Of a DNA stretch of 64,000 nt, positions 1 to 64,000 are shown one piece after another (the stretch's first letter is position 1; every line of letters starts with the position of its first letter). The position numbers and the translations under genes were made by a program. The notes under the pieces were generated by a model. The model saw only the letters and a program-made list of their open reading frames with translations. It did no database searches and had not been told where the DNA came from. Source of the DNA: Gemmatimonas phototrophica (lineage in GTDB: Bacteria; Gemmatimonadota; Gemmatimonadetes; Gemmatimonadales; Gemmatimonadaceae); assembly GCA_945869195.1 (NCBI GenBank), contig CAMBNV010000001.1:310001-374000 (forward strand), read 5' to 3'.

Positions 1-576
1 GACGCGGCCGCGCTCGCGCTCGCGATGAGCGAAGCGGTCGCCGCGCTTGGTCCGGTAGACGTCCTCGTGAACAATGCCGGCACCGCCGAAACGGCGTCTT
101 TCCACCGCAGTGATGACGCGCTATTCACGCGCATGATCGGCGTGCACCTCATGGCGCCGGTGCACGCGATACAGGCGGTGCTGCCCGCGATGCTCGAGGC
201 CGGACGCGGCCGGATCGTCAACATCGCGAGTATCGCTGGGCTCGCCGGCGGTCCGTACGTCACCGCCTACGTCGCGGCCAAGCATGCGATGGTCGGCCTG
301 ACGCGGGCACTCGCCGTGGAGTACCGCAATACGGGCGTGCTCGTGAACGCCGTCTGCCCGGGCTACACCGATACCGAGATGGTCAGCCGTGCCGTGACGC
401 GCGTTGTCGACAAGACGGGCATCGCCGCCCACGATGCGATCGCGACTATTCTGAAGGACAGCGGGCAACGACGCCTCGCCACCACGGACGAAGTCGCCTT
501 GGCGACGCTCGCGTTCGCATTGCCGACGTGCACGGTCTCCGGCGAGACGACGCTCGTGATGGGCGATCCGGCATGA
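1..576 (+). CDS. SDR family oxidoreductase, 5'-truncated by window edge
   Basis: The reading frame is open from base 1, so the ATG at 25 is probably internal. The N-terminal TGxxxGxG cofactor loop must lie before the window. Visible are the NNAG motif (VDVLVNNAG), the catalytic Ser in VNIASIAG, YxxxK within AYVAAKHA, and the PG motif after it (VCPGYTDTEM). This is a classical short-chain NAD(P)-dependent dehydrogenase. It overlaps the next gene by ATGA (573-576) and starts the visible part of an operon whose order (SDR, MarR, hydratase, acyl-CoA dehydrogenase, aryl-CoA ligase, RidA) matches aerobic CoA-dependent 2-aminobenzoate clusters. A 3-hydroxyacyl-CoA dehydrogenase role in the beta-oxidation-like steps is the inference. 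Family call is firm, substrate is not. Confidence 0.85.
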   Translation, partial: DAAALALAMSEAVAALGPVDVLVNNAGTAETASFHRSDDALFTRMIGVHLMAPVHAIQAVLPAMLEAGRGRIVNIASIAGLAGGPYVTAYVAAKHAMVGLTRALAVEYRNTGVLVNAVCPGYTDTEMVSRAVTRVVDKTGIAAHDAIATILKDSGQRRLATTDEVALATLAFALPTCTVSGETTLVMGDPA

Positions 577-1061
577 TGACCGCTCCGGCACTCGACCCGG
601 AGACGCGATTGCAGCGCGACGACCATGAGGCGTTGCGTCTCTGGCTGCGCCTCTTCACCTGCACCACGATGGTTGAACGCAGAGTCGACCAGATGCTCAA
701 GCGCGCGTTTGGGTCATCGCTCGCGCGGTTCGACGTGCTCGCACAACTTGACCGTGCACCCGACGGCCTGCGTATGGGCGCACTGTCGGAGGGAACACTC
801 ACGACGAACGGCAATGTTACGTGGCTGGTCGCCGCGCTCGAGGCCGATGGCCATGTCACGCGTCGAACGGCTCCCGATGATCGGCGCGCGACCGTCGTGC
901 GCCTCACCGCGGCCGGCCGTCGGCATTTCACCCTCATGGCCCGCGAGCACGAAGCGCTGATCATCCATGGGTTTGCAGGGCTCACCGCACTCGAACGCCG
1001 CACCATGCACACGTTGCTCGGCACCGTGAAGCAGCACCTCAGACTCGAGAGGACCTCCTGA
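573..1061 (+). CDS. MarR family transcriptional regulator
   Basis: A 162-aa winged-helix protein. The start is taken as the ATG at 573, which overlaps the SDR stop as ATGA; a second ATG follows directly at 576, and the longer frame from 528 lies inside the SDR gene. The recognition helix and wing are visible: [18 protein letters not shown], then [15 protein letters not shown], the DxRxxxVxLTxxG wing signature of MarR proteins. The length is typical of the family. MarR regulators in aromatic-acid operons usually repress and are released by the aryl-CoA thioester. Autoregulation of this operon is therefore likely but not shown by the sequence. It ends in TGATG, overlapping the hydratase start. 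Confidence 0.88.
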
Positions 1062-1909
1062 TGTCGGCTCCGGACCCCATGCTCGCGATGCGTCGGCCCC
1101 TGGCCGCGCGCACTTGTACGCGCTTCGGCTGGTCAACGGCGGAGGCAGGCCGCGTCGGCCTCATCACGCTGACCCGGCCGGAGCGCAAAAATTCACTCAC
1201 ATTCGAGTCGTACGCCGAGCTCCGCGACCTCTTTCGTGAGCTCGCGTACGCCTCGGATGTGCGTGCGATCGTACTCACCGGCGCCGGCGGCAACTTCTGC
1301 TCTGGCGGCGACGTCTTCGAGATCATCGAGCCGCTCACGCGGATGGCGGCGCCGGAGCTGCTCGCCTTCACGCGTCTGACCGGGGACCTCGTCAAAGCGA
1401 TGCGCGCCTGTCCCCAGCCGATTATCGCGGCGGTCGACGGCGTGGCCGCCGGCGCCGGCGCGATCCTCGCGATGGCATCGGACATCCGCCTCGCGACACC
1501 CCGCACGCGCACCGCATTCCTCTTCACGCGCGTCGGACTCGCTGGCTGCGACATGGGCGCCTGCGCGCTCTTGCCACGGATCATCGGCCAGGGGCGGGCC
1601 AGCGAGCTGCTCTTGACCGGCCGCCAGATGGATGCGGTCGAGGGCGAGCGCTGGGGATTCTACAATCAGATCGTGGATGCCGACGCGCTCCTCGCCGAGG
1701 CCATGCGGCGCGCGACCGACCTCGCCAACGGGCCGACGTTTGCGCACGCGATGACCAAGGGGATGCTGCAGCAGGAGTGGAACGTGTCCCTCGAACAGGC
1801 CATTGAGATGGAGGCCCAGGCCCAGGCGCTCTGCATGGGGACGCAGGACTTTCGGCGCGCGTTCGAGGCATTCGCGGCCAAACGGTCCCCCATCTTTGAG
1901 GGAAACTGA
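1061..1909 (+). CDS. Enoyl-CoA hydratase/isomerase family protein (2-aminobenzoyl-CoA pathway type)
   Basis: A 282-aa crotonase-fold protein. The start ATG at 1061 overlaps the MarR stop (TGATG), with AGAGGA a few bases upstream. Crotonase hallmarks are visible: the [18 protein letters not shown] entry, the oxyanion-hole stretch [11 protein letters not shown] and a second oxyanion glycine segment [12 protein letters not shown]. The S/FSGGDV wording and the long N-terminus resemble hydratases found beside 2-aminobenzoate-CoA ligases, from memory of that cluster type. The proposed role is hydration or ring-product processing of CoA-bound intermediates after the dearomatising monooxygenase, which is not in this window and may lie upstream. 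The stop is two bases before the next start. Confidence 0.88.
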
Positions 1910-1910
1910 G

Positions 1911-3098
1911 GTGGACACCGCCGCGCCCCCACATCTGTCATGGCCCTTCTTCACCGACGCGCACCGCGCGCTCGCTGCCCACGCCTCCACCTGGGTCGCC
2001 GATCAACAGATCGATCCGCGCGATACCGATGCCGCCTGTCGTGCCTGGGTCCGCGCGCTCGGCGCGGCGGGCCTCCTGCGCTACACGGTGCCTCGTGAAT
2101 GGGGCGGCGCGCTCGACGCGCTCGACTCGCGGGCCCTCTGCCTCCTCCGGGAGACGCTCTCCGCGCACGACGGCCTCGCCGACTTTGCGTTCGCGATGCA
2201 GGGACTCGGTTCTGGCGCGGTCACGCTCGGTGGTCGTGACGCCGTGCGGCACGAGTGGCTCCCTCGCGTCGGGTCCGGCGATGCAATTGCCGCCTTCGCA
2301 CTTTCCGAGCCCAACGCTGGCTCTGACGTGGGGGCAATGACCTCGAGCGCGGTGCGCGTGGCTGGCGGCTGGCGGCTCGACGGCGAGAAAACTTGGGTCT
2401 CCAACGGTGGGATCGCCGACTTCTATTGCGTGTTCGCACGCACCGACCCGGCGACAACGGGACCCAAGGGGATTAGCGCCTTCCTCGTGCCCGCCACAAC
2501 GCCTGGGCTCGACGCGAGCGCGCGCATCGAGGTCATGTCGCCGCATCCGCTCGCGACGGTGCAGTTTGACGGCTGCTTCATCCCTGAGGACTATCTCCTT
2601 GGCGAGGAGGGTGCCGGCTTCGCGCTCGCGATGCGCACGCTCGACATCTTCCGCCCCTCGGTCGCGGCCGCGGCGGTGGGCTTCGCCCGACGTGCACTCG
2701 CCGAGACGCTGGCACAGGCGCACCAGCGCGCGATGTTTGGCGCGACGCTGGGAAGCCAACCGCTCGCACAGGCGATCATTGGCGACATGGCAACCGACGT
2801 CGACGCGGCGGCGTTGCTGACCTACCGCGCGGCCTGGCAGCGCGACACGCAAGAGGGGCGCACGACCGCTGTCGCGGCGATGGCCAAGCTGGGCGCGACC
2901 GAGCTGGCGCAGCAGGTGATTGACCGCGCGGTGCAGCTGCACGGCGGTCGCGGCGTCCGCGTGGGCGAGGTGGTGGAGCGGTTGTACCGCGACATCAGGT
3001 CGCTCCGTATCTATGAGGGTGCCACCGAAGTGCAGCGCCTGCTCGTGGGACGCGAGGTGCTCAAGGCTGCGAAGGGCGCGCCCGTGCCGCCGACCTGA
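1911..3098 (+). CDS. Acyl-CoA dehydrogenase family protein
   Basis: A FAD flavoenzyme of 395 aa when started at GTG 1911, one base after the hydratase stop at 1909. The open frame extends back to 1803, but that part overlaps the hydratase and reads as arginine-rich shadow. The family signatures are clear: AFALSEPNAGSDVGAM in the middle domain, and near the C-terminus LHGGRGVRVGEVVERLYRD followed by RIYEGATEVQ, where the Glu of YEG is the usual catalytic base. The length is normal for the family. It presumably oxidises a CoA-thioester intermediate in the operon's ring-fission pathway and passes electrons to ETF. Confidence 0.9.
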   Translation: MDTAAPPHLSWPFFTDAHRALAAHASTWVADQQIDPRDTDAACRAWVRALGAAGLLRYTVPREWGGALDALDSRALCLLRETLSAHDGLADFAFAMQGLGSGAVTLGGRDAVRHEWLPRVGSGDAIAAFALSEPNAGSDVGAMTSSAVRVAGGWRLDGEKTWVSNGGIADFYCVFARTDPATTGPKGISAFLVPATTPGLDASARIEVMSPHPLATVQFDGCFIPEDYLLGEEGAGFALAMRTLDIFRPSVAAAAVGFARRALAETLAQAHQRAMFGATLGSQPLAQAIIGDMATDVDAAALLTYRAAWQRDTQEGRTTAVAAMAKLGATELAQQVIDRAVQLHGGRGVRVGEVVERLYRDIRSLRIYEGATEVQRLLVGREVLKAAKGAPVPPT

Positions 3099-3114
3099 CC
3101 CAGGAGGCCGACTG

Positions 3115-4764
3115 ATGACGACGATACTGCATCCGAGCGCGCATCTCGACCCCTGGGCACGGCAGCAACTGCCGCCGGCCTCGGCGTGGCCCGAGCTCCT
3201 CCTCGAGCCGCCCTACGCCTATCCCCCGCGGCTCAACGCAGCGGTGCGGCTCCTCGACGACGCCGTGCGCGAGGGGCATGGCGAACGAGTCGCGCTGATC
3301 ACCTCTGACGCACAGGGCGGCTGGGTGCCCACGACGTACGGCGAGCTCGCCGCCGACGTCGACGCGCTCGCCGCGGTGCTCGTGCGCACCCTCGGCCTCG
3401 TACCCGGGAACCGGGTGCTCCTGCGCGGCTTCAATGGTCGATGGATGGCCGTCGCCTCGCTCGCAACGATCAAGGCAGGGCTCGTTGCCGTCACGACGAT
3501 GCCATTGCTGCGCGCCAAGGAACTCGCTGTCATTATTGGGCGCGCCCAGTGCTCCGCTGCGCTCTGCGACGCGCGTCTCGCCGATGAACTGCGCGCCGCA
3601 GTGGGCGCTCCGCTCGCGCCCGACGCGATCCGCTGCTGGGGCACCGACGCGCCCGACGGTCTCGACGCGTTACTCACCACGCATCGCGGCCCCTTCACCG
3701 CCTGCGATACCTCAAGTGACGACATCTGCCTCATTGCGTTCACCTCAGGCACCACCGGCGCGCCCAAAGGTTGTATGCACTTCCATCGCGACGTGATGGC
3801 GATGAGCGACGGGTTCTCGGCGCAGGTGCTCGGACTGACCGCCGATGATCGATGCATTGGGACTCCACCGCTCGCGTTCACCTTCGGGCTCGGCGGGCTG
3901 CTCACCTTCCCCCTCGCTGCGCGCGCGAGCACGGTGCTGCTCGAGCGCTACACCCCCGAGTCGCTCCTCGAGGCAATCGCCAACACGCAGGCGACGGTGA
4001 CATTCACCGCCCCGACGTTCTATCGCCAGATGGCGCTCTCGATCGCCAAGGAACCCGCGCGCTTTTCAACGCAGTCGTTACGCGCAGCCGTTTCCGCCGG
4101 CGAGGCACTTCCAGACGCGACGCGCACGCTCTGGCGCTCCACGACCGCCGTGGAGCTGATCGACGGCATCGGCGCGACAGAGATGATCCACATCTTCATC
4201 GCCGCGGCGGGCGCCGATGTACGGCCCGGTGCAATCGGCCGCGCCGTCCCCGGCTATACCGTGGCGATCCTCGATAACGCACTGCAGCCCGTCCCGCGAG
4301 GTGAGGTGGGCCGGCTCGCGGTGCGCGGGCCAACCGGATGTCGATATCTAAACGACGCGCGCCAGCGGGATTATGTGCAGGACGGCTGGAACCTGACCGG
4401 CGATGCCGCAACGATGGATGCTGACGGCTACGTCTTCTTCAAAGCGCGCACCGACGACCTCATCCTCTCGTCGGGGTACAACATCGGGGCTCCCGAGGTC
4501 GAGGCCGCCGTCCTGCTGCATCCGGACGTCGCCGAGTGTGCCGTGATCGGCGTCCCCGATCCTGAGCGGGGGCAGGCGGTGAAGGCGTTCGTCGTACTCA
4601 GGCCGGGCGTGGAAGCGACCACTGCCCTCGCGCGTGGCGTTCAGGATTTCGTCAAGGCAACGATCGCCCCGTACAAGTATCCCCGCGTGGTGGAGTTCGT
4701 CGCCGCGCTCCCCAAGACCGATACCGGGAAGCTCCAACGCTTCCGGCTTAAGGAGTCCAAGTGA
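3115..4764 (+). CDS. 2-aminobenzoate-CoA ligase / benzoate-CoA ligase family
   Basis: A 549-aa ANL-superfamily adenylating enzyme. The start at ATG 3115 is set by a perfect AGGAGG at 3102-3107, seven bases upstream. The N-terminus (LPPASAWPELLLEPPYAYPP, then RLN) resembles 2-aminobenzoate-CoA ligases rather than plain benzoate ligases. The ATP-binding loop FTSGTTGAPKG lies near residue 210, the hinge region reads YNIGAPEVEAAVLLHP, and the C-terminal catalytic Lys is in KTDTGKLQRF. It should activate anthranilate (or benzoate) to the CoA thioester with ATP, in the cytoplasm. The neighbours strongly favour anthranilate. The stop overlaps the next start (GTGA). Confidence 0.85.
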   Translation: MTTILHPSAHLDPWARQQLPPASAWPELLLEPPYAYPPRLNAAVRLLDDAVREGHGERVALITSDAQGGWVPTTYGELAADVDALAAVLVRTLGLVPGNRVLLRGFNGRWMAVASLATIKAGLVAVTTMPLLRAKELAVIIGRAQCSAALCDARLADELRAAVGAPLAPDAIRCWGTDAPDGLDALLTTHRGPFTACDTSSDDICLIAFTSGTTGAPKGCMHFHRDVMAMSDGFSAQVLGLTADDRCIGTPPLAFTFGLGGLLTFPLAARASTVLLERYTPESLLEAIANTQATVTFTAPTFYRQMALSIAKEPARFSTQSLRAAVSAGEALPDATRTLWRSTTAVELIDGIGATEMIHIFIAAAGADVRPGAIGRAVPGYTVAILDNALQPVPRGEVGRLAVRGPTGCRYLNDARQRDYVQDGWNLTGDAATMDADGYVFFKARTDDLILSSGYNIGAPEVEAAVLLHPDVAECAVIGVPDPERGQAVKAFVVLRPGVEATTALARGVQDFVKATIAPYKYPRVVEFVAALPKTDTGKLQRFRLKESK

Positions 4765-5165
4765 GCATCCGTGTGCTACACCCCGAAGGATGGCCGCGTC
4801 CCAGCGGGTATGCGAACGGCATCAGCGCGAGCGGAAGGACGATTTTCGTCGCCGGGCAGGTGGGGTGGGACGCGCAGCAGCGTCTCGTCTCGGGGGGTCT
4901 GGTCGCGCAGGCGAGCCAGGCACTCGCCAATATCGTGACGATCCTCGCGCTCGACGAGGCGCGCCCTGAACACATCGTGCGATTGACGTGGTACGTCACG
5001 GAGCGCGTGGAGTATCTCGCGTCGAGCGCGATGCTCGGTGCCGCGTATCGTGACCTCATCGGTCGTCACTTCCCCGCGATGTCGGCCGTTGAGGTGCAGG
5101 CACTCATGGTGCCGGGCGCGGTCGTCGAGATCGAAGCGACAGCGGTGGTGCCGCACGCCCAATAG
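4761..5165 (+). CDS. RidA/YjgF/YER057c family protein lacking the usual arginine
   Basis: A 134-aa protein starting at GTG 4761, which overlaps the ligase stop; AAGGAG at 4750-4755 is the ribosome site. The RidA fold is seen in RTIFVAGQVGWD and in the C-terminal VEIEATAVVP strand. Canonical RidA has an arginine (E. coli Arg105) binding the imine substrate within PARS; here the same place reads PAMS (Met107). So an ordinary 2-aminoacrylate deaminase activity is doubtful. RidA-like genes are recurrent partners of 2-aminobenzoate-CoA operons, where release of the amino group as ammonia from an enamine intermediate is a plausible job. That role is inferred. Confidence 0.85.
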   Translation: MSIRVLHPEGWPRPSGYANGISASGRTIFVAGQVGWDAQQRLVSGGLVAQASQALANIVTILALDEARPEHIVRLTWYVTERVEYLASSAMLGAAYRDLIGRHFPAMSAVEVQALMVPGAVVEIEATAVVPHAQ

Positions 5166-5248
5166 CGGCGCGCGGCTGACGGCAGGCGGCAGACAGTAGG
5201 CAACCTCAGGCCCTGTTCCGAAACATCCGCCCAACGCATCTTCCACTC

Positions 5249-6409
5249 ATGACCTACGCCGCCATCACGGGCTGGGGATCCTGCATGCCCCCCGCCGTCC
5301 TCAGCAACGAGGACCTTTCGACGTTCCTCGACACCAACGACGAGTGGATCACATCGCGGACGGGGATGAAGGAGCGCCGCATCTCACATGTGAGTGCGGT
5401 GGAGATCTCCACGGTTGCGGCCAAGCGGGCCCTCGCCTGCGCCGGTCTTGCCGCCGCCGATCTCGACCTGATCATCTACGGCGGCGTCAGTAACGAGGAA
5501 CTGTGCCCCAACAGCGCCTCCGGCGTGCAGCTCGCACTTGGCGCGACCAAGGCCGCAGCAATCGATATCAACACCGCCTGCACGAGTTTCTGCTACGGCC
5601 TTGCCACCGCCACCGCGATGATCCGCACGGGGATGATCAGAAACGCGGTCGTCGTCGGTGTCGAGCTCATCAGCCGGTACATGGACTGGAGCAACCGTAA
5701 CGTCGCTGTCCTCTTCGGCGATGGCTCTGCGGCCGTGGTCCTGCAGGCGAGCGACCAGGAGGAAGGAATGCTCGGCAGCGTACTCGGCTGCGACGCCGAG
5801 GCACGCCAGACGCTCCGCGTGCGCGGCTTCGGCTGCGGCTACTCCGGACTCGGCATCACGTTCGGTGACACACTCTGGGACTTCGACGGCCCCCAGATCT
5901 TCAAACGCGCCGTGAACGCCATGGCGTCGGCCTCGGTGAAGGTGCTTGCCGACAACCAGGTGAGCGCCGAGGATGTGAGCTTGGTAATCCCACATCAGGC
6001 GAACCTGAGGATTATCGAAAGCGTCGCCAAGTATGCCGGCATTCCGATGGAGAAGGTCATCGTGACCGTACAGAAGTACGGCAACATGAGCGCCGCGACG
6101 GTGCCGGTCGCGCTCGTCGAGGCGCTCGAGACGGGGCGCGTGAAGCCGGGGAGTTGGATCCTTATGCCCGCCTTTGGCGGCGGACTGACCTACTGTTCGC
6201 TGCTCGTGAAGTGGGGGAGCCGCATCACACCGCTTGGCACGAGCGATGCCACGCTACCGCCCTGCGAGAAGACTGCGCTCGAGATGGTGAACGCCATCCG
6301 CGCGAATCAGGACCCGCACGGGCGTTCCTTAAAAGGGCTCATGGCGCCGGTGTTCACGGAGGCGCGGCTCGCGCGTGACAGTCACGGTTCAGCGAGCGCC
6401 TCCTCGTAG
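5249..6409 (+). CDS. Beta-ketoacyl-ACP synthase III family protein with C-terminal extension
   Basis: A 386-aa FabH-like condensing enzyme. The complete triad is visible: Cys111 in NTACTSFC, His249 in PHQANLRI and Asn279 in KYGNMSAAT. FabH proteins normally end near the FGGGLTYCS strand; this one carries about 60 more residues (ALEMVNAIRANQDPHGRSLKGLMAP...), seen in a subset of KAS III-like proteins. No Shine-Dalgarno is evident. It lies 83 bp after the RidA gene, same strand. A 2-aminobenzoate-CoA ligase next to a KAS III is reminiscent of PqsA/PqsD, but no pqsBC-like genes are here, so a fatty-acid or acyl-CoA condensation role is equally likely. The last 21 bp overlap the convergent creatininase gene. 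Confidence 0.87.
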   Translation: MTYAAITGWGSCMPPAVLSNEDLSTFLDTNDEWITSRTGMKERRISHVSAVEISTVAAKRALACAGLAAADLDLIIYGGVSNEELCPNSASGVQLALGATKAAAIDINTACTSFCYGLATATAMIRTGMIRNAVVVGVELISRYMDWSNRNVAVLFGDGSAAVVLQASDQEEGMLGSVLGCDAEARQTLRVRGFGCGYSGLGITFGDTLWDFDGPQIFKRAVNAMASASVKVLADNQVSAEDVSLVIPHQANLRIIESVAKYAGIPMEKVIVTVQKYGNMSAATVPVALVEALETGRVKPGSWILMPAFGGGLTYCSLLVKWGSRITPLGTSDATLPPCEKTALEMVNAIRANQDPHGRSLKGLMAPVFTEARLARDSHGSASASS

Positions 6410-7222
6410 CACTTCGATCTCGCGCAGTATCCCCACCACCATCGCCTCCACCACGACGCGCCCCTTCTCCCGGGTGGCAAGCGTTGCGTCGCCCCAGACG
6501 CCCGACGGCGAATATCTCCCCGCGCCCCCGGGCACGCGCGTTAGGCCCCCCGTACCCTGCGGCGAATCGTCGCGCACCGCCTTCGACATATCCACACGGT
6601 CGGGATGCATATAGAGCATCATCGAGGTCTCGATCTCGTCCGCATGCGTGCCGCGCGCCTGTTGCTTCACCTGCGCTTCTGCCGGTCCCGCGATCGCCAG
6701 GATATCCGTGAACGCAAACTCGATGCCTTCGGCCCTGAGGATCTCCGCGGCAGCCAGCAACGGCCGCTGGGTGGAGACGCCGGTGTTGAGCACGTAGAAC
6801 TTGCGCGGGCCATGCGCGGCGAGGCTGCGCACGATGTCGACGATCAGGTCGCGCGCGGTCTCGATCCGCAGATGTGTCGACCCCGGATACTCGAGGAACG
6901 CAGGATAGAAGTTGTAATTGACCGTCGGAGCCATGACCACGTTCGACGCCGCGAGCACGCGATCTCGGAGGTACTCGGCGAGTCGAAAGTCGTTGTCCAG
7001 GCGGAGATGCGGACCATGCTCCTTGGACTGAGCACCGAGCGGGATCACGACGACCGCCGATGGGGTGAGGCGCTTTTCGGCCTCGAGCCAGGTGAGGTCG
7101 CTAAGCACGAGGCCGCGCGCCGTCGGGGCGAGAGCGCCCACCGGAGCGCCCACCTGGGTCGGAAGGCAGAGCACGACCAGACAGAGCGCCGTGGGGGCGG
7201 ACCAGCGGACGTTGGAGCGCAT
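6389..7222 (-). CDS. Exported creatininase family protein
   Basis: A 277-aa protein with an N-terminal hydrophobic signal-like segment (TALCLVVLCLPTQVGAP). The creatinine amidohydrolase fold is recognised from LGAQSKEHGPHLRLDNDF, where Glu, His and Asp are metal ligands, and from GTHADEIETSMML, which supplies the later His/Glu ligands. Members hydrolyse cyclic or linear amides using two divalent metals; the real substrate of exported members is generally unknown. It is monocistronic, convergent with the KAS III gene (21-bp overlap) and divergent from proline dehydrogenase. Nothing in the context points to creatinine metabolism. Confidence 0.85.
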   Translation of the reverse strand: MRSNVRWSAPTALCLVVLCLPTQVGAPVGALAPTARGLVLSDLTWLEAEKRLTPSAVVVIPLGAQSKEHGPHLRLDNDFRLAEYLRDRVLAASNVVMAPTVNYNFYPAFLEYPGSTHLRIETARDLIVDIVRSLAAHGPRKFYVLNTGVSTQRPLLAAAEILRAEGIEFAFTDILAIAGPAEAQVKQQARGTHADEIETSMMLYMHPDRVDMSKAVRDDSPQGTGGLTRVPGGAGRYSPSGVWGDATLATREKGRVVVEAMVVGILREIEVLRGGAR

Positions 7223-7385
7223 GCGAACTCCGCGCGATGAGATGGGAGCGACCGCCGGAAGTTGCGGCGCCGGAGGCCACCAGCGCCACCACTATCCGTG
7301 GCGCGCGACTCGTTTTGGAGTATTTTTCCGGATATGGCGCGGTGGGCGTTCGTCGCCGCGACAGGCCTCCACCCATCCCCAGAAT

Positions 7386-8312
7386 ATGTCCATCGTCCGC
7401 TCGATCCTCCTCGCCGCCGCCCAGAATCAGGCGATCAATGACTTCGCGCTGAAGAGCCGCGTTGTGAAGCGGGCTACCAGAGCCTTTATGCCGGGAGAGC
7501 GGCCCGACGACGCACTCGACGCCGGCGCGGTACTCACGAAGGACGGGCGCAAGCTCCTCTACACCAAACTCGGCGAGGCCATCACCAACATCGGCGAGGC
7601 CGACGCGGTCCGCGACCACTATCTCTGGCTCTTCGATCAGCTCAAAGAGCGTGGGCTTCCGGCGTGTGTGAGCATCAAGCCGACACAGCTCGGTCTCGAC
7701 CAGTCGGAGGCTCGGTGCCTCGAGCACTGCCTCGCGCTCGCCACCAAAGCAGAGTCGGTCGGGTCGGCGCTTTGGATCGACATGGAGGACTCGAGCTACG
7801 TTGATCGGACGCTCGCGCTCTATGAAACGGTCAAGGCGACGTCTCCACGCACCGGGCTCGCACTCCAGGCGTACCTATTCCGCACGCCCAAGGATATTGA
7901 GCGCCTGCGCCCGCTCAAGCCGATCATTCGTCTGGTGAAGGGCGCGTACGCCGAACCGGCCACGGTCGCCTTCCCCACAAAGAGTGATACGGACGCTGCC
8001 TACGAGGCGATCTCGCGCACGATGCTCGACTGGGCCACCACTGGCGAATGCACGCCGGTCTTTGGCACGCACGACATCGCGCTGCTTGAGCGCCTGGTCG
8101 CCTACGCGGATGGCATTCGGGTCGAAAAGGGGAAGTATGAAATTCATATGCTGTACGGCATCCGCGAGAAGGAGCAGGCGCGCTTCCGCCGCGACGGCCA
8201 TGCGGTCGCCACGCTGATCAGCTACGGAAACGCCTGGTTCCGGTGGTACATGCGCCGCCTCGCCGAGCGTCCGGCCAACGTGCTCTTCGTCGCGCGCTCG
8301 ATCTTCGGGTGA
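7386..8312 (+). CDS. Proline dehydrogenase
   Basis: A 308-aa monofunctional PRODH. The frame is open from 7065, but residues before the ATG at 7386 are shadow of the divergent creatininase gene, so MSIVRSILL is the chosen start. Flavin and substrate motifs of the PutA/PRODH barrel are present: VKGAYAEP, FGTHD, MLYGIREKEQ and YGNAWFRWYMRRLAERP; the two arginines in YMRRL bind the proline carboxylate. It oxidises L-proline to pyrroline-5-carboxylate, passing electrons to the quinone pool via FAD, at the membrane face. No P5C dehydrogenase gene is adjacent. The length matches the short bacterial PRODH class. Confidence 0.92.
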   Translation: MSIVRSILLAAAQNQAINDFALKSRVVKRATRAFMPGERPDDALDAGAVLTKDGRKLLYTKLGEAITNIGEADAVRDHYLWLFDQLKERGLPACVSIKPTQLGLDQSEARCLEHCLALATKAESVGSALWIDMEDSSYVDRTLALYETVKATSPRTGLALQAYLFRTPKDIERLRPLKPIIRLVKGAYAEPATVAFPTKSDTDAAYEAISRTMLDWATTGECTPVFGTHDIALLERLVAYADGIRVEKGKYEIHMLYGIREKEQARFRRDGHAVATLISYGNAWFRWYMRRLAERPANVLFVARSIFG

Positions 8313-8343
8313 ATCGAGGGGTGTGGCGGTGGTCCGCATGCAC

Positions 8344-8349
8344 TACATT
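8344..8349 (+). promoter_or_regulatory. Candidate -10 box of a leaderless promoter
   Basis: TACATT lies six bases before the ATG at 8356 of the cupin gene, too close for a leader with a ribosome site, as expected for leaderless transcription. There is no convincing -35. This also argues for 8356 rather than the upstream GTG at 8323 as the start. Confidence 0.35.
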
Positions 8350-8355
8350 CGGTTT

Positions 8356-8733
8356 ATGACGACACCGACGCACATCCATCGCCGCTGGGCCGACGTTCCG
8401 CTCGAGACAGTCACTGATCAGATCTCGCGGCAGCTCATCACCGGCCAGCAGATGATGCTCGCCCACGTGCATATCAAAAAGGGCGCGATTGTCCCCAAGC
8501 ATCAGCATCACAACGAACAGTTCACGTACATCCTGACTGGCACGTTGCGCTTCTGGATGGGCGAAGAAGGCGCCGAGGTGATCGACGTGAAGGCCGGCGA
8601 GGTGCTGCACATCCCGTCGAACGTCTGGCATAAGGCGGAAGCGCTCGAGGATACGCTCGACGTCGACATCTTCAGCCCGCCGCGCGAAGACTGGCTCAAC
8701 CACACCGATTCTTACTTCCACAACAAGAAGTAA
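8356..8733 (+). CDS. Cupin domain protein
   Basis: A 125-aa single-domain cupin. Motif 1 is GAIVPKHQHHNEQFTYILTG, with the His-x-His-x4-Glu metal set and the later glycine; motif 2 is GEVLHIPSNVWHKAE, with the second His. It therefore probably binds a divalent metal. The substrate is unknown. The start is uncertain: GTG 8323 has GAGGGG just upstream, but the ATG at 8356 gives the usual N-terminus and has a -10-like TACATT immediately before it. The stop is two bases before the following SDR gene, so the two are probably co-transcribed. Confidence 0.82.
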   Translation: MTTPTHIHRRWADVPLETVTDQISRQLITGQQMMLAHVHIKKGAIVPKHQHHNEQFTYILTGTLRFWMGEEGAEVIDVKAGEVLHIPSNVWHKAEALEDTLDVDIFSPPREDWLNHTDSYFHNKK

Positions 8734-8735
8734 CG

Positions 8736-9524
8736 GTGGATCTTGGGCTGAAGGGACGCGTCGCGTTCGTCGCGGCGGCAAGTCAGGGACTCGGTCGGGC
8801 GATCGCCGAGGAGTTGGCACGTGAGGGGGCGCGGGTGGCGATCTGTGCACGCACGGAGCGCATTCACGACGTCGCTTCAACGATTGGATCGGCACATGGT
8901 GCCGAGACCTTGGGCATCATCGCCGACGTCTCGGTGCCGGCCGACGTCACACGGGCGATCGCAGAGACCGTGGCGCGCTTCGGCCCGGTGGACGTCCTCG
9001 TCACCAACGCCGGTGGTCCGCCGCCCGGCCCATTCGAGAGTCATTCGCCTGAAGCGTGGCAGAAGGCGGTGGCGCTCAATCTCGACAGCGTGGTGAATCT
9101 CGCGCGCGCCGTCCTTCCGGACATGAAGTCGCGCCGCTGGGGGCGTATTCTTAACGTCACGTCGATTGCCGTGAAGCAGCCGGTGGACGGTTTGATTCTC
9201 AGCAACAGCGTGCGGGCCGCCGTCACAGGCTTCGCGCGCTCGCTCGCCAACGAAGTCGCGCCGTTCAACATCACGGTGAACAACCTGATGCCGGGGTACA
9301 CGCGGACCGAGCGGCTCGACGGACTGGCGGCACATAATGCGAACGCCAAGGGGATCACCACCGAGCAGGCACTCGGCGCCTGGGAGCAGCAGATCCCGAT
9401 GGGCCGGGTAGGAGAGCCGCGCGAGTTCGCGGCGCTGGCCGCGTTCCTCGCATCGGATCGTGCGAGTTACATCACCGCGCAGAGCATCGCGGTCGACGGG
9501 GGCTGGATCCGTTCGCTGCTGTAA
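8736..9524 (+). CDS. SDR family protein lacking the YxxxK catalytic pair
   Basis: A 262-aa Rossmann protein starting at GTG 8736, two bases after the cupin stop. The cofactor loop AAASQGLGRA (13-22) replaces the usual TGxxxGxG Thr with Ala but keeps the glycines; NAGG follows at 91-94 and the PG motif is LMPGYTRTERL. Ser143 (VTSIA) is present, but the position of the catalytic Tyr is Ser156 and that of Lys is Arg160 (LSNSVRAAV). Thus three of the four classical catalytic residues may be retained or altered in ways that prevent normal proton relay. Related SDRs with an S-N-x-x-R stretch are known to exist as a subgroup. Enzymatic activity cannot be assumed. Confidence 0.87.
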   Translation: MDLGLKGRVAFVAAASQGLGRAIAEELAREGARVAICARTERIHDVASTIGSAHGAETLGIIADVSVPADVTRAIAETVARFGPVDVLVTNAGGPPPGPFESHSPEAWQKAVALNLDSVVNLARAVLPDMKSRRWGRILNVTSIAVKQPVDGLILSNSVRAAVTGFARSLANEVAPFNITVNNLMPGYTRTERLDGLAAHNANAKGITTEQALGAWEQQIPMGRVGEPREFAALAAFLASDRASYITAQSIAVDGGWIRSLL

Positions 9525-9631
9525 CGGCGCGATGCTCTGCCACTCGACCAGGCCACGCGGACGCACCTTGCATCAAGCCGTGCAGTATGCGAGCGTCCCT
9601 CAGGATCATATCACCCCACAGGAGGGATTGC

Positions 9632-10318
9632 ATGCGTATCACCACTCTCGTACTCACCGCCGCCCTGGCTGCCGCGACGTCACTCACCGCGACGTCGACC
9701 GCCGCGCAGGACGCCGACCGCTCAGTCGCGAATGGTGGGATCAAAGTGGCCGGCTGGCTCGGCCGGATTGACCGCCGTGCGATCTCGCAGGGCAAGACCA
9801 TCAATGACTCACGGTTCGTAGCCGAGGGCGGTGGCTTCCGCATCTCGGCGGGTCCCGCAGGAAACTTCTGGAACCCGGCGAACACGGTCAGCGGCGACTA
9901 CGAAGTGATGGGGACTTTTAAGGAACACAAGATGGTCGCCTCGCATCCGCACTCGTTCGGCCTGTTCGTCGGCGGCGCCGACCTGCAGACGGACAACGAG
10001 ACGCTCATGTACTGCATCGTCTACGGCACGGGCAAGTACTCGATCAAGACGTTTCATGGCGCCAAGGTCACGACGCTCGTGGACGGCGAGGCGAGCGAGG
10101 CGGTACACAAAGCGGACGCGAACGGCATGTCGACGAATACCATCAGCTGGCGCGTACGCGGCGGTCAGGCCTCGTGCGTGATTAACGGCACGGTGGTGAA
10201 GTCGCTGCCGCGCGCCGAGTTCATCGCGGCGGATCGACTCACCTCGACGGATGGCGGGTACGGCATCCGCGTGAGCCACAATCTCGAGATCACCGTCACC
10301 GGAATCATGAAGCACTAG
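9632..10318 (+). CDS. Secreted protein of unknown function, concanavalin-like
   Basis: A 228-aa exported protein. AGGAGG at 9620-9625 sits six bases before the ATG at 9632, which fixes the start. The N-terminus is a classical signal peptide (MRITTLVLTAALAAATS, cleavage near TAAQ). The mature part alternates beta-strand-like stretches (GGFRISAGPAGNFWNPA, GDYEVMGTFKEHKM, GLFVGGADL, GYGIRVSHNLEITVTG), the pattern of a jelly-roll LamG/DUF1080-like domain. I do not recognise catalytic residues. It is monocistronic and followed by a strong terminator hairpin. Confidence 0.78.
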   Translation: MRITTLVLTAALAAATSLTATSTAAQDADRSVANGGIKVAGWLGRIDRRAISQGKTINDSRFVAEGGGFRISAGPAGNFWNPANTVSGDYEVMGTFKEHKMVASHPHSFGLFVGGADLQTDNETLMYCIVYGTGKYSIKTFHGAKVTTLVDGEASEAVHKADANGMSTNTISWRVRGGQASCVINGTVVKSLPRAEFIAADRLTSTDGGYGIRVSHNLEITVTGIMKH

Positions 10319-10338
10319 TGACGCGGAACCGATATATC

Positions 10339-10368
10339 GACGGGGTGGGCCGAGAGGCCCACCCCGTC
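10339..10368 (+). terminator. Terminator-like hairpin, 13-bp perfect stem
   Basis: GACGGGGTGGGCC pairs perfectly with GGCCCACCCCGTC around a GAGA loop, 21 bp after the stop of the secreted protein gene. The trailing sequence GTGCTTGCC has only a weak T run, so termination efficiency is uncertain, but position and stability fit an intrinsic terminator. Confidence 0.7.
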
Positions 10369-10458
10369 GTGCTTGCCTAGAAGGGGTAAGTGTATTTCTG
10401 TACTGGTTCATCGTCGACACGCTGGCGCGGACCGCCCCCACCGAGCAGGAGATCGATC

Positions 10459-11427
10459 GTGCGCACCTCCCGCATCGCTTTTTTTGGAGCACTCGCCATC
10501 GGCACCATCGTTCTGCGCGCCGCCTTCGCGCCAGAGCAGGCGGCCCAGCAGGAGTCCGAGCTGGTCCCAGCGAAGGCCGTCTCCTTCACGGAGGCGAGCT
10601 GGATCCCGCTTCGCGAAGCCGATATCCCCAACGATTCTATGGGCGCGTCGATTCGGCGTGGACTCTACCTGCTGCGCTTCACACCCGAGAGCCTCCCCGC
10701 GTACGCCCCTGGCAACCTGCGATGCACGAGTTGCCACCAGGACGACGGGCTCAAGCCGACCGCGGCCCCCCTCACCGGTTCCCACGCGCGATTCCCCAAG
10801 TACATGCCGCGCTCCGGCGCTGTGATCGCGCTCGCCGACCGAGTGAACTACTGCTTTACCCGGTCGCTCGCTGGCAGCGCAGTCCCGGTCGACAGCCGCG
10901 AGATGACCGACCTTCTCGCATATATGGCATACATCTCCAAAGACATTCCGGTCGGCACAAAAATCGCCGGCGCCGAGGGACTGATCACCATGCGCGACAC
11001 GCTGGTCGGTGACGCGGCGCGCGGTGAGGCGCTCTTTACGGCTAAGACATGCAGTACCTGTCACGGTGCCAACGGAACGGGCGTCGGTCCGGTCCCGGCG
11101 CTCTGGGGTGCCAAGTCGTACTCGGTCGGCGCCTCGATGGCGCGACAGGAGCGCGCGGCGAGCTTCATCAAGTACAACATGCCACTCTCTTCGCCCGGCA
11201 CGCTGACGTCGCAGGAGGCCTTCGACCTCTCGGCCTATATCAACTCGCACGCGCGCCCCGACTCTCCCGGCAAGGAACTCGACTGGCCCATTGGCGGCGC
11301 ACCGAAGGATGTGCCGTATGCCACAACGGGACATCCCGCCTTCAATCCGCCGCCACTGCTCCCCCGCGCGACCTCCCGCGGGGCGATTGTCCCCACGCCG
11401 CCCGTCGTCAGCCGTCGCAGGCGGTAG
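10459..11427 (+). CDS. TsdA-like dihaem cytochrome c (thiosulfate dehydrogenase family)
   Basis: A 322-aa protein started at GTG 10459, with AGGAG at 10447-10451. It has an N-terminal export signal (IAFFGALAIGTIVLRAAFA) and two haem c sites, CTSCH at 89-93 and CSTCH at 198-202. Between them RFPKYMPRSGAVIALADRVN is followed by Tyr-Cys-Phe; that Cys132 corresponds to the axial haem ligand Cys of TsdA. TsdA oxidises thiosulfate to tetrathionate, or the reverse, in the periplasm. SoxC/SoxD-like genes follow directly, consistent with sulfur metabolism. It could also belong to another SoxA/TsdA relative. Confidence 0.8.
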   Translation: MRTSRIAFFGALAIGTIVLRAAFAPEQAAQQESELVPAKAVSFTEASWIPLREADIPNDSMGASIRRGLYLLRFTPESLPAYAPGNLRCTSCHQDDGLKPTAAPLTGSHARFPKYMPRSGAVIALADRVNYCFTRSLAGSAVPVDSREMTDLLAYMAYISKDIPVGTKIAGAEGLITMRDTLVGDAARGEALFTAKTCSTCHGANGTGVGPVPALWGAKSYSVGASMARQERAASFIKYNMPLSSPGTLTSQEAFDLSAYINSHARPDSPGKELDWPIGGAPKDVPYATTGHPAFNPPPLLPRATSRGAIVPTPPVVSRRRR

Positions 11428-11436
11428 CCCCTGACC

Positions 11437-12714
11437 ATGAAGGACACTCCTGTCATGAAGAAGATCATTCAGCCCGCCGCCCTCACTCGGCGCGATCTCA
11501 TCGCGAGTGCGGTCGGTACGGTCGGTGGCGCGATTGTCGCCGGCCTACCGACGGCGCTCTCGGGCCAGTCGGCTCTCTCCGCAAGGCCTTCGGACCCCGT
11601 CCACGCGCTGATGCATCTGGGTGGTACCACGTCGCCGCTCGGAGCACGCTCGGCGTTCGAGGCGCCGACGCGTGCCCCGTTCGGTGAGACCACAGGGTCG
11701 TCCTACACGCCACTGCAGGATCTCGCGGGCAACATCACACCGAGCGACCTGCACTTCGAACGGCATCATGCCGGCATCCCGTCGCTCGACCCCGCGCGGC
11801 ACACGCTCACCATCCACGGACTCGTCGACCAGCCGCTGAGCTTCACGGTCGACGACCTCAAACGATTCCCGCAGGTGGTGCGCCAGTATTTCGTCGAGTG
11901 CTCTGGCAACGGCCGCGGGGCCTTTCGCGATCCCAAGCCTGAACTGACGGCACAGAAGGTCGCCGGCCTGTTAAGTACCTCTGAGTGGACGGGCGTGCCC
12001 CTCGCGACGCTCCTCCGAGAAGCTGGCGTGCAGCCAGCGGCGAAGTGGTTCCTTGCCGAGGGGGGCGATGCCTGCCTCCTGACGCGCTCGGTCCCAATCG
12101 AGAAAGCGTGGGATGATGCGATCGTCGTCTGGGCGCAGAACGGCGAACCGTTGCGCCCAGCACAGGGATATCCGATGCGACTCCTGCTCCCAGGCTGGGA
12201 GGGCAACATCAACGTGAAGTGGCTGCGCCGCATTGAACTCGGCACGCAGCCCTGGATGACGCGTTGGGAAACGTCTAAATACACGGACCCCCTCCCTAAC
12301 AACACCGCGCGTCGCTTCTCGTTCGAGCTCGACGCCAAGTCGATCATCACATCGCCGTCGGCCCCCGACACGATCCCCACGCCGGGTTGGCGGGCCGTGC
12401 ATGGTCTGGCGTGGAGCGGCCGCGGCAGGATAGCGCGCATCGAGGTGAGTACCGACGGTGGCACCAGTTGGACGAACGCCGAGTTATTGGGCGAGTCGCA
12501 GCCCAAGTCGACGGTGCGCTTTCAGTACATGTGGGAGTGGAAGGGCAACGAGGCAACGCTCCTGAGCCGCGCGACCGATGAAGCCGGCTTTGTGCAGCCC
12601 ACGCGCTCGGCGCTCATTGCCGAACGCGGGCTCGGGACGGACTATCATTTCAACCAGGTCGTGGGCTGGAAGATCGAACGCAGCGGCAAGGTCCTCTTTC
12701 ACGGGGAGACCTGA
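11437..12714 (+). CDS. soxC: SoxC-like sulfane/sulfite dehydrogenase molybdopterin subunit
   Basis: A 425-aa protein of the sulfite-oxidase molybdoenzyme family. A Tat-type leader is visible (TRRDLIASAVGTVGGAIVAG), so it folds in the cytoplasm and is exported. The molybdenum-ligating cysteine is Cys155 in VECSGNGRG. SoxC-like stretches include PMRLLLPGWEGNINVKWLRR and GLAWSGRGRIARIEVSTDGG in the dimerisation domain. SoxCD removes electrons from cysteine-bound sulfane; related SorAB oxidises sulfite. The companion cytochrome follows three bases later. An in-frame ATG at 11455 is an alternative start. The rest of a Sox system (soxXYZAB) is absent from the window. Confidence 0.87.
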   Translation: MKDTPVMKKIIQPAALTRRDLIASAVGTVGGAIVAGLPTALSGQSALSARPSDPVHALMHLGGTTSPLGARSAFEAPTRAPFGETTGSSYTPLQDLAGNITPSDLHFERHHAGIPSLDPARHTLTIHGLVDQPLSFTVDDLKRFPQVVRQYFVECSGNGRGAFRDPKPELTAQKVAGLLSTSEWTGVPLATLLREAGVQPAAKWFLAEGGDACLLTRSVPIEKAWDDAIVVWAQNGEPLRPAQGYPMRLLLPGWEGNINVKWLRRIELGTQPWMTRWETSKYTDPLPNNTARRFSFELDAKSIITSPSAPDTIPTPGWRAVHGLAWSGRGRIARIEVSTDGGTSWTNAELLGESQPKSTVRFQYMWEWKGNEATLLSRATDEAGFVQPTRSALIAERGLGTDYHFNQVVGWKIERSGKVLFHGET

Positions 12715-12716
12715 CG

Positions 12717-13400
12717 ATGCGGTACACGTTCATGCGGCGCGTGCGGCGTGGTGGGACGGTCGCGACCCTGTGCGCGACAACATTCGCCCTGACCGGCTGC
12801 GGACGCACCGGGACTGAGAGCAATCTGAGCCAGACGGCGCTCGATGCGTCGATGCGCTTCGCCGACTACGATGGCGGCACCGTACCCGGCGGCCCAGGTG
12901 CCGGTCAGGGCTATGCCATCGGTAGCACCGCGACCGCCGAAGCAATCGCAACGCTCAACACCGATATCGGGCCCGGTGGCGCCGAGCTCCCCTCTGGCAG
13001 CGGAACCGTCGCAACAGGTCGCGCGGTCTACGCCGCCAAGTGCGCCCTGTGCCATGGCGCGAATGGCGAAGGGATGGCCCCGGCATTCCCGCGCCTGAGC
13101 GGCCGTGATCCCAATGCCGAGGGGTTCAAGTTCGCGAGCGACCCCAAGCTGCCGCATACCATCGGCAACTACTGGTCGCATGCGACGACGCTCTTCGACT
13201 ACATCAGGCGCGCCATGCCACACGCCACCCCGGGATCGCTCACCAACGACGAGGTCTACGCCCTCACCGCGCACCTCCTCGCGGTGGACGACGTGATCCC
13301 CGACGACGCGACGCTCGACGCCACCGCGTTGCGTGCGGTGAAGATGCCGTACGCAGACCGTTTCGTGCCGGACGACCGCCGGCCTACCGCCAAGAAGTGA
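12717..13400 (+). CDS. soxD: SoxD-like monohaem cytochrome c lipoprotein
   Basis: A 227-aa protein whose ATG follows the SoxC stop by two bases. It has a lipobox (FALTGC, Cys28), so it is probably membrane-anchored on the periplasmic side. The haem site is CALCH at 109-113. The N-terminal GQGYAIGSTATAEAIATLNT and LPSGSGTVATGRAVYAAKC match the start of SoxD cytochrome domains. It should take electrons from the SoxC-like molybdenum centre. Classical SoxD has two haems; only one CxxCH is present here, so it resembles truncated SoxD or SorB. It converges on a small secreted-protein gene four bases away. Confidence 0.82.
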   Translation: MRYTFMRRVRRGGTVATLCATTFALTGCGRTGTESNLSQTALDASMRFADYDGGTVPGGPGAGQGYAIGSTATAEAIATLNTDIGPGGAELPSGSGTVATGRAVYAAKCALCHGANGEGMAPAFPRLSGRDPNAEGFKFASDPKLPHTIGNYWSHATTLFDYIRRAMPHATPGSLTNDEVYALTAHLLAVDDVIPDDATLDATALRAVKMPYADRFVPDDRRPTAKK

Positions 13401-13404
13401 GTCC

Positions 13405-13704
13405 TCAAGCCGAGAAGACAACGAGGCGATCCGCTGCCACCACACCCCGCGTGGCGATGAAGCCCAGCCGCTTCATCGCTCCCAGCCCCTGAGTCGCGTG
13501 ACCCGCCCCTGTGTGCCGACCGCCCAGCGGGTGCGTCCGCGCCCGAAGCCCACGGCCGTCGAGTACCGGCACCGCGATTCCTGCGGGGAGGCTCACACCG
13601 GTGAGCTTCGCCGGCGCGGGCGCCTGCTGAGCGCCCAGCGCCAAGGGCATCACGACCACGCAGAACAACCCCAGTGTCATGCGTACGCGCTGGGGGGTTC
13701 TCAT
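13405..13704 (-). CDS. Small secreted protein coupled to dimethylargininase gene
   Basis: A 99-aa protein whose start ATG (13702-13704) overlaps the stop of the dimethylargininase gene as ATGA, the main reason to accept it as real. It begins with a signal peptide (MTLGLFCVVVMPLALGAQ) and a short mature part starting APAPAKLTGVSLPAGIAVPV. The C-terminal half is less convincing as protein. Function is unrecognised. It could instead be a gene fragment cut short by the convergent soxD-like gene. Confidence 0.5.
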   Translation of the reverse strand: MRTPQRVRMTLGLFCVVVMPLALGAQQAPAPAKLTGVSLPAGIAVPVLDGRGLRARTHPLGGRHTGAGHATQGLGAMKRLGFIATRGVVAADRLVVFSA

Positions 13705-14498
13705 GCGCGCAGTAACAGCGAACAGCAGGTCACAGCGCCTTCTGCCTTTGCGAGTTCCGAGGCATCCACGCAGACCGGCGAGTAGCCCAGTGCCTCGAGC
13801 CGCGCGCGCGTACGTGGATATGACGCACCATAGAGCAGCGCCGCTCCCACGCGCACGATGTTGGCACCCATCGGCTCGGTGGGGTCGACCTCGATAACAT
13901 CGAGTCCGCTGAGCGTGGCCTGGTCAATCCACTGCGGGTTGACCAGCACGGTCTGATCGTCCACAGTGGTCACGGCCGACTTGAGGTGCAGGCAGCCTGT
14001 GACGGCAACGGCCTCGACCGTGTAGCCGTGCCCTGCGAGGGCCGCACGCAACTGCGCGATGCCCTCGTCATTCGTGCGCCCGGTGCGGCCCGCGAAGACC
14101 CGCTTCCCGACGACAAACACGTCCCCGCCGTCGAGCGTCCCCGGCGCGGTGATATGGGCGAGCGGACGCAGCGGCGCGAGCACGCGCTCGACCGCGGCTG
14201 TCTCGCCCCGCCGTGACTCCGCCCCCGGACGAGTGATCACCGCGATCTCGTCGAACACCACGGCGACATCCTCGATAAACACCGAGTCGGGATAATCCGG
14301 CGCCGGCTCCACCTCCTGCACCGAGCATCCGAGCGCGACGAGGGCCCGCACGTACTCGGCATGCTGGACGCCGGCGATCGCCAGGTCGATCGGCGTGCGT
14401 GCGAGGTGCGTGAGTTCACACTCGACGATACGAGGCGAAATGGCGCGCGTGAAGGCGCGCCATCGCCCGGGCGGGCCGGAGAGAGCGTCAGAGGACAT
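13701..14498 (-). CDS. Dimethylarginine dimethylaminohydrolase (dimethylargininase)
   Basis: A 265-aa guanidino-modifying enzyme. The ATG at 14496-14498 is chosen because the upstream open frame lies over the divergent aminotransferase gene. The family is recognised from PDSVFIEDVAVVFD, GTLDGGDVFVVGKRVFAG, the catalytic His171 in CLHLKSAVT and the catalytic Cys near the C-terminus in GAVTCCSLLL. DDAH hydrolyses N-methylated arginines, or related substrates, to citrulline and methylamines in the cytoplasm. The length is normal (about 254-285 aa). It is divergent from the aminotransferase/CoA-transferase operon with 71 bp between. Confidence 0.9.
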   Translation of the reverse strand: MSSDALSGPPGRWRAFTRAISPRIVECELTHLARTPIDLAIAGVQHAEYVRALVALGCSVQEVEPAPDYPDSVFIEDVAVVFDEIAVITRPGAESRRGETAAVERVLAPLRPLAHITAPGTLDGGDVFVVGKRVFAGRTGRTNDEGIAQLRAALAGHGYTVEAVAVTGCLHLKSAVTTVDDQTVLVNPQWIDQATLSGLDVIEVDPTEPMGANIVRVGAALLYGASYPRTRARLEALGYSPVCVDASELAKAEGAVTCCSLLLRA

Positions 14499-14556
14499 TC
14501 CGGAAGAAGATGAGCGGGTCGAAGGGGGTACGCAATCGGCGCATCGCCGGCAGCCG

Positions 14557-14562
14557 TATATT
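14557..14562 (+). promoter_or_regulatory. Candidate -10 box, leaderless promoter of the aminotransferase operon
   Basis: TATATT ends seven bases before the ATG at 14570. With transcription starting at or next to that ATG the mRNA would be leaderless, and the ATG at 14510 in the same frame could not be used. No clear -35 is seen. Confidence 0.45.
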
Positions 14563-14569
14563 TCCCCCG

Positions 14570-15913
14570 ATGAACAGCAGCGCCAGTCCTCGCCTTCCCG
14601 AGAAGCAGACGGTCCTGCACAGCTGGACGGCGCAGGATCGTTGGGATGCCCCGACCGTCGTGGGTGGCGCCGGGGCACATTTTATTACGGCCGACGGGCG
14701 CCAGATCCTCGACCTGTCGAGCCAGTCGGAATGCTGCAATCTTGGGCACCAGCACCCGGCCGTCGTGAACGCCATCAAGTTGCAGGCCGACCGCCTCTGC
14801 TACATCGCGAACGCCTGGGGGGCCGAGCCACGCGCGCGGCTCGCTGAGCTGCTACTCGAGAAGAGCGGCTTCAGGGGCGGGCGCGTCTTCTTCACGCTCG
14901 GCGGCGCCGATGCGAACGAGCATGCGGTGAAGTTCGCGCGGCAGGCGCAGGGGCGCGCACGCGGGCTCGTGATCGCGCGCGATCGTTCGTACCATGGGGC
15001 CAGTTACGCGACCATGGCCTACTCCGGCGACACGCGCACCCGTGAGGGCGCAGATCCAGCCGCGCATCGCGTCATCCATGCGCTGCCGCCGTATGCGTAC
15101 CGCTCGCCATTCGGCCCGGGCACCGACGAGGAGTGCGGCCTGCGAGCCGCAGCGCATGTCGAAGCACTGATCGCACGCGAAGGCGCGCACGAAGTGGCGG
15201 CGGTGCTCATGGAGCCCGACGCCGGAACGAACGGAATCGTGCCGCCGGAGAGCTACTGGCCCGCGCTGCGCAAGGTCACGCGGCGGAGCGGCACGCTCCT
15301 GATTGCCGACGAGGTGATGAGCGGATTCGGCCGCTGCGGCGACTGGTTCGCGTGGCAGCGCTACGGCGAGGCAGGCCGACCCGACCTGATGACGCTCGCC
15401 AAGGGACTCACCGGTGCCCATCTGCCGCTCGGCGCGGTGGTACTCTCCGCGGAGGTGGCCAAACGACTCGAGCAGGAGATGTTGTATACCGGCCTCACCT
15501 ACTGCGGGCACCCGCTCTCGTGCGCGGCCGGCGTTGCCGCGATCGAAGCGTATGCGGCTGAGGACCTCATCGCACGCTCGCGACGACTCGGGGCCCTGAT
15601 GTTCGACGAGTTAACCGACATGCACGGACGTCACGCCGTGATCGGTGACGTGCGTGGCGGTCACGGGCTCTTCGCGGTACTCGAATTCGTTGCCGATCGT
15701 GGCACGCGCGCGCCGCTGGCCGAGTGGCCGAGTACACCGCCGGCCCTGAGTGCGCTTGTCCGCGACGGGTTGGACGCGGGCGTCTCGTTCGCGACGCGAG
15801 GCAACCTCTTGTTGCTCGCGCCTCCACTGGTGATCGCAGAACAGGACCTCTTCGACGCGCTCTCGTTGCTCGACTGTCTGCTGCGTCAGCACTTTCCGTC
15901 GGCCACGCCATGA
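14570..15913 (+). CDS. Class III aminotransferase (first of operon)
   Basis: A 447-aa PLP enzyme from the ATG at 14570, chosen over 14510 because a TATATT box lies just upstream. Fold-type I class III features are visible: FFTLGGADANEHAVKFAR near the cofactor phosphate site, LIADEVMSGFGRCG with the Asp that contacts the pyridine nitrogen, and the Schiff-base Lys in DLMTLAKGLTGAHLP. It transfers an amino group between an omega-amino or similar substrate and a keto acid. The gene overlaps the CoA-transferase alpha gene by ATGA. The pathway is not identified; pairing with a CoA-transferase suggests the keto/acid product is activated to a CoA ester. Confidence 0.88.
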   Translation: MNSSASPRLPEKQTVLHSWTAQDRWDAPTVVGGAGAHFITADGRQILDLSSQSECCNLGHQHPAVVNAIKLQADRLCYIANAWGAEPRARLAELLLEKSGFRGGRVFFTLGGADANEHAVKFARQAQGRARGLVIARDRSYHGASYATMAYSGDTRTREGADPAAHRVIHALPPYAYRSPFGPGTDEECGLRAAAHVEALIAREGAHEVAAVLMEPDAGTNGIVPPESYWPALRKVTRRSGTLLIADEVMSGFGRCGDWFAWQRYGEAGRPDLMTLAKGLTGAHLPLGAVVLSAEVAKRLEQEMLYTGLTYCGHPLSCAAGVAAIEAYAAEDLIARSRRLGALMFDELTDMHGRHAVIGDVRGGHGLFAVLEFVADRGTRAPLAEWPSTPPALSALVRDGLDAGVSFATRGNLLLLAPPLVIAEQDLFDALSLLDCLLRQHFPSATP

Positions 15914-16764
15914 GCGCCACGCTGACGTCGCTGCATAATGCGATTGCCGAGCACGTGCACGACGGCATGACCGTCGCGCTCGAGGGTTTCACGCATCTCA
16001 TTCCGTTCGCCGCAGGCCACGAGATCATCCGCCAGCGCCGGCGCGACCTCACCCTCGTGCGGATGACGCCAGATCTCATCTACGATCAGATGATCGGGAT
16101 GGGCTGCGCGAAGGGGCTGACCTTCTCGTGGGGCGGCAATCCTGGCGTGGGATCACTGCACCGCGTCCGTGATGCGATCGAGAACGCCTGGCCGCACGCG
16201 CTCGCGATTGACGAGCATAGTCATGCTGGCATGGCCGTGCGCTATTCAGCCGGTGCCAGTGGCCTGCCGTTCGGTGTGCTGCGCGGCTACACCGAGACCG
16301 ACCTCCCCGCGGCGAATCCCGCGCACATCTCGCAGGTCACCTGCCCGTTCACCGGCGAAGTGCTCACCGCACTCCCGGCGCTCACTCCCGACGTGACCCT
16401 GCTGCACGCACAGGCCGCCGACCGTGAAGGCAACGTGCTGCTCCGTGGCATCGTCGGAGCGAGTCGCGAAGCCGCGATGGCTGCGGACACACTGGTCATC
16501 ACGGTCGAGCGGGTGGTGGACTCACTCGACGCGCCGATGAACGCGTTCGTCATCCCCGGCTGGCAGGTCGCAGCGATCGCCGAGGTACCGGGTGGTGCGT
16601 ACCCCTCGTACGCACTGGGGCACTACGCCCGTGACAACGCCTTTTACTTAGCATGGGACGACATCGCACGGTCACGGGACAGCTTCCTCGCGTGGATGGA
16701 GCACCATGTGCTCGGCACCGCGGACCATGCGGGATTTCTGCGCAGCGTCGGGGCGGCGGAGTGA
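15910..16764 (+). CDS. CoA-transferase subunit A (GctA/family I-like)
   Basis: A 284-aa alpha subunit of a two-subunit family I CoA-transferase. The start ATG 15910 overlaps the preceding stop as ATGA. Visible features are the N-terminal VHDGMTVALEGFTHLIPFAAGHE glycine-containing entry (read in two parts), the MGCAKGLTFSWGGNPGVGSL loop and CPFTGEVLTALPALTPDVTL. It resembles glutaconate- or 3-oxoacid-type CoA-transferase A subunits. With the B subunit it moves CoA between acyl groups in the cytoplasm. GTGA overlap with the B gene ensures matched synthesis. The acid substrate cannot be named from the sequence. Confidence 0.86.
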   Translation: MSATLTSLHNAIAEHVHDGMTVALEGFTHLIPFAAGHEIIRQRRRDLTLVRMTPDLIYDQMIGMGCAKGLTFSWGGNPGVGSLHRVRDAIENAWPHALAIDEHSHAGMAVRYSAGASGLPFGVLRGYTETDLPAANPAHISQVTCPFTGEVLTALPALTPDVTLLHAQAADREGNVLLRGIVGASREAAMAADTLVITVERVVDSLDAPMNAFVIPGWQVAAIAEVPGGAYPSYALGHYARDNAFYLAWDDIARSRDSFLAWMEHHVLGTADHAGFLRSVGAAE

Positions 16765-17519
16765 GCGCCAGTTACTCACCTGACGAGATGATGACCATCG
16801 CGGCCGCCCGCCGACTGACGAACGGTGCAGTCTGTTTCGTTGGCATCGGCCTGCCGAGCGCCGCCTGCAACCTTGCCCGACTAACGCATGCGCCGGACCT
16901 GGTGCTCATCTACGAATCAGGGACGGTGGGCACCCGGCCGAATGTACTGCCGCTTTCCATCGGGGATGGCGAGTTAGCCGAGACGGCGCACAGCGTGATC
17001 CCCCTCCCAGAGATCTTCACGCACTACCTGCAGCGCGGACGCGTGGATGTAGGCTTCCTCGGCGCGGCGCAGGTCGACCGATTCGGGAAGCTCAACAGTA
17101 CGGTGATTGGGGCATACGCCCGCCCCACCGTGCGACTGCCTGGGTCCGGCGGCGCACCAGAGATCGCGTCGCAGGCGCGGGAAGTATTCGTGGTGATGAA
17201 GCAGACGACGCGCACCTTCGTGTCGTCGCTCGACTTCACAACGAGTGCGGGGCGGCCGAGTGCGATCATCACCGACCTCGGGGTGTTCAGACCCAACGGT
17301 GAGGCGCGCGAGATGGTGCTGGCGGAACTGTACGACGGGGTGACCCCAGCTCAGGTGCAGGCCGCATGCGGGTGGCCACTACGCACCGTCGCGACGATCG
17401 CGACGGTCAGCCCGCCGGCGAATGAAGAACTTCGCGTACTCCGCGATCTGCACCAACGCACCAAAGCGGCACATGCCACTCGCGTTCGAATCACCCTGCC
17501 AACATCTGGTGTCCGATGA
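16761..17519 (+). CDS. CoA-transferase subunit B (GctB-like)
   Basis: A 252-aa beta subunit started at GTG 16761, overlapping the A-subunit stop (GTGA). The catalytic glutamate is expected in LIYESGTVGTRP, which fits the E-x-G motif of glutaconate CoA-transferase-like B subunits rather than the SENG of PcaJ/SCOT. Further family stretches are VDVGFLGAAQVDRFGKLNST and ITDLGVF. The Glu forms a covalent CoA-thioester intermediate in the known family. It overlaps the second aminotransferase start by ATGA. Confidence 0.86.
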   Translation: MSASYSPDEMMTIAAARRLTNGAVCFVGIGLPSAACNLARLTHAPDLVLIYESGTVGTRPNVLPLSIGDGELAETAHSVIPLPEIFTHYLQRGRVDVGFLGAAQVDRFGKLNSTVIGAYARPTVRLPGSGGAPEIASQAREVFVVMKQTTRTFVSSLDFTTSAGRPSAIITDLGVFRPNGEAREMVLAELYDGVTPAQVQAACGWPLRTVATIATVSPPANEELRVLRDLHQRTKAAHATRVRITLPTSGVR

Positions 17520-18838
17520 AAAGTCCCCATATCCGCACCCCCCTCCCCGGCCCCAACGCCCTCGCCCTCATCGCTCGCGATGCGAAGGTCGTCTCTCCGT
17601 CTTATCCGCGCGATTACCCATTCGCGATGTCGCACGGCAAGGGCGCCGAAGTCTGGGATGTCGATGGTAACCGATTCCTCGACTTCGCGGCCGGCATCGC
17701 CGTCTGCTCCACCGGACATTCGCATCCGGAGGTCGTCAAGGCGATCACCGACGCGGCGCAGGGATTCCTCCATATCTCCAGCGACTACTGGCACGAGCGT
17801 CAGGTCCGACTCGGGGAGCGCATCGCCGAGGTGAAGCCGATGGGCGACGAGCCCGTGATGAGCTTCATGTGCCAGAGCGGCACCGAGGCCGTAGAGGGCG
17901 CGCTCAAGCTCGCGCGATATGTCACCGGCCGATCGCGCTTGATCGGTTTTCTCGGTGGGTTTCATGGCCGGACGATGGGGTCGCTCGCCTTCACGAGCAG
18001 TAAGTACACGCAGCAGGCGGGCTTCTTCCCCACGATGCCCGGCGTGACACACGTCCCCTATCCCAACAACTATCGGCCGCTCTTCGCCGGTGACGACCAG
18101 GGAACGGCGGTGCTGGAGTACATCGAGAAGGTGCTCTTCCAGCACAACCTGCCGGCCAAGGAGGTCGCAGGGATTCTGATTGAACCGATCCAGGGCGAGG
18201 GCGGTTACGTCGTGCCGCCCGACGGATTCCTACAAGGACTGCGCGCACTTTGCGATCGGCACGGCATTATGCTGATCTTCGACGAAGTCCAGTCGGGGGT
18301 AGGTCGTACCGGAAAGATGTTCGCGGCACATCACGTGGGCGTTGTGCCCGACATTATGACGCTCGCCAAGGGACTTGGGAGCGGGATGCCGATCGGTCTG
18401 GTAATCGCGAAGAAGCAACACATGGAGCAGTGGAAGCGTGGGGCGCACGGCAACACCTTCGGTGGCAATCCCCTCTGCTGCGCAGCGGCGCTCGCGACAC
18501 TCGACCTCGTGGAGCGCGAGTACATGGCCAATGCCGCCGTGGTCGGTGCCTACTTCATGCAGCGCCTACGTGACTGGCAGACGCGCGAGCCGAGCATCGG
18601 CGAGGTCCGCGGCCGCGGGCTTATGATCGGAATGGAGTTCGTCAATGGCGACGGCGACAAGACGCCCGCACCGAAGCTCTGCGACGACCTCGTGACGCGG
18701 GCGTACCACAACGGACTCATTCTTCTGTCGTGCGGCGTGAGCACGTTGCGGTTTATGCCGCCGCTATTGATTTCGCGTGCGGATGTCGACGAGGCGATGA
18801 TCATCTTGGAGACGAGTTTAGCCGAGGTGCGAGTCTAG
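17516..18838 (+). CDS. Class III aminotransferase, GabT/acetylornithine type
   Basis: A 440-aa PLP enzyme whose ATG overlaps the CoA-transferase B stop as ATGA. Class III motifs: MCQSGTEAVEGALKLAR, LIGFLGGFHGRTMGSLAFT, GILIEPIQGEGGYVVPP, LIFDEVQSGVGRTGKMFA, and the PLP Lys in IMTLAKGLGSGMPIG. These are closest to 4-aminobutyrate, 5-aminovalerate or acetylornithine aminotransferases. It closes a four-gene coupled unit with another aminotransferase and a CoA-transferase. Conversion of an omega-amino acid to a semialdehyde is a reasonable inference. A succinate-semialdehyde dehydrogenase is encoded elsewhere in the window (46443-47915). Confidence 0.88.
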   Translation: MKSPHIRTPLPGPNALALIARDAKVVSPSYPRDYPFAMSHGKGAEVWDVDGNRFLDFAAGIAVCSTGHSHPEVVKAITDAAQGFLHISSDYWHERQVRLGERIAEVKPMGDEPVMSFMCQSGTEAVEGALKLARYVTGRSRLIGFLGGFHGRTMGSLAFTSSKYTQQAGFFPTMPGVTHVPYPNNYRPLFAGDDQGTAVLEYIEKVLFQHNLPAKEVAGILIEPIQGEGGYVVPPDGFLQGLRALCDRHGIMLIFDEVQSGVGRTGKMFAAHHVGVVPDIMTLAKGLGSGMPIGLVIAKKQHMEQWKRGAHGNTFGGNPLCCAAALATLDLVEREYMANAAVVGAYFMQRLRDWQTREPSIGEVRGRGLMIGMEFVNGDGDKTPAPKLCDDLVTRAYHNGLILLSCGVSTLRFMPPLLISRADVDEAMIILETSLAEVRV

Positions 18839-18911
18839 CCAGTCGCTACGGGTGATGGTCAACGGTGGAGTCGGAACAGTTAGCACGCTCGTCGTCGCGC
18901 CCAGGGGAGAG

Positions 18912-20462
18912 CTACGGTCGAGGCGGCGCCTTCCGGGGGATTCGCTCGTCCGACATCGCCGCGTGATACACGTACGACGCCATGATCGTCGCGTTCTTCA
19001 TCAGATCCTCGGCCTGGATCATGTCGAAAAAATCGAGATTCGTGTGCCCACCCGTCCCCGGTGTACGGTCCTGCAGGAACTGGAAGCCCGGGAGACCCAC
19101 CTCGTCGAACGCGATGTGATCGGTGCTCCCCACACTCTGATTCGAGACCGCGGTCATGCCGAGGTCGCGGAACGGTTCCATCCAGGCAGCGAGGTGCGCG
19201 CGCGCCTGTTCGTTGCCCTGAAGGTAGATGCCGCGGTACTGGCCCGCCCCGTAATCCTGATTGAAGTACGCCGAGAGCTTTTCGTACGCCGGCTTCACGC
19301 CAGCGCCGCCAGTGCGTGGATCACCGAAGTGCGCGCGCACGTACGCGCGCGACCCGTAGAGCCCCTGCTCCTCCCCTGACCAGAGTCCAATACGAATCGT
19401 GCGCTTCGGTCTCACCCCGATCGCGCGCAAAATGCGCATCGCCTCGAGCGCGACGGCGACGCCTGACGTGTTGTCGCTTGCGTTGGGGCTCGCGTGCCAG
19501 GTGTCGAGATGCGCGCCCAGCATTACGACCTCACCGCGCGGATCGGTACCTGGGATCTCGCCGACGAGGTTCACCGCCTTCTGCACCTGCGCACCGATGC
19601 GGTTGCGTACCTCGACCTCAACCTGAACCCCGAGGCCGCGCTTGAGAATGCGATACATCCGGTTGTAGTGCTCCGGCGTAACGGCAACAATCGCCGGCGA
19701 GGCGAGCATCCCCGCGCGCGACCAGCCGTCTTCTCGCGAGCCCGGGCGAGAGAAGCCTCGCACGGCGCCGAGCCAGCCGCTCTCGCTCTGCAGCACGACC
19801 GCGACGCCCTCGGCGGCGTAAAACGTGATCTTCTCCGCCGCGGTAAGTAGATCGGGGTTCCGGATCGCGCGCGCCGGCACCGGACGAGCGGGTACGATGG
19901 TGACCCGCTCGAGCGCCTCGAGCTGATCCTGCGTGTAGCGCGGTACGCCGTTGGTGAGCGGGCCTAAGTCGATCACCGGTGGCGGGGTGACGAGCACCGC
20001 TTTTCCGCGGAGCGTGCCGCGCAGGGCCTCAACGTCACGGTGCGTCTGAAGATCAACGATCACCGCGTCTGCAATCTGTTTGCCGTTCGTACTGTTGGTG
20101 TGCGCAATCGGATACCCGACCATCGGCTGATAGTCGGGCGCAACTAGGTGCAACGAGACATACTCGTTGTCCCAGGTGACACCGTAGTCCATGTACGGCT
20201 CGGCGGCGACGTTCACGAGACCGATACGCTTCATCTCCGCCTGCACCCAGCTCTGCGCCCGTTGCATGTCGTTCGACATGGTGAGACGCGCGCCGAGCAC
20301 GTCGGCGATATAGGCCTCGTACTCCATGACTTGCGAGTGCTGGAGCCCCTCCTCGCGAATCTTTGCGACGGTAGCCCAGTCCACGTTGACGGCCTTGTTG
20401 AACGCGGTCGCGCCAAGGAGGACCAGGGCGACAAGGGGGATAGGCCTGATAGATCGAGTCAT
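18912..20462 (-). CDS. Secreted M28 family peptidase with PA domain
   Basis: A 516-aa zinc aminopeptidase-like protein, with AGGAG ahead of its ATG at 20460-20462. The N-terminus is a signal peptide (RPIPLVALVLLGATAF). A PA-type insert covers roughly residues 110-290. Co-catalytic zinc ligands of M28 are visible: His in MLGAHLDTWH, Asp in ASDNTSGV, the GluGlu pair in SGEEQGLYGS, Asp in FNQDYGAGQ, and the last His in GGHTNLDFF. It probably removes N-terminal residues from peptides in the periplasm or outside. It lies 30 bp downstream of the dimethylglycine dehydrogenase gene and may share its transcript. Confidence 0.9.
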   Translation of the reverse strand: MTRSIRPIPLVALVLLGATAFNKAVNVDWATVAKIREEGLQHSQVMEYEAYIADVLGARLTMSNDMQRAQSWVQAEMKRIGLVNVAAEPYMDYGVTWDNEYVSLHLVAPDYQPMVGYPIAHTNSTNGKQIADAVIVDLQTHRDVEALRGTLRGKAVLVTPPPVIDLGPLTNGVPRYTQDQLEALERVTIVPARPVPARAIRNPDLLTAAEKITFYAAEGVAVVLQSESGWLGAVRGFSRPGSREDGWSRAGMLASPAIVAVTPEHYNRMYRILKRGLGVQVEVEVRNRIGAQVQKAVNLVGEIPGTDPRGEVVMLGAHLDTWHASPNASDNTSGVAVALEAMRILRAIGVRPKRTIRIGLWSGEEQGLYGSRAYVRAHFGDPRTGGAGVKPAYEKLSAYFNQDYGAGQYRGIYLQGNEQARAHLAAWMEPFRDLGMTAVSNQSVGSTDHIAFDEVGLPGFQFLQDRTPGTGGHTNLDFFDMIQAEDLMKNATIMASYVYHAAMSDERIPRKAPPRP

Positions 20463-20492
20463 GTCGAAGCTCCTGTAGGGAACAGCACGAGA

Positions 20493-22985
20493 TTACGCCT
20501 TGATTCGAGACATCTCCGGGTCGTACATCGGCCTGAGCGAGACGACCGCCGGATAGCGCTTGCCCGCGATCTCGACGTCCCAGGTCCCCGCCCTGAGCCA
20601 TGCCTCGTCGATCGGTACGCTGGCCCGCTCGACCATCACGAGCCCCACCGCGCCGCCGAGCGTGTGCCCGTACGACGCGGCACGCACATAGCCCATCGCC
20701 AGACCGTCGCGGCGCACGACCTCGGCGTGGAAGAGCAACGGCTCAGGGTCTCTCACGAGCAGTTGTACCAGTTTTTTCTTGATGCCAGTCGCCTTCTTTG
20801 CGAGCACGGCCGCCTTGCCGATAAACGATGGCTTTTTGAGATCGACCGCAAAGCCGAGCCCGACCTCAAGTACGCTGTCGGTGTTGTCGATGTCGTGCCC
20901 GTAGTCGCGGTACGCTTTCTCCATACGAAGACTCGCCAGCGCTTTGAGTCCTGCGTGCCGGAGGCCGACGGACTCACCCTGAGCGACGAGTAGGTCATAC
21001 ACCTGCACCGCCTGCTCCGTGGGGATGTAAAGCTCGTAGCCGAGCTCGCCGAGGTAGGTGATGCGCACGAGGAGCACCCGTGCAAAGCCGATATCGACCT
21101 CTCGCGCAGTGCGGAACGGGAAGACGCCGTTGGAGATGTCTGCGGTGGTGATCTGCTGGAGCAACTCCCGCGAGCGTGGCCCCTGAATGTTGATCTGCGC
21201 ATAGGCGCTCGTCACGTCGGTAGTGAAGCAGTGCGCCTCGGCCGGCGTGTGACGCTTGATCCAGGTCTCCACGTGCCGGTGTGCATTGTCGGCGGCGACG
21301 ACCAGATACTGATGGCCGACATTGCCAGCACCGAAGGTGGTATCAAGCTTCGTAACCGTGAGGTCCGCCTCGAGCGTACCTCCTTCGTTGAGCCACTGCG
21401 TGTAGGTCGTGCGCCCACTCTCGCCATTCACTGAGTTGGCAGAGATCTGATCGAGCACAATCCCGGCGTCGCGCCCCTGCACGAGAAACTTTGACATGAA
21501 CGACATGTCCATGAGGATCACGGCATTGCGGCAGGCGTCATGCTCGGCCTTCCAGTTGGCCCAGCTCGACGGACGACCGAACGTGAGCAGCTCTTGCTCC
21601 GGCGCGACCCCGTCGGGTGTGTACCAGTCGGCGCCCTCCCAGCCACTCACGTCCTTAAACCAGGCGCCCCGCGCTAGGAGGCGCTCGTGGATTGCCGCGC
21701 GTTTTGCACCGCGCGCGGTGACCATCGAGCGGTTAGGGTAGTGCGTCTGGTACACCATGCCAAGCGACTCGACGGTCCGGGTGCGTCGATACTCGGGGTT
21801 GGCCTGATACTTGTGCAGTCGGTCGAGATGAAAACCCGTCATGTCGACGTCAGGCCGGCCGCTGAGCATCCAGTGTGCCATCGCGCGCCCGACGCCGCCG
21901 CCGGTGAGAATGCCGATCGAGTTGAGTCCGGCCGCGACGAAATAGTTCTTCAGTTCGGGTGCCTCGCCAAGGCAGGGACGTAAGTCCGGCGTAAACGACT
22001 CGGGACCGCAGAAGAGTTTACGCACGCCCGTCTGCAGGGAGATTGGGACACGCTTCATGGCCGTCTCGATGTACTGGCCCATGCGATCCCAGTCGGGCGG
22101 AATCTCGCCGAAAGCGAAGTCATCGGGGATGCCCTCGATCTTCCAGGGCGCACAGACCGGCTCGAAGAGACCGATCATCAGGCCACCGCCCTCTTCGCGA
22201 AAGTAGCCAAATGAGGCTGGATCCTCGAGGACAGGCCACGACTTAGAGACGCCCGCGATCTCATCGGTGAGCAGGTAGTAGTGTTCGGCCGCCTGGAGCG
22301 GCACGGTCACTCCGGCCTGCGCACCGATCTGCCGTCCCCACGCGCCGCCGCAGTTGATGACCATCTCGCAGGTGATGTCACCGCGCGAAGTGCGGACTCC
22401 GGTGACTGCGCCCTGCGACGTGATCAGTCCGGTCGCAGCGACGCCCTCGAGGATCGTGGCCCCCTGCATCCTCGCACCCTTCGCGAGCGCCATCGTGACG
22501 TCGACCGGGTCGACGCGGCCGTCCTCCTTCACGTAAAAGCCCGCGAGAATGTCGTCGGTGCGCGCAATCGGGAAGAGCGCCTCGATCTCGTTAGGGGAGA
22601 TCTCGTGGACATCTACGCCGCAGTAGCGATTGAAAGTCGAGACGCGACGGTACTCCTCAAGCCGGTCCTTGTCCGCAGCACACTCGATGAATCCCACGGG
22701 CTTAAAGCCGGTGGCCTGCCCCGTCTCGGCTTCGAGGCGCGCGTACAGATCGCGGGTGTACTTGCGAAACTCGGTCGATGTCTCCGAGGTAGAGCCGAAC
22801 GTCACCATGAGACCGGCCGAGTGCCAGGTGGTGCCAGCGGTGAGCTGGTGTCGCTCGAGGAGCACCACGTCACGGCAGCCCATGTGCGCGAGATGATACG
22901 CGACCGAGCACCCGATTACACCGCCGCCGATGACGACGATGCGGGCGTGAGTTGGGACCTGATCCGGCGCCGGGGATTGCGACAT
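20493..22985 (-). CDS. Dimethylglycine/sarcosine dehydrogenase-type FAD protein with GcvT domain
   Basis: An 830-aa two-part protein. The N-terminal half is a DAO-type flavoprotein: IVVIGGGVIGCSVAYHLA, then TAGTTWHSAGL, where the His after Trp is the covalent FAD attachment site of DMGDH/SARDH. The C-terminal 400 residues are an aminomethyltransferase (GcvT) domain pair with INIQGPRSRELLQQ and YLGELGYELYIP. Family members demethylate dimethylglycine or sarcosine and hand formaldehyde to tetrahydrofolate in the cytoplasm. Length matches the family (about 810-860). Whether dimethylglycine or sarcosine is used cannot be told. A -10-like TATCAT lies about 40 bp upstream. Confidence 0.9.
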   Translation of the reverse strand: MSQSPAPDQVPTHARIVVIGGGVIGCSVAYHLAHMGCRDVVLLERHQLTAGTTWHSAGLMVTFGSTSETSTEFRKYTRDLYARLEAETGQATGFKPVGFIECAADKDRLEEYRRVSTFNRYCGVDVHEISPNEIEALFPIARTDDILAGFYVKEDGRVDPVDVTMALAKGARMQGATILEGVAATGLITSQGAVTGVRTSRGDITCEMVINCGGAWGRQIGAQAGVTVPLQAAEHYYLLTDEIAGVSKSWPVLEDPASFGYFREEGGGLMIGLFEPVCAPWKIEGIPDDFAFGEIPPDWDRMGQYIETAMKRVPISLQTGVRKLFCGPESFTPDLRPCLGEAPELKNYFVAAGLNSIGILTGGGVGRAMAHWMLSGRPDVDMTGFHLDRLHKYQANPEYRRTRTVESLGMVYQTHYPNRSMVTARGAKRAAIHERLLARGAWFKDVSGWEGADWYTPDGVAPEQELLTFGRPSSWANWKAEHDACRNAVILMDMSFMSKFLVQGRDAGIVLDQISANSVNGESGRTTYTQWLNEGGTLEADLTVTKLDTTFGAGNVGHQYLVVAADNAHRHVETWIKRHTPAEAHCFTTDVTSAYAQINIQGPRSRELLQQITTADISNGVFPFRTAREVDIGFARVLLVRITYLGELGYELYIPTEQAVQVYDLLVAQGESVGLRHAGLKALASLRMEKAYRDYGHDIDNTDSVLEVGLGFAVDLKKPSFIGKAAVLAKKATGIKKKLVQLLVRDPEPLLFHAEVVRRDGLAMGYVRAASYGHTLGGAVGLVMVERASVPIDEAWLRAGTWDVEIAGKRYPAVVSLRPMYDPEMSRIKA

Positions 22986-23024
22986 GCGCGTCCTGTTGGG
23001 AGTCCGAGAAAGTGACGCTGACGT

Positions 23025-23030
23025 ATGATA
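23025..23030 (-). promoter_or_regulatory. Candidate -10 box for the dimethylglycine dehydrogenase gene
   Basis: On the minus strand TATCAT occurs about 40 bp before the ATG at 22985, leaving room for a short leader with CAGGA before the start. No convincing -35 was found, so this is a weak call. Confidence 0.25.
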
Positions 23031-23176
23031 TTCTCTGGGCGCGAGGCCGGCCAGCGTGCCTCGCGCTTCGACCGCACGGCCGTCGCCGCCGCACGAGCCG
23101 CTGGGCAGCCGACCGGACGCGCGATGATATTTGGAGACGCTAGGCTATCTCACTCGTCCAGCCAACACTCGCGATC

Positions 23177-23404
23177 ATGAAAAAGCGGTCCAGCTCCGTT
23201 GCCAAGTCTCCGCTACAGGCTGACGCCATGACCAAGCCGGTGGTGCTCCTGACGGGTGGAAATCCAAAAATCGCGAAGGTCGACGGCGACGCAGCCGTAC
23301 AGTCCTACATCGCGGCAATGCCTGCCTGGAACCGCGACATCGGCAAACGCCTCGACGCGCGCGCGCACCAGCGTTTCGTGAGAAGTGGGCGCCGGGGAGA
23401 GTGA
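23177..23404 (+). pseudogene. DUF1801-like protein, 5' remnant
   Basis: The frame gives 75 aa. The first about 60 residues resemble the N-terminus of DUF1801 proteins: VLLTGGNPKIAKVDGDAAVQ, then SYIAAMPAWNRDIGKRLDA. Normal proteins of the family run to 120-150 aa, with a conserved C-terminal half that is absent. After LDA (about 23357) the frame continues as arginine-rich noise over the opposite-strand remnant. It therefore looks cut by a deletion at about 23340-23370. Recognition is from memory of family members, so the name is moderately sure and the truncation is clear if the name is right. Confidence 0.55.
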
Positions 23405-23455
23405 CCCCGATCGCGGAGCGCAGGCCATAAGGAGTAGCAGGAGTAGGAGTCGCAT
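23360..23455 (-). pseudogene. Lipoprotein gene, 5' remnant
   Basis: On the minus strand an ATG at 23453-23455 opens MRLLLLLLLMACAPRSGS, a short signal peptide with a lipobox (LMAC), followed by about 20 plausible residues ending RVEAFA. Homology-like character is lost at the same point where the opposing DUF1801-like frame stops making sense. The two 5' remnants face each other, as expected if a deletion removed both 3' ends. The remaining frame runs to 23213 but is the reverse of the DUF1801-like coding sequence. Confidence 0.4.
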
Positions 23456-23603
23456 AGAGCACGAGCGTAGCCACGCGCGGAGTCCTCGGCAACCTGAGGC
23501 GCCCTACCCCCCGTGCCGTTCGGCTCTGTCGGGGATTCGCCTACCCGGTATCAGGCGGCCGCCCGACGTCTTCAGGTGCATCCAAGTGGTACCGTGAACG
23601 GAT

Positions 23604-23850
23604 GACCAATCCCCCTCCCTCCTGTTCGGTGCCGGCTCGTGTCACGCGTGCCATGGCGCGGACGCGAAGCAGGGCACCGTCCGCCCGATCTCACGGATCC
23701 TCTCTGGCTACATCGCGACGGCAGCTCGAACGGGGTCACGATTGGCGTCTCAATGCCGAAGCAATTCTCGAGCATGATGCCGACCTGTGGCGGCACTCCG
23801 CTCACCCACGCGCAATCGCTGCGTTCGTCTACCGGCTCTCGCACAAGTAG
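23604..23850 (+). pseudogene. c-type cytochrome pseudogene with two frameshifts
   Basis: Reading three frames in turn reconstructs a small monohaem cytochrome c. Frame ending at 23639+1: LFGAGSCHACHGADAKQGT, with the CHACH haem site at 23640-23654. The next frame reads PPDLTDPLWLHRDGSSNG and MPKQFSSMMPTCGGTPLTHAQ around 23690-23810, matching the PDLTD-W and MP-GG-LT parts of these proteins. The last frame reads AIAAFVYRLSHK and stops at 23850, like the usual AVAAYVYSLSH end. Two frame changes are needed, near 23680 and 23815. Real decay and sequencing or assembly indels cannot be told apart here. The region 23456-23603 shows nothing else recognisable. Confidence 0.65.
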
Positions 23851-24014
23851 TCCCGCAAGGGCAGGTGCCTGGCGGTGAACTAGGCCGGGGATCCCGCCCC
23901 ACCCTGATGCGTCTGGTGGACGATGACGACACCGGCCTCCGGGCTGAACGCCGCGCGGGGCCGGAACGTAGATTTTCGAACCGTTCAGGCACCATCCCCC
24001 CAGTTGGAGCACAG

Positions 24015-25829
24015 ATGCGGACCATTGGCCTCGCCCGATTCGCGATCCTCCTGCCGGTCGTTTCGGTCGCGTCGCTCGTCGGCGCGCAGTCGGCAGCGAA
24101 GGTCAACCGCTACGGCAATCCAGCGACGATGCGTCCGGCGCCCACGGCGGGCGCGATCTCGGCGCGTGACCTCCAGATCCGCCTCTACCAGTTCGCCGAC
24201 GACTCGATGCAGGGCCGTCAGGTCGGTCGCAACGGCAACAGAAAGGGCACCGACTACCTCGCGGCCGAGATGAAGCGACTCGGACTCGTACCGATGGGCG
24301 ACAACGGCACCTACTTCCAGTCGTTGCCGTACCATCTGCGCAAGTTCACCGCGAGCTCGCGCGTGACGGTCAACGGCAATCCAATCGCCTGGAATCAGGA
24401 CGTGGTCGCGGTGCCAGGGCAGCGCGCACCGCGGGCGGTGACTGGCGCTGAGGTGATCTTCGGTGGCACGACGGGCGACACGTTGATGCAGATTAGCGCG
24501 GCAGAGGCCGCGGGAAAGTTCGTGGTACTGCTCCCGGCGCCGGGACGACGCGGAGCCGGCGGGCCGCAGGGTCCCCAGGCGTTCGGCGGCGGATCCCGTG
24601 CGGGCGGCCCGCCAGCGCCGAGCCGGTTTGCCAACGCGGCCGCGGTGGCGACGATCGATCTCGATGACCTGACGCTCGTTCAGCGTGCCGCGATCAACGA
24701 ACCCACCGTCGCCTCGCAGATCGGCGCCGCACGTGGTGGACCGCCGAGTGGTGCTGCGGCAGTCGTCGACACGATTGCGATGCTGCGGCAGGAGATCGCG
24801 GCGCTGCAACCGCAGGCAACGTTCCGCATAACGCGTGGCGGGGCGGCGGCGCTCTTTTCGCGGACGCGACTCGAGAACATCGCGGCCGGAACCAAGGGTG
24901 GTACGGTCAACGCATCCCTTGAGTTCGTGGAGCTTCCGACCGAGTTCGCGCGCAATGTGATTGCGATGCTCCCAGGCAGCGACCCGGTATTACGCCACCA
25001 GTATGTCGCGGTCGGCGCGCACAATGACCATGTCGGATTCACGACGCCGGCCGACAAGGATTCGATCAAAGCATTCAACGACCAGCGCGTGCGCTGGATG
25101 CTCGCGAACAACATGGCGTCGCCGACGATTGAGGTCTTGATGACGTTCAGGGTCAATATGGACAGCATCCGCCGCGTTCATCCGGTCGCGCGGCTCGACT
25201 CAATCAATAACGGTGCCGACGACGACGGCTCCGGATCGATGGGTGTGCTCGAGGTGGCCGAATCGATGGTCGCCATGCCGGTGAAGCCGAAGCGGTCCAC
25301 GCTGTTCATCTGGCACACCGGTGAAGAAGCGGGGCTCTTGGGTTCGGCGTTCTTCACGCGCAATCCCACGGTGCCGCTCGACTCGGTGGTCGCGCAGATC
25401 AACGTCGACATGATCGGTCGCGGCCGCGCGGAGGACCTACCGGGCGGCGGCAACGACTTTGTCGGCGTGATCGGGTCCTTCTTCGACTCCAAGGATCTCG
25501 GCGAGACGGTCAAGGCGTCGAACAGCAAGCAGGGACGGCCGCTCGCGCTCGACTACAAGTTCGACGATCCGATCGCGTGGGCCGGCTACAACAACCTCTA
25601 CGGGCGCAGCGATCACTTCAACTACGCGCGCGAAGGCGTGCCGGTCGCTTTCTTCTTCACCGGCCTGCACGGGGACTATCACCAGCGCAGCGACGAGGCC
25701 GAGTTCATCGACTACCCGCACTATGCGAGGATCACGACGCTCCTGCGCGATGTGACGGTCGACGTCGGGAACGGGCCGCGGCCGCGGCTCAATGGGTCGA
25801 AGCCGGCGCGGCCGAAGCCCATCCCGTAA
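24015..25829 (+). CDS. Secreted M28 family peptidase
   Basis: A 604-aa exported zinc peptidase. GGAG at 24006-24009 is five bases from the ATG at 24015; the longer open frame from 23787 covers the cytochrome remnant. The signal peptide is MRTIGLARFAILLPVVSVAS. M28 ligands: His in AVGAHNDHVGF, Asp in NNGADDDGSGSMG, GluGlu in HTGEEAGLLGSAFF, Asp in INVDMIGRG, and the terminal His in GLHGDYHQRSDE. A PA-like segment with a proline/glycine-rich loop (PAPGRRGAGGPQGPQ) lies at about residues 140-215. It is probably a peptide scavenger. It is convergent with the next M28 gene. Confidence 0.9.
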   Translation: MRTIGLARFAILLPVVSVASLVGAQSAAKVNRYGNPATMRPAPTAGAISARDLQIRLYQFADDSMQGRQVGRNGNRKGTDYLAAEMKRLGLVPMGDNGTYFQSLPYHLRKFTASSRVTVNGNPIAWNQDVVAVPGQRAPRAVTGAEVIFGGTTGDTLMQISAAEAAGKFVVLLPAPGRRGAGGPQGPQAFGGGSRAGGPPAPSRFANAAAVATIDLDDLTLVQRAAINEPTVASQIGAARGGPPSGAAAVVDTIAMLRQEIAALQPQATFRITRGGAAALFSRTRLENIAAGTKGGTVNASLEFVELPTEFARNVIAMLPGSDPVLRHQYVAVGAHNDHVGFTTPADKDSIKAFNDQRVRWMLANNMASPTIEVLMTFRVNMDSIRRVHPVARLDSINNGADDDGSGSMGVLEVAESMVAMPVKPKRSTLFIWHTGEEAGLLGSAFFTRNPTVPLDSVVAQINVDMIGRGRAEDLPGGGNDFVGVIGSFFDSKDLGETVKASNSKQGRPLALDYKFDDPIAWAGYNNLYGRSDHFNYAREGVPVAFFFTGLHGDYHQRSDEAEFIDYPHYARITTLLRDVTVDVGNGPRPRLNGSKPARPKPIP

Positions 25830-25859
25830 GGCGGAGGCGACTGAGCCCGCTCCAGCGGA

Positions 25860-28076
25860 TTACCGCGCGCCAGCGGCTTCGACTGCCAAGCGCGTTGCAC
25901 CCGCCGCCGCATCGAGTCGTGTCGTGAGCACGGCGAGTTGGTCCCGCGCGCGCGGCCAGTCCGCGGCATCGATTGCCTCCTGCACGCCCGGCAGCGTCAT
26001 CGCCGCATAGGTGTACTTTGGCGCGTAGAGCACATGCTTGAACCAGGGCCGTCCGGGGATGCCCGCCGGCGACAGGAACGACTGTTCCACCGCGCGCATC
26101 GCCTCGTTCATGCGCGCCAGCGCATCGCGCCTCGCCGCACCGTCCGGTGCAGCGAGGCGCCGAGCCAGCGCCGCTTCAAGCGCAACCGCCGCCACGCGCC
26201 ACCGTTCGCACGCCGCACGCACCGCCATCAGATCGAGCGGCGCGCTCGCGGTCGGCTGCGCCGCGAGCTGCGACGCGATAGCGTCAAGGAACCCGTCCAC
26301 ACGCTGCGCGTAGAGCGCGAACTCGTGGGGATAGTGCTCGGCATTGGCGAGCCGCAGCGCCATCCGGCCCCAGACCTCGCTCATCGCGGTCATGTAGCGG
26401 TAGCCCGGGTCGCCGAAGTGCTCCATCCAGTACGCGCTATCATATATCGAGTGATAGACGCCGTAGTCTCCGTTGAAACTCATTTCCACGATGGGCACGC
26501 CGAGGAAGTTGAGAAAGACCGTGTAGTCAGAACCGGAGCCGAGCGCGTTGCTAGGATAGTCGATCGGACGGCGGACAGCTGTCCCCCGCGTTCCGCCCCC
26601 GCCGATCATCGCCTCGCGCATGGTTCCCGCGAGTGAGCGACCCCACGACTCGAGCACCGAACCATCGGCCCCCGGATCGCGCACATCACGGACCGTCTGC
26701 GTCACGAGCGCATTGAGCGACGCGATCGCGCCAGCGTCAAAGGTGCTGCCGCTCGTCGACCCGTCCACGTTCAGGTAGGCAATCGCGTTCTTCTTGAGAT
26801 CGGCCGCAAACTGCTCTCCCCACTCGGTGGAGCCGGTGAGGTGCCACTCCTCGGCGTCCCAACTCGCGAAGACGATCGATCGCTTGGGCCGCTTGCCCTC
26901 CCGTGCGAGACCGCCGAGGACCCGCGCGAGCTCGAGCTGCGTGGCCGTGCCCGACGAGGGATCCACGGCACCATACGCCCACGCGTCGCGATGATTGCCC
27001 AGCACGACGTACTTGTCAGGCTCCTCGGTGCCGCGGATGCGTCCCTCGACCACCCAGATCGGTCGGGTCAGTCCATCCATGTCGACCTTCACGCGGACGG
27101 TCGCGGGCCCCGCACCGACGTGATACCTGAACGGCAACGCACCCTGCCACTCCGCCGGCGCCTCTGGGCCGCCGAGTGCCCGGAGCAACGGCTCGGCGTC
27201 TCGGTACGACATCGGCACCGCGATGATGCGCGGGATCTGCTCAGACTCGCTCTCGGCAATGCGCGGCGCGCCCGGGAGCGAAGCGTACCCCGGTGTGAGC
27301 GGGTCGCCGGCATATATAAAGTCGTACGAGAGCGCGCCGCGCTGAATATGGCTCGCGGGGCCCCATGGGCCGTCGGGGAAAGTCTTGCCCTTGGTAAACC
27401 CGTCCTGCGCGGGGTCCGAGTAGATGAGCAACGCTTTCAGTCCACGCTTCTCGGCGGTGAGCGCCTTGAAGCCGCGATAGCTGTAGGGCACCGAATAGCG
27501 GACGATCGCAATCTTCCCCTTGAGGTCGATCCCCTGTGCCTCGAGCCAATCGTAGTCGGAGGGGTTCCCGCTCGAGGCATAGACGAGTTCCGCGGTGACG
27601 TCACCCGACGCCGACATGCCGAGAAAGGTCGGGCCGGCATCCTTTGCGGTCTGCGGATCCTGCGGATAGGCATCCTCGGTGAGCGTCGCCTCATAGGGCG
27701 TCGGCGCGAGCATGGAGACCTTCACCTCGCGCGGCAGCGGCAGGAGGACGTCATAACGGTGCAGGCGTACTTCGTCGAGTCCGTAGGTGCGGAATCGTTC
27801 GGCAATGAAATCGGCGAGTTCCTTGTTGCGCACCGAACCGGCGGGGTGTGGCTCGGCCGTGAAGTGTCGAAAGAAGGTGCGCACCGAGTCGCGACTCAAT
27901 CGGCTCGCGAGCTCGGCTTCGAGCGCGCGTTCGCGCGCGGCAGAGGCGGCGGTGAAGCCGCGGATCGAATCGACCGCCTGCGCGTCGGCGAGCCGCGGGG
28001 CCGACTGTCTGACGGCGGCGCCCGCGAGCACCAACAAGGACGGGATAAGTAGGAGGAGTGGCGAGTGTCGGCGCAT
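25860..28076 (-). CDS. Glutamate carboxypeptidase II-like M28 peptidase, exported
   Basis: A 738-aa protein from the ATG at 28074-28076 (MRRHSPLLLLIPSLLVLAGA signal peptide); an upstream ATG at 28130 would lie inside an inverted repeat. Three GCPII-like parts are visible: a PA domain at about 110-330 (GKIAIVRYSVPYSYRGFKAL style), the M28 domain with His in LGNHRDAW, Asp in AVDPSSGTA, GluGlu in WDAEEWHLTGS and late His in DYGVYHSIYD, and a C-terminal TFR-type dimerisation domain. Such enzymes cleave C-terminal glutamate or short peptides. It diverges from the CocE gene, with a 13-bp inverted repeat between. Confidence 0.9.
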   Translation of the reverse strand: MRRHSPLLLLIPSLLVLAGAAVRQSAPRLADAQAVDSIRGFTAASAARERALEAELASRLSRDSVRTFFRHFTAEPHPAGSVRNKELADFIAERFRTYGLDEVRLHRYDVLLPLPREVKVSMLAPTPYEATLTEDAYPQDPQTAKDAGPTFLGMSASGDVTAELVYASSGNPSDYDWLEAQGIDLKGKIAIVRYSVPYSYRGFKALTAEKRGLKALLIYSDPAQDGFTKGKTFPDGPWGPASHIQRGALSYDFIYAGDPLTPGYASLPGAPRIAESESEQIPRIIAVPMSYRDAEPLLRALGGPEAPAEWQGALPFRYHVGAGPATVRVKVDMDGLTRPIWVVEGRIRGTEEPDKYVVLGNHRDAWAYGAVDPSSGTATQLELARVLGGLAREGKRPKRSIVFASWDAEEWHLTGSTEWGEQFAADLKKNAIAYLNVDGSTSGSTFDAGAIASLNALVTQTVRDVRDPGADGSVLESWGRSLAGTMREAMIGGGGTRGTAVRRPIDYPSNALGSGSDYTVFLNFLGVPIVEMSFNGDYGVYHSIYDSAYWMEHFGDPGYRYMTAMSEVWGRMALRLANAEHYPHEFALYAQRVDGFLDAIASQLAAQPTASAPLDLMAVRAACERWRVAAVALEAALARRLAAPDGAARRDALARMNEAMRAVEQSFLSPAGIPGRPWFKHVLYAPKYTYAAMTLPGVQEAIDAADWPRARDQLAVLTTRLDAAAGATRLAVEAAGAR

Positions 28077-28122
28077 GGAGGGACCAGAGTACGGGGGAGC
28101 GGCGTCGCGGGTACCCGCGCCA

Positions 28123-28154
28123 TGATGCATCTTCTACCCCCAGAAGATGCATCA
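28123..28154. repeat. Perfect 13-bp inverted repeat between divergent hydrolase genes
   Basis: TGATGCATCTTCT (28123-28135) is repeated inverted as AGAAGATGCATCA (28142-28154) with a 6-nt spacer. It lies in the 122-bp gap between the divergent GCPII-like and CocE genes, 47 bp from one start and 45 bp from the other. A shared operator for a dimeric regulator is the simplest reading; a transcript hairpin is the alternative. Confidence 0.7.
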
Positions 28155-28198
28155 CGGCGGCCCAGTCCGCCTGCCACCCACTGTCCGGCCGATCACGC

Positions 28199-29959
28199 AT
28201 GCTTCTCGCTGCACTCGTCATCGCGCTGCTCCAGACGCCAACCGCAGCGGCTCGCTCGTCGGTGCTCATAGAGCTCGATGTCGCCGTGCCAATGCGTGAT
28301 GGAATCGTGCTCCGTGCCGACATCCACCGGCCGCGCGATGGCGGCCCCTTCCCCGTGCTCGTGTATCGCACGCCCTACGGCAAGGAGGAAGCCGTCCGCG
28401 ACTACGCCACCGTGCCGCGCGCCGTCGCCCGCGGCTACGCCGTCGTGGTGCAGGACGTGCGCGGTCGATATCGCTCGGCCGGTACATTCGACCCCTACCG
28501 ACAGGAGGGGCCGGACGGCTACGACACCGTCGAGTGGGCGGCGACTCAGCCCTGGTCGAACGGCGCGATCGGGCTCTTCGGGCTCTCCTACCCGGGCGCC
28601 GTGCAGTGGCTCGCCGCCATGGAATCGCCGCCCCATCTTCGGGCGTTCGTACCGGCGATGACGTTTGCGAGCCCACAGCAGTTCTTCTACTCTGGCGGAG
28701 CGTGGGATCTCAGTTGGGCGGGCTGGGTCTGGAACAACATCGCGCCGGACCTGCGCCAGCGGCTGAATGCGGCGGGGCCACGCACCAAGGACGAGGCGCG
28801 AGCAGGATGGGAGCGCGACTCCAAACGCGTGCTCGCGCAGCGACCGCTGAACGACCTCCCTGACTTTCAGGGTATCGCGCCCTGGTTTTATGAGTGGATG
28901 CGCCGAGACCCGACTGACCCCTGGTGGAACTTCGCCGAGCTCTCAGGCCGCTACACCAACACCTCGGCCGCCGTGCTCAACCTCTCTGGTTGGCATGACG
29001 AGGCGTACGGACCCCACGGTGCCACGAACAATTTCACCGGGCTCGTCGAGTCGCGGCGGGGTGAGCCATCGACGCGCACAGCGATGATCATCGGCCCCTG
29101 GGTGCATGGAGTGACGGCGACGGCGCGCACGCGCAGTGGACAGCGCGAGTTCGGCGCCGCGTCGCGAATCGACTATGATGAGGTCGTGCTGCGGTGGATG
29201 GATCGGTGGCTTAAGGGCGAGGCGAACGGCGTCGATCGAGAGCCTGCCGTGCGCGTCTTCGTGATGGGCGCGAACGAGTGGCGCTCGGGCGACCGGTGGC
29301 CATTGCCTGGTGTCGTGGCCGAGACGCTCTGGTTCGCCGCTGGCGGTCGACTCGAGCGCGCCCGCGGCGGCGCCCGCGCTGGCGGACGCGCTGGCGGCCG
29401 CGCTGGCGCGAGTAGCTTCACCTCGGACCCGCGCGACCCGGTGGTCGATCCCTACGACGCGGCGTACGGCGCCCATGACTTTCGTGCGCTTGCCAGTCGG
29501 TCTGATCTACTCACTTTCGAGACGGTACCGTTTACCAGGCCGGTCGAGGTCATCGGGGCGATGACGGCGCTACTGCAGCTCGAGACCGATGCGCGCGACG
29601 TCGACCTATATGTGCGCGTCCTCGATGTCGCGCCCGACGGCACCGCGTACAACCTGATGTCGCCTGGCCTCGAAGTGGTTCGCGCATCGTATCGCGAGCC
29701 GGCGCGCGGCCGGCAGCTGCTCGAGCCCGGACGGACGTACGAACTCCGGCTGGCTGATCTCCTGACCGCCAACCGGTTCCTTCCGGGCCATCGGCTGCGG
29801 GTGCACATCATGGGAGCGTTCCAACCGCACTTCTCGCTCAATCCGCAGACCGGCGAGTCGGAGCAGACGAGCGCGGCGTTGGCGCCGGCGCGGATCACGA
29901 TCCGGCATGACGCAGCGCATCCGTCGCGGCTTATTTTGCCGGTGATGCCCTCTCGCTGA
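28199..29959 (+). CDS. CocE/NonD family hydrolase, exported
   Basis: A 586-aa alpha/beta hydrolase. The ATG at 28199 starts a signal peptide (MLLAALVIALLQTPTAA). The N-terminal block VAVPMRDGIVLRADIHRP is typical of X-Pro dipeptidyl-peptidase/CocE proteins, the nucleophile Ser is in GLFGLSYPGAVQW, and WVHG supplies a probable catalytic His. The C-terminal third is the jelly-roll PepX_C domain. Substrates of the family are esters, beta-lactam side chains or proline dipeptides. A low-complexity Arg-Ala-Gly-Gly repeat (GGARAGGRAGGRAG, about 29360-29410) looks like a microsatellite expansion in a loop. Assignment of family is firm. Confidence 0.88.
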   Translation: MLLAALVIALLQTPTAAARSSVLIELDVAVPMRDGIVLRADIHRPRDGGPFPVLVYRTPYGKEEAVRDYATVPRAVARGYAVVVQDVRGRYRSAGTFDPYRQEGPDGYDTVEWAATQPWSNGAIGLFGLSYPGAVQWLAAMESPPHLRAFVPAMTFASPQQFFYSGGAWDLSWAGWVWNNIAPDLRQRLNAAGPRTKDEARAGWERDSKRVLAQRPLNDLPDFQGIAPWFYEWMRRDPTDPWWNFAELSGRYTNTSAAVLNLSGWHDEAYGPHGATNNFTGLVESRRGEPSTRTAMIIGPWVHGVTATARTRSGQREFGAASRIDYDEVVLRWMDRWLKGEANGVDREPAVRVFVMGANEWRSGDRWPLPGVVAETLWFAAGGRLERARGGARAGGRAGGRAGASSFTSDPRDPVVDPYDAAYGAHDFRALASRSDLLTFETVPFTRPVEVIGAMTALLQLETDARDVDLYVRVLDVAPDGTAYNLMSPGLEVVRASYREPARGRQLLEPGRTYELRLADLLTANRFLPGHRLRVHIMGAFQPHFSLNPQTGESEQTSAALAPARITIRHDAAHPSRLILPVMPSR

Positions 29960-29992
29960 TTGCACCGATCAGCTGGCCGCTGCCGAGCTCGG

Positions 29993-31021
29993 TCAGAGTG
30001 CGCGCAGCGACGTCATCCAAGAGAGAAGGCCGATGAGCCCGAGGAAGTTGGCGAAGGTCTTGGCGTCGCCCGGCCCCGCATCGCGACCGAAGGCGCGCCA
30101 GGCGGCCACCAGCAGGAGCAGGATGATCAACTTGAAGCTCGTGAGCCAGAATGCGAGCGCGAACGCCGCGACCACGCCCCAACGCTGCAGCGTATTGAGC
30201 GCCTTGAAGCCGTGCGAGCCGTCGAGTCCGAACACCGGCAGCAGGTTGAACAGGTTGAGCATCCCCGTGAGCTGCGCGATCGCGAGCCAGGTGCCGCTCC
30301 CCGTCAACTCCGCGATCACGAATGCGACGAGTCCGCCGACGGCGCCCCAGATTGGGCCCGCCAAGCCGATGTACGCATCCTCGCGCGGGTCACTGATGCC
30401 GCGCGAATAGGAGATGAAGGCGCCGAGCCCGGGGATGAACATCGGCGCGCTCGGTTTCCGCCCCAACCGGAGAATCGCGGCCACATGCCCCATCTCGTGG
30501 ATGTAGATGCTCACGACCAGCCCGAGTGCGAGCGGCCAGCCGAATGTCGCCCAGTAGACGCCGAAAAACGCGAACCCCGAGAGGAGCGTCGGCAGCTTCG
30601 TGAGCCCCAGAAGCAGGAACTTGCCCTTGGTCAGGAGCAGCAACACGAGCGCCCCGGTACCGGCGCCCCATCGCTTCCAGAAGGGTCCATTCACCGGCGC
30701 AGTACCCGTCGCGGTCCCATCCCCGAGGTGGGAGGCGTCGGTGATTCGCGTCGCGAGATCAGTCAGTCGCGCCGCAATCGCTGCATGCTGCTGCGACGCG
30801 GCAGGCAGCAACTCGAGCGCTTCCTCCCAGGTGGTCCGCGCCTCATGAAGCTTTCGTTCCGCCGTGAATGACTCGGCGCGCGCCGCGAGATGGCGAAGGC
30901 GCTCGGCGTGGACGAGGGTGTGGCAGGCCGGGCAGGCCGGTGCACCCGCCGCGAGCTCGGTCCCGCACTGCCCGCAGCTGCGTCGGGTCTGCGCCACTGG
31001 TGGCTGAGTGGGAACGAACAT
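29993..31021 (-). CDS. Membrane M50 (site-2 protease-like) metalloprotease with zinc ribbon
   Basis: A 342-aa protein from ATG 31019-31021, one base after the stop of the upstream gene. An N-terminal zinc ribbon uses Cys16/Cys19 and Cys30/Cys33. Residues 45-95 are helical and TPR-like, followed by several membrane segments. The protease motif HEMGH is at 175-179, and NLLPVFGLDG gives the third zinc ligand Asp. M50 enzymes cut membrane proteins inside the bilayer, often in signalling. It pairs with a second zinc-ribbon membrane protein. The substrate is unknown. Confidence 0.87.
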   Translation of the reverse strand: MFVPTQPPVAQTRRSCGQCGTELAAGAPACPACHTLVHAERLRHLAARAESFTAERKLHEARTTWEEALELLPAASQQHAAIAARLTDLATRITDASHLGDGTATGTAPVNGPFWKRWGAGTGALVLLLLTKGKFLLLGLTKLPTLLSGFAFFGVYWATFGWPLALGLVVSIYIHEMGHVAAILRLGRKPSAPMFIPGLGAFISYSRGISDPREDAYIGLAGPIWGAVGGLVAFVIAELTGSGTWLAIAQLTGMLNLFNLLPVFGLDGSHGFKALNTLQRWGVVAAFALAFWLTSFKLIILLLLVAAWRAFGRDAGPGDAKTFANFLGLIGLLSWMTSLRAL

Positions 31022-31022
31022 C

Positions 31023-31682
31023 TCAGACCGTGGGCGCGGAGCCAACACGGAACGGACCTTCAAGGTCCAGCGCCGGGGTGTCCGTGAGCTGCCAGGCCTG
31101 CATCATCCCAAATCCGATGATCAGGGCGGAAATAATGCCACCCGGCATCGAACGGAGGATCATGGAAACCGGAAGCCGGGCCGCATCGAGCAGCGACACC
31201 AATCCGATCGAGGCGCCGGGGGGAAGTACGAGGGGCACATACGCCATGCCAACCGAGAGATACGTGAGCAGCGCGGCGGCCACCTGGAGCAACCGTCCGC
31301 CTTGGCCATCGGTCCCCCAGCGCATCGCCTTCCCGACCATCCAGCCATTGAGGACGGCGACGATGCCGATCTCAAGACTGAAAAAGCGGATGACCGCCCA
31401 ATAGATGACGGCGCCGACGAGCGCGGCACCAAAGCCCAGGAGCAGCGCCTTCACAATCGGGATCAGTTCACGGACCGGTGCGCTAACCGCCGCGAGGATG
31501 CCGCGACATGACGCGCAGGCCGGTACGCCGTTCACCGTGTGGTAGCTCTCGGTAATAAATCTGTGGCAGACGGAGCACCGTACCGTCGCACCGATCCCGA
31601 TGCCGAGGCTGGCAGAACTGGTCAACGGGATCGCGCGGTCGAACGTGAGCTGGTCGTGGCCGGAGTTGGGCGCGTCGGTCAT
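31023..31682 (-). CDS. Membrane protein with N-terminal CxxC zinc ribbon
   Basis: A 219-aa protein from the ATG at 31680-31682; the longer frame overlaps the divergent gene. Cys36/Cys39 and Cys56/Cys59 (CSVCHRF and CASCR) make a zinc-ribbon-like pair. About four membrane helices follow (for example VKALLLGFGAALVGAVIYWA). The stop is one base before the M50 protease start, so they form a coupled operon. I do not recognise a named family. Both products carrying a cytoplasmic zinc ribbon suggests that they work together. Confidence 0.72.
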   Translation of the reverse strand: MTDAPNSGHDQLTFDRAIPLTSSASLGIGIGATVRCSVCHRFITESYHTVNGVPACASCRGILAAVSAPVRELIPIVKALLLGFGAALVGAVIYWAVIRFFSLEIGIVAVLNGWMVGKAMRWGTDGQGGRLLQVAAALLTYLSVGMAYVPLVLPPGASIGLVSLLDAARLPVSMILRSMPGGIISALIIGFGMMQAWQLTDTPALDLEGPFRVGSAPTV

Positions 31683-31788
31683 CGGCGGGGGAAAAGGTAG
31701 TAGGCAGTGGAATCTACACCACCCAGGACCGGCGACTCTCCTCGGTCCTCTAGTGGTGCGCCGGGTGCCCAGTCTGCATTTTACCGAA

Positions 31789-34700
31789 ATGCCCACTCCC
31801 CTCCGTCTCGTCGCACCCACCGCAGCGCTTCTGCTCGCCACCCTTCTCGCGCCCTCGAGTGTCGCCGCCCAACGCGGGCGCGGCGCGGCCCAAGCCGCCG
31901 CCAGCGCACTGGCCGCCAACCCGGCCTACGACCCGACACTCTACACCTCGCCCACCGCCACAGAGCGCGCCTTTAAGTCGTTGCGATGGCGCTCGGTTGG
32001 CCCGTATCGCGGCGGACGCGTGGATGCGGTGGCTGGCGACCTGCACAAGCCATTCCTCTTTTATATGGGCTCCGTGAACGGAGGGGTCTGGCGCACGACC
32101 AACGGCGGCGGGAGCTGGGACAACCTCACAGACGGCAAGAGTGACATCTCGTCGGTCGGTGCGATTACTGTGGCGCCGAGCGATCCCAACGTGATCTATG
32201 TGGGCACCGGTGAGTCGCAGCTGCGCGAGGACCTCACGTTCGGCACCGGCATGTACCGCTCCACCGACGCCGGGCAGAGCTGGCAACATCTCGGCCTTAC
32301 CGAGGCCCAGCAGATCACCGACATCGTTATCGACCCGCGCGACGCCGACCGCGTCTACGTCTCAGCGATCGGCCACGCGTTCGGACCCAACCCCGAGCGC
32401 GGAGTCTTCCGCACGATTGACGGTGGCAAGAGCTGGAAGAAGGTGCTCTTCGTCGACGACTCCACCGGTGCGCAGGACCTCGCGATCGACCCGTCCAATC
32501 CGCGGGTGCTCTACGCGGCGTTCTATAAATTTCAGCGCACGCCCTGGAGCATGAACGCCGGCGGCGGGCGCAGCGGACTCTGGAAGTCCACCGACGGTGG
32601 CGACAGCTGGACCGACATCAGCAAGGCCCCCGGTATCCCACGCACGCCGCTCGGCAAGATTGGCATCGACGTCTCGGGTGCGAACCCGAACCGCCTGTAT
32701 GCGAGCATCGAGGCACCGGACTCGACCGGCGGTTTCTTTCGCTCCGATGATGCCGGCGCGCACTGGCAGCGGATGAACGACGATGCGCGGATGTGGGTGC
32801 GCAACTGGTACTACTCGGCCGTCACCGCCGACCCCAAGGACGAGAACACCGTCTATGTGATGAACCTCAGCGTGCTCAAGTCGATCGACGGCGGCAAGAC
32901 GTTCAAGGAGGTCGATAGCCAACATGGGGACACACACCGCCTCTGGATCGACCCCGTCGACTCCAAGCGGATGATTCTCGCCGACGACGGCGGCGCATCG
33001 GTCAGTTTTGACGGTGGGCAACACTGGAGCTCCCAGCACAACCAGCCGACCGCACAGTTCTACCACGTCACCACCGACGATCAGTTCCCGTACCGCATCT
33101 ACGGAGCGCAACAGGACAACTCGGCGATCTCGATCGCCTCGCGCAGTGACGACCGCGGCATCGGGCTTCGCGACTATTTCAGTGTGGCGGGCTGCGAGAA
33201 CGCGACGATCGCACCCGACCCGCGCGACCCCAACATCACGTACGGCGGGTGCTACCTCGGCCAACTCACGCGCTACGATCATCGCAGGCGGCAGGAGCGC
33301 GACATCTCGGTGACCGACATCAACTGGGATGGGTACGCGGCGAAAGACGCACCCGAGCGTTTCCAGTGGACCTTTCCTATCCTCGTCTCCAAACACGACC
33401 CGCGCACGATCTACGCCACGTCGCAGCATGTGTGGCGGTCGCGGACCGAAGGGGCGAGCTGGGAACGGATCAGCCCCGACCTGACGGCCCACGAACCGGC
33501 GACGCTCGAGCGCACCGGTGGCCCGATCCATGGCGAGATGACAGGCGCCGAGTGGTACGCGACCATTTATGCGTTCGTCGAGTCACCGAAGCAGGCCGGG
33601 GTCCTCTGGGCGGGCTCGGACGACGGCCTGATTCACCTGTCGCGCGACAACGGTGCGACCTGGCAAAATGTGACGCCGGCGGGCTATGGACGCCTGACGC
33701 GCACGGCGCACATCGACGCGTCGGCGCACGACGCCGGCACGGCGTACGTTGCGGCCAACCGGTACCAGCAGGACGACTTCTCGCCGTACCTGTGGAAGAC
33801 AACCGATTTCGGCAAAACGTGGGTGAAGATCACGGCTGGCATCCCGCGCACTGCGTACACGCGCGTGGTGCGTGAGGACCCCATGCGGCGCGGACTGCTG
33901 TACGCCGGAACGGAGTACGGCGTCTGGACCTCGCTGGACGCCGGTGCCAATTGGCGCCCGCTGCAGCTCAACCTCCCGCGCGTGAGTGTGCGCGACCTCC
34001 GCGTGCAGGGGAACGACCTGGTCGCGGCGACGCACGGTCGCGCCTTCTGGGTGATTGACGATCTCTCCCCGCTCCGCCAGCTCTCCGACAGTGTGACGCG
34101 CACGCCGGTGCATCTCTTCCAACCGGCGACGGCCATTCTCTGGAATGGCGGGGGTGGCGGCCAGGGGACGGGCGAGAACCCGCCCTCCGGCGTCCTCGTT
34201 GACTGGTGGATCTCCGATTCGTCCACCGCAAAGATCCGCCTTGAATTCACCGACGCGCGCGGGACCCTGCTCCGTAGCTTTACGAGCGCCGACTCGGCGA
34301 GCACCGCCGACAGCATCGCGTACTACCCGGCGGACTCGCTCGTCCCGACGCGGCGCGGAACCAATCGATTCGTCTGGAACCTCCGCTCCCGGTCGGCGCC
34401 GAAGCTCTCGAACACCGTGATCGACTTCGGCACGCTGCGCGGTCCCTGGGTGCCGCCGGGTGAGTACGGCGTGCGATTGATCGTCGGGCGCGACACGCTC
34501 GCGAGGCGCTTCACGGTCGTGGCGGATCCCCGCGTACTGGTTACGACCGCCGAGTTAATCGCGCAGTATGCGGCGACGCGACGCGTGGCGGACCGCATCA
34601 CGGAGATCGGGGACGGCGTGAAGCGTGCCGAGGACCTACAATCGCAACTCGTCGACCGGGCACGGCGCGCCGCCGACTCGAGCATCGCGCGGATGCTCGG

Positions 34701-35025
34701 CGACTCAGCAAAGGCGGTTCGCAGCAAGATCGAGGCGGTGCGCGCGGAACTCTACGAGGTCGGATGTCACGTGGACCAGTGCACGCTCGACATGCCGACG
34801 AAGCTCTACAACAAGTTCATCACGCTCAACATGCAGCTCCAGACCGGGGCGTACGCGCCGACGAAGCAGAACGGCGAGGTCTACGACGGCCTCAAGGCCA
34901 GGCTCGACCTGCAGATGCAGGAGTTGGGGCGGATCGAGCGCGAGGAACTGTCGCGGTTCAATGCACTACTGCAGCGCCACGGAATCCCGGCGGTCTATGT
35001 GCCGCCGGTGAAACCGATCGCCTGA
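31789..35025 (+). CDS. Exported VPS10/sortilin-like BNR-repeat protein
   Basis: A 1078-aa protein with a signal peptide (PTAALLLATLLAPSSVAAQ). The ATG at 31789 follows TGCATTTTACCGAA, which looks like a leaderless -10 context. Many sortilin/BNR asp-box repeats are visible: SVNGGVWRTTNGGGSWDN, MYRSTDAGQSWQHLG, VFRTIDGGKSWKK, LWKSTDGGDSWTD, FFRSDDAGAHWQR and LWKTTDFGKTW, making a ten-bladed-propeller-like core. The C-terminal about 300 residues form beta-sandwich and coiled-coil parts. Such proteins are abundant in Gemmatimonadota and Bacteroidota and are often labelled glycosyl hydrolases without proof. It may bind or cut polymers at the surface. Confidence 0.88.
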   Translation: MPTPLRLVAPTAALLLATLLAPSSVAAQRGRGAAQAAASALAANPAYDPTLYTSPTATERAFKSLRWRSVGPYRGGRVDAVAGDLHKPFLFYMGSVNGGVWRTTNGGGSWDNLTDGKSDISSVGAITVAPSDPNVIYVGTGESQLREDLTFGTGMYRSTDAGQSWQHLGLTEAQQITDIVIDPRDADRVYVSAIGHAFGPNPERGVFRTIDGGKSWKKVLFVDDSTGAQDLAIDPSNPRVLYAAFYKFQRTPWSMNAGGGRSGLWKSTDGGDSWTDISKAPGIPRTPLGKIGIDVSGANPNRLYASIEAPDSTGGFFRSDDAGAHWQRMNDDARMWVRNWYYSAVTADPKDENTVYVMNLSVLKSIDGGKTFKEVDSQHGDTHRLWIDPVDSKRMILADDGGASVSFDGGQHWSSQHNQPTAQFYHVTTDDQFPYRIYGAQQDNSAISIASRSDDRGIGLRDYFSVAGCENATIAPDPRDPNITYGGCYLGQLTRYDHRRRQERDISVTDINWDGYAAKDAPERFQWTFPILVSKHDPRTIYATSQHVWRSRTEGASWERISPDLTAHEPATLERTGGPIHGEMTGAEWYATIYAFVESPKQAGVLWAGSDDGLIHLSRDNGATWQNVTPAGYGRLTRTAHIDASAHDAGTAYVAANRYQQDDFSPYLWKTTDFGKTWVKITAGIPRTAYTRVVREDPMRRGLLYAGTEYGVWTSLDAGANWRPLQLNLPRVSVRDLRVQGNDLVAATHGRAFWVIDDLSPLRQLSDSVTRTPVHLFQPATAILWNGGGGGQGTGENPPSGVLVDWWISDSSTAKIRLEFTDARGTLLRSFTSADSASTADSIAYYPADSLVPTRRGTNRFVWNLRSRSAPKLSNTVIDFGTLRGPWVPPGEYGVRLIVGRDTLARRFTVVADPRVLVTTAELIAQYAATRRVADRITEIGDGVKRAEDLQSQLVDRARRAADSSIARMLGDSAKAVRSKIEAVRAELYEVGCHVDQCTLDMPTKLYNKFITLNMQLQTGAYAPTKQNGEVYDGLKARLDLQMQELGRIEREELSRFNALLQRHGIPAVYVPPVKPIA

Positions 35026-35028
35026 CCC

Positions 35029-35050
35029 ATCACCGCCGGCGGGCGGTGAT
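35029..35050. terminator. Hairpin between convergent genes
   Basis: ATCACCGCC and GGCGGTGAT form a perfect 9-bp stem with a GGCG loop, three bases after the stop of the VPS10-like gene and overlapping the last codons of the convergent gene. It may act as a bidirectional terminator; no T tract follows. Confidence 0.4.
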
Positions 35051-36238
35051 CAGCACCTGGATCTCGTCGGGCCGCGCGTTGATGAAGTCGAGCTGCACTC
35101 GACCATCCTCGCGCAGCGAGACGGTCGCGGGGATCGAACTGTTGGTGAGGATCCAGCCCGCGGGGAGCACCACAATGTTCAGGGGGCGACCGAAGCCGCG
35201 GTCCCAGACAAGTTCGTCGCCCACGAGGCGGTAGCGCGCGCTGTCGGTGTAGGTCTCGTACATCCGCAGGCGCGTCGAGCCCCCGCCCAGCACCGGGGCG
35301 AATCGGAAGACCACGACTTCGGTGGCGGGTGTAACGCCTGAGACGTCGAGCCCCGCGCGCGTGATCGCGTCGCCCTTCAGCGTCTCCCAGCGAAGTTCCT
35401 CACCGGTGTCTAGGTCACGTGCGCGTGGGTTGGCGACGGTACTGCCGGCGCGCACGACGTTCAGATAGGTGCTCGTGCCGGGACGCGACTCGGTGTAGTC
35501 GTGGTAGAGATCAAAGGCGTGCGTCTCGGGCTGCTGCAGGAAGTAGATAATCTCGCGGTCCTGATGCGCTCGTTCCGAGAGGCGATTAGCCACCGCCGAC
35601 GCGGCCGCCGCGACCGCGGTGCGCCGATGCGGCACCGCACGGATCGTGAGCGGTGCCTCGACCGGCGTTGCATTCCAGAAGCTCACGCCAATCCGCCCGT
35701 CCGCCTCCTGCAGTACCTGAGACGGATAGTTCGACGCCACGAGCTCGTAGCCCCCCGGCAGCACGACGGCGTTGCGTTTGATGCCGAGCGGTCGCGTGAA
35801 GATGATCGTGTCACCACGAGCGAAGTAACTCACCCGATCTTCGTAGGTCTTGATAATCAGGAGGCGCGCTTCACCGTCGACGGGGACGGGGCGATTCAAC
35901 CGGACGCGGATATAGCGCCCGGCGGTGTCGGCGCTCCGTACGCCACCGGCCCTCGCCACCGCACCGCCGACTTCTTCAAACTGAAGCGGAGACCCGGTGC
36001 GTCGATCGAACACCGATTCGTCTGTCGCGATGCTGCCTGCGCGGATCGCATTGAAATAATGGGTTGCCCTCGGTGCGGTCGCCGTCACCTCGTAGGTGAT
36101 CCGGAACTGGCCGCTGCCGGGCGCCAAGAGTTCGTAGCGCGTGTAGGAGTCGCCGTCGGTCTGGCGCGGGGCGGTCACCTGCGCCGCGAGGGCGACCGGG
36201 ACGAGGGAGAGCAGGGCGAGACGGTGGGTGGCTTTCAT
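35030..36238 (-). CDS. Secreted protein of unknown function
   Basis: A 402-aa protein from the ATG at 36236-36238 with a signal peptide (HRLALLSLVPVALAAQ). TATTGT seven bases upstream of the ATG suggests a leaderless promoter; the frame beyond it is not used. The mature protein has two related halves: each has an NxxRAGS element (YFNAIRAGSIATDE and YLNVVRAGSTVANP), a T/tyrosine-rich ETYTDSARY / KTYEDRVSY element and a VVLPxG(Y/W) element. So it looks like an internal duplication of a roughly 180-residue beta-rich domain. I do not recognise the family. Confidence 0.75.
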   Translation of the reverse strand: MKATHRLALLSLVPVALAAQVTAPRQTDGDSYTRYELLAPGSGQFRITYEVTATAPRATHYFNAIRAGSIATDESVFDRRTGSPLQFEEVGGAVARAGGVRSADTAGRYIRVRLNRPVPVDGEARLLIIKTYEDRVSYFARGDTIIFTRPLGIKRNAVVLPGGYELVASNYPSQVLQEADGRIGVSFWNATPVEAPLTIRAVPHRRTAVAAAASAVANRLSERAHQDREIIYFLQQPETHAFDLYHDYTESRPGTSTYLNVVRAGSTVANPRARDLDTGEELRWETLKGDAITRAGLDVSGVTPATEVVVFRFAPVLGGGSTRLRMYETYTDSARYRLVGDELVWDRGFGRPLNIVVLPAGWILTNSSIPATVSLREDGRVQLDFINARPDEIQVLITARRR

Positions 36239-36291
36239 GAAGCGGACAATACGCGTTCCCAGCACCTGATGCGAGTCCGCTCCGACCGACG

Positions 36292-37725
36292 CTACCGCGA
36301 GTAGAACGCCCCTGGCACCTCGCCGAGCAGCGATGCCACGGGGGTAATACGGTACAGCCGCGTGAGCTGTGGCCCGAACGTCAGCCGCCAGATCGGCGTG
36401 GACGCCGGTGTGACCTCCACCGCCGTCACCGGTCCGGTCGATGCATTCTGTCCGGCGAGCATCCCGAACATGATCGCCGTATTTCCGTTGGGAAGTCGTC
36501 GCGCCGAGCCGACGAGGGCCGCGAAAATATCGGGCGCTCCGCGATACTCCCACACCTTCACGGCCGTTCTGGCTGTCGTGTTAATCTGGTACTCGATCGC
36601 GCGCGAGAACTCTCCGCCCGGCCGCTCAAAGCCGTTGTCGAACACGAGCACGCGACCCGGGGCCGGCTCGGAGACATAGTGCTGACCCCAGAACCGATTG
36701 GTGTCGGCAAGAGCGAGCGTCCCGTTCGTGCCGCCGAGCGTCCACTCGACCGTTGCGAAGTCGGGCGCGATCGAGATCACCTGATCGACGTTGCGCAGCG
36801 ACATCAGCACATTGCCGCGCGGCCCGTAGCTGAGTCCGTTCCCGTGGAGCCAGTTCCCCACGACCGTGCGCGAACCTCGCAGGACGCTCCAGTTGAGGAA
36901 GTCGAACGCGCTCCAGCGCTTCTGGACGGTGCCCGTCTCCGGCGACCATTCCCACAACGCCTCGCCGACCACCGTCTCGGCGCCAAGCACTCTGGTGTCG
37001 TTGGCGATGAAGAGGAGTGTGTTTTGCGACGTGGCGACGACGTCGTGGTGCATGCGGCCGTACATCGTGGGCGCAGCGAGCGAGGGGTGTGGCAGACGGT
37101 GCGCGAGCGTTCCGTCGAGTCGGTACGAGGTCAGACCGAGCGCACCATCAAGCATCGTGATGTCGCCATTCGCGCGGCGTGTCGCGCCAAAGAGCGAACC
37201 AACGAGCGACATCCAGCCGACGATCTCGCCATCCTCGACCATCAGCAGTCCACCGAACTGCGTCGCGCCAACCACTTCGATGAGCGCGACCGGAAGACTG
37301 GGTTCACCAGTCTCGTTGATCTGGATGGCACGCAACACCGGCGGCAGCGACTCCGTCATGAACGTCGCGCGCAGCGGCGGGCGCGTGCTACCCGGCGACG
37401 TGGCCTCGAGCGTGTAATCGCGCGCCTGACGGAGCCGTGGCAGAAGGAACTGGTGAACCAGGGCGCTCGAGTCAGTGGTGAGCGTGAGGACCGGCGTCCC
37501 CGCCGCACCCCACGTGACTGACGCCCGCGCCAGACGGCGCATGACGACGGTCACTCTACGCACAAGCGGTGAGCTGGTCGTGTCGATGATCAGGGTTTGG
37601 ACCTCGGGCGGGCCGGCGACTCCGACAGGTTCCTCGCACGCACCAACCACGAGCACGAGCGTTGCGATCAGCAGGTCGCGCCGCAGAACGAGGAGTCTCC
37701 GTGGCGGTCGTGACACCCCACTCAT
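36292..37725 (-). CDS. Arylsulfotransferase (ASST) family lipoprotein
   Basis: A 477-aa protein with a lipobox (VVGAC near residue 30). The beta-propeller of aryl-sulfate sulfotransferases is recognised from MHHDVVATSQNTLLFIAND, WLHGNGLSYGPRGNVLMSLR, FWGQHYVSEPAPGRVLVFDN and ARRLPNGNTAIMFG; the His in GQH and the NG-DNG loops are characteristic. ASST enzymes move sulfate between phenols, using a transient sulfo-histidine, in the periplasm. Its start overlaps the stop of the upstream membrane protein gene as ATGA. The length is shorter than enterobacterial AssT (about 600 aa), as usual in the wider family. Confidence 0.82.
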   Translation of the reverse strand: MSGVSRPPRRLLVLRRDLLIATLVLVVGACEEPVGVAGPPEVQTLIIDTTSSPLVRRVTVVMRRLARASVTWGAAGTPVLTLTTDSSALVHQFLLPRLRQARDYTLEATSPGSTRPPLRATFMTESLPPVLRAIQINETGEPSLPVALIEVVGATQFGGLLMVEDGEIVGWMSLVGSLFGATRRANGDITMLDGALGLTSYRLDGTLAHRLPHPSLAAPTMYGRMHHDVVATSQNTLLFIANDTRVLGAETVVGEALWEWSPETGTVQKRWSAFDFLNWSVLRGSRTVVGNWLHGNGLSYGPRGNVLMSLRNVDQVISIAPDFATVEWTLGGTNGTLALADTNRFWGQHYVSEPAPGRVLVFDNGFERPGGEFSRAIEYQINTTARTAVKVWEYRGAPDIFAALVGSARRLPNGNTAIMFGMLAGQNASTGPVTAVEVTPASTPIWRLTFGPQLTRLYRITPVASLLGEVPGAFYSR

Positions 37726-38405
37726 CGGGTGAGGCGCCAGGCCGCTATCGTCACGAGCGTCACGGTGAGGAGCGCCGTCATGATACTCACGCCACGATAG
37801 AGCTTGGCGAGGGCAGCATACTTGGCCTGATTGATCTGCGCGATAGTCAGGAGCTGGTCAGCGAGTTCGGTATTGAGGTTGTCGAGGCGCAGCGCTTCCC
37901 AGATCTGACGGAACTCCCCCCGCCCGCGCCGCGTGATGTCGCCATGAAAGAGCACGCGCATCGACTCGCCCGCCGTGCCGACGGTCGGGAGCGGGTCAGT
38001 CGTTGCGCCCGACCCGCGGGGGCGCAGGGCCTCAATCGCTTTGAAGATGTAGTAGATCGTCGTGAGGACATAGGCGACGATCTCGGTCTGCGCGATCGTA
38101 CCCCAGAGGCCGTCCCTAGGAATAAACGAGTCGCCCCCACGAACGACGATAATGACCACGACCGCATTGAGCACCGAGATGATCACGAGGGCGAACCGCG
38201 CCTTTTTGTCCGCGAGTTCGATCAGGTCCTGCCCTGCCCTGACGGCGCTGAGCAGCGCTTTGTAGCGAAACGCCGGCTCGAGCGGCTCGCGCTCGATACC
38301 GAGACGCTTCGCCTCTTTCTCGCGCCTTTTGGCGTCCTTCTCGTCCACGGGCGTCGAAGGGAGCAGCGGTGCAGTCATCGGATCGGGGAGCGGGGGAATA
38401 GACAT
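37722..38405 (-). CDS. PycTM-like membrane protein
   Basis: A 227-aa protein from the ATG at 38405 (others at 38441 and 38378 are possible). A lysine/glutamate-rich N-terminus precedes ALLSAVRAGQDLIELADKKA and a membrane helix (FALVIISVLNAVVVIIVV), a second helix near IAYVLTTIYYIFKAI, then a soluble part and a last helix. The ADKKA-before-helix arrangement, and LADQLLTIAQINQAKYAALA before the final helix, resemble the Pycsar effector transmembrane domain (PycTM/DUF5706). No nucleotide cyclase is next door; the gene is instead coupled to an arylsulfotransferase. The fold assignment is tentative. Confidence 0.5.
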   Translation of the reverse strand: MSIPPLPDPMTAPLLPSTPVDEKDAKRREKEAKRLGIEREPLEPAFRYKALLSAVRAGQDLIELADKKARFALVIISVLNAVVVIIVVRGGDSFIPRDGLWGTIAQTEIVAYVLTTIYYIFKAIEALRPRGSGATTDPLPTVGTAGESMRVLFHGDITRRGRGEFRQIWEALRLDNLNTELADQLLTIAQINQAKYAALAKLYRGVSIMTALLTVTLVTIAAWRLTR

Positions 38406-38507
38406 CGCTTCAAGATCGCACGCCGAAGGCCAGCCAGCCACCCTTTACGACCCGAAGTCCACTCGTCGACCGTCTGCCGGAGCCCAACCCTGCTGCTCGG
38501 GGCGCGC

Positions 38508-40655
38508 TCAGCGGGCACGTCGCAACGTGATCCCGACTAGCAACGATCGTGGAAGTCCGCCCTCGTACACGAGGGGCAGCCCGGCCGCATAGTCGGGATT
38601 AATGAATGCGCTCCCGACGAACCGTGCGTCGGTCACATTCTCGGCCGAGAGCGACGCGCGTGCAATCACCCCTCCCGCGAGTTGACGCTCCGCGGAGGCC
38701 GACGCGCGGTACACCGTGAAACCCGGTACCTCGACCGCATTACGATCGTCAGCGAAGTAGTCGCTGTTGTGTTGCCCACCAAGCTCGAGCGAGAGCCAGC
38801 GCGCCAGGGGAGGCTGCCAGGCAAGGACGACGTTCACCACCCGGCCTGGGAGTCCAGCGACGCGATTGCCGCTGTAGTCCGCGCTCGCGCCCGGGACGCC
38901 GAGATAGATCGAGTCTATCACGTAGCGATCATAGGCATTGCGAGAGAAGGTGCCGGCGAAACGCGCCGAGAGGCCGCCGGCAAAGTGGCCCGAGAGGGCG
39001 AGCTCAAGACCGCGACGCTGGACCTGGCCGGCGGTGAGATAGAAGCCCCCGCCGTTGTAGGGCTGCGGCTCACCGTCGACCTTCACCCGATAGAGCGCCG
39101 CGTCGACGAAGAGCCCGATCAGAGGACCACGCGCCAACGTGACGTACCGACGCACGCCCGTCTCAATGGTGTTTGACAGAATGGGATCGAGCAGCGGATT
39201 CAGCGCGTTTATTGGGCCCGGCAGACCGACGCTCGGCGGATCGGTCTCGTTGCCAGCAGGGATCTCGACGCCCGCACCGTAGCTCGCATATACGTTTGTG
39301 CCATTGGCCGCGTGCCAGCTGATCCCGCCACGGGGAGACACGCGAGAGAAGCGACGGGTCGCGTCGAGCGACGGGGTGATGCGGTCGCGGTAGAAGTAGC
39401 TCAGGTCGTCATAGCGCGCGCCAACGAGAAGCGTGAGATCCGACCGAAGCGCAATCTCGTCCTGCACGAAGACGCCACCATTTTGCGCCCCTTCACGCTT
39501 GTTCTGGAGCAGCGTGTTGCCGCGCGTGTTGCCAGCGCTGAGAGTGTAAAACTCAACGGCCCCGTCCTGATAGGCGAGGTCGCCACCGAAGCGGAGTCTG
39601 TGGCCAAGGCCACCGGTCGCGAACCGGGTACCCCACGACCCCGACCCGCCCACGTGATAGCGATTAAAGTCACGGTACATGTTCCGCTCGGAGCGTTGCA
39701 GCTGCTTGGGGTTCACAAACAGCATCGCGCTCACATCTGACGAGACACCCACGGGCTGGTCGAGCGTGACGCCCAGTCGCACCAGGCGATTGAAGCGGCG
39801 CTCATCGCGGTCAAGGTACGTTGCGTTGGACTGCTGCGGGTCAGCAGCGTACTGGATCGGTGTGAGCGCACCCGGGATCCGAAACAGGTTACTCGCACCC
39901 GCGAGCTGTACCCCAATGCGCCCCGCTCGTCTCGTCGGTACCACGAGACCGCCGACGAACTGGGTGCGCGACGCGTCGGAGTGTTCGCGCCAGCCAGCAA
40001 ACGTTGTCCGCGTAAGCGAGAGCCAGCTACTCGCCGGGCCAATGCTCGCGCCAACACGCGCGACGGTGCGGAGCAGACCGAAGCTCCCCGACTCCTGCGT
40101 GAGCTCGAGGAAGTCCCGCTCGAACGCGGGCATCGAGCTCAGACTCACGATGCCGCCCGCGGCATTCCCCCAGGCGGCGCTTCCGTTAGACCGCATCACC
40201 TCGATCCGCTCGATCGTCGCGAGGTCGATCTGATCGAATGCGGTGCGGCCATCGGGCTCGGTCTCGGGAATTCCGTCGAGTACCACACGGATCCCGCGGG
40301 ATGTTCCGGCGTTGGAGCGGTCCCCTGCCCCGCGCGCACCAAAACCACGGATCGTGAGGCGGATGTCATGCGTTCCGTACCGAGACTGCGCGAACACACC
40401 CGGGACCTGCTGGAGCGCCTGATCGATACCGACGCCGGCACGACCCGCCCACTGCTCGGCCGAGACGATCGAGACGGCGAGCGGGACCTGCATGAGACTG
40501 CGGCGTTCGCGCGTGGCAGTGACGATGACGGTGCGCAGGTCGACGCGCGAACTGTCGCGCGTCGTATCACGCACCACCGCTTGGGCGCCGGTGGTGAGAG
40601 GTATCGACACCAACAGGAGGGCCATCGGGACGCACAGGAACGTGGGCAGAACCAT
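38508..40655 (-). CDS. TonB-dependent outer membrane receptor
   Basis: A 715-aa protein from the ATG at 40653-40655, with a signal peptide (LCVPMALLLVSIPLTTGAQA). The plug domain shows VDLRTVIVTATRERRSLMQV, ALQQVPGVFAQSRYGTHD, RLTIRGFGARG and IERIEVMRSNGSAAWGNAAGG, all standard for TonB receptors. The barrel ends in a C-terminal aromatic-poor VGITLRRAR instead of a final Phe. No siderophore or vitamin gene is adjacent, so the ligand is unknown; the long extracellular loops and FecA-like plug fit an iron chelate. It is probably monocistronic. Confidence 0.9.
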   Translation of the reverse strand: MVLPTFLCVPMALLLVSIPLTTGAQAVVRDTTRDSSRVDLRTVIVTATRERRSLMQVPLAVSIVSAEQWAGRAGVGIDQALQQVPGVFAQSRYGTHDIRLTIRGFGARGAGDRSNAGTSRGIRVVLDGIPETEPDGRTAFDQIDLATIERIEVMRSNGSAAWGNAAGGIVSLSSMPAFERDFLELTQESGSFGLLRTVARVGASIGPASSWLSLTRTTFAGWREHSDASRTQFVGGLVVPTRRAGRIGVQLAGASNLFRIPGALTPIQYAADPQQSNATYLDRDERRFNRLVRLGVTLDQPVGVSSDVSAMLFVNPKQLQRSERNMYRDFNRYHVGGSGSWGTRFATGGLGHRLRFGGDLAYQDGAVEFYTLSAGNTRGNTLLQNKREGAQNGGVFVQDEIALRSDLTLLVGARYDDLSYFYRDRITPSLDATRRFSRVSPRGGISWHAANGTNVYASYGAGVEIPAGNETDPPSVGLPGPINALNPLLDPILSNTIETGVRRYVTLARGPLIGLFVDAALYRVKVDGEPQPYNGGGFYLTAGQVQRRGLELALSGHFAGGLSARFAGTFSRNAYDRYVIDSIYLGVPGASADYSGNRVAGLPGRVVNVVLAWQPPLARWLSLELGGQHNSDYFADDRNAVEVPGFTVYRASASAERQLAGGVIARASLSAENVTDARFVGSAFINPDYAAGLPLVYEGGLPRSLLVGITLRRAR

Positions 40656-40745
40656 GAAGTCGAAGCAGCCTATGATGTCAGGTGAGAATCCGTACAACCG
40701 TCACTACGCGCGACCGAACGTGCGCGTTGTATCGCCCTCCCCTGT

Positions 40746-41714
40746 TCACCGTGCCGCCTGCACCTCGTCGAGGCGCGAGATGTCCATCGACAGGATGCCG
40801 TCAGCCCCGGCCGGATTGAAAATATTCGTGAACATCTGGTCCCAGACGACCTCGGCCGCCTTATACGACGTGCGTGCGTGCACCGTTGCCGAGAAGGTGT
40901 CGTCGATCCCGCTCAGCAGCAGCAGAAACTCGGCATTGCGCGCCTCTAATTGATCGGAGGAAAGCCCCCAGAGCGGGCTCTCCGGGGTGATCGGATGCAC
41001 GACCGTCCACGCGAGCGGGAAAAACGTCACTCGGGAGCGATCGAGAGCGAGCGGGCGATAGCGGCGCGCCGACGCGCCGTTGACTGTCTCCACAAAGCTG
41101 TACGAAAGCGTCGCCGACAGCTCGATCAGCTCGTTCTTGCGACGGTTCGCCATCCGAATCATAAGGGCCCGCCCGCCCTGGAACGGAGCGATGACCGCAC
41201 AACGGCTGAACGTGACGGCTGCCGTCGGACGAGCGAATCGCGCGAAAACGAGTCCCGTGATCACCGCCTGCGCGAGGAGGCTCACGAACGATTCTATGGT
41301 CACAATCCAGTGCGCGGCAAGACCGTGCGGCGCCAAGTTGCCGTATCCAATCGTCGCGAATGTCTCAATGCTCAAGAAGAAAGCGCGCGCGAGCGCACCG
41401 CCGACCGACTCCGACACGGGCCCGACGATCGCCCCCGGGCCGCAGAGAACAAACGCCACAGTGAACGCGATGTTGAGACCGAGGTAACTGAGCGCGACCC
41501 AGCCAAGAAAGTGCGGCCAGCTCGCGACGAGCGACGCATGGTAGACGCTCACGACCTCGGACCAGGGCAGGCCGTCGCGGCGCACGTTGAAGCTGCCGTC
41601 TGGATTGAGCAGGCGACGTTCGCTGGCGGCCGAGACAACAGACCCGAATCCCGGGTCGCTGCTCTCCTCTACGCTGCGCGGCTCCTGGATCGCGGTGAAG
41701 TTCATCGTCTGCAT
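40746..41714 (-). CDS. KirBac-type inward-rectifier potassium channel
   Basis: A 322-aa protein. TM1 is at about 69-92, the pore loop carries the selectivity filter TIGYG at 121-125, and TM2 is at about 134-158. After it the cytoplasmic immunoglobulin-like Kir domain begins with FARFARPTAAVTFSRCAVI, and contains RMANRRKNELIELSATL and WTVVHPITPESPLWGL, all characteristic of KirBac proteins. It forms a tetrameric K+ channel in the inner membrane. In the ancestral order it lay 54 bp downstream of the DUF1080 gene now split by the insert. Confidence 0.92.
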   Translation of the reverse strand: MQTMNFTAIQEPRSVEESSDPGFGSVVSAASERRLLNPDGSFNVRRDGLPWSEVVSVYHASLVASWPHFLGWVALSYLGLNIAFTVAFVLCGPGAIVGPVSESVGGALARAFFLSIETFATIGYGNLAPHGLAAHWIVTIESFVSLLAQAVITGLVFARFARPTAAVTFSRCAVIAPFQGGRALMIRMANRRKNELIELSATLSYSFVETVNGASARRYRPLALDRSRVTFFPLAWTVVHPITPESPLWGLSSDQLEARNAEFLLLLSGIDDTFSATVHARTSYKAAEVVWDQMFTNIFNPAGADGILSMDISRLDEVQAAR

Positions 41715-41768
41715 GAGTGCTCGCCAGGGTGCGATGAGTTGGACTCGATCGCGTGGTGGCGCTGCCGC

Positions 41769-41828
41769 TCACGGTGCAAGCGGCTGCGCCCAGATGTTTC
41801 GAAACCGGACCGAGTGTCCATGGTCCTG
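41769..41828 (-). pseudogene. DUF1080 gene, separated 3' end
   Basis: The minus strand reads QDHGHSVRFRNIWAQPLAP and a stop at 41769. This is the canonical C-terminus of DUF1080 (3-keto-disaccharide hydrolase) proteins (QDHGxPVRFRNIW). It is exactly the piece missing from the gene at 45621-46334. The bases upstream of it, beyond 41828, belong to an unrelated helicase remnant. Confidence 0.85.
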
Positions 41829-42470
41829 CGCGCGAACATAACGCAGATTGATGCAGGCGGCATCCTCGACATCGCGATGGCGGGAACGTCGGCCACGTTG
41901 CTCGCGCGCACGTGGGAATCGGCGATGCTGGTGAACGTGGACCACGACACCCTGCGCCCCATCCTCCACAACCCTGAGGCGATGGCCACCGTGGAGCGCA
42001 TCGAAGGCTGGCGCGCCGTCCGCGATACCATCATCGAAATCATCATCAACAAAAGCGAGATGATGAAGGATCTGACGGACAAGGCGAAGGACAAGGACTT
42101 GTCGGCAAAAGAGAAAAAGCAGCTCACAGACCAGGAGAAGGAATACAGGTCCAAGCGCAAGCTGGTGCACGAAAAGCTCATCACGCTCGCAACGCGTATC
42201 CCGGCCTTCATGTATCTGACCGACTTCCGAGAGAACACGCTCCAGGATGTCAACACCCAGATTGAACCCGACTTGTTTCAGACCGTGACTGACCTGACGG
42301 TAAAGAACTTCCACCTGCTTATGCGGCTCAAGGTGTTCAACACCGAGCATTTGAATCAGGCTGTGTTTGCCTTCCGGCGCTACGAAGATGCGTCACTCCG
42401 CTATACAGGCATCGAAAGCCAGGAGGGCCAGACCCACTACGGGCTGCACGACACCGTCGAGGCTATCTGA
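41829..42470 (+). pseudogene. DEAD/DEAH-type helicase or restriction enzyme, 3' remnant
   Basis: About 213 residues ending at 42470, open upstream only into the reverse of the native Kir and DUF1080 genes. Recognised from AGGILDIAMAGTSATLLA, WESAMLVNVDHDTLRPIL, RIPAFMYLTDFRENTLQDV and FRRYEDASLRYTGI, which recall the C-terminus of large DEAD/DEAH-box proteins of restriction-like systems. The helicase motifs are absent because the insert begins inside the gene. An ATG at 41820 is in frame but lies in native DNA and is coincidental. The family name is from memory; the truncation follows from the border analysis. Confidence 0.65.
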
Positions 42471-42534
42471 TATTCCCAATCAGGACATTTTGTTAGCAAC
42501 CATTAGACAATATCTCAAGCCCGGCCAGCACGTG

Positions 42535-42861
42535 ATGCGGCTGCTCACCGCAGAAGAATGCGGCCCTATTACGTCGCTCACATATATTCCTGAAGCGAAG
42601 ATGCAAGCGATTTACTCCTCCAAATGTCGTGGTGCAATTATTCCCGCCCGATGCACGCTTTCTGAGCTGGAGGAACTCGGGGGATGCATCGCTGCTGAGG
42701 CACATCACACGAAAAGCAGGAAGCCGCGAAAAAGCTTGGATGCCGTATTTGAGAAGATCGAACAGTTAACTCTGAAGTCTTGCGACGAGAATTCTCCAAT
42801 TCAGGAAAAATCAAATCCTCAATTGAAGAACAAACCGAATTTAGTTTCGGTAAAGAAATAG
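42535..42861 (+). CDS. Hypothetical protein in insert
   Basis: About 108 aa from ATG 42535; the frame is open from 42367, and TTG 42490 with AGGA nearby is another possible start. It contains ITSLTYIPEAKMQAIYSSKC and CTLSELEELGGCIAAEAHH, followed by a lysine-rich tail. No family recognised. The tail (NPQLKNKPNLVSVKK) overlaps another ORF and may be out-of-frame sequence after an indel. Composition is more AT-rich than the chromosome around it. Confidence 0.35.
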   Translation: MRLLTAEECGPITSLTYIPEAKMQAIYSSKCRGAIIPARCTLSELEELGGCIAAEAHHTKSRKPRKSLDAVFEKIEQLTLKSCDENSPIQEKSNPQLKNKPNLVSVKK

Positions 42862-43058
42862 CAGATATCTTTGCAGATTCACTTTCGATCCCCAAACCCC
42901 ACCTCGGGTATGCTGAACGAATGGTGACCGGATCCGCAAAAGCGTGTCGAGACAACTGGAGGCGGTGGATGGGGATTAGTCAACTGATCCAGCGGGTTGT
43001 TCCTTGCGTAAAAAGGCTGTACCGTGCTGAGAGTACAAATCCCGATCGCCATCTCTGA
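42780..43058 (+). CDS. Hypothetical protein in insert
   Basis: A 92-aa frame overlapping the preceding ORF by 82 bp. The central stretch EFSFGKEIADIFADSLSIPK reads like protein and could be the frameshifted continuation of the preceding ORF rather than a separate gene. No family recognised and no ribosome site seen. Confidence 0.3.
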   Translation: MRREFSNSGKIKSSIEEQTEFSFGKEIADIFADSLSIPKPHLGYAERMVTGSAKACRDNWRRWMGISQLIQRVVPCVKRLYRAESTNPDRHL

Positions 43059-43105
43059 TAACGGCTTTGTTGCCGGTGACGCTTTCTAACCAAGAGGAAC
43101 CTAGA

Positions 43106-43504
43106 ATGTCCGAGACGTTTGAGAAACTGATGAATGGATCTGATGGTGGGTTGGCCCTGCTCCAGGTTTTGGCAGAGAACAGTTTCGACTCCGTGTTGAT
43201 CACGGATGCATCGGTGGAGGGCAAGATTATCTATGCCAACAAGTCGTTCACAAAACTCACTGGCCATGACTCATCCGAAATAATCGGCAAGACGCCTCGG
43301 ATTCTTCAAGGCACGGGAACAGATCCGAAGGTCATCGCGAGGCTTTCCGCAGCATTGAAGTCGGGCGGAAAATTTGAAGGCAAGGCGATTAACTATAAGA
43401 AAGATGGCACACCCTTCATCATGTATTGGCGTGTGCTGCCTATCAAAGTTGGCAAGAAAATTGTCGCTTGGGTTGCTATCCAGCGTGAAGGATCGGTCAT
43501 CTAA
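43106..43504 (+). CDS. Single PAS-domain protein, LOV-like without the reactive cysteine
   Basis: A 132-aa protein from ATG 43106, with AGAGGAA at 43093-43099 as ribosome site. It is almost entirely one PAS domain: FDSVLITDASVEGKIIYANK, SFTKLTGHDSSEIIGKTPRI, LQGTGTDPKVIARL and INYKKDGTPFIMYWRVLPI. The layout is LOV-like, but where LOV proteins have N-C-R-F-L-Q this one has T-P-R-I-L-Q, so the flavin-adduct cysteine is missing. With no output domain it may be a sensor partner or a piece of a larger system left in the insert. Ligand unknown. Confidence 0.75.
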   Translation: MSETFEKLMNGSDGGLALLQVLAENSFDSVLITDASVEGKIIYANKSFTKLTGHDSSEIIGKTPRILQGTGTDPKVIARLSAALKSGGKFEGKAINYKKDGTPFIMYWRVLPIKVGKKIVAWVAIQREGSVI

Positions 43505-43700
43505 GACGTGTATTCTCGCGATTCTGTAATTCTTAAACGAGTGCAGAAGCAGAGTTGGAGCGCGTCATCTGGTGCCCAGGCATGCGTCGACAGCAGATCC
43601 CAGGTAAGGGCGAGCCTGTCGATCGCCGCAATCGGCAGCTACATCGCTACTCAGGTTGTAGTAAGGGTGGTGGGATTGACTTTCCGATAAAAGGCCTATC

Positions 43701-43862
43701 ATGCGTGTATTGATTGTCGGCGCCAGCAAGGGGATCAGATTGGAAACGACCCGCCAAGCCCTCGATACCGGTCATGAGGTGCGCGCCTCGGCTCCGCGCG
43801 AGTGCTTGGCGGTCACGCCAGCGAGTACGTCGGGCAGCCTGAGGAGTCCCTGGGTGATGTAG
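43701..43862 (+). pseudogene. NAD(P)-binding Rossmann protein, 5' remnant
   Basis: The ATG at 43701 opens 53 codons. The first about 31 read MRVLIVGASKGIRLETTRQA then LDTGHEVRA, the start of NAD(P)H-binding (NmrA/epimerase-like) proteins with a GASxGIG-type loop. Plausible protein ends near 43793, where the opposite-strand photolyase-like remnant begins. The stop is at 43860-43862. The loop's last Gly is changed to Arg. The 197 bp before it (43505-43700) hold only a 60-aa frame I cannot support. Confidence 0.55.
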
Positions 43863-43988
43863 GACGAGAGGCCAGTGACCGCGCCCTCAATAGCCGTTTC
43901 GGCTGCGCGGATAGTCGCTGGGCCGCACAGCACTGACGCGCGCCAGAACGGCTTGACGTGTAGGCGGAAAAGTCTCGTGCAGCATCAT
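43795..43988 (-). pseudogene. Photolyase-like FAD-binding protein, 5' remnant
   Basis: Tandem ATGs at 43988 and 43985 overlap the stop of the photolyase gene (ATGA-type coupling). The frame reads HETFPPTRQAVLARV and DYPRSRNGY, then needs a one-base shift near 43888 to continue IEGAVTGLSSYITQGLLRLP and DVLAGVTAKHS. These match the N-terminus of FAD-binding photolyase-like proteins (YxRTRNxxxGAVTxLSPYxxxG). Similarity ends at about 43795, next to the Rossmann remnant on the other strand. Thus it is both frameshifted and truncated. Confidence 0.6.
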
Positions 43989-45535
43989 CGGGCCACGCCG
44001 ACTTCGCCGCTGCGGATCGCGTCGGCCCGCCGCTTCACGGCCTCTTTTTGGCTCTCCGTCATGCGCGCCACGTTCTTGACCTGCAAGGCCATGCGCGCGT
44101 TCTTGGCCAGCAGCGTTTCGTGCCGCATCAAAAAATCCCAGTACAGCGTTGTGTAGGGGCAGGCGCGTTCACCCTCACGCAGCGCCGGGTCATAACGGCA
44201 TCCCTTGCAAGGCCCACCCATGCGCTGGATGTACTTGCCACTGGCCACGTAGGGCTTGCTGGCCATGAGACCACCGTCGCCGTACTGGCTCATTCCCAAA
44301 GTGTTGGGCAGTTCCACCCACTCGACCGCGTCCACATAGACCGCTAGATACCAGGCGTGCACCTGCTTCGGGTTCACGCCCAACATCAGCGCGTACAGGC
44401 CGGTGACCATCAGGCGCTGGATGTGGTTGGCGTAGCCATGGGTGAGCGTCTGCGCCAGCGCGTCGCGGAGGCAGGCCATGTCGGTGGCGCCAGTCCAAAA
44501 CCAGGCGGGCAGGTTCTCCGGCGCTGCAAGCGCGTTACGTTCCAGGTACTGCGGCATCTGGGTCCAGTAGATGCCCCGCACGTACTCGCGCCAGCCGAGG
44601 ATCTGTCGGATAAAGCCCTCTACGCTGGCCAGCGCCGCATGCCCCTCGCGATGCGCCGCCTCAGCCGCAGCCACCACTTCGCGCGGGTTGAGGAGCTTCA
44701 GGTTGAGCGCTGCCGACAGGTGCGCGTGGTAGAGCCACGGGTCGCCCTGCCACATCGCATCCTGGTAGCGGCCGAACAGTGGCAGGCGCTCGCAGACGAA
44801 GACTTGCAAGGATTGCAGCGCCTGAGCGCGCGTGACGGGCCAGGCAAAACTGTCCAGCCGGCCGGGGTGGCGGGCGAAGCGGGCGTTGACGAGTTCGATC
44901 ACCTCCCGCGTGATGGCGTCGGGCTCAAAGGTCGTGCGCGGCGGCACTGCACCTGGACCTGCTGCGCCGAAGGCGTCGCGGTTGTCGGCATCGAAGTTCC
45001 ACTGGCCACCGACCGGCTCGTCACCTTGCATCAAGACGCGGTGACGCTTGCGTTGCTCGCGGTAGAAGTACTCCATGCGCAGCGATTTGCGGCCTTGGGC
45101 GTGCACAGCGAACTCGGAAATGCTGACGAAGAAGTGGCGGTCCTCGCGCACATCGAGCGGCAACTGGTGCGCCTGGGCCACGGCCCTGATCGCCTGCAGC
45201 ACGCGCCAGTCCCCTGGGGCGGTCATCACCAGCCGGGCCGGGCGCAGACGCAGGATGTCGGCCTGCAACTGCGCGCCAAGACTGCCACCGTTGCCCGGGG
45301 CGTCCAGACGCGTGTAGTGCAGCGCCCGGCCAGCAGCGTGCAGGGCGAGCGCGAAGTGGCGCATCGCCGTCAGGAACATCACCGTGCGCGGCTTGCTCGA
45401 CCACACATGGGTGGATTCCTCGGCCACTTCGGCCATCCACACGGCGTCGGTGGCGGGATCGAAACCGTCGAAGGCGGCTGCATCGAGATCGAGCTGATCG
45501 CCCAGCACGACTATTAAGGAACGTAGTTCAGCCAC
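43985..45535 (-). CDS. phrB: Prokaryotic (6-4) photolyase / FeS-BCP cryptochrome-photolyase
   Basis: A 516-aa intact protein from GTG 45533-45535. The N-terminus (LIVVLGDQLDLDAAAFDGFD, VWMAEVAEESTHVWSS) is typical of the FeS-BCP family. Four cysteines, Cys355, Cys443, Cys446 and Cys459 (ACLRDAL, GPCKGCRYDP, ACPYTT), hold the 4Fe-4S cluster; their spacing equals that reported for Agrobacterium PhrB (350/438/441/454). FAD-binding stretches include GWREYVRGIYW and QYGDGGLMASKPYVASGKYI. It repairs (6-4) photoproducts using light. It is the only complete large gene in the insert and overlaps the DUF2256 remnant by 8 bp. Confidence 0.92.
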   Translation of the reverse strand: MAELRSLIVVLGDQLDLDAAAFDGFDPATDAVWMAEVAEESTHVWSSKPRTVMFLTAMRHFALALHAAGRALHYTRLDAPGNGGSLGAQLQADILRLRPARLVMTAPGDWRVLQAIRAVAQAHQLPLDVREDRHFFVSISEFAVHAQGRKSLRMEYFYREQRKRHRVLMQGDEPVGGQWNFDADNRDAFGAAGPGAVPPRTTFEPDAITREVIELVNARFARHPGRLDSFAWPVTRAQALQSLQVFVCERLPLFGRYQDAMWQGDPWLYHAHLSAALNLKLLNPREVVAAAEAAHREGHAALASVEGFIRQILGWREYVRGIYWTQMPQYLERNALAAPENLPAWFWTGATDMACLRDALAQTLTHGYANHIQRLMVTGLYALMLGVNPKQVHAWYLAVYVDAVEWVELPNTLGMSQYGDGGLMASKPYVASGKYIQRMGGPCKGCRYDPALREGERACPYTTLYWDFLMRHETLLAKNARMALQVKNVARMTESQKEAVKRRADAIRSGEVGVAR

Positions 45536-45620
45536 GCACTGCTCCTGTGTTGCGGCAGGCCTCGGAGCAGAACTTCACGTCGGCCCAGTTCTTGGCCCAG
45601 CGGCGCGCCAGCTCATCGGC
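45528..45620 (-). pseudogene. DUF2256 protein, 3' remnant fused to DUF1080 frame
   Basis: The last about 22 residues read RRWAKNWADVKFCSEACR, the cysteine-containing end of DUF2256 proteins, which commonly neighbour photolyase genes. Just upstream, a different frame reads PMSWR (from the usual CGxPMSWRxxWA motif), so a one-base loss within GGCGCGCCGCTGG has shifted the frame. The 5' part is missing because the insert border lies here. The stop is at 45528-45530. By chance the remnant is in frame with the truncated DUF1080 gene and gives it a hybrid C-terminus. Confidence 0.6.
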
Positions 45621-46334
45621 CAACGAGATCGGCAGTTGATCCGCATGCGCTTTACAGGGATCACGCCGGAGATGCGATGTTGATCCTAATAGTGTGACGT
45701 TGGCATGCACGAGCACGCCGTTGTGCCAGACCGTGACGCGCGCTGAATCACGGACCATCCCCGTGGAGTCGAAGCGCGGCCGGCGGAACTCGATGTCAAA
45801 GCTCTGCCACTCGCCCGGCGGTCGACTCACATTGACGCGCGGCGGGTACTGCCCAAAGAGGGCGGCAACCTGCCCATCCGCGTAGGTCTCGTTGCCGTAC
45901 GAGTCGAGTACCTGGACCACGTACTGGCCCATAAAGAAGACGCCGCTGTTGCCGCGGTCCTGCGCGGTGCCCAAGGCGGGTTTGGGCCACGCCCATTCGA
46001 TGTGCAGGCGGACATCACCGAACCCGATCCTCGTCTGAATGCCGCCCACACCCTTTACGATTTCCATATTGCCGTCCGCGACCCGCCAGCCGGCTGGCGT
46101 TTCGTCCCATTTCTCCCACCACGAGAGGTCATCGCCGTCGAAGAGTGCGATCGCACCCGGGGGGGCGGGCGCGGCCGCCGGAAGCTGCTCCGCCGGGGCA
46201 CGTTCCACAGGCGGCTTGGGGCGTTCGATTGAATCCTCGGGCCACGGGCCGGCCGGCTGCTGCGCGGCGATCGGTCCGAAGCCGGACAGAAGCAGTGGAA
46301 GCGCGCGAGCGAGGAGCCGGAGGGAAAGCGACAC
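45621..46334 (-). pseudogene. DUF1080 (3-keto-disaccharide hydrolase-like) protein, truncated by insert
   Basis: The native 5' part of the gene, about 238 residues. GTG 46332-46334 is preferred: GAGG lies six bases upstream and a TATATT box lies further up, within the longer open frame from 46397. A signal peptide (LRLLARALPLLLSGFG) and the DUF1080 core follow: LFDGDDLSWWEKWDE, GNMEIVKGVGGIQTRIGFGD, GNSGVFFMGQYVVQVLDSYG and WQSFDIEFRRPRFD. After LPISL the insert begins. The last 19 native residues lie at 41769-41828. Translation now runs into the DUF2256 remnant and stops at 45528, so a nearly complete hybrid protein might still be made. Confidence 0.82.
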
Positions 46335-46386
46335 GGATGGACCTCGCGAAAAGTTCTCGCGCACCGAGCGGCCGCGAACCTCACTC

Positions 46387-46392
46387 AATATA
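46387..46392 (-). promoter_or_regulatory. Candidate -10 box of the DUF1080 gene
   Basis: TATATT on the minus strand, 52 bp upstream of GTG 46334, leaving a leader with a GAGG ribosome site. It supports the downstream start. No -35 match is evident. Confidence 0.35.
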
Positions 46393-46442
46393 GACACCGC
46401 CGCGTGGAGCTACACGACGTACGGCTCGCAGGTCGCTGCGCG

Positions 46443-47915
46443 TCAGCCGCCGAGTCCACCCATCGCCACATACTTAATCTCCAAGTACTCGTCGATCCCC
46501 TGTCGAGCACCCTCACGACCAATCCCGCTCTCCTTGATCCCGCCAAACGGCGCCAGCTCGGTGGAGATGATCCCTTCGTTGATCCCCACCATCCCGTATT
46601 CGAGCGCTTCTGCCACGCGCCATGCACGCGCAAGGTCGCGCGTATAGGCGTAGGCCGCGAGGCCAAATGGTGTGTCGTTGGCCATCGCGATGGCGTCGGC
46701 GTCGTCGGCAAACGGAATGATCGTCACGACCGGACCAAAGATCTCCTCGCGCGCGATCGTCATCGCTGGGGTGACTCCGGCCAGCACCGTGGGTGCGTAG
46801 AAGGTGCCACCGAGCGCGTGCCGCGCGCCACCGCAGACGACGCGCGCGCCCTGGGCCGTGGCATCGGCCACGAGTCGCTCCACCTTCTGCACGGCGCGCT
46901 CGGAGATCAAGGGCCCTTGCACCACGCCCGGGGTCATGCCGTCACCCACCGTGAGTGCCGCGACGGCGACAGCAAGCTTGCGCGTGAACGAGTCGACCAC
47001 GCTCGACTGTACGAGAAAGCGATTCGCGCAGACGCAGGTCTGGCCGGCGTTGCGGAACTTCGACGCGAGCGCCCCTACGACCGCCGCGTCGAGGTCGGCG
47101 TCGTCGAAGACCAGGAACGGCGCGTTACCGCCAAGCTCGAGCGAGACGCGCTTCACTGTCGACGCGCACTGCGCCATCAACAGCTTGCCCACCGCGGTCG
47201 ACCCGGTGAACGAGAACTTCCGCACCAGTGGATGCTCGGTCAGCACGCTGCCGACCTCGCTCGCCCGCGTCGTTGGGATCACGTTGAACACCCCGAGAGG
47301 AACGCCGGCGCGCTCCGCGAGCACCGCAAGCGCGAGTGCCGAGAGTGGCGTCTCTGGCGCGGGCTTTACGATGAAGGTGCAACCAGCGGCGAGCGCGGGA
47401 GCCGCCTTGCGCGTGATCATCGCGTTCGGAAAATTCCAGGGCGTAATGGCCGCGACGACACCGACTGGCTGCCGGAGCGCGAGGAGTTGGCGCCCACGCA
47501 CTGGGCTGGGAATCACCTCCCCGTAGGTGCGCTTGGCCTCCTCGCCAAACCACTCGATGAACGCCGCGCCAAAGAGCACCTCGCCGCGCGCTTCTGCGAG
47601 CGGCTTCCCCTGCTCCGCCGTCATGATCGCCGCGAGGTCGTCCTGCGCCGCGACAATCAACTCGAACCATCGGCGCAGGATCGCGGACCGATCCTTTGCC
47701 GTGCGCGCCGCCCAGGCTGGCTGCGCGTGTGCCGCAGCCGCCACGGCCGCCGTTGTCTCGGTCGGGCCAAAGTCGGCCACCTGTGCCAACTCCACTCCCG
47801 AGGCGGGGTTGTGGACGGCGAACGTCTTGGATGCTGCGAGCCAAACCCCGTCGATAAAGCCGCGGTCGCACAGCAACGCCCGGTCGGTGATCACTACTGG
47901 AGAATGCGACGTCAT
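46443..47915 (-). CDS. gabD: NAD(P)-dependent succinate-semialdehyde dehydrogenase
   Basis: A 490-aa aldehyde dehydrogenase from ATG 47913-47915; the upstream frame overlaps the ggt gene. ALDH motifs: AAITPWNFPNAMITRKAAPA, FSFTGSTAVGKLL, catalytic Glu in SLELGGNAPFLVF, catalytic Cys in FRNAGQTCVCANRF, and REEIFGPVVTIIPF. PFGGIKESGIGREG and the short C-terminal extension resemble GabD. It oxidises succinate semialdehyde to succinate in GABA breakdown; glutarate semialdehyde is another possible substrate. It lies 28 bp after the gamma-glutamyltransferase gene, last of a four-gene operon. Confidence 0.9.
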   Translation of the reverse strand: MTSHSPVVITDRALLCDRGFIDGVWLAASKTFAVHNPASGVELAQVADFGPTETTAAVAAAAHAQPAWAARTAKDRSAILRRWFELIVAAQDDLAAIMTAEQGKPLAEARGEVLFGAAFIEWFGEEAKRTYGEVIPSPVRGRQLLALRQPVGVVAAITPWNFPNAMITRKAAPALAAGCTFIVKPAPETPLSALALAVLAERAGVPLGVFNVIPTTRASEVGSVLTEHPLVRKFSFTGSTAVGKLLMAQCASTVKRVSLELGGNAPFLVFDDADLDAAVVGALASKFRNAGQTCVCANRFLVQSSVVDSFTRKLAVAVAALTVGDGMTPGVVQGPLISERAVQKVERLVADATAQGARVVCGGARHALGGTFYAPTVLAGVTPAMTIAREEIFGPVVTIIPFADDADAIAMANDTPFGLAAYAYTRDLARAWRVAEALEYGMVGINEGIISTELAPFGGIKESGIGREGARQGIDEYLEIKYVAMGGLGG

Positions 47916-47943
47916 CGGCCGGGAGTCGTGGGATTGCGGAGCG

Positions 47944-49701
47944 CTACGGTTTCGGCGCCCGCGCGCCCGAGTCGGGACTCCGCCGGTCATTCGCCGCACG
48001 TGCCGTGCGCGTGGTGGCGTCAAAGAGGATTGAGTGGGCATCACCCTGACTGCGAGCCGTCACTTCCTTGATCTGATGCCCCATCGCACGGAGCGCGGCG
48101 AGCACGGCGGGTGTCGCCGCTCCCGACTCGAAGCTCGCGGTGTCGGGCATCCACTGGTGATGAATCCGCGGCGCATCGACGGCCGCCCGCACGCCTTCAC
48201 CGAACGCCGTCACACCAAGCACCACGTTGAGCACCGTGTTCGGGATCGTCCGGCCCCCTGGTGACCCGGTCACGAGACGCAGCGCGCCCCCTTTGGTCAC
48301 GATGACCGGTGACATCGAGCTGAGCATCCGCTTGCCGGGCGCGATCAGATTTGCCGGCGTACCGATCGCCCAGCCGGTATTGGTGTAGCCGGACTTCTTG
48401 CTGAAGTCGCCCATCTCGTTGTTGAGCAGAAAGCCGGCCACGACCACGCCAGAGCCATATCCACTCTCGAGCGTGTAGGTGTTCGAGACCGCATTGCCTT
48501 CGGCGTCCACCACACTGAAGTGCGTCGTCTGCGGCGACTCGGCCATGGGCGTCAGGATGTCTTTACCCAGTTCGGCGCTGCTCGACGCCTGTGCGGTGTC
48601 GATCCCAGCGGCGAGCTCACGGGCGTACTCCTTGGAGAGCAACCGCGCGAGCGGAATCTCGCTGAAATCGGGATCGCCGATCCAACGGGCACGATCGAGA
48701 TAGGCGCGGCGGGCCACTTCGATCCGCAGGTGCAACGTCCGTGCGTCGCTGCGGTCAGCACTGCCATCGGCACTGCCATCGGCACTGCCATCGGCACCGA
48801 CAAGGCCGAGCGCCTCAAGTTGATTGAGCGTCAGCATCATCACCACGCCGCCAGAGCTCGGCGGTCCCATTGAGATGAGCTCGTATCCGTTAAAGGTGCC
48901 ACGCACCGGCTCGCGCTCCACCGCCTGGTATGCCGCAAGGTCGGCGCGACTGATCAGTCCGCGGTGCGCACGCATCTGCGCAGCGAGCGAGTCGGCGATC
49001 CACCCGGTGTAGAACACCTCCGGGCCACCCGTCGCGATCGCGCGCAACGCGCGGCCAAGCTGCGGGAGCCTGAGCGTATCGCCGGCCACCCAGGCGCCGC
49101 CACCCGGCTTACCGTACGTCGCCACCGAGGCGGGGAACGAGGCAAGGATCGAGGTCAGCGCCCCATTCAACTCTCCGGCCAACGACTCTGAGAGCGCGAA
49201 GCCCTCTTCCGCGAGTTGGACGGCGGGCATCACGACGTCGGCCCAGGCGAGCTTACCGAACTTCTCATGTGCCATCGCGAGGCCACGTACGGTGCCCGGC
49301 ACGCCGGGGGCGCGCCAGCCGGAGTCGGTCGCCGAGGCCGCGATCGCCCCCGTGGCGTCGAGGTACATGGTCGGCGTCGACCGGAGGGGCGCCTTCTCGC
49401 GGTAGTCGATCGTCGTCGCGGTGCCGTCGGCCTGACGGATCACCATGAACCCGCCGCCGCCGATGTTACCCGCGGCAGGATACGTCACTGCGAGCGCAAA
49501 AGCGGTCGCGACTGCCGCATCGACCGCGCTCCCCCCCTTGGCGAGCACGGCCGCGCCCGCATCCGACGCAAGATGATGCGCCGAGACGACCACGCCGGTG
49601 GACGAGACGAGCTCGTCCACCGGCGTCGCGATCGAAACTGCCTTACCCGTGCAGGCGGCGAGGACCAGCGCGGCGACAACGTACTTCTGTCGCATCGCCA
49701 T
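47944..49701 (-). CDS. ggt: Gamma-glutamyltransferase lipoprotein
   Basis: A 585-aa N-terminal-nucleophile hydrolase. A lipobox (LVLAAC near residue 17) predicts lipid anchoring. The large subunit shows VSAHHLASDAGAAVLAKGGS and AVTYPAAGNIGGGGFM. Self-cleavage should occur before the catalytic Thr in ESPQTTHFSVVDAEGNA, and GYGSGVVVAGFLLNNEMGDF and TGSPGGRTIPNTVLNVV belong to the small subunit. It cleaves gamma-glutamyl bonds (glutathione, gamma-Glu peptides) in the periplasm. An ADGS repeat sits in the large subunit. Its ATG overlaps the upstream stop by one base (TAATG). Confidence 0.92.
   Translation of the reverse strand: MAMRQKYVVAALVLAACTGKAVSIATPVDELVSSTGVVVSAHHLASDAGAAVLAKGGSAVDAAVATAFALAVTYPAAGNIGGGGFMVIRQADGTATTIDYREKAPLRSTPTMYLDATGAIAASATDSGWRAPGVPGTVRGLAMAHEKFGKLAWADVVMPAVQLAEEGFALSESLAGELNGALTSILASFPASVATYGKPGGGAWVAGDTLRLPQLGRALRAIATGGPEVFYTGWIADSLAAQMRAHRGLISRADLAAYQAVEREPVRGTFNGYELISMGPPSSGGVVMMLTLNQLEALGLVGADGSADGSADGSADRSDARTLHLRIEVARRAYLDRARWIGDPDFSEIPLARLLSKEYARELAAGIDTAQASSSAELGKDILTPMAESPQTTHFSVVDAEGNAVSNTYTLESGYGSGVVVAGFLLNNEMGDFSKKSGYTNTGWAIGTPANLIAPGKRMLSSMSPVIVTKGGALRLVTGSPGGRTIPNTVLNVVLGVTAFGEGVRAAVDAPRIHHQWMPDTASFESGAATPAVLAALRAMGHQIKEVTARSQGDAHSILFDATTRTARAANDRRSPDSGARAPKP
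48758..48793 (+). repeat. 12-bp tandem repeat inside ggt (3 copies plus 4 bases)
   Basis: GCACTGCCATCG occurs three times in a row and a fourth copy begins GCAC. On the coding strand it encodes repeated Gly-Ser-Ala-Asp units (GADGSADGSADGSADRSDA). Being a multiple of three, copy-number change would lengthen or shorten a loop without frameshift. Confidence 0.85.
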
Positions 49702-50987
49702 TATCGCCCACCGAGGCTCATCGTCAGCCCGAATCCGGCATCATTGCGTCCTTCGGCAGCCATGACCATCGCCGCCGCCTGCATATTGACCAAGCCGAAC
49801 TCGAGACCAACACCGCCGCTATACCGCATGCCGTTGCCGATCGACGTGACGCCCGCCCGCAGCGGGATGAACGGGATGAGCCGCAACTCCGCGCCCACGC
49901 CAAACTCTGTCTTCGACCCGAGCTCCAGTCCGTCGCCGAAACGCTGGCGGAGGTCGGCCGCGATCGTGATTCGTTTGAAGCCCGTCCATGCCAGGCCCAG
50001 CGCAAGCGTCGGCGTCACCTTCGACTCGTCCAACAATGAACGGAGTTCCGACTGCAACGCCGTCGACGCCCCAGACAGGGGCAGAATATCCTCCAACTGA
50101 CTCGTGCCGCCCTCCTGCCCGAACGTCGCCTGCACCGGCATGTAGTAGAGGTCGTCGGTCTTCCAGGCGAAGCTGCTGAAGAGGTCATGCACGACAGCGG
50201 ATGCGCGGAGGGTGCCGACCTGCCAGGAGGCGCCGACATCGAGACCGAGGCCGGAGCCGTTGTTCCACGTCGAGGTATCGGTCACCACGATCGGCGCGTC
50301 GATCAGGATCTGCAACGGATTCGAGGTGAGTGCCGATCCGTTGTCACGCATCGACATCGCGACATTGCCTACCGTGTACTTGGCAGTGAGCCCAACCGCG
50401 AGATCACCGAACGTCACGAAGGGCAGGCTTTCGCCGTACGAGAGTCCAAAGGTGGTAGTCACGTTGGCATCGAGCGCGAGGTCCGCAAAGGTGTAGTCCA
50501 GAGGAACTCCCGTGCGCCCCGCATTCCCAAACAGTAGCACCTCGGCCAGCGCTACGGGCACGTCGCCGGCCGCGCGTATCGTGGTCGTTGTGCTGAACGC
50601 CAACGCGCCGATGGAGAGCGCGATTGGCGTCAAATTGATGTCGCCACTCAGGTTCTGGCCGCCGTTGTCGGTCACCCGCTGTAGCCACGCCTGTCGCACC
50701 GACTCTGGGACGACGACACCATCGTACTCCTTGAGGTCCTTCAGCGTGATCGGGCCGGTGCCCACGCCGGGCAGAAAAGAGAATGCGAGTGAGAAGCGCG
50801 AGTTGCCAGGCAGCCCGAGGTTCGCTGGGTTCCACGCGACCGCGTTGAAGTTGCGCGCGACTGCGGTGTAGTTACCACCCATCGCGGTGGCGGCCGCAGA
50901 TACGTTGCCCTGCGCGTGCGCGAGCACGGGCGCGAGGATCAGTCCGAACGCCGCGAGTCGTGCAGCCGATCGTTGAATGCGGGTCAT
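49701..50987 (-). CDS. Outer membrane beta-barrel protein, FadL/DUF5723-like
   Basis: A 428-aa exported protein with a signal peptide (ARLAAFGLILAPVLAHAQ). The first mature residues GNVSAAATAMGGNYTAVARN and FNAVAWNPANLGLPG match the N-terminal plug-like part of FadL/OmpP1-type and PorV/DUF5723-type barrels. The rest alternates amphipathic strands and ends GFGLTMSLGGR. It may move hydrophobic or peptide-like compounds across the outer membrane. Its stop overlaps the ggt start (TAATG), and it follows the upstream lipoprotein gene by three bases. Confidence 0.75.
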   Translation of the reverse strand: MTRIQRSAARLAAFGLILAPVLAHAQGNVSAAATAMGGNYTAVARNFNAVAWNPANLGLPGNSRFSLAFSFLPGVGTGPITLKDLKEYDGVVVPESVRQAWLQRVTDNGGQNLSGDINLTPIALSIGALAFSTTTTIRAAGDVPVALAEVLLFGNAGRTGVPLDYTFADLALDANVTTTFGLSYGESLPFVTFGDLAVGLTAKYTVGNVAMSMRDNGSALTSNPLQILIDAPIVVTDTSTWNNGSGLGLDVGASWQVGTLRASAVVHDLFSSFAWKTDDLYYMPVQATFGQEGGTSQLEDILPLSGASTALQSELRSLLDESKVTPTLALGLAWTGFKRITIAADLRQRFGDGLELGSKTEFGVGAELRLIPFIPLRAGVTSIGNGMRYSGGVGLEFGLVNMQAAAMVMAAEGRNDAGFGLTMSLGGR

Positions 50988-50990
50988 GGC

Positions 50991-52115
50991 TCAGGCCCCC
51001 ACGTTGAGGACGAGTTGCACCCTGGTCCGCAGGGTGATCTGCTGCGTCGGTGTGACTGTCACGGTATTTCCCGCGCCGGTCCCCGTCGCGGTACCGTTCA
51101 CCGCCATCGTTACACCCGACTTACCGAGAATCGACTGCAGCTCGGCCCTGGAGAAGTTGATCGACGCCGTCGACGTAGGAGTCGCCGGAATATTGAGCGC
51201 CTTCGTGATCGAGACCGCCCCCGTACCGTTCTGCGCCGGCGCCGCGATGACGACGCTCAGCGTCGCGGAGGCCGTGAACGAATTCAGCACATTGACGAGC
51301 AGCGCACCGCTCTCGACCTGCCCGGCAAAGTCTGCGCTCTCAAGGTCGAACGCGCTCGGCGCGGTATTGACCGGATCGGCATTCACGACAACGGTCGCCT
51401 GCGTGAGCGTAAGCCCCGCCATCGCTGCGCTAACTGAGAGTGCATTACTCGACTGCATCGACGCATTGGCGCCTGCCGGCACGATAAAGGCCACCGAGAC
51501 CGCGATGGTGCCCGTGTACGCACCGATCGGCATGGGGACGGCAAAGAGCGTGGTAACGCCGTTCGCCATCGTACGTGTCGCCCCGGTGAAGCTCGTCGTC
51601 GAAGTCGATGCACCGCTCGTCACGGTGATCGCCATCGACCCGTAGGGCGCCACTCCGCCACTCGGCTGCAGCAGATCAAAGCCGAGGCTGTTCGAAATCG
51701 AGAGGTTCAGCGTGCCGCTCGCGACCGTCGCGGCGGTCACACCGGCCGGAAAGACGACAGTCGTGGTGAGCGGATTCGTCCCGGTCGAGAAGGCTGGCAC
51801 CGGCGCGACCACCGCAATACTCGACTGGCAAATGACCTGCCCACACAGTACGCCGAGGGTCGTCGAGAAGCTCGACGGCGACGGGATCGTGACCGCGAAG
51901 GCAGTCCCGGCCCCGGTGACTGCGACGTTGGTGGGCAGGATGTGCGTGACGCCGACGGTCATCGAATCGCCCGGGATCACCCAGGTCTCCTGCAGGATCG
52001 GGATCGGGATCAGTTTCTCGAGGGACTCTTTGTCGCAGGCCGCGAGCGCTCCGACGAGGACGACGAGTGCAGTGCGCGGCGTGCACCAGCTAACGGAAGG
52101 AAGCATAGTGGGCAC
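50991..52115 (-). CDS. Lipoprotein of unknown function, beta-rich
   Basis: A 374-aa protein with lipobox (VGALAAC, Cys27). The mature part is rich in Thr, Ser, Ala and Val, with repeated strand-like segments (TTTVVFPAGVTAATVASGTL, SASINF-like, VTMAVNGTATGTGAGNTVTV), suggesting stacked Ig-like or beta-sandwich domains. Two cysteines (VLCGQVICQ) may pair. No family recognised. It heads the operon with the outer membrane barrel, ggt and gabD, and a 14-bp palindrome lies 66 bp upstream. A nearby in-frame ATG, three codons in, is an alternative start. Confidence 0.75.
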   Translation of the reverse strand: MPTMLPSVSWCTPRTALVVLVGALAACDKESLEKLIPIPILQETWVIPGDSMTVGVTHILPTNVAVTGAGTAFAVTIPSPSSFSTTLGVLCGQVICQSSIAVVAPVPAFSTGTNPLTTTVVFPAGVTAATVASGTLNLSISNSLGFDLLQPSGGVAPYGSMAITVTSGASTSTTSFTGATRTMANGVTTLFAVPMPIGAYTGTIAVSVAFIVPAGANASMQSSNALSVSAAMAGLTLTQATVVVNADPVNTAPSAFDLESADFAGQVESGALLVNVLNSFTASATLSVVIAAPAQNGTGAVSITKALNIPATPTSTASINFSRAELQSILGKSGVTMAVNGTATGTGAGNTVTVTPTQQITLRTRVQLVLNVGA

Positions 52116-52180
52116 CTAGTGTCAGCCCACGGGACATCCGTGGACTATCTGCAATGTATGGTCGGCCCCACGCCGCGCGC

Positions 52181-52214
52181 GAGTCACTACGTGACCTATA
52201 TCACGTAGTGACTC
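52181..52214. promoter_or_regulatory. Large perfect palindrome, probable operator
   Basis: GAGTCACTACGTGA (52181-52194) and TCACGTAGTGACTC (52201-52214) are perfect inverted arms around a six-base CCTATA spacer. It lies 66 bp upstream of the lipoprotein-barrel-ggt-gabD operon. No T run follows on either side, so an operator for a dimeric regulator is more likely than a terminator. Confidence 0.65.
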
Positions 52215-52250
52215 AGGCCGCCCGCGCGATCAGCGGGAGTCGAACGTCAT

Positions 52251-52570
52251 CTAGACGCCTGTGTAGAGGAAACGCCCGTTGTAGCCGAACGGCTGGCCGA
52301 TGGCGACGTGCCCAAAGCTCTCGACGAATGGCGCGCCCACCGACTCGAGCAGGGTCCGTCCTGCTGGATGATAATGCTCAGGGTATCACCCACGACAAAG
52401 CCGGCACTATCGACCATCGCCGCGGGGATGTTCGTTCAGCGGTTTCCGAACGGGCGATCGATCATCGGAATCATCCCACGCAGGAGCTACACCGTGCGCA
52501 CCGGCGCCTGGACCGCGAGCCGCGCACCGAGGTAGGCGAAGACGTCGCGACCATGAAAGGTGTGCGAGCG
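52251..52570 (-). pseudogene. SAM hydroxide adenosyltransferase (DUF62) pseudogene
   Basis: On the minus strand HTFHGRDVFAYLGARLA (TFHGRD at 52545-52562) matches the hallmark of the SAM hydrolase/chlorinase-like family. Another frame then gives DRPFGN, an in-frame stop and TNIPAAMVDSAGFVVGDTLS (family: DRFGNxxTNI), and a third frame gives ESVGAPFVESFGHVAIGQPF and GYNGRFLYTGV ending at 52251. The N-terminal two-thirds are missing. So the remnant has a deletion, a stop and at least one frameshift. Family members hydrolyse SAM to adenosine and methionine. Confidence 0.6.
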
Positions 52571-52662
52571 CTCCGAGCCCGCGAGGCAGGCGACGGCGGC
52601 GATCAACAGCAGGGTCGTCAGCGCGCCCGGTGGCGGCGAGGTGGGTACGAACCGTCGCGTCG

Positions 52663-53958
52663 TCAACTGATCGGTCCGCTGTTCCGCATCACCGTCGCCG
52701 AGCCGATATCTGCAATAGTCCGCGTCCCTGAGAGCGCCATCACGGTGCGCAGCTCGGCGCGCATCAGACGCAGCACCCGCTCCACACCAGCCTGACCGAA
52801 CGCGCCGAGGCCCCACAGATAGGGTCGCCCGATCCCGACCGCATCTGCGCCCAACGCGAGCGCCTTGAACACGTCGGTGCCGCGACGGATGCCGCTGTCG
52901 AGAATCACCGGCACCTGCTTGCGCACCACGCGCGCGATCTCCGGCAAGCAGTCGATCGTCGCGCGCCCCGATTCGGCGGCGCGCCCGCCATGATTCGAAA
53001 CGACGATCCCGTCCGCCCCGTGAGAGAGGCATCGCTGCGCGTCCTCCGCGGTGGTGATCCCCTTCACCATCACCTTCATCGTGGTCGCCGCTTTCAGCCG
53101 ATCGACGAACTCCCAGGCCTGCATCGGCGTGTTGAAGTCCGCACTCGTCATCCCGAGGCCGTCAAACATCGGCTTGCGCGCGAAGCTCGTGTTGCGGCTG
53201 CCATACGCGTCGCCACTCGCATGGCACTGCGTGCAGTCGCGGCGGTCGCGCTTGATAAAACGCGACAGCGTAATCCGGTTACTCGACACCGGCAGGTCGG
53301 TCGTGTATACCACCACCGGGCAGCCCGCGGCCTCAGCCCGCCGGAGCAGTCGCTCGGTGATCTCCCACCGCGCGGTCGCGTAGAGCTGGTACCAGACGGG
53401 TTCGCCACGCGCGGCCGCGACCTCCTCCACCCCTGTGGTCGTCACCGTGGAAAGGATCATCAGGTGCTTCTGCGACTTCGCCGCGCGCGCGGTCGCGAGT
53501 TCGCCGTCCGGGTGAAACGCGCGATGGCTCCCCGTCGGCGAGAGGATAATCGGCGTTTCCATCGGCGTGCCGAGGAGGGTGGTGCTCGTGTCGACGTTCT
53601 CAATGCCGGCGAGCCGTTTGTCGCGAATGTCCCAGTGCGCGAACCCCGATCGATTCGCCCGCAACGTCACGTCGCCGTCCACACCGGTCGCGATGTAGCC
53701 GTAATGGGCGCTCGGCAACGTGCGCTGAGCCGTGACGCGCATGTCGAAGACGTCGAGGGCATCCTCGGCCTTGGTGACGAGCTCACCGAGCGCCTGGTCG
53801 GGCTCGCCTAGCGTGCCGACATATTCGCGCGCGTCCTCGGCGTCCTCGTTCTCGGCCTCCTCCTGCCGCTCCGCGCAGGCGGCCGCTCCTAGCGCGGCGA
53901 GAAGCGGACTCGCGGCTAGGTATCGGGCGAACGCGCGACGACTGGTCACTTGATCCAT
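52663..53958 (-). CDS. Exported FMN-dependent alpha-hydroxy acid oxidoreductase with CxxCH motif
   Basis: A 431-aa protein from ATG 53956-53958. The N-terminus combines a Tat-like twin Arg (SRRAFARYLA) with a lipobox (GAAAC, Cys28). The FMN barrel shows GDVTLRANRSGF, LSPTGSH, SNHGGR at 321-326 (with the proton-abstracting His323), LDSGIRRGTDVFKALALGAD and GRPYLWGLGAFG. Within the substrate-loop region lies CTQCH at 242-246 followed by a glycine-rich turn, a potential covalent haem c site not found in ordinary lactate oxidases. It likely oxidises a 2-hydroxy acid outside the cytoplasm and could pass electrons to haem. Confidence 0.85.
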   Translation of the reverse strand: MDQVTSRRAFARYLAASPLLAALGAAACAERQEEAENEDAEDAREYVGTLGEPDQALGELVTKAEDALDVFDMRVTAQRTLPSAHYGYIATGVDGDVTLRANRSGFAHWDIRDKRLAGIENVDTSTTLLGTPMETPIILSPTGSHRAFHPDGELATARAAKSQKHLMILSTVTTTGVEEVAAARGEPVWYQLYATARWEITERLLRRAEAAGCPVVVYTTDLPVSSNRITLSRFIKRDRRDCTQCHASGDAYGSRNTSFARKPMFDGLGMTSADFNTPMQAWEFVDRLKAATTMKVMVKGITTAEDAQRCLSHGADGIVVSNHGGRAAESGRATIDCLPEIARVVRKQVPVILDSGIRRGTDVFKALALGADAVGIGRPYLWGLGAFGQAGVERVLRLMRAELRTVMALSGTRTIADIGSATVMRNSGPIS

Positions 53959-54164
53959 CGAGACTCCGGCGGCGAGGCAAAGGGCGTGCGCCGAATCGTC
54001 CAGGGGCGCATCGAACGTACAACGATGCACCTCATCGCGGTGGCGACGCAATCGCCCTGGGAAAGCGCAGACTGGGGCGCCAGTAGGGAGGGAAATGCGC
54101 GGCCGCTCGCCACGGAATCTCCGGGAGGTAAGTTATCCCACGTCACCTCAACCTCGCCCAGCCG

Positions 54165-55922
54165 ATGATGACCGCACTGCGTCGCTCTGCCCTCGCGCTC
54201 ACCGCGCTACTCGTCGCCCTCGCCGCCTGCGCGCCGCGCGGCATCGCCACCGCGCCGACGGCCGCGCCTGGGAGTCCGCCCGCTTCGCGCGCCACACCCG
54301 CCACGGCGGAGTACGACGTCGTGATCGAGAACGGCCGCCTGATCGACGGCACCGGTGCCGCCTGGTATTACGGCGATGTCGCGGTGCGGGGTGACCGCAT
54401 CGCAGCGATCGGCCCGCGAGGTGCCTTCCGGTCCGCGGGCGCCACCATGCGTGTCGATGCCACCGGTCAGGTGGTCTCGCCGGGCTTCATCGACATCCAG
54501 GCGCACTCGATCGGCCACTACATGACGGGTGATGGCAAGGCGATCTCGATGATCACGCAGGGGATCACGACCGCGATCCATGGGGAGGGCAGTTCGCTGG
54601 GCCCGATCAACGACCGCCTGCTCGCCGCCGAGTCCGACAGCGCGTCACGTCGGCTGCTCTCGCAGTTCACCGGCCCGCGCGGCTTTGCCAAGTGGCTCGA
54701 GTTTATGGTCACGCGGGGGACCTCACAAAACGTCGGCTCCTTCCTCGGCGACGCCACGCTGCGGGTGTACGTGAAGGGCGAAGAGGCGGGCCCGCTCACG
54801 GCCGCCGAGCGCGACACCATGCGGGCGATGGTCGCACGGTCCATGGAAGACGGTGCGTTTGGCCTCGCGAGCGCGTTGATCTACCCGCCCAATACCTATG
54901 CGAGTACCGACGAGCTCATCGAAGCCGCGAAGGCGATGGCGCCCTACGGCGGCCTGTACATCACCCACATGCGCTCGGAGGGCGACAAGTTCCTCGAGGC
55001 GATGGACGAAGCGATCCGAATCGGCCGAGAGGGCGGCGTGCCGGTGGAGATCTACCACCTGAAGGCCAGCGGCCCGCGCAACTGGCCCAAGATCCCACTC
55101 GCGATCGCCAAGATCGACTCGGCGCGCGCCGCCGGGCAGGATGTGCAGGCGAACATGTATCTGTATCCGGCCGGTGGGAACTCCTTCGCCAGCTGCATCC
55201 CGCCCAAATATTCCGAGGGAGGGCGCCTGATGGAGAATCTCAGGAATCGCGCGCTGCGCGCAACGATGGTCGCCGACATGCATGCGCTCGATGCGGGCTA
55301 CGAGAATCTCTGCGAAATCGCGACGCCCGCGAATGTGATGGTCGTCGGGTTCCGCAACGAAGCCAACATGCGGTTCGAGGGGAAGCGACTGGATGCCATA
55401 GCCGCCACGCTCGGGAAAGACTGGGCCGAGACCATTATCGACCTGAACGTGGACGAACGCTTGGGCCTCGGTGAGCTGCTCTTCCTCATGAGCGAGGAGA
55501 ATATTCGCCTGCAGTTGCAGCAGCCCTGGATGAAGTTCGGCACTGACGCCGGATCGTCCGATCCAGCGACCGCGAGGGGCATGGTGCATCCGCGCGCCTA
55601 CGGGAACTTTACGCGCCTCATGGGGCGGTATGTGCGGGAGCAGCGCGTGCTCACGCTGGAGGACGCCGTGCGCAAGGCGAGCGCAGCGGTCGCCACGCGG
55701 CTCTCACTCACCGACCGGGGAGTCCTCAAGGTCGGGCTCAAAGCCGATCTGATCATCTTCGATCCCAACACGATCATCGACAACGCCACGTTCGAGCGGC
55801 CGCATCAGCTCTCGACCGGTGTGCGCGATGTGTTCGTCAATGGGATCGCGGTGCTGCGGAATAATGCGCACACTGGCGCGAAACCCGGCGTGGTGGTGCG
55901 CGGGCCGGGGTACCGACCATGA
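54165..55922 (+). CDS. N-acyl-D-amino-acid deacylase family lipoprotein (Gln variant)
   Basis: A 585-aa amidohydrolase with lipobox (LVALAAC). The family is recognised from DVVIENGRLIDGTGAAWYYG at the start of the small beta domain, VSPGFIDIQAHSIGHYM at the metal site, THMRSEGDKFLEAMDEAI, EIYHLKASGPRNWPK, and GTDAGSS and GLKADLIIFDP near the end. The first His of the usual HxH metal pair is Gln (IDIQAHS), a variation seen in some exported relatives. It should release D-amino acids from N-acyl forms or act on D-peptides. It overlaps its paralogue by ATGA. Confidence 0.87.
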   Translation: MMTALRRSALALTALLVALAACAPRGIATAPTAAPGSPPASRATPATAEYDVVIENGRLIDGTGAAWYYGDVAVRGDRIAAIGPRGAFRSAGATMRVDATGQVVSPGFIDIQAHSIGHYMTGDGKAISMITQGITTAIHGEGSSLGPINDRLLAAESDSASRRLLSQFTGPRGFAKWLEFMVTRGTSQNVGSFLGDATLRVYVKGEEAGPLTAAERDTMRAMVARSMEDGAFGLASALIYPPNTYASTDELIEAAKAMAPYGGLYITHMRSEGDKFLEAMDEAIRIGREGGVPVEIYHLKASGPRNWPKIPLAIAKIDSARAAGQDVQANMYLYPAGGNSFASCIPPKYSEGGRLMENLRNRALRATMVADMHALDAGYENLCEIATPANVMVVGFRNEANMRFEGKRLDAIAATLGKDWAETIIDLNVDERLGLGELLFLMSEENIRLQLQQPWMKFGTDAGSSDPATARGMVHPRAYGNFTRLMGRYVREQRVLTLEDAVRKASAAVATRLSLTDRGVLKVGLKADLIIFDPNTIIDNATFERPHQLSTGVRDVFVNGIAVLRNNAHTGAKPGVVVRGPGYRP

Positions 55923-57457
55923 TCGTTCACCGCCTGCTGAGGCGCGGCGGTATGGCCTGCGCGAGCGCGCTATTCCTCTCCGCCTGCCACCCGCCCGCCC
56001 TCGGCACGACCATCACGAATGTCCGCATCATCGACGGCACCGGAGCGCCCGCGGTCTCGGGGTCGGTGCGATTCATCGGAGACTCGATCGTCGCGGTGGG
56101 CCTCGTGCGGCCAGCGCGCGGTGACTCGGTGATCGACGGCGGCGGACTGGTGCTCGCGCCAGGGTTCATCGACACGCACAGCCATCACACCGGGGATCTG
56201 CTCGCGATGCCCGAGGCGCTCGGCGCCGTGAGTCAGGGGATCACGACGATCGTTGGGGGCAACGACGGCGGGCACGCGTATCCGCTCGCCGCAACGATGG
56301 ACACGCTCGGCAAGATCCGCCCCTCGCTCAATGTCGCGTACTACGCCGGCCATGGCACCCTCCGCCGACTCGTCATGGGCGACGACTTCAAGCGCAAAGC
56401 AACGGCACTAGAAGTTGATGCCATGGCGGTGCTTCTACGGCAGGAGCTCGACGCTGGCGCACTCGGACTCTCCACCGGCCTCGAGTACGACCCTGGCATC
56501 TACTCCGACCGCAGCGAGGTGATCGCGCTCGCCAAGGTCGCGGCCGCGGTGAAGGGACGGTACGTCAGTCACATCCGCAGTGAGGACCGCGACTTCTGGG
56601 ATTCGATCGAGGAGATCATCGCGATCGGCCGCGAGGCCAAGCTCCCGGTCCAGATCAGCCATGTGAAGCTCGCCATGCTCTCGCTCTGGGGAGACGCCGA
56701 CTCGCTCGTCGCTGTACTCGAGGGGGCGCGCGCTGAAGGGATCGACATCACCGCCGACATCTATCCGTACCCATACTGGCAGTCCACGCTCACGGTGCTC
56801 TTTCCGGCGCGCGACTTTGCCGACCGTGCGGAGGCGAACAAAGTCCTGCGCGAAATCGCCCGGCCTGAAGGGTTACTGATTGGCCACTTCGCCGCGCACC
56901 CCGCATACGAAGGCAAGACGGTCGCGGAGATTTCGGTGATGCGGAGCGAGAACGCGGCCAGCACGCTCATGGGGCTTATCCGAGAAGCGCTCGTCTGGGA
57001 AAAAGCGCACCCGGGCCGCGACGGCGAGAGCGTCGTCGCCACGAGTATGGACGAGCCGGACATCGTAAAGCTCATGCAGTGGGACCAGACGAACATCTGC
57101 TCTGACGGTGCCCTCGACGGCGCGCATCCGCGCGGCTTCGGCGCATTCACGCGCCTGCTTGGGCGCTACGTCCGCGAGCAGCAGGTCATGCCACTCGAGA
57201 CCGCGATCATGAAAATGACGAGTCTCTCAGCGATCCATATGGGGATCGCGAGGCGCGGCACGATCGCGACGGGGCAATTCGCCGATCTCGTGCTCTTCGA
57301 TCCAGCGACGGTTGCCGACCACGCGACGCCAGCCGAACCTCATCGCGTCTCAACCGGCATCGTGCGGGTGTGGGTGAATGGGCGCACCGTCTGGCGTGAT
57401 GGCCAGACGGTCGCAGGGCGCTCCGGGCGCGTGATTCGGAGACACGCCGCGCCCTGA
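55919..57457 (+). CDS. N-acyl-D-amino-acid deacylase family lipoprotein
   Basis: A 512-aa second D-aminoacylase-like amidohydrolase, start overlapping the previous stop (ATGA). Lipobox LSAC near residue 23. The metal site is canonical: APGFIDTHSHHTGDLL. Other family stretches: GITTIVGGNDGGHAYPLA, ALGLSTGLEYDPGIYSDRSE, VSHIRSEDRDFWDSI, LPVQISHVKLA and CSDGALDGAHPRGFGAF, ending with ATGQFADLVLFDP. The two tandem proteins are clearly diverged, so they probably treat different N-acyl-D-amino acids or D-dipeptides, with ggt and M28 enzymes as other peptide scavengers. Confidence 0.88.
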   Translation: MIVHRLLRRGGMACASALFLSACHPPALGTTITNVRIIDGTGAPAVSGSVRFIGDSIVAVGLVRPARGDSVIDGGGLVLAPGFIDTHSHHTGDLLAMPEALGAVSQGITTIVGGNDGGHAYPLAATMDTLGKIRPSLNVAYYAGHGTLRRLVMGDDFKRKATALEVDAMAVLLRQELDAGALGLSTGLEYDPGIYSDRSEVIALAKVAAAVKGRYVSHIRSEDRDFWDSIEEIIAIGREAKLPVQISHVKLAMLSLWGDADSLVAVLEGARAEGIDITADIYPYPYWQSTLTVLFPARDFADRAEANKVLREIARPEGLLIGHFAAHPAYEGKTVAEISVMRSENAASTLMGLIREALVWEKAHPGRDGESVVATSMDEPDIVKLMQWDQTNICSDGALDGAHPRGFGAFTRLLGRYVREQQVMPLETAIMKMTSLSAIHMGIARRGTIATGQFADLVLFDPATVADHATPAEPHRVSTGIVRVWVNGRTVWRDGQTVAGRSGRVIRRHAAP

Positions 57458-57535
57458 TCCACACGCGCGCCGTCGCCACATCAGCGCGCACAGCCATCAT
57501 CTTTCGCCGCACCCCTGTCCGCGAGGCCCCACCAG

Positions 57536-58477
57536 ATGGATGCACTGATCCATGGTCTGCACCATGTCACCGCCACCGTGAGTGACGCACAGGCCGACGT
57601 CGATTTCTACGTCGGCCTCCTCGGCCAGCGGCTCGTAAAGAAGACGGTCAACTTCGACAACCCGGGCGTTTACCACTTCTATTACGGCAACGAAGCGGGT
57701 GATCCCGGCACGATCATGACCACTTTCCCCTACGCCGGCATGGGCGTCCGCAGGGGCGTGAACGGCGCGGGACAGATCGACGTCACCTCGTTCAGTGCGC
57801 CTGCGGAGGCGATCGACTTTTGGAGCAGCCGTCTCGCTGCGACGGGAGTGCCGTATACCGGTGCGCCAACACCGTTCGGCGAGGATGCGCTCCACTTCGA
57901 CGATCCATCGGGGCTGCACCTTCGCCTCGTCGGGACGCTGGACGACGGACGTGCACCCTGGACAGGTCCGGACATCAGCGCCGCACAGGCCATCCGCGGC
58001 ATTCATAGTGTGTCGATGACCGTGCGCCACCCCGAGACAACTGGGGCGCTGCTCACGCAGCTCCTCGACGCCCGGAAGGTCGGTGAGACCGCCACGACCG
58101 ACCGCTACGCGATGGGTGACGGAACGCCCGGCTCCCTGGTGGAGGTCTGCCGCGCTGGTGGCGCGCGCGATGCACACAATGGGCTCGGCACCGTGCATCA
58201 TGTGGCCTTTGCCGTGGCCACCCCCGATGATCAGCTGCGCATCCAGCGGGCACTGCGGGCGGCGGGCTTCAACGTCACGGACGTCATTGACCGGCAGTAC
58301 TTCACCTCGATCTACTTTCGTGAGCCAAACGGTGTCCTCTACGAGATCGCGACCTTGCCGCCCGGCTTCGCCATCGACGAACCGCTCGCCGAGTTGGGCC
58401 GCGGGCTCAAGCTCCCGCCGCAGGAAGAACATCGGCGCGCGCTGATCGAACAGCTGCTGCCGCCGGTCACCTATTGA
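57536..58477 (+). CDS. VOC-family ring-cleaving dioxygenase (MhqO/LinE-like)
   Basis: A 313-aa protein with two vicinal-oxygen-chelate halves. Metal ligands are expected at His9/10 (IHGLHHVTATV), the His of GTVHHVAFAV and the Glu of GVLYEIATLP. Length and layout match MhqO/LinE/PcpA-type hydroquinone dioxygenases, which open para-diphenols with Fe(II). The stop overlaps the following hydrolase start (TGATG). The pairing mirrors the B. subtilis mhq genes for quinone resistance, so detoxification or breakdown of hydroquinones is likely. Confidence 0.85.
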   Translation: MDALIHGLHHVTATVSDAQADVDFYVGLLGQRLVKKTVNFDNPGVYHFYYGNEAGDPGTIMTTFPYAGMGVRRGVNGAGQIDVTSFSAPAEAIDFWSSRLAATGVPYTGAPTPFGEDALHFDDPSGLHLRLVGTLDDGRAPWTGPDISAAQAIRGIHSVSMTVRHPETTGALLTQLLDARKVGETATTDRYAMGDGTPGSLVEVCRAGGARDAHNGLGTVHHVAFAVATPDDQLRIQRALRAAGFNVTDVIDRQYFTSIYFREPNGVLYEIATLPPGFAIDEPLAELGRGLKLPPQEEHRRALIEQLLPPVTY

Positions 58478-59133
58478 TGTCCACTCCGCTTCCACCGCAC
58501 GCCGGCCAGCCGGTCGTGACGCGCGGCACCGCGCTCGTTGACGCGCGTGCCGTGGTGATCCTGGTACATGGCCGCGGGGGATCGCCGCAGAGCATCCTTG
58601 CACTCGCGCCGCAAATCGCGCCGGCACTCGCAGACGTCGCGTATCTCGCTCCCGCTGCAAGTGGCGAGAGCTGGTACCCGATGAGCTTCATGGCACCCAT
58701 GGCACAGAACGAGCCCGGGATCACGTCGGGGGTCAGTGTGATCCATGCGCTCATACATGACGTCGAGGCCGCCGGGATCCCTGACGAGCGGATCATCCTC
58801 ATCGGCTTTTCACAGGGGGCCTGCCTCGCTTCGACCGCCGCGCTACGACGCCCGAGGCGCTACGGCGGCGTCATCGTCTTCTCTGGTGCGCTGATCGGGC
58901 CACCGGGCACGCAGTGGAGGGCAGACGGTGACTTCGCCGGCACGCCGATCTTCCTCGGCTGCAGCGACATCGATGCGCATATCCCAGCGGCGCGTGTGCG
59001 CGAAAGCGCGGCGCACCTGGAGCGAATGGGCGGGGCCGTGACGTGCCGGATCTACGAGGGGATGGGTCACGCAGTGAACGACGACGAGATCGCGTTCACG
59101 CGGGAGTTAGTCGAGCGCGTCGCTCGCGGTTAA
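58477..59133 (+). CDS. Carboxylesterase/phospholipase family hydrolase (MhqD-like)
   Basis: A 218-aa alpha/beta hydrolase from ATG 58477, overlapping the dioxygenase stop; a TTG at 58474 is an unnecessary extension. The nucleophile Ser is in GFSQGACLAS, the Asp in GCSDIDAHIP and the His in GMGHAVNDDE. The oxyanion turn is VILVHGRGGS. It fits the YpfH/MhqD short esterase family in both size and motifs. Coupled to a ring-cleaving dioxygenase, it probably hydrolyses a ring-fission or ester product. Confidence 0.87.
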   Translation: MSTPLPPHAGQPVVTRGTALVDARAVVILVHGRGGSPQSILALAPQIAPALADVAYLAPAASGESWYPMSFMAPMAQNEPGITSGVSVIHALIHDVEAAGIPDERIILIGFSQGACLASTAALRRPRRYGGVIVFSGALIGPPGTQWRADGDFAGTPIFLGCSDIDAHIPAARVRESAAHLERMGGAVTCRIYEGMGHAVNDDEIAFTRELVERVARG

Positions 59134-59181
59134 TTCGTTGCGGTAGGGCCACTGTTCATCTTGACCACCACCGGGAGTTCG

Positions 59182-60216
59182 ATGTTCATCCGTTCCGCCA
59201 CTCCGTTCGCACCTGGACTCCGCCTCGCCCTGTTCCTTACGGTGCTCCGGGCAGCAATTTTCGCTCCGGGAGTGCTCGCCGCTCAGGCCCAGCCCGTCCC
59301 CGTCACCACTGCCAAACCGGGCTGGCAGTGGACGATAGACTCCGTGCGTACCGTCGTGAACGAGGTCCGCGCCGGCCGCTCGCTCCAGCCGCGCACCTGG
59401 GCCAACGGCGCCAAGGTCGCGGTACTCCTCTCGTTCGACGTCGACAACGAAACCATCTCCATCCGTTACGGGGAGCCCACCATCGGCTCGCTCTCGCAGC
59501 ACCAGTACGGCGCGCGCGTCGGACTGCCGCGCCTCCTCAAGCTCCTCGATTCCAACCGGATCCCCGCGACCTTCTTCATCCCGTCGGTGAGCCTCGCCAT
59601 CACACCGGAGATGGGAACGTGGATTAAGGCGAGCGGCCGCCACGAGTTTGCCGTGCACGGCTGGATCCACGAACTCAACGCGACGCTCCCCGACTCGACG
59701 GAACGGATGCTGCTTCAGCGCGCCGTCACCGAGCTCACGCAGATGACGGGGCAACGCCCCATTGGCTATCGCGCACCAAGCTGGAACTTCAGCCCCAACA
59801 CGCTCGACATTCTGCGCGAGATGGGCTTTCGCTACGAGAGCTCGCTCATGGCCGACGACGCACCCTACGAGCTCTTGCAGCGCGGCCGACCGACCGGCCT
59901 GGTCGAGCTGCCGGTGGAGTGGATCCTCGACGATGCGCCCCTCTTCGATCCGCGTGGCGAGCGCTACATGAACCCGCGCGACATCGCACAGGTCTGGATC
60001 GACGAGTTCGACAAAGCGTACGAAGAGGGGGGGATGCTCGTGCTCACCCTACACCCTCATGTGAGCGGGCATCGGTCGCGCATCGTCGCGCTCGAGCTGC
60101 TGATCGCACACATCCAGGCGAAGGATGCAAAGACGGTCTGGTGGGCGACACATGCCGAGGCGGCCGAGTACGTGCGGCGCGAGGCACGGCTCGGGGAACC
60201 GCACACTCGCCCCTGA
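59182..60216 (+). CDS. Exported polysaccharide deacetylase (NodB) family protein
   Basis: A 344-aa protein from ATG 59182 with GGGAG at 59173-59177; TTG 59161 is less likely. Signal peptide: LRLALFLTVLRAAIFAPGVLA. The NodB domain shows LLSFDVDNET (catalytic and metal Asp), FAVHGWIHE (two His metal ligands), IGYRAPSWNFSPNT and LTLHPHVSGH (late catalytic His). The order resembles the PuuE/HpPgdA-type subgroup that acts on cyclic amides or peptidoglycan rather than chitin deacetylases. The substrate is unresolved. It is probably a separate transcription unit 48 bp after the esterase. Confidence 0.86.
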   Translation: MFIRSATPFAPGLRLALFLTVLRAAIFAPGVLAAQAQPVPVTTAKPGWQWTIDSVRTVVNEVRAGRSLQPRTWANGAKVAVLLSFDVDNETISIRYGEPTIGSLSQHQYGARVGLPRLLKLLDSNRIPATFFIPSVSLAITPEMGTWIKASGRHEFAVHGWIHELNATLPDSTERMLLQRAVTELTQMTGQRPIGYRAPSWNFSPNTLDILREMGFRYESSLMADDAPYELLQRGRPTGLVELPVEWILDDAPLFDPRGERYMNPRDIAQVWIDEFDKAYEEGGMLVLTLHPHVSGHRSRIVALELLIAHIQAKDAKTVWWATHAEAAEYVRREARLGEPHTRP

Positions 60217-60230
60217 TCGCGCGCGTGACG

Positions 60231-60575
60231 TTCGCTCGCGGGCACCGTGTCGCGGACGATGCTCGGCGCGCCGTCCGGCGTTCGGGAAGGACCTTCGCCA
60301 CGATCGCCTGCACGTTCGTGCCCGTGAACGGCGGGTTGCCAGTGCGCATCTCGTACGTCACGGCACCGAGCGCGTAGACGTCGCTGCGCACGTCGATGGT
60401 GCGCTCCCCCATCGCCTGCGCAGGGCTGAGGTACTGCGGCGTGCCGACGCTCAGCCCCGTCTGCATCATGCGACTCTCGACCGCGTGTGCGATGCCGAAG
60501 TCGGCGACCAGCGTCTGGCCCTCAGGCAGCGGGAGTTATGTGGATGCTGCAGCTTCGCGGTGGTCTTGATCTCGC
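60231..60575 (-). pseudogene. Serine/threonine protein kinase (PknB-type) pseudogene
   Basis: The minus strand reads EIKTTAKLQHPH (60537-60572), the alpha-C helix region of the N-lobe. It is followed, in another frame, by LPEGQTLVADFGIAHAV (DFG, about 60476-60525) and SVGTPQYLSPAQAMGERTID with RSDVYALGAVTYEMRTGNPP. A third frame ends with TPDGAPSIVRDTVPA near 60240. The whole segment with the ATP-lobe Lys, the hinge and the HRD catalytic loop is deleted between QHPH and LPEG, and a further frameshift lies near 60275. It is a dead remnant of a common family of this lineage. Confidence 0.7.
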
Positions 60576-60578
60576 TAG

Positions 60579-60602
60579 GAACCCCTCGGCCCTCAGGGGT
60601 TC
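60579..60602. repeat. 8-bp stem hairpin
   Basis: GAACCCCT and AGGGGTTC form a perfect stem around an 8-nt loop just beyond the kinase remnant. It may be a leftover terminator or a regulatory hairpin. Bases 60603-60793 show nothing further that I can support. Confidence 0.35.
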
Positions 60603-60793
60603 AGGCGTTCAGGAGGCACTGACGAAGGAGACCCTCTTGGCTGAAGCGAGGTAGCGAGACGGAAAGTTGCCCTGCAGACGGCGGTAGCGCCGCGAAGAAC
60701 CAGAAGGGTGCACCCGGATCCTGCACACGACTCCACAACCCCGCCCCACCGAGCGATATTCCGTCTCCTTCCCTCTCCACAATCTCCGACACC

Positions 60794-63142
60794 ATGCCGA
60801 AAACCCCGGGCCGCGCGCGCCGCCTGAAGCTCACGCTCATTGCCCTCGCGCTCACGGCGATTCACGGCTCCGACGCGACCGCCCAGGCGAGGCCCACGAT
60901 CGACGGCCCTCCGGCACCGGTCGCCCCCGCCGTCATCACCCGCGACACGGCGGGGGACGCCACCGTGCGCGCGATCAAGCTCTCGGCGCCACTCAAGCTC
61001 GACGGCGTGCTCGACGACGAGGTGTACGTGCGCGAAGCGCCCTTCGGCGGCCTCATCCAGGTGGCGCCCGACTACGGCCAGCCGGCGTCGGAGCGCAGCG
61101 ACATCTGGATCTCGTACGACACCGAGAACATCTATCTCTCCTGTCGCTGCTGGGACGCCTCGCCGCCAGAGGAGTGGGTCGTCAACGAGTTGCGGCGCGA
61201 TACCCCCGGCGTGCGCAATAACGAACACATCGGCGTCCTCTTCGACACCTTCTACGATCGACGCAGTGGATTTGGCTTCTACACCAATCCGCTCGGGGCG
61301 CGCGCTGACTATTCGGTCGTCGACGAAGGCGGCTCGAACACGGACTGGAATCCGGTCTGGACATCAAAGTCCGGCCGATTCGAGGGCGGATGGACGGTCG
61401 AGATGGCGATTCCCTTCAAGTCACTGCGGTATCGGGCCGGGCCCGACCAGGTGTGGGGCATGCAGATTCGCCGGGCCATTCGCCACAAGAATGAGTGGGA
61501 CTATCTCACGGCGGTGCCCCGCATTCTTTCCGGCCCACAGGCACTCAATCGTGTCTCGCTTGGCGGCACACTGGTCGGACTCGACCTTCCTGAGGCCGGG
61601 AAGAATGTCGAGGTCAAGCCGTACGGCGTCGCCCGGATGGCCACCGACCGCGTCAGCACGCCGCCGGTGAACAATGCGTTTGGCAGCGAATTCGGAGGCG
61701 ACGTCAAGTTCGCGCTCACGCCGAACCTCAGCGCGGACATCACCGTCAACACCGACTTCGCGCAGGTCGAGATTGACGAGCAGCAGGTGAACCTCACACG
61801 ATTCAGTCTCTTCTTGCCCGAGAAGCGCGACTTCTTCCTGGAAGGCCGCGGGACCTTCGACTTCGCACGCGGGGGCAGCGGTAGTGGTGGCCCTGGCGGT
61901 GGCGGTGGCGGTAGCTCCGACACGCCCTACCTCTTCTACACGCGGCGCGTCGGGCTCAATAACGGCGAAGTGATCCCGATCAACCTCGGCGGCCGCCTCA
62001 CCGGCAAGCTCGGACCGTATACCGTCGGGCTCATCAACGTTGGGACCGCGCGCGACGCGGCCTCGGCAACCAGCGCCAACAACGTCACCGTCGTGCGACT
62101 CAAGCGCGACGTCCTAAAGCGCAGCGCGATCGGCGTGATGGCGACCAACCGTTCGATCGCCACGTCGGGCGTAGGATCGAATCTCGCATACGGCGTGGAT
62201 GGGACCTTTCTGCTCTCGCAGCCGTTGACCATCGGCACCTATTGGGCGCGCACCGCAACCAGCGGAGTGAACGGGGACGACCAGAGCTATCAGGCGCGGG
62301 CCGATTACAGCCTAGACCAGTTCGGCGCGCAGGCCGAGTATCTGGCGGTCGGCAGCAACTTCGACCCGCAAGTCGGCTTTCGGCGACGCACCGACTTTAA
62401 ACGCTCCTTCGGTCAGCTGCGGTTCAGCCCCCGCCCGACCACACACTTTAAGAACGTCCGCAAGTTCACCTGGACCACCTCGGGCGAGTACGTCGAGAAC
62501 GGCGACGGTACAGTCGACTCGAGGGGCGTGCAGGGCCGTTTCGACACCGAGTTTGCGAGCAGTGACCGGTTCTCCGTCGACGTCAACCACGACTTCGAGT
62601 TCCTGCGCCAGCCCTTCACCCCGTCGGGATCGCCGGCCGCGATCGCCTCCGGCAACTACGGCTTTACCAATGCCTCGGTCGCCTACGAGTTCGGCGCGCA
62701 ACGGCGGGCCTCAGGCACCGTCAAGCTGCAGGCGGGTGACTACTACGACGGCACCATCCGGAGCTTGAGCGTCGGACCGAGCCACGCATACTCGGGCTCG
62801 CGGATCTCGATCCTCGAAGGATTGTCGTTGGAGCCGACGCTCCAGTTCACTCGGATCGAACGCGCGGCGGGCTCGTTCACGACGCGCCTCGTGCGGGCGC
62901 GGTTCGACTACGGCTTTTCACCGCTCATGTTCGCGAGCGCACTGCTCCAGTACAACTCCGCCGACCGCGCGTTCGGCACTAACCTGCGTTTCCGGTGGGA
63001 GTATGCGCCGGGAAGCGAGATTTTCTTGGTCTACACCGACGAACGCGACGTCACGGACGACCGGTACCTCACCCCAACCACAGTGCGCGGCCTCAAGAAC
63101 CGCACGCTCGTGATCAAGATCAATCGGCTGTTTCGGTACTAG
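60794..63142 (+). CDS. Exported DUF5916 / CBM9-like outer membrane protein
   Basis: A 782-aa protein with signal peptide (LKLTLIALALTAIHGSDATA). Residues about 55-240 are a CBM9/DOMON-like domain: LKLDGVLDDEVYVREAPFGG, DIWISYDTENIYLSCRCWD, NEHIGVLFDTFYDRRSGFGF and GGWTVEMAIPFKSLRYR. The remainder is a DUF5916 barrel-like domain with LTPNLSADITVNTDFAQVEI, RFSLFLPEKRDFFLEG and the end TVRGLKNRTLVIKINRLFRY. A glycine-rich linker (GSGSGGPGGGGGGSS) sits at about residue 360. DUF5916 proteins sit in the outer membrane; the function is unknown, with carbohydrate or peptide binding suspected. Confidence 0.86.
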   Translation: MPKTPGRARRLKLTLIALALTAIHGSDATAQARPTIDGPPAPVAPAVITRDTAGDATVRAIKLSAPLKLDGVLDDEVYVREAPFGGLIQVAPDYGQPASERSDIWISYDTENIYLSCRCWDASPPEEWVVNELRRDTPGVRNNEHIGVLFDTFYDRRSGFGFYTNPLGARADYSVVDEGGSNTDWNPVWTSKSGRFEGGWTVEMAIPFKSLRYRAGPDQVWGMQIRRAIRHKNEWDYLTAVPRILSGPQALNRVSLGGTLVGLDLPEAGKNVEVKPYGVARMATDRVSTPPVNNAFGSEFGGDVKFALTPNLSADITVNTDFAQVEIDEQQVNLTRFSLFLPEKRDFFLEGRGTFDFARGGSGSGGPGGGGGGSSDTPYLFYTRRVGLNNGEVIPINLGGRLTGKLGPYTVGLINVGTARDAASATSANNVTVVRLKRDVLKRSAIGVMATNRSIATSGVGSNLAYGVDGTFLLSQPLTIGTYWARTATSGVNGDDQSYQARADYSLDQFGAQAEYLAVGSNFDPQVGFRRRTDFKRSFGQLRFSPRPTTHFKNVRKFTWTTSGEYVENGDGTVDSRGVQGRFDTEFASSDRFSVDVNHDFEFLRQPFTPSGSPAAIASGNYGFTNASVAYEFGAQRRASGTVKLQAGDYYDGTIRSLSVGPSHAYSGSRISILEGLSLEPTLQFTRIERAAGSFTTRLVRARFDYGFSPLMFASALLQYNSADRAFGTNLRFRWEYAPGSEIFLVYTDERDVTDDRYLTPTTVRGLKNRTLVIKINRLFRY

Positions 63143-63154
63143 GGGCGCGCCAGA

Positions 63155-63649
63155 CTAGGCCGGACTGATCGACTCGAACACGCCGAGCTCGCGGTTCTTC
63201 CGGACGTCGTTCCAGGCAAACCAGCGCCCGTTCATCGCCAAGTAGACACCGACCGGGAGCAGCTGCACGAACGAGAGGGCGCTCCCGAGGTTGAAGAGCC
63301 CGTCGGAGCTGCCGAACACGAACGGGATCATCGCTCCCGTGAGGACGACCGTCTTCTCCGGCACCGCGGCCGCGATTGCGGCGGCGGTCTCGACCATCGT
63401 GTCGGTACCGTGCGTGATCACCACCTGCTGCTCGGCGCAGCGCTGGCAGGCCTCCACAATCTGGGCCCGATCCGACGCCTGCATGTCGAGCGAGTCCATC
63501 ATCATCAGGACCGTGACCTTCACGTCGAGTTTGCAGCGCCCGCGTTCGAGCACGTCCTCCACATGCGTGGAGTGGAACGAGAGCCTGCCCTCGATCTCAT
63601 TGTACTGCTTATCGAAGGTGCCGCCGGTCACAAAGACTCTGATTGGCAT
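63155..63649 (-). CDS. Short asparaginase-domain protein
   Basis: A 164-aa protein from ATG 63647-63649, covering only the N-terminal asparaginase domain. Catalytic features are present: the first Thr in FVTGGTFDK, the second Thr with Asp in VITHGTDTMVETA, and VVLTGAMIPFVFG. Full L-asparaginases are about 330 aa with a second domain, absent here, yet the protein ends naturally, so it belongs to the known single-domain group. Activity may be asparaginase or related amidohydrolase. The upstream region contains a purine-rich tract (63653-63690). Confidence 0.83.
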   Translation of the reverse strand: MPIRVFVTGGTFDKQYNEIEGRLSFHSTHVEDVLERGRCKLDVKVTVLMMMDSLDMQASDRAQIVEACQRCAEQQVVITHGTDTMVETAAAIAAAVPEKTVVLTGAMIPFVFGSSDGLFNLGSALSFVQLLPVGVYLAMNGRWFAWNDVRKNRELGVFESISPA

Positions 63650-63815
63650 CAGGAGAGAGAGTAGAAAGTAGAGGGTGGAAAATAGAGGGTCGCCGCTCCT
63701 TGGGCGAGCGCCACTGGGGCTACGACAGGGCCGCCGACCCATTAGATTGCGTGAGCAGTCGGCGGCGTCCGCACATCGGCCCCCGCAAATCTCCCCGCAG
63801 CACCGAGGTTCCCAG

Positions 63816-64000
63816 GTGGCACGCAAGCCCAACTACGATTTCGAGAAGCGCCGCAAGGAACTTGACCGCAAGGCAAAGAAGGACGCTCGGCGAGAGGAGA
63901 AGCAGGCGCGCAAGGAGACCGGCGAAGCCGGCGGCGGGCCGCCGATCGCGACGCTCGAATCGCTGGGTTTTGAGCCACGCGTCATTCCCGAAGGCGAGTA
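63816..64000 (+). CDS. Small basic coiled-coil-like protein, 3'-truncated by window edge
   Basis: GTG 63816 with GAGG at 63805-63808 opens 61 codons to the end of the window: ARKPNYDFEKRRKELDRKA and KKDARREEKQARKETGEAG, then GGPPIATLESLGFEPRVIPE. The lysine/arginine/glutamate-rich helix start (KPNYDFEKRRKE) is shared by a family of short hypothetical proteins in many bacteria. No function is known to me. It diverges from the asparaginase gene. The true length is unknown because the sequence stops here. Confidence 0.65.
   Translation, partial: MARKPNYDFEKRRKELDRKAKKDARREEKQARKETGEAGGGPPIATLESLGFEPRVIPEGE

Follow-up and report, generated by a model that had tools for sequence, protein, structure and literature searches.

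The FMN_dh family (PF01070) includes glycolate oxidase, lactate oxidase and mandelate dehydrogenase, which share one barrel and a catalytic set comprising two Tyr residues, a Lys, a His and an Arg. Loop 4, a mobile and frequently disordered segment that connects strand β4 to helix α4, shuts over the active site (PMC4908395, PMC7039449). In yeast flavocytochrome b2 (EC 1.1.2.3) the FMN_dh domain passes electrons to haem and then to cytochrome c, and the haem is of the b type and is carried by an N-terminal b5 domain roughly 86 residues long (PMC6472588). Transfer from flavin to haem c is known from p-cresol methylhydroxylase and gluconate 2-dehydrogenase, in which the haem c belongs to a distinct subunit that has a cytochrome fold; in a review of cytochrome-bearing flavoenzymes, the c-type cases are complexes with cytochrome subunits or domains (PMC6472588). 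A precedent for a very small haem c unit is the magnetochrome of MamP, a minimal unit of about 23 residues (PMC6472588) that forms a small separate domain of an unrelated protein. The accessible portion of a survey of FMN_dh enzymes describes b5-type haem domains and types with a longer loop 4, and does not mention haem c (PMC8491902). No report of a haem c enzyme of the glycolate-oxidase type was found in a literature search that was short on subscription journals.

The window analysed here is a stretch of 64,000 nt from Gemmatimonas phototrophica (contig CAMBNV010000001.1, positions 310,001 to 374,000), to which all coordinates refer. An ORF on its minus strand (52663–53958), running from an ATG at 53958 to a stop codon at 52663, encodes a protein of 431 aa that, judged from its sequence, is an FMN-dependent α-hydroxy-acid dehydrogenase, the activity being predicted. 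Its TIM-barrel domain (residues 77–423; 52690–53730, minus strand) has a fold match to glycolate oxidase 1gox, and the product matches PF01070 with 384 bits against a cutoff of 24.9 (E 8e-115). A sequence comparison with the PDB places lactate and glycolate oxidases closest, and no haem c protein was among the matches. Residues Tyr24, Tyr129, Asp157, Lys230, His254 and Arg257 of glycolate oxidase align with Tyr88 (53695–53697, minus strand), Tyr193, Asp221, Lys299, His323 (the equivalent of the catalytic base; 52990–52992, minus strand) and Arg326. Because these catalytic residues are conserved, oxidation of 2-hydroxy acids is expected. To the glycolate oxidase plan the protein and its relatives add Tat export, a CxxCH motif in loop 4 and a histidine at position 85.

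The motif, CTQCH (residues 242–246; 53221–53235, minus strand), is a putative haem c attachment site embedded in a conserved D-x-R-x-C-x-x-C-H. An earlier sequence-only reading had placed it at these residues, inside a loop of the FMN barrel, and both points are borne out: the motif is read from 53235 to 53221 and aligns between strand β4 (TTDLP, residues 219–223) and Trp282, that is, within what is called loop 4 in lactate oxidase (PMC4908395). In the alignment this loop, the active-site lid, comprises residues 222–280 (53119–53295, minus strand). The same reading had contrasted a haem motif in the barrel loop with the separate haem domain of flavocytochrome b2; in agreement with this, Pfam detects neither a cytochrome c domain nor a cytochrome b5 domain (PF00173) in the 431-aa protein, and its N-terminus is a Tat signal. 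The interpretation favoured here, with a probability of roughly 0.7, is that the enzyme is a periplasmic 2-hydroxy-acid:cytochrome c oxidoreductase that carries haem c on its lid and has no cytochrome domain. Attachment of haem to CTQCH is suggested by the motif, its invariance, the clade that it marks, the export signal and the co-occurrence of assembly genes.

Conservation of CxxCH in homologues, a lack of which the earlier reading had named as grounds for rejecting its haem interpretation, proved to be complete. In an alignment of 115 family sequences from several phyla, C242, C245 and H246 are each present in all 115, while CxxCH occurs at this site in 0 of 56 paralogues, which have neither Cys. 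The paralogues examined at ≤43% identity, including a copy in the organism's own genome (L001), likewise have no CxxCH there. Across 199 relative genomes, 24 orthologues score above 300 bits, and every one of them has the motif in the same place. A motif-independent scan covered one genome per species, its patterns being based on SNHGGRA and on the region of Y-x-x-[TG]-G-[TV]-D and excluding CxxCH; its best 80 loci nevertheless all contain CxxCH. In 247 genomes drawn from the phylum of the Acidobacteriota locus L044, more divergent members, with scores as low as 243 bits, carry it as well. A single CxxCH is short and might be taken for chance or an inert relic of the lineage, but only 0.0015 occurrences per protein are expected from the query's own composition, and the motif is totally invariant amid loop neighbours that vary freely. 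Since every one of the 115 homologues conserves CxxCH, a chance origin is ruled out, and the relic explanation is regarded as refuted. A divergent subclade (L163, L164, L165, L166 and L168) has the form C-Q-x-C-H, with an extra His two residues later.

The best 80 loci are distributed over Acidobacteriota (35), Pseudomonadota (24), Gemmatimonadota (12), Verrucomicrobiota (3) and Bacteroidota (2), with one each, possibly misbinned, in Planctomycetota, Spirochaetota, Nitrospinota and Myxococcota. A named species, Methylobacterium bullatum (Alphaproteobacteria), has on one of its replicons (L154:6001–7086) an unannotated member with DTRTCTDCH, and thus with CxxCH, as well as PPAHYGY and HRRKLL.

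When loop 4 and column 85 were removed before tree building, the CxxCH proteins grouped as a single clade, which one branch (support 100/99) separates from the proteins that lack the motif; a larger quick tree gave the same split with a support of 100. This clade is apparently an undescribed bacterial family extending over several phyla: no description of it was found in Pfam, NCBIfam, the PDB or the literature, the last searched with little coverage of subscription journals. The first sequence to split off on the non-CxxCH side of the branch, and the nearest sister to the clade, is L167, from a genome of the phylum to which L044 belongs. It has a Tat signal of the same kind (RRQFFRFLAASPLLSQ) and neither CxxCH nor His85. 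As L167 is exported but motif-free, export may predate the motif. With no root inferred for the tree, L167 represents either a possible intermediate or a possible loss of the motif.

The sequence-only reading had also called for a conserved Met or His ligand nearby. Met264, in the sequence KPM, was considered as the distal ligand and rejected, as this position is Met in 87 of the 115 sequences, Asn in 12 and Ile in 9. His85 (53704–53706, minus strand), on the other hand, is found in 115 of 115 family members versus 4 of 56 paralogues; those with His85 yet without CxxCH, which count against the favoured interpretation, include L169, L170 and L171. It aligns with Val21 of glycolate oxidase, three residues ahead of Tyr24. 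Because His85 is invariant and Met264 is not, His85 is the likelier of the two, and on the basis of this conservation it is the likeliest candidate for the second (distal) haem ligand. Three arginines are specific to the clade, namely Arg115 (111/115), Arg240 (107/115) and Arg287 (110/115), where the paralogues have mostly Val, Pro or Ala, and Trp, respectively; these could contact haem propionates. In a further departure from glycolate oxidase, the equivalent of its Arg164 (Arg228 in the query; 53275–53277) is Arg in only 70 of 115 members and Thr in 35, compared with Arg in 55 of 56 paralogues. The three arginines accompany the motif while the Arg164 equivalent is relaxed, and the surroundings of the active site have therefore been remodelled.

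The same invariant residues would also be compatible with a Cys2His2 site, in which C242, C245, H246 and His85 bind zinc or another metal and clamp the lid to the barrel of an ordinary exported hydroxy-acid oxidase. All four potential ligands are available in each of the 115 sequences, and extra structure stiffens loop 4 in lactate monooxygenase (PMC7039449). The exact CxxCH pattern argues against such a site, however, as does the export of almost all carriers, which zinc would not require. Metal-only sites often show interchange of Cys and His, and no such swap is seen in the 115 aligned sequences, although these span several phyla. A metal site is thus considered unlikely.

A redox-active disulfide between C242 and C245, situated by the flavin, passing electrons to or from thiols and having its potential tuned by His246, is also conceivable. 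CxxC pairs adjoining a flavin are known in sulfhydryl oxidases, which counts in its favour. The position of loop 4 over the active site (PMC4908395) would suit a disulfide as well, but the invariance of both His246 and His85 (115/115) would be left unexplained, and this alternative is considered very improbable.

Structures were predicted with AF2 for the query (22 alignment rows) and for a compact relative, L058 (66 rows). In the query model, loop 4 has a pLDDT below 50. The L058 model has a pLDDT of 94.2 and a TM score of 0.90 to glycolate oxidase 1gox, and shows a one-turn helix (residues 192–194) starting at the first Cys of CTVCH (192–196); confidence in this model is lowest in the block around CxxCH (mean pLDDT 68). 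Loop 4 has about the length seen in ordinary FMN_dh members, which it does not exceed in L058, and the family has gained no domain.

The N-terminus of the query (53875–53958, minus strand) is of the Tat type (MDQVTSRRAFARYLAASPLLAALGAAAC), with SRRAF at residues 6–10, R7 and R8 being the twin arginines. Tat-like and lipobox features had both been noted from the sequence. The former extends to the family, with RR-x-[FLM] in 94 of 96 full-length relatives, whereas the latter is seen in the query as the lipobox-like AAAC28 but not family-wide: Cys28 occurs in about 15 of 98 relatives, and the lipobox, being confined to a minority, is not a family trait. The organism's own genome contains CcmF/CcmC-type genes, TatC and several c-type cytochromes, and a cytochrome c assembly gene was present in 45 of 45 family-bearing genomes tested elsewhere. 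Among the relative genomes this test has little power, because assembly genes are nearly universal there (197/199).

Haem c is usually attached to unfolded apoproteins. The Tat system transports folded proteins (PMC10924467). Tat export before haem c attachment would therefore be an unusual order of events, and no direct precedent for the combination was found in the literature. Under the favoured interpretation, the protein would fold with FMN in the cytoplasm and, to judge from its signal, leave through Tat. Outside the cytoplasm, the cytochrome c maturation system may attach one haem to C242 and C245 in the exposed loop 4, the exposure of the lid perhaps allowing the assembly machinery to reach its site after folding. 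His246 would serve as proximal ligand; the distal one would probably be His85, which precedes the substrate-binding Tyr88 by one turn of helix, and this would keep the lid haem beside the flavin. The hydroxy acid would reduce FMN much as in glycolate oxidase, via the conserved His323, Arg326, Lys299 and Tyr193, and FMN might then give up its electrons one at a time to the haem, with a cytochrome c as the next acceptor. That the several-phyla family as a whole consists of folded, Tat-exported flavoenzymes to which a lid haem c is added after export, with His85 as second ligand and lid closure bringing the haem to FMN, is given slightly better than even odds.

Such an enzyme would resemble flavocytochrome b2 in its expected electron path, with a putative haem c on a barrel loop replacing the haem b of a b5 domain, and would share putative flavin-to-haem c transfer with p-cresol methylhydroxylase and gluconate 2-dehydrogenase, unlike them having no cytochrome-fold subunit. 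In contrast to magnetochrome, the small haem c unit would lie in the lid of a TIM barrel. If haem is present, the protein would be a self-contained flavin–haem wire without a cytochrome domain. If the hypothesis is correct, the family would show that an enzyme can gain a second redox centre by a few point changes in a loop and not by domain fusion, and L167 could stand for an intermediate stage. The combination of Tat export with attachment of haem c would become a testable question, many proteins now called α-hydroxy-acid oxidases would need re-annotation, and a compact hydroxy-acid enzyme would be available for direct electron transfer to electrodes.

The flanks of the 80 loci were surveyed for neighbouring genes, leaving out antisense artefacts (one cluster) of crude gene calling in GC-rich flanks. 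No cytochrome c gene was found in them as a conserved neighbour, a point against the favoured interpretation. A PQQ alcohol dehydrogenase lies in the 8-kb flanks of about ten of the 80 loci (L045, L065, L068, L072, L091, L106 and others), in keeping with periplasmic oxidation of alcohols or acids. PF00144 hydrolases were observed in the 8-kb flanks of eleven. In the window, two tandem amidohydrolases, about 33% alike, occupy 54165–57457, divergent from the FMN gene; in L034, GGT, a DUF5723 outer-membrane-like protein, the FMN gene, the amidohydrolases, a glyoxalase-fold protein and an esterase are kept together. Elsewhere in the window, ORFs with PF00034 cytochrome c domains on the plus strand (11014–11250 and 13008–13283) encode possible electron acceptors.
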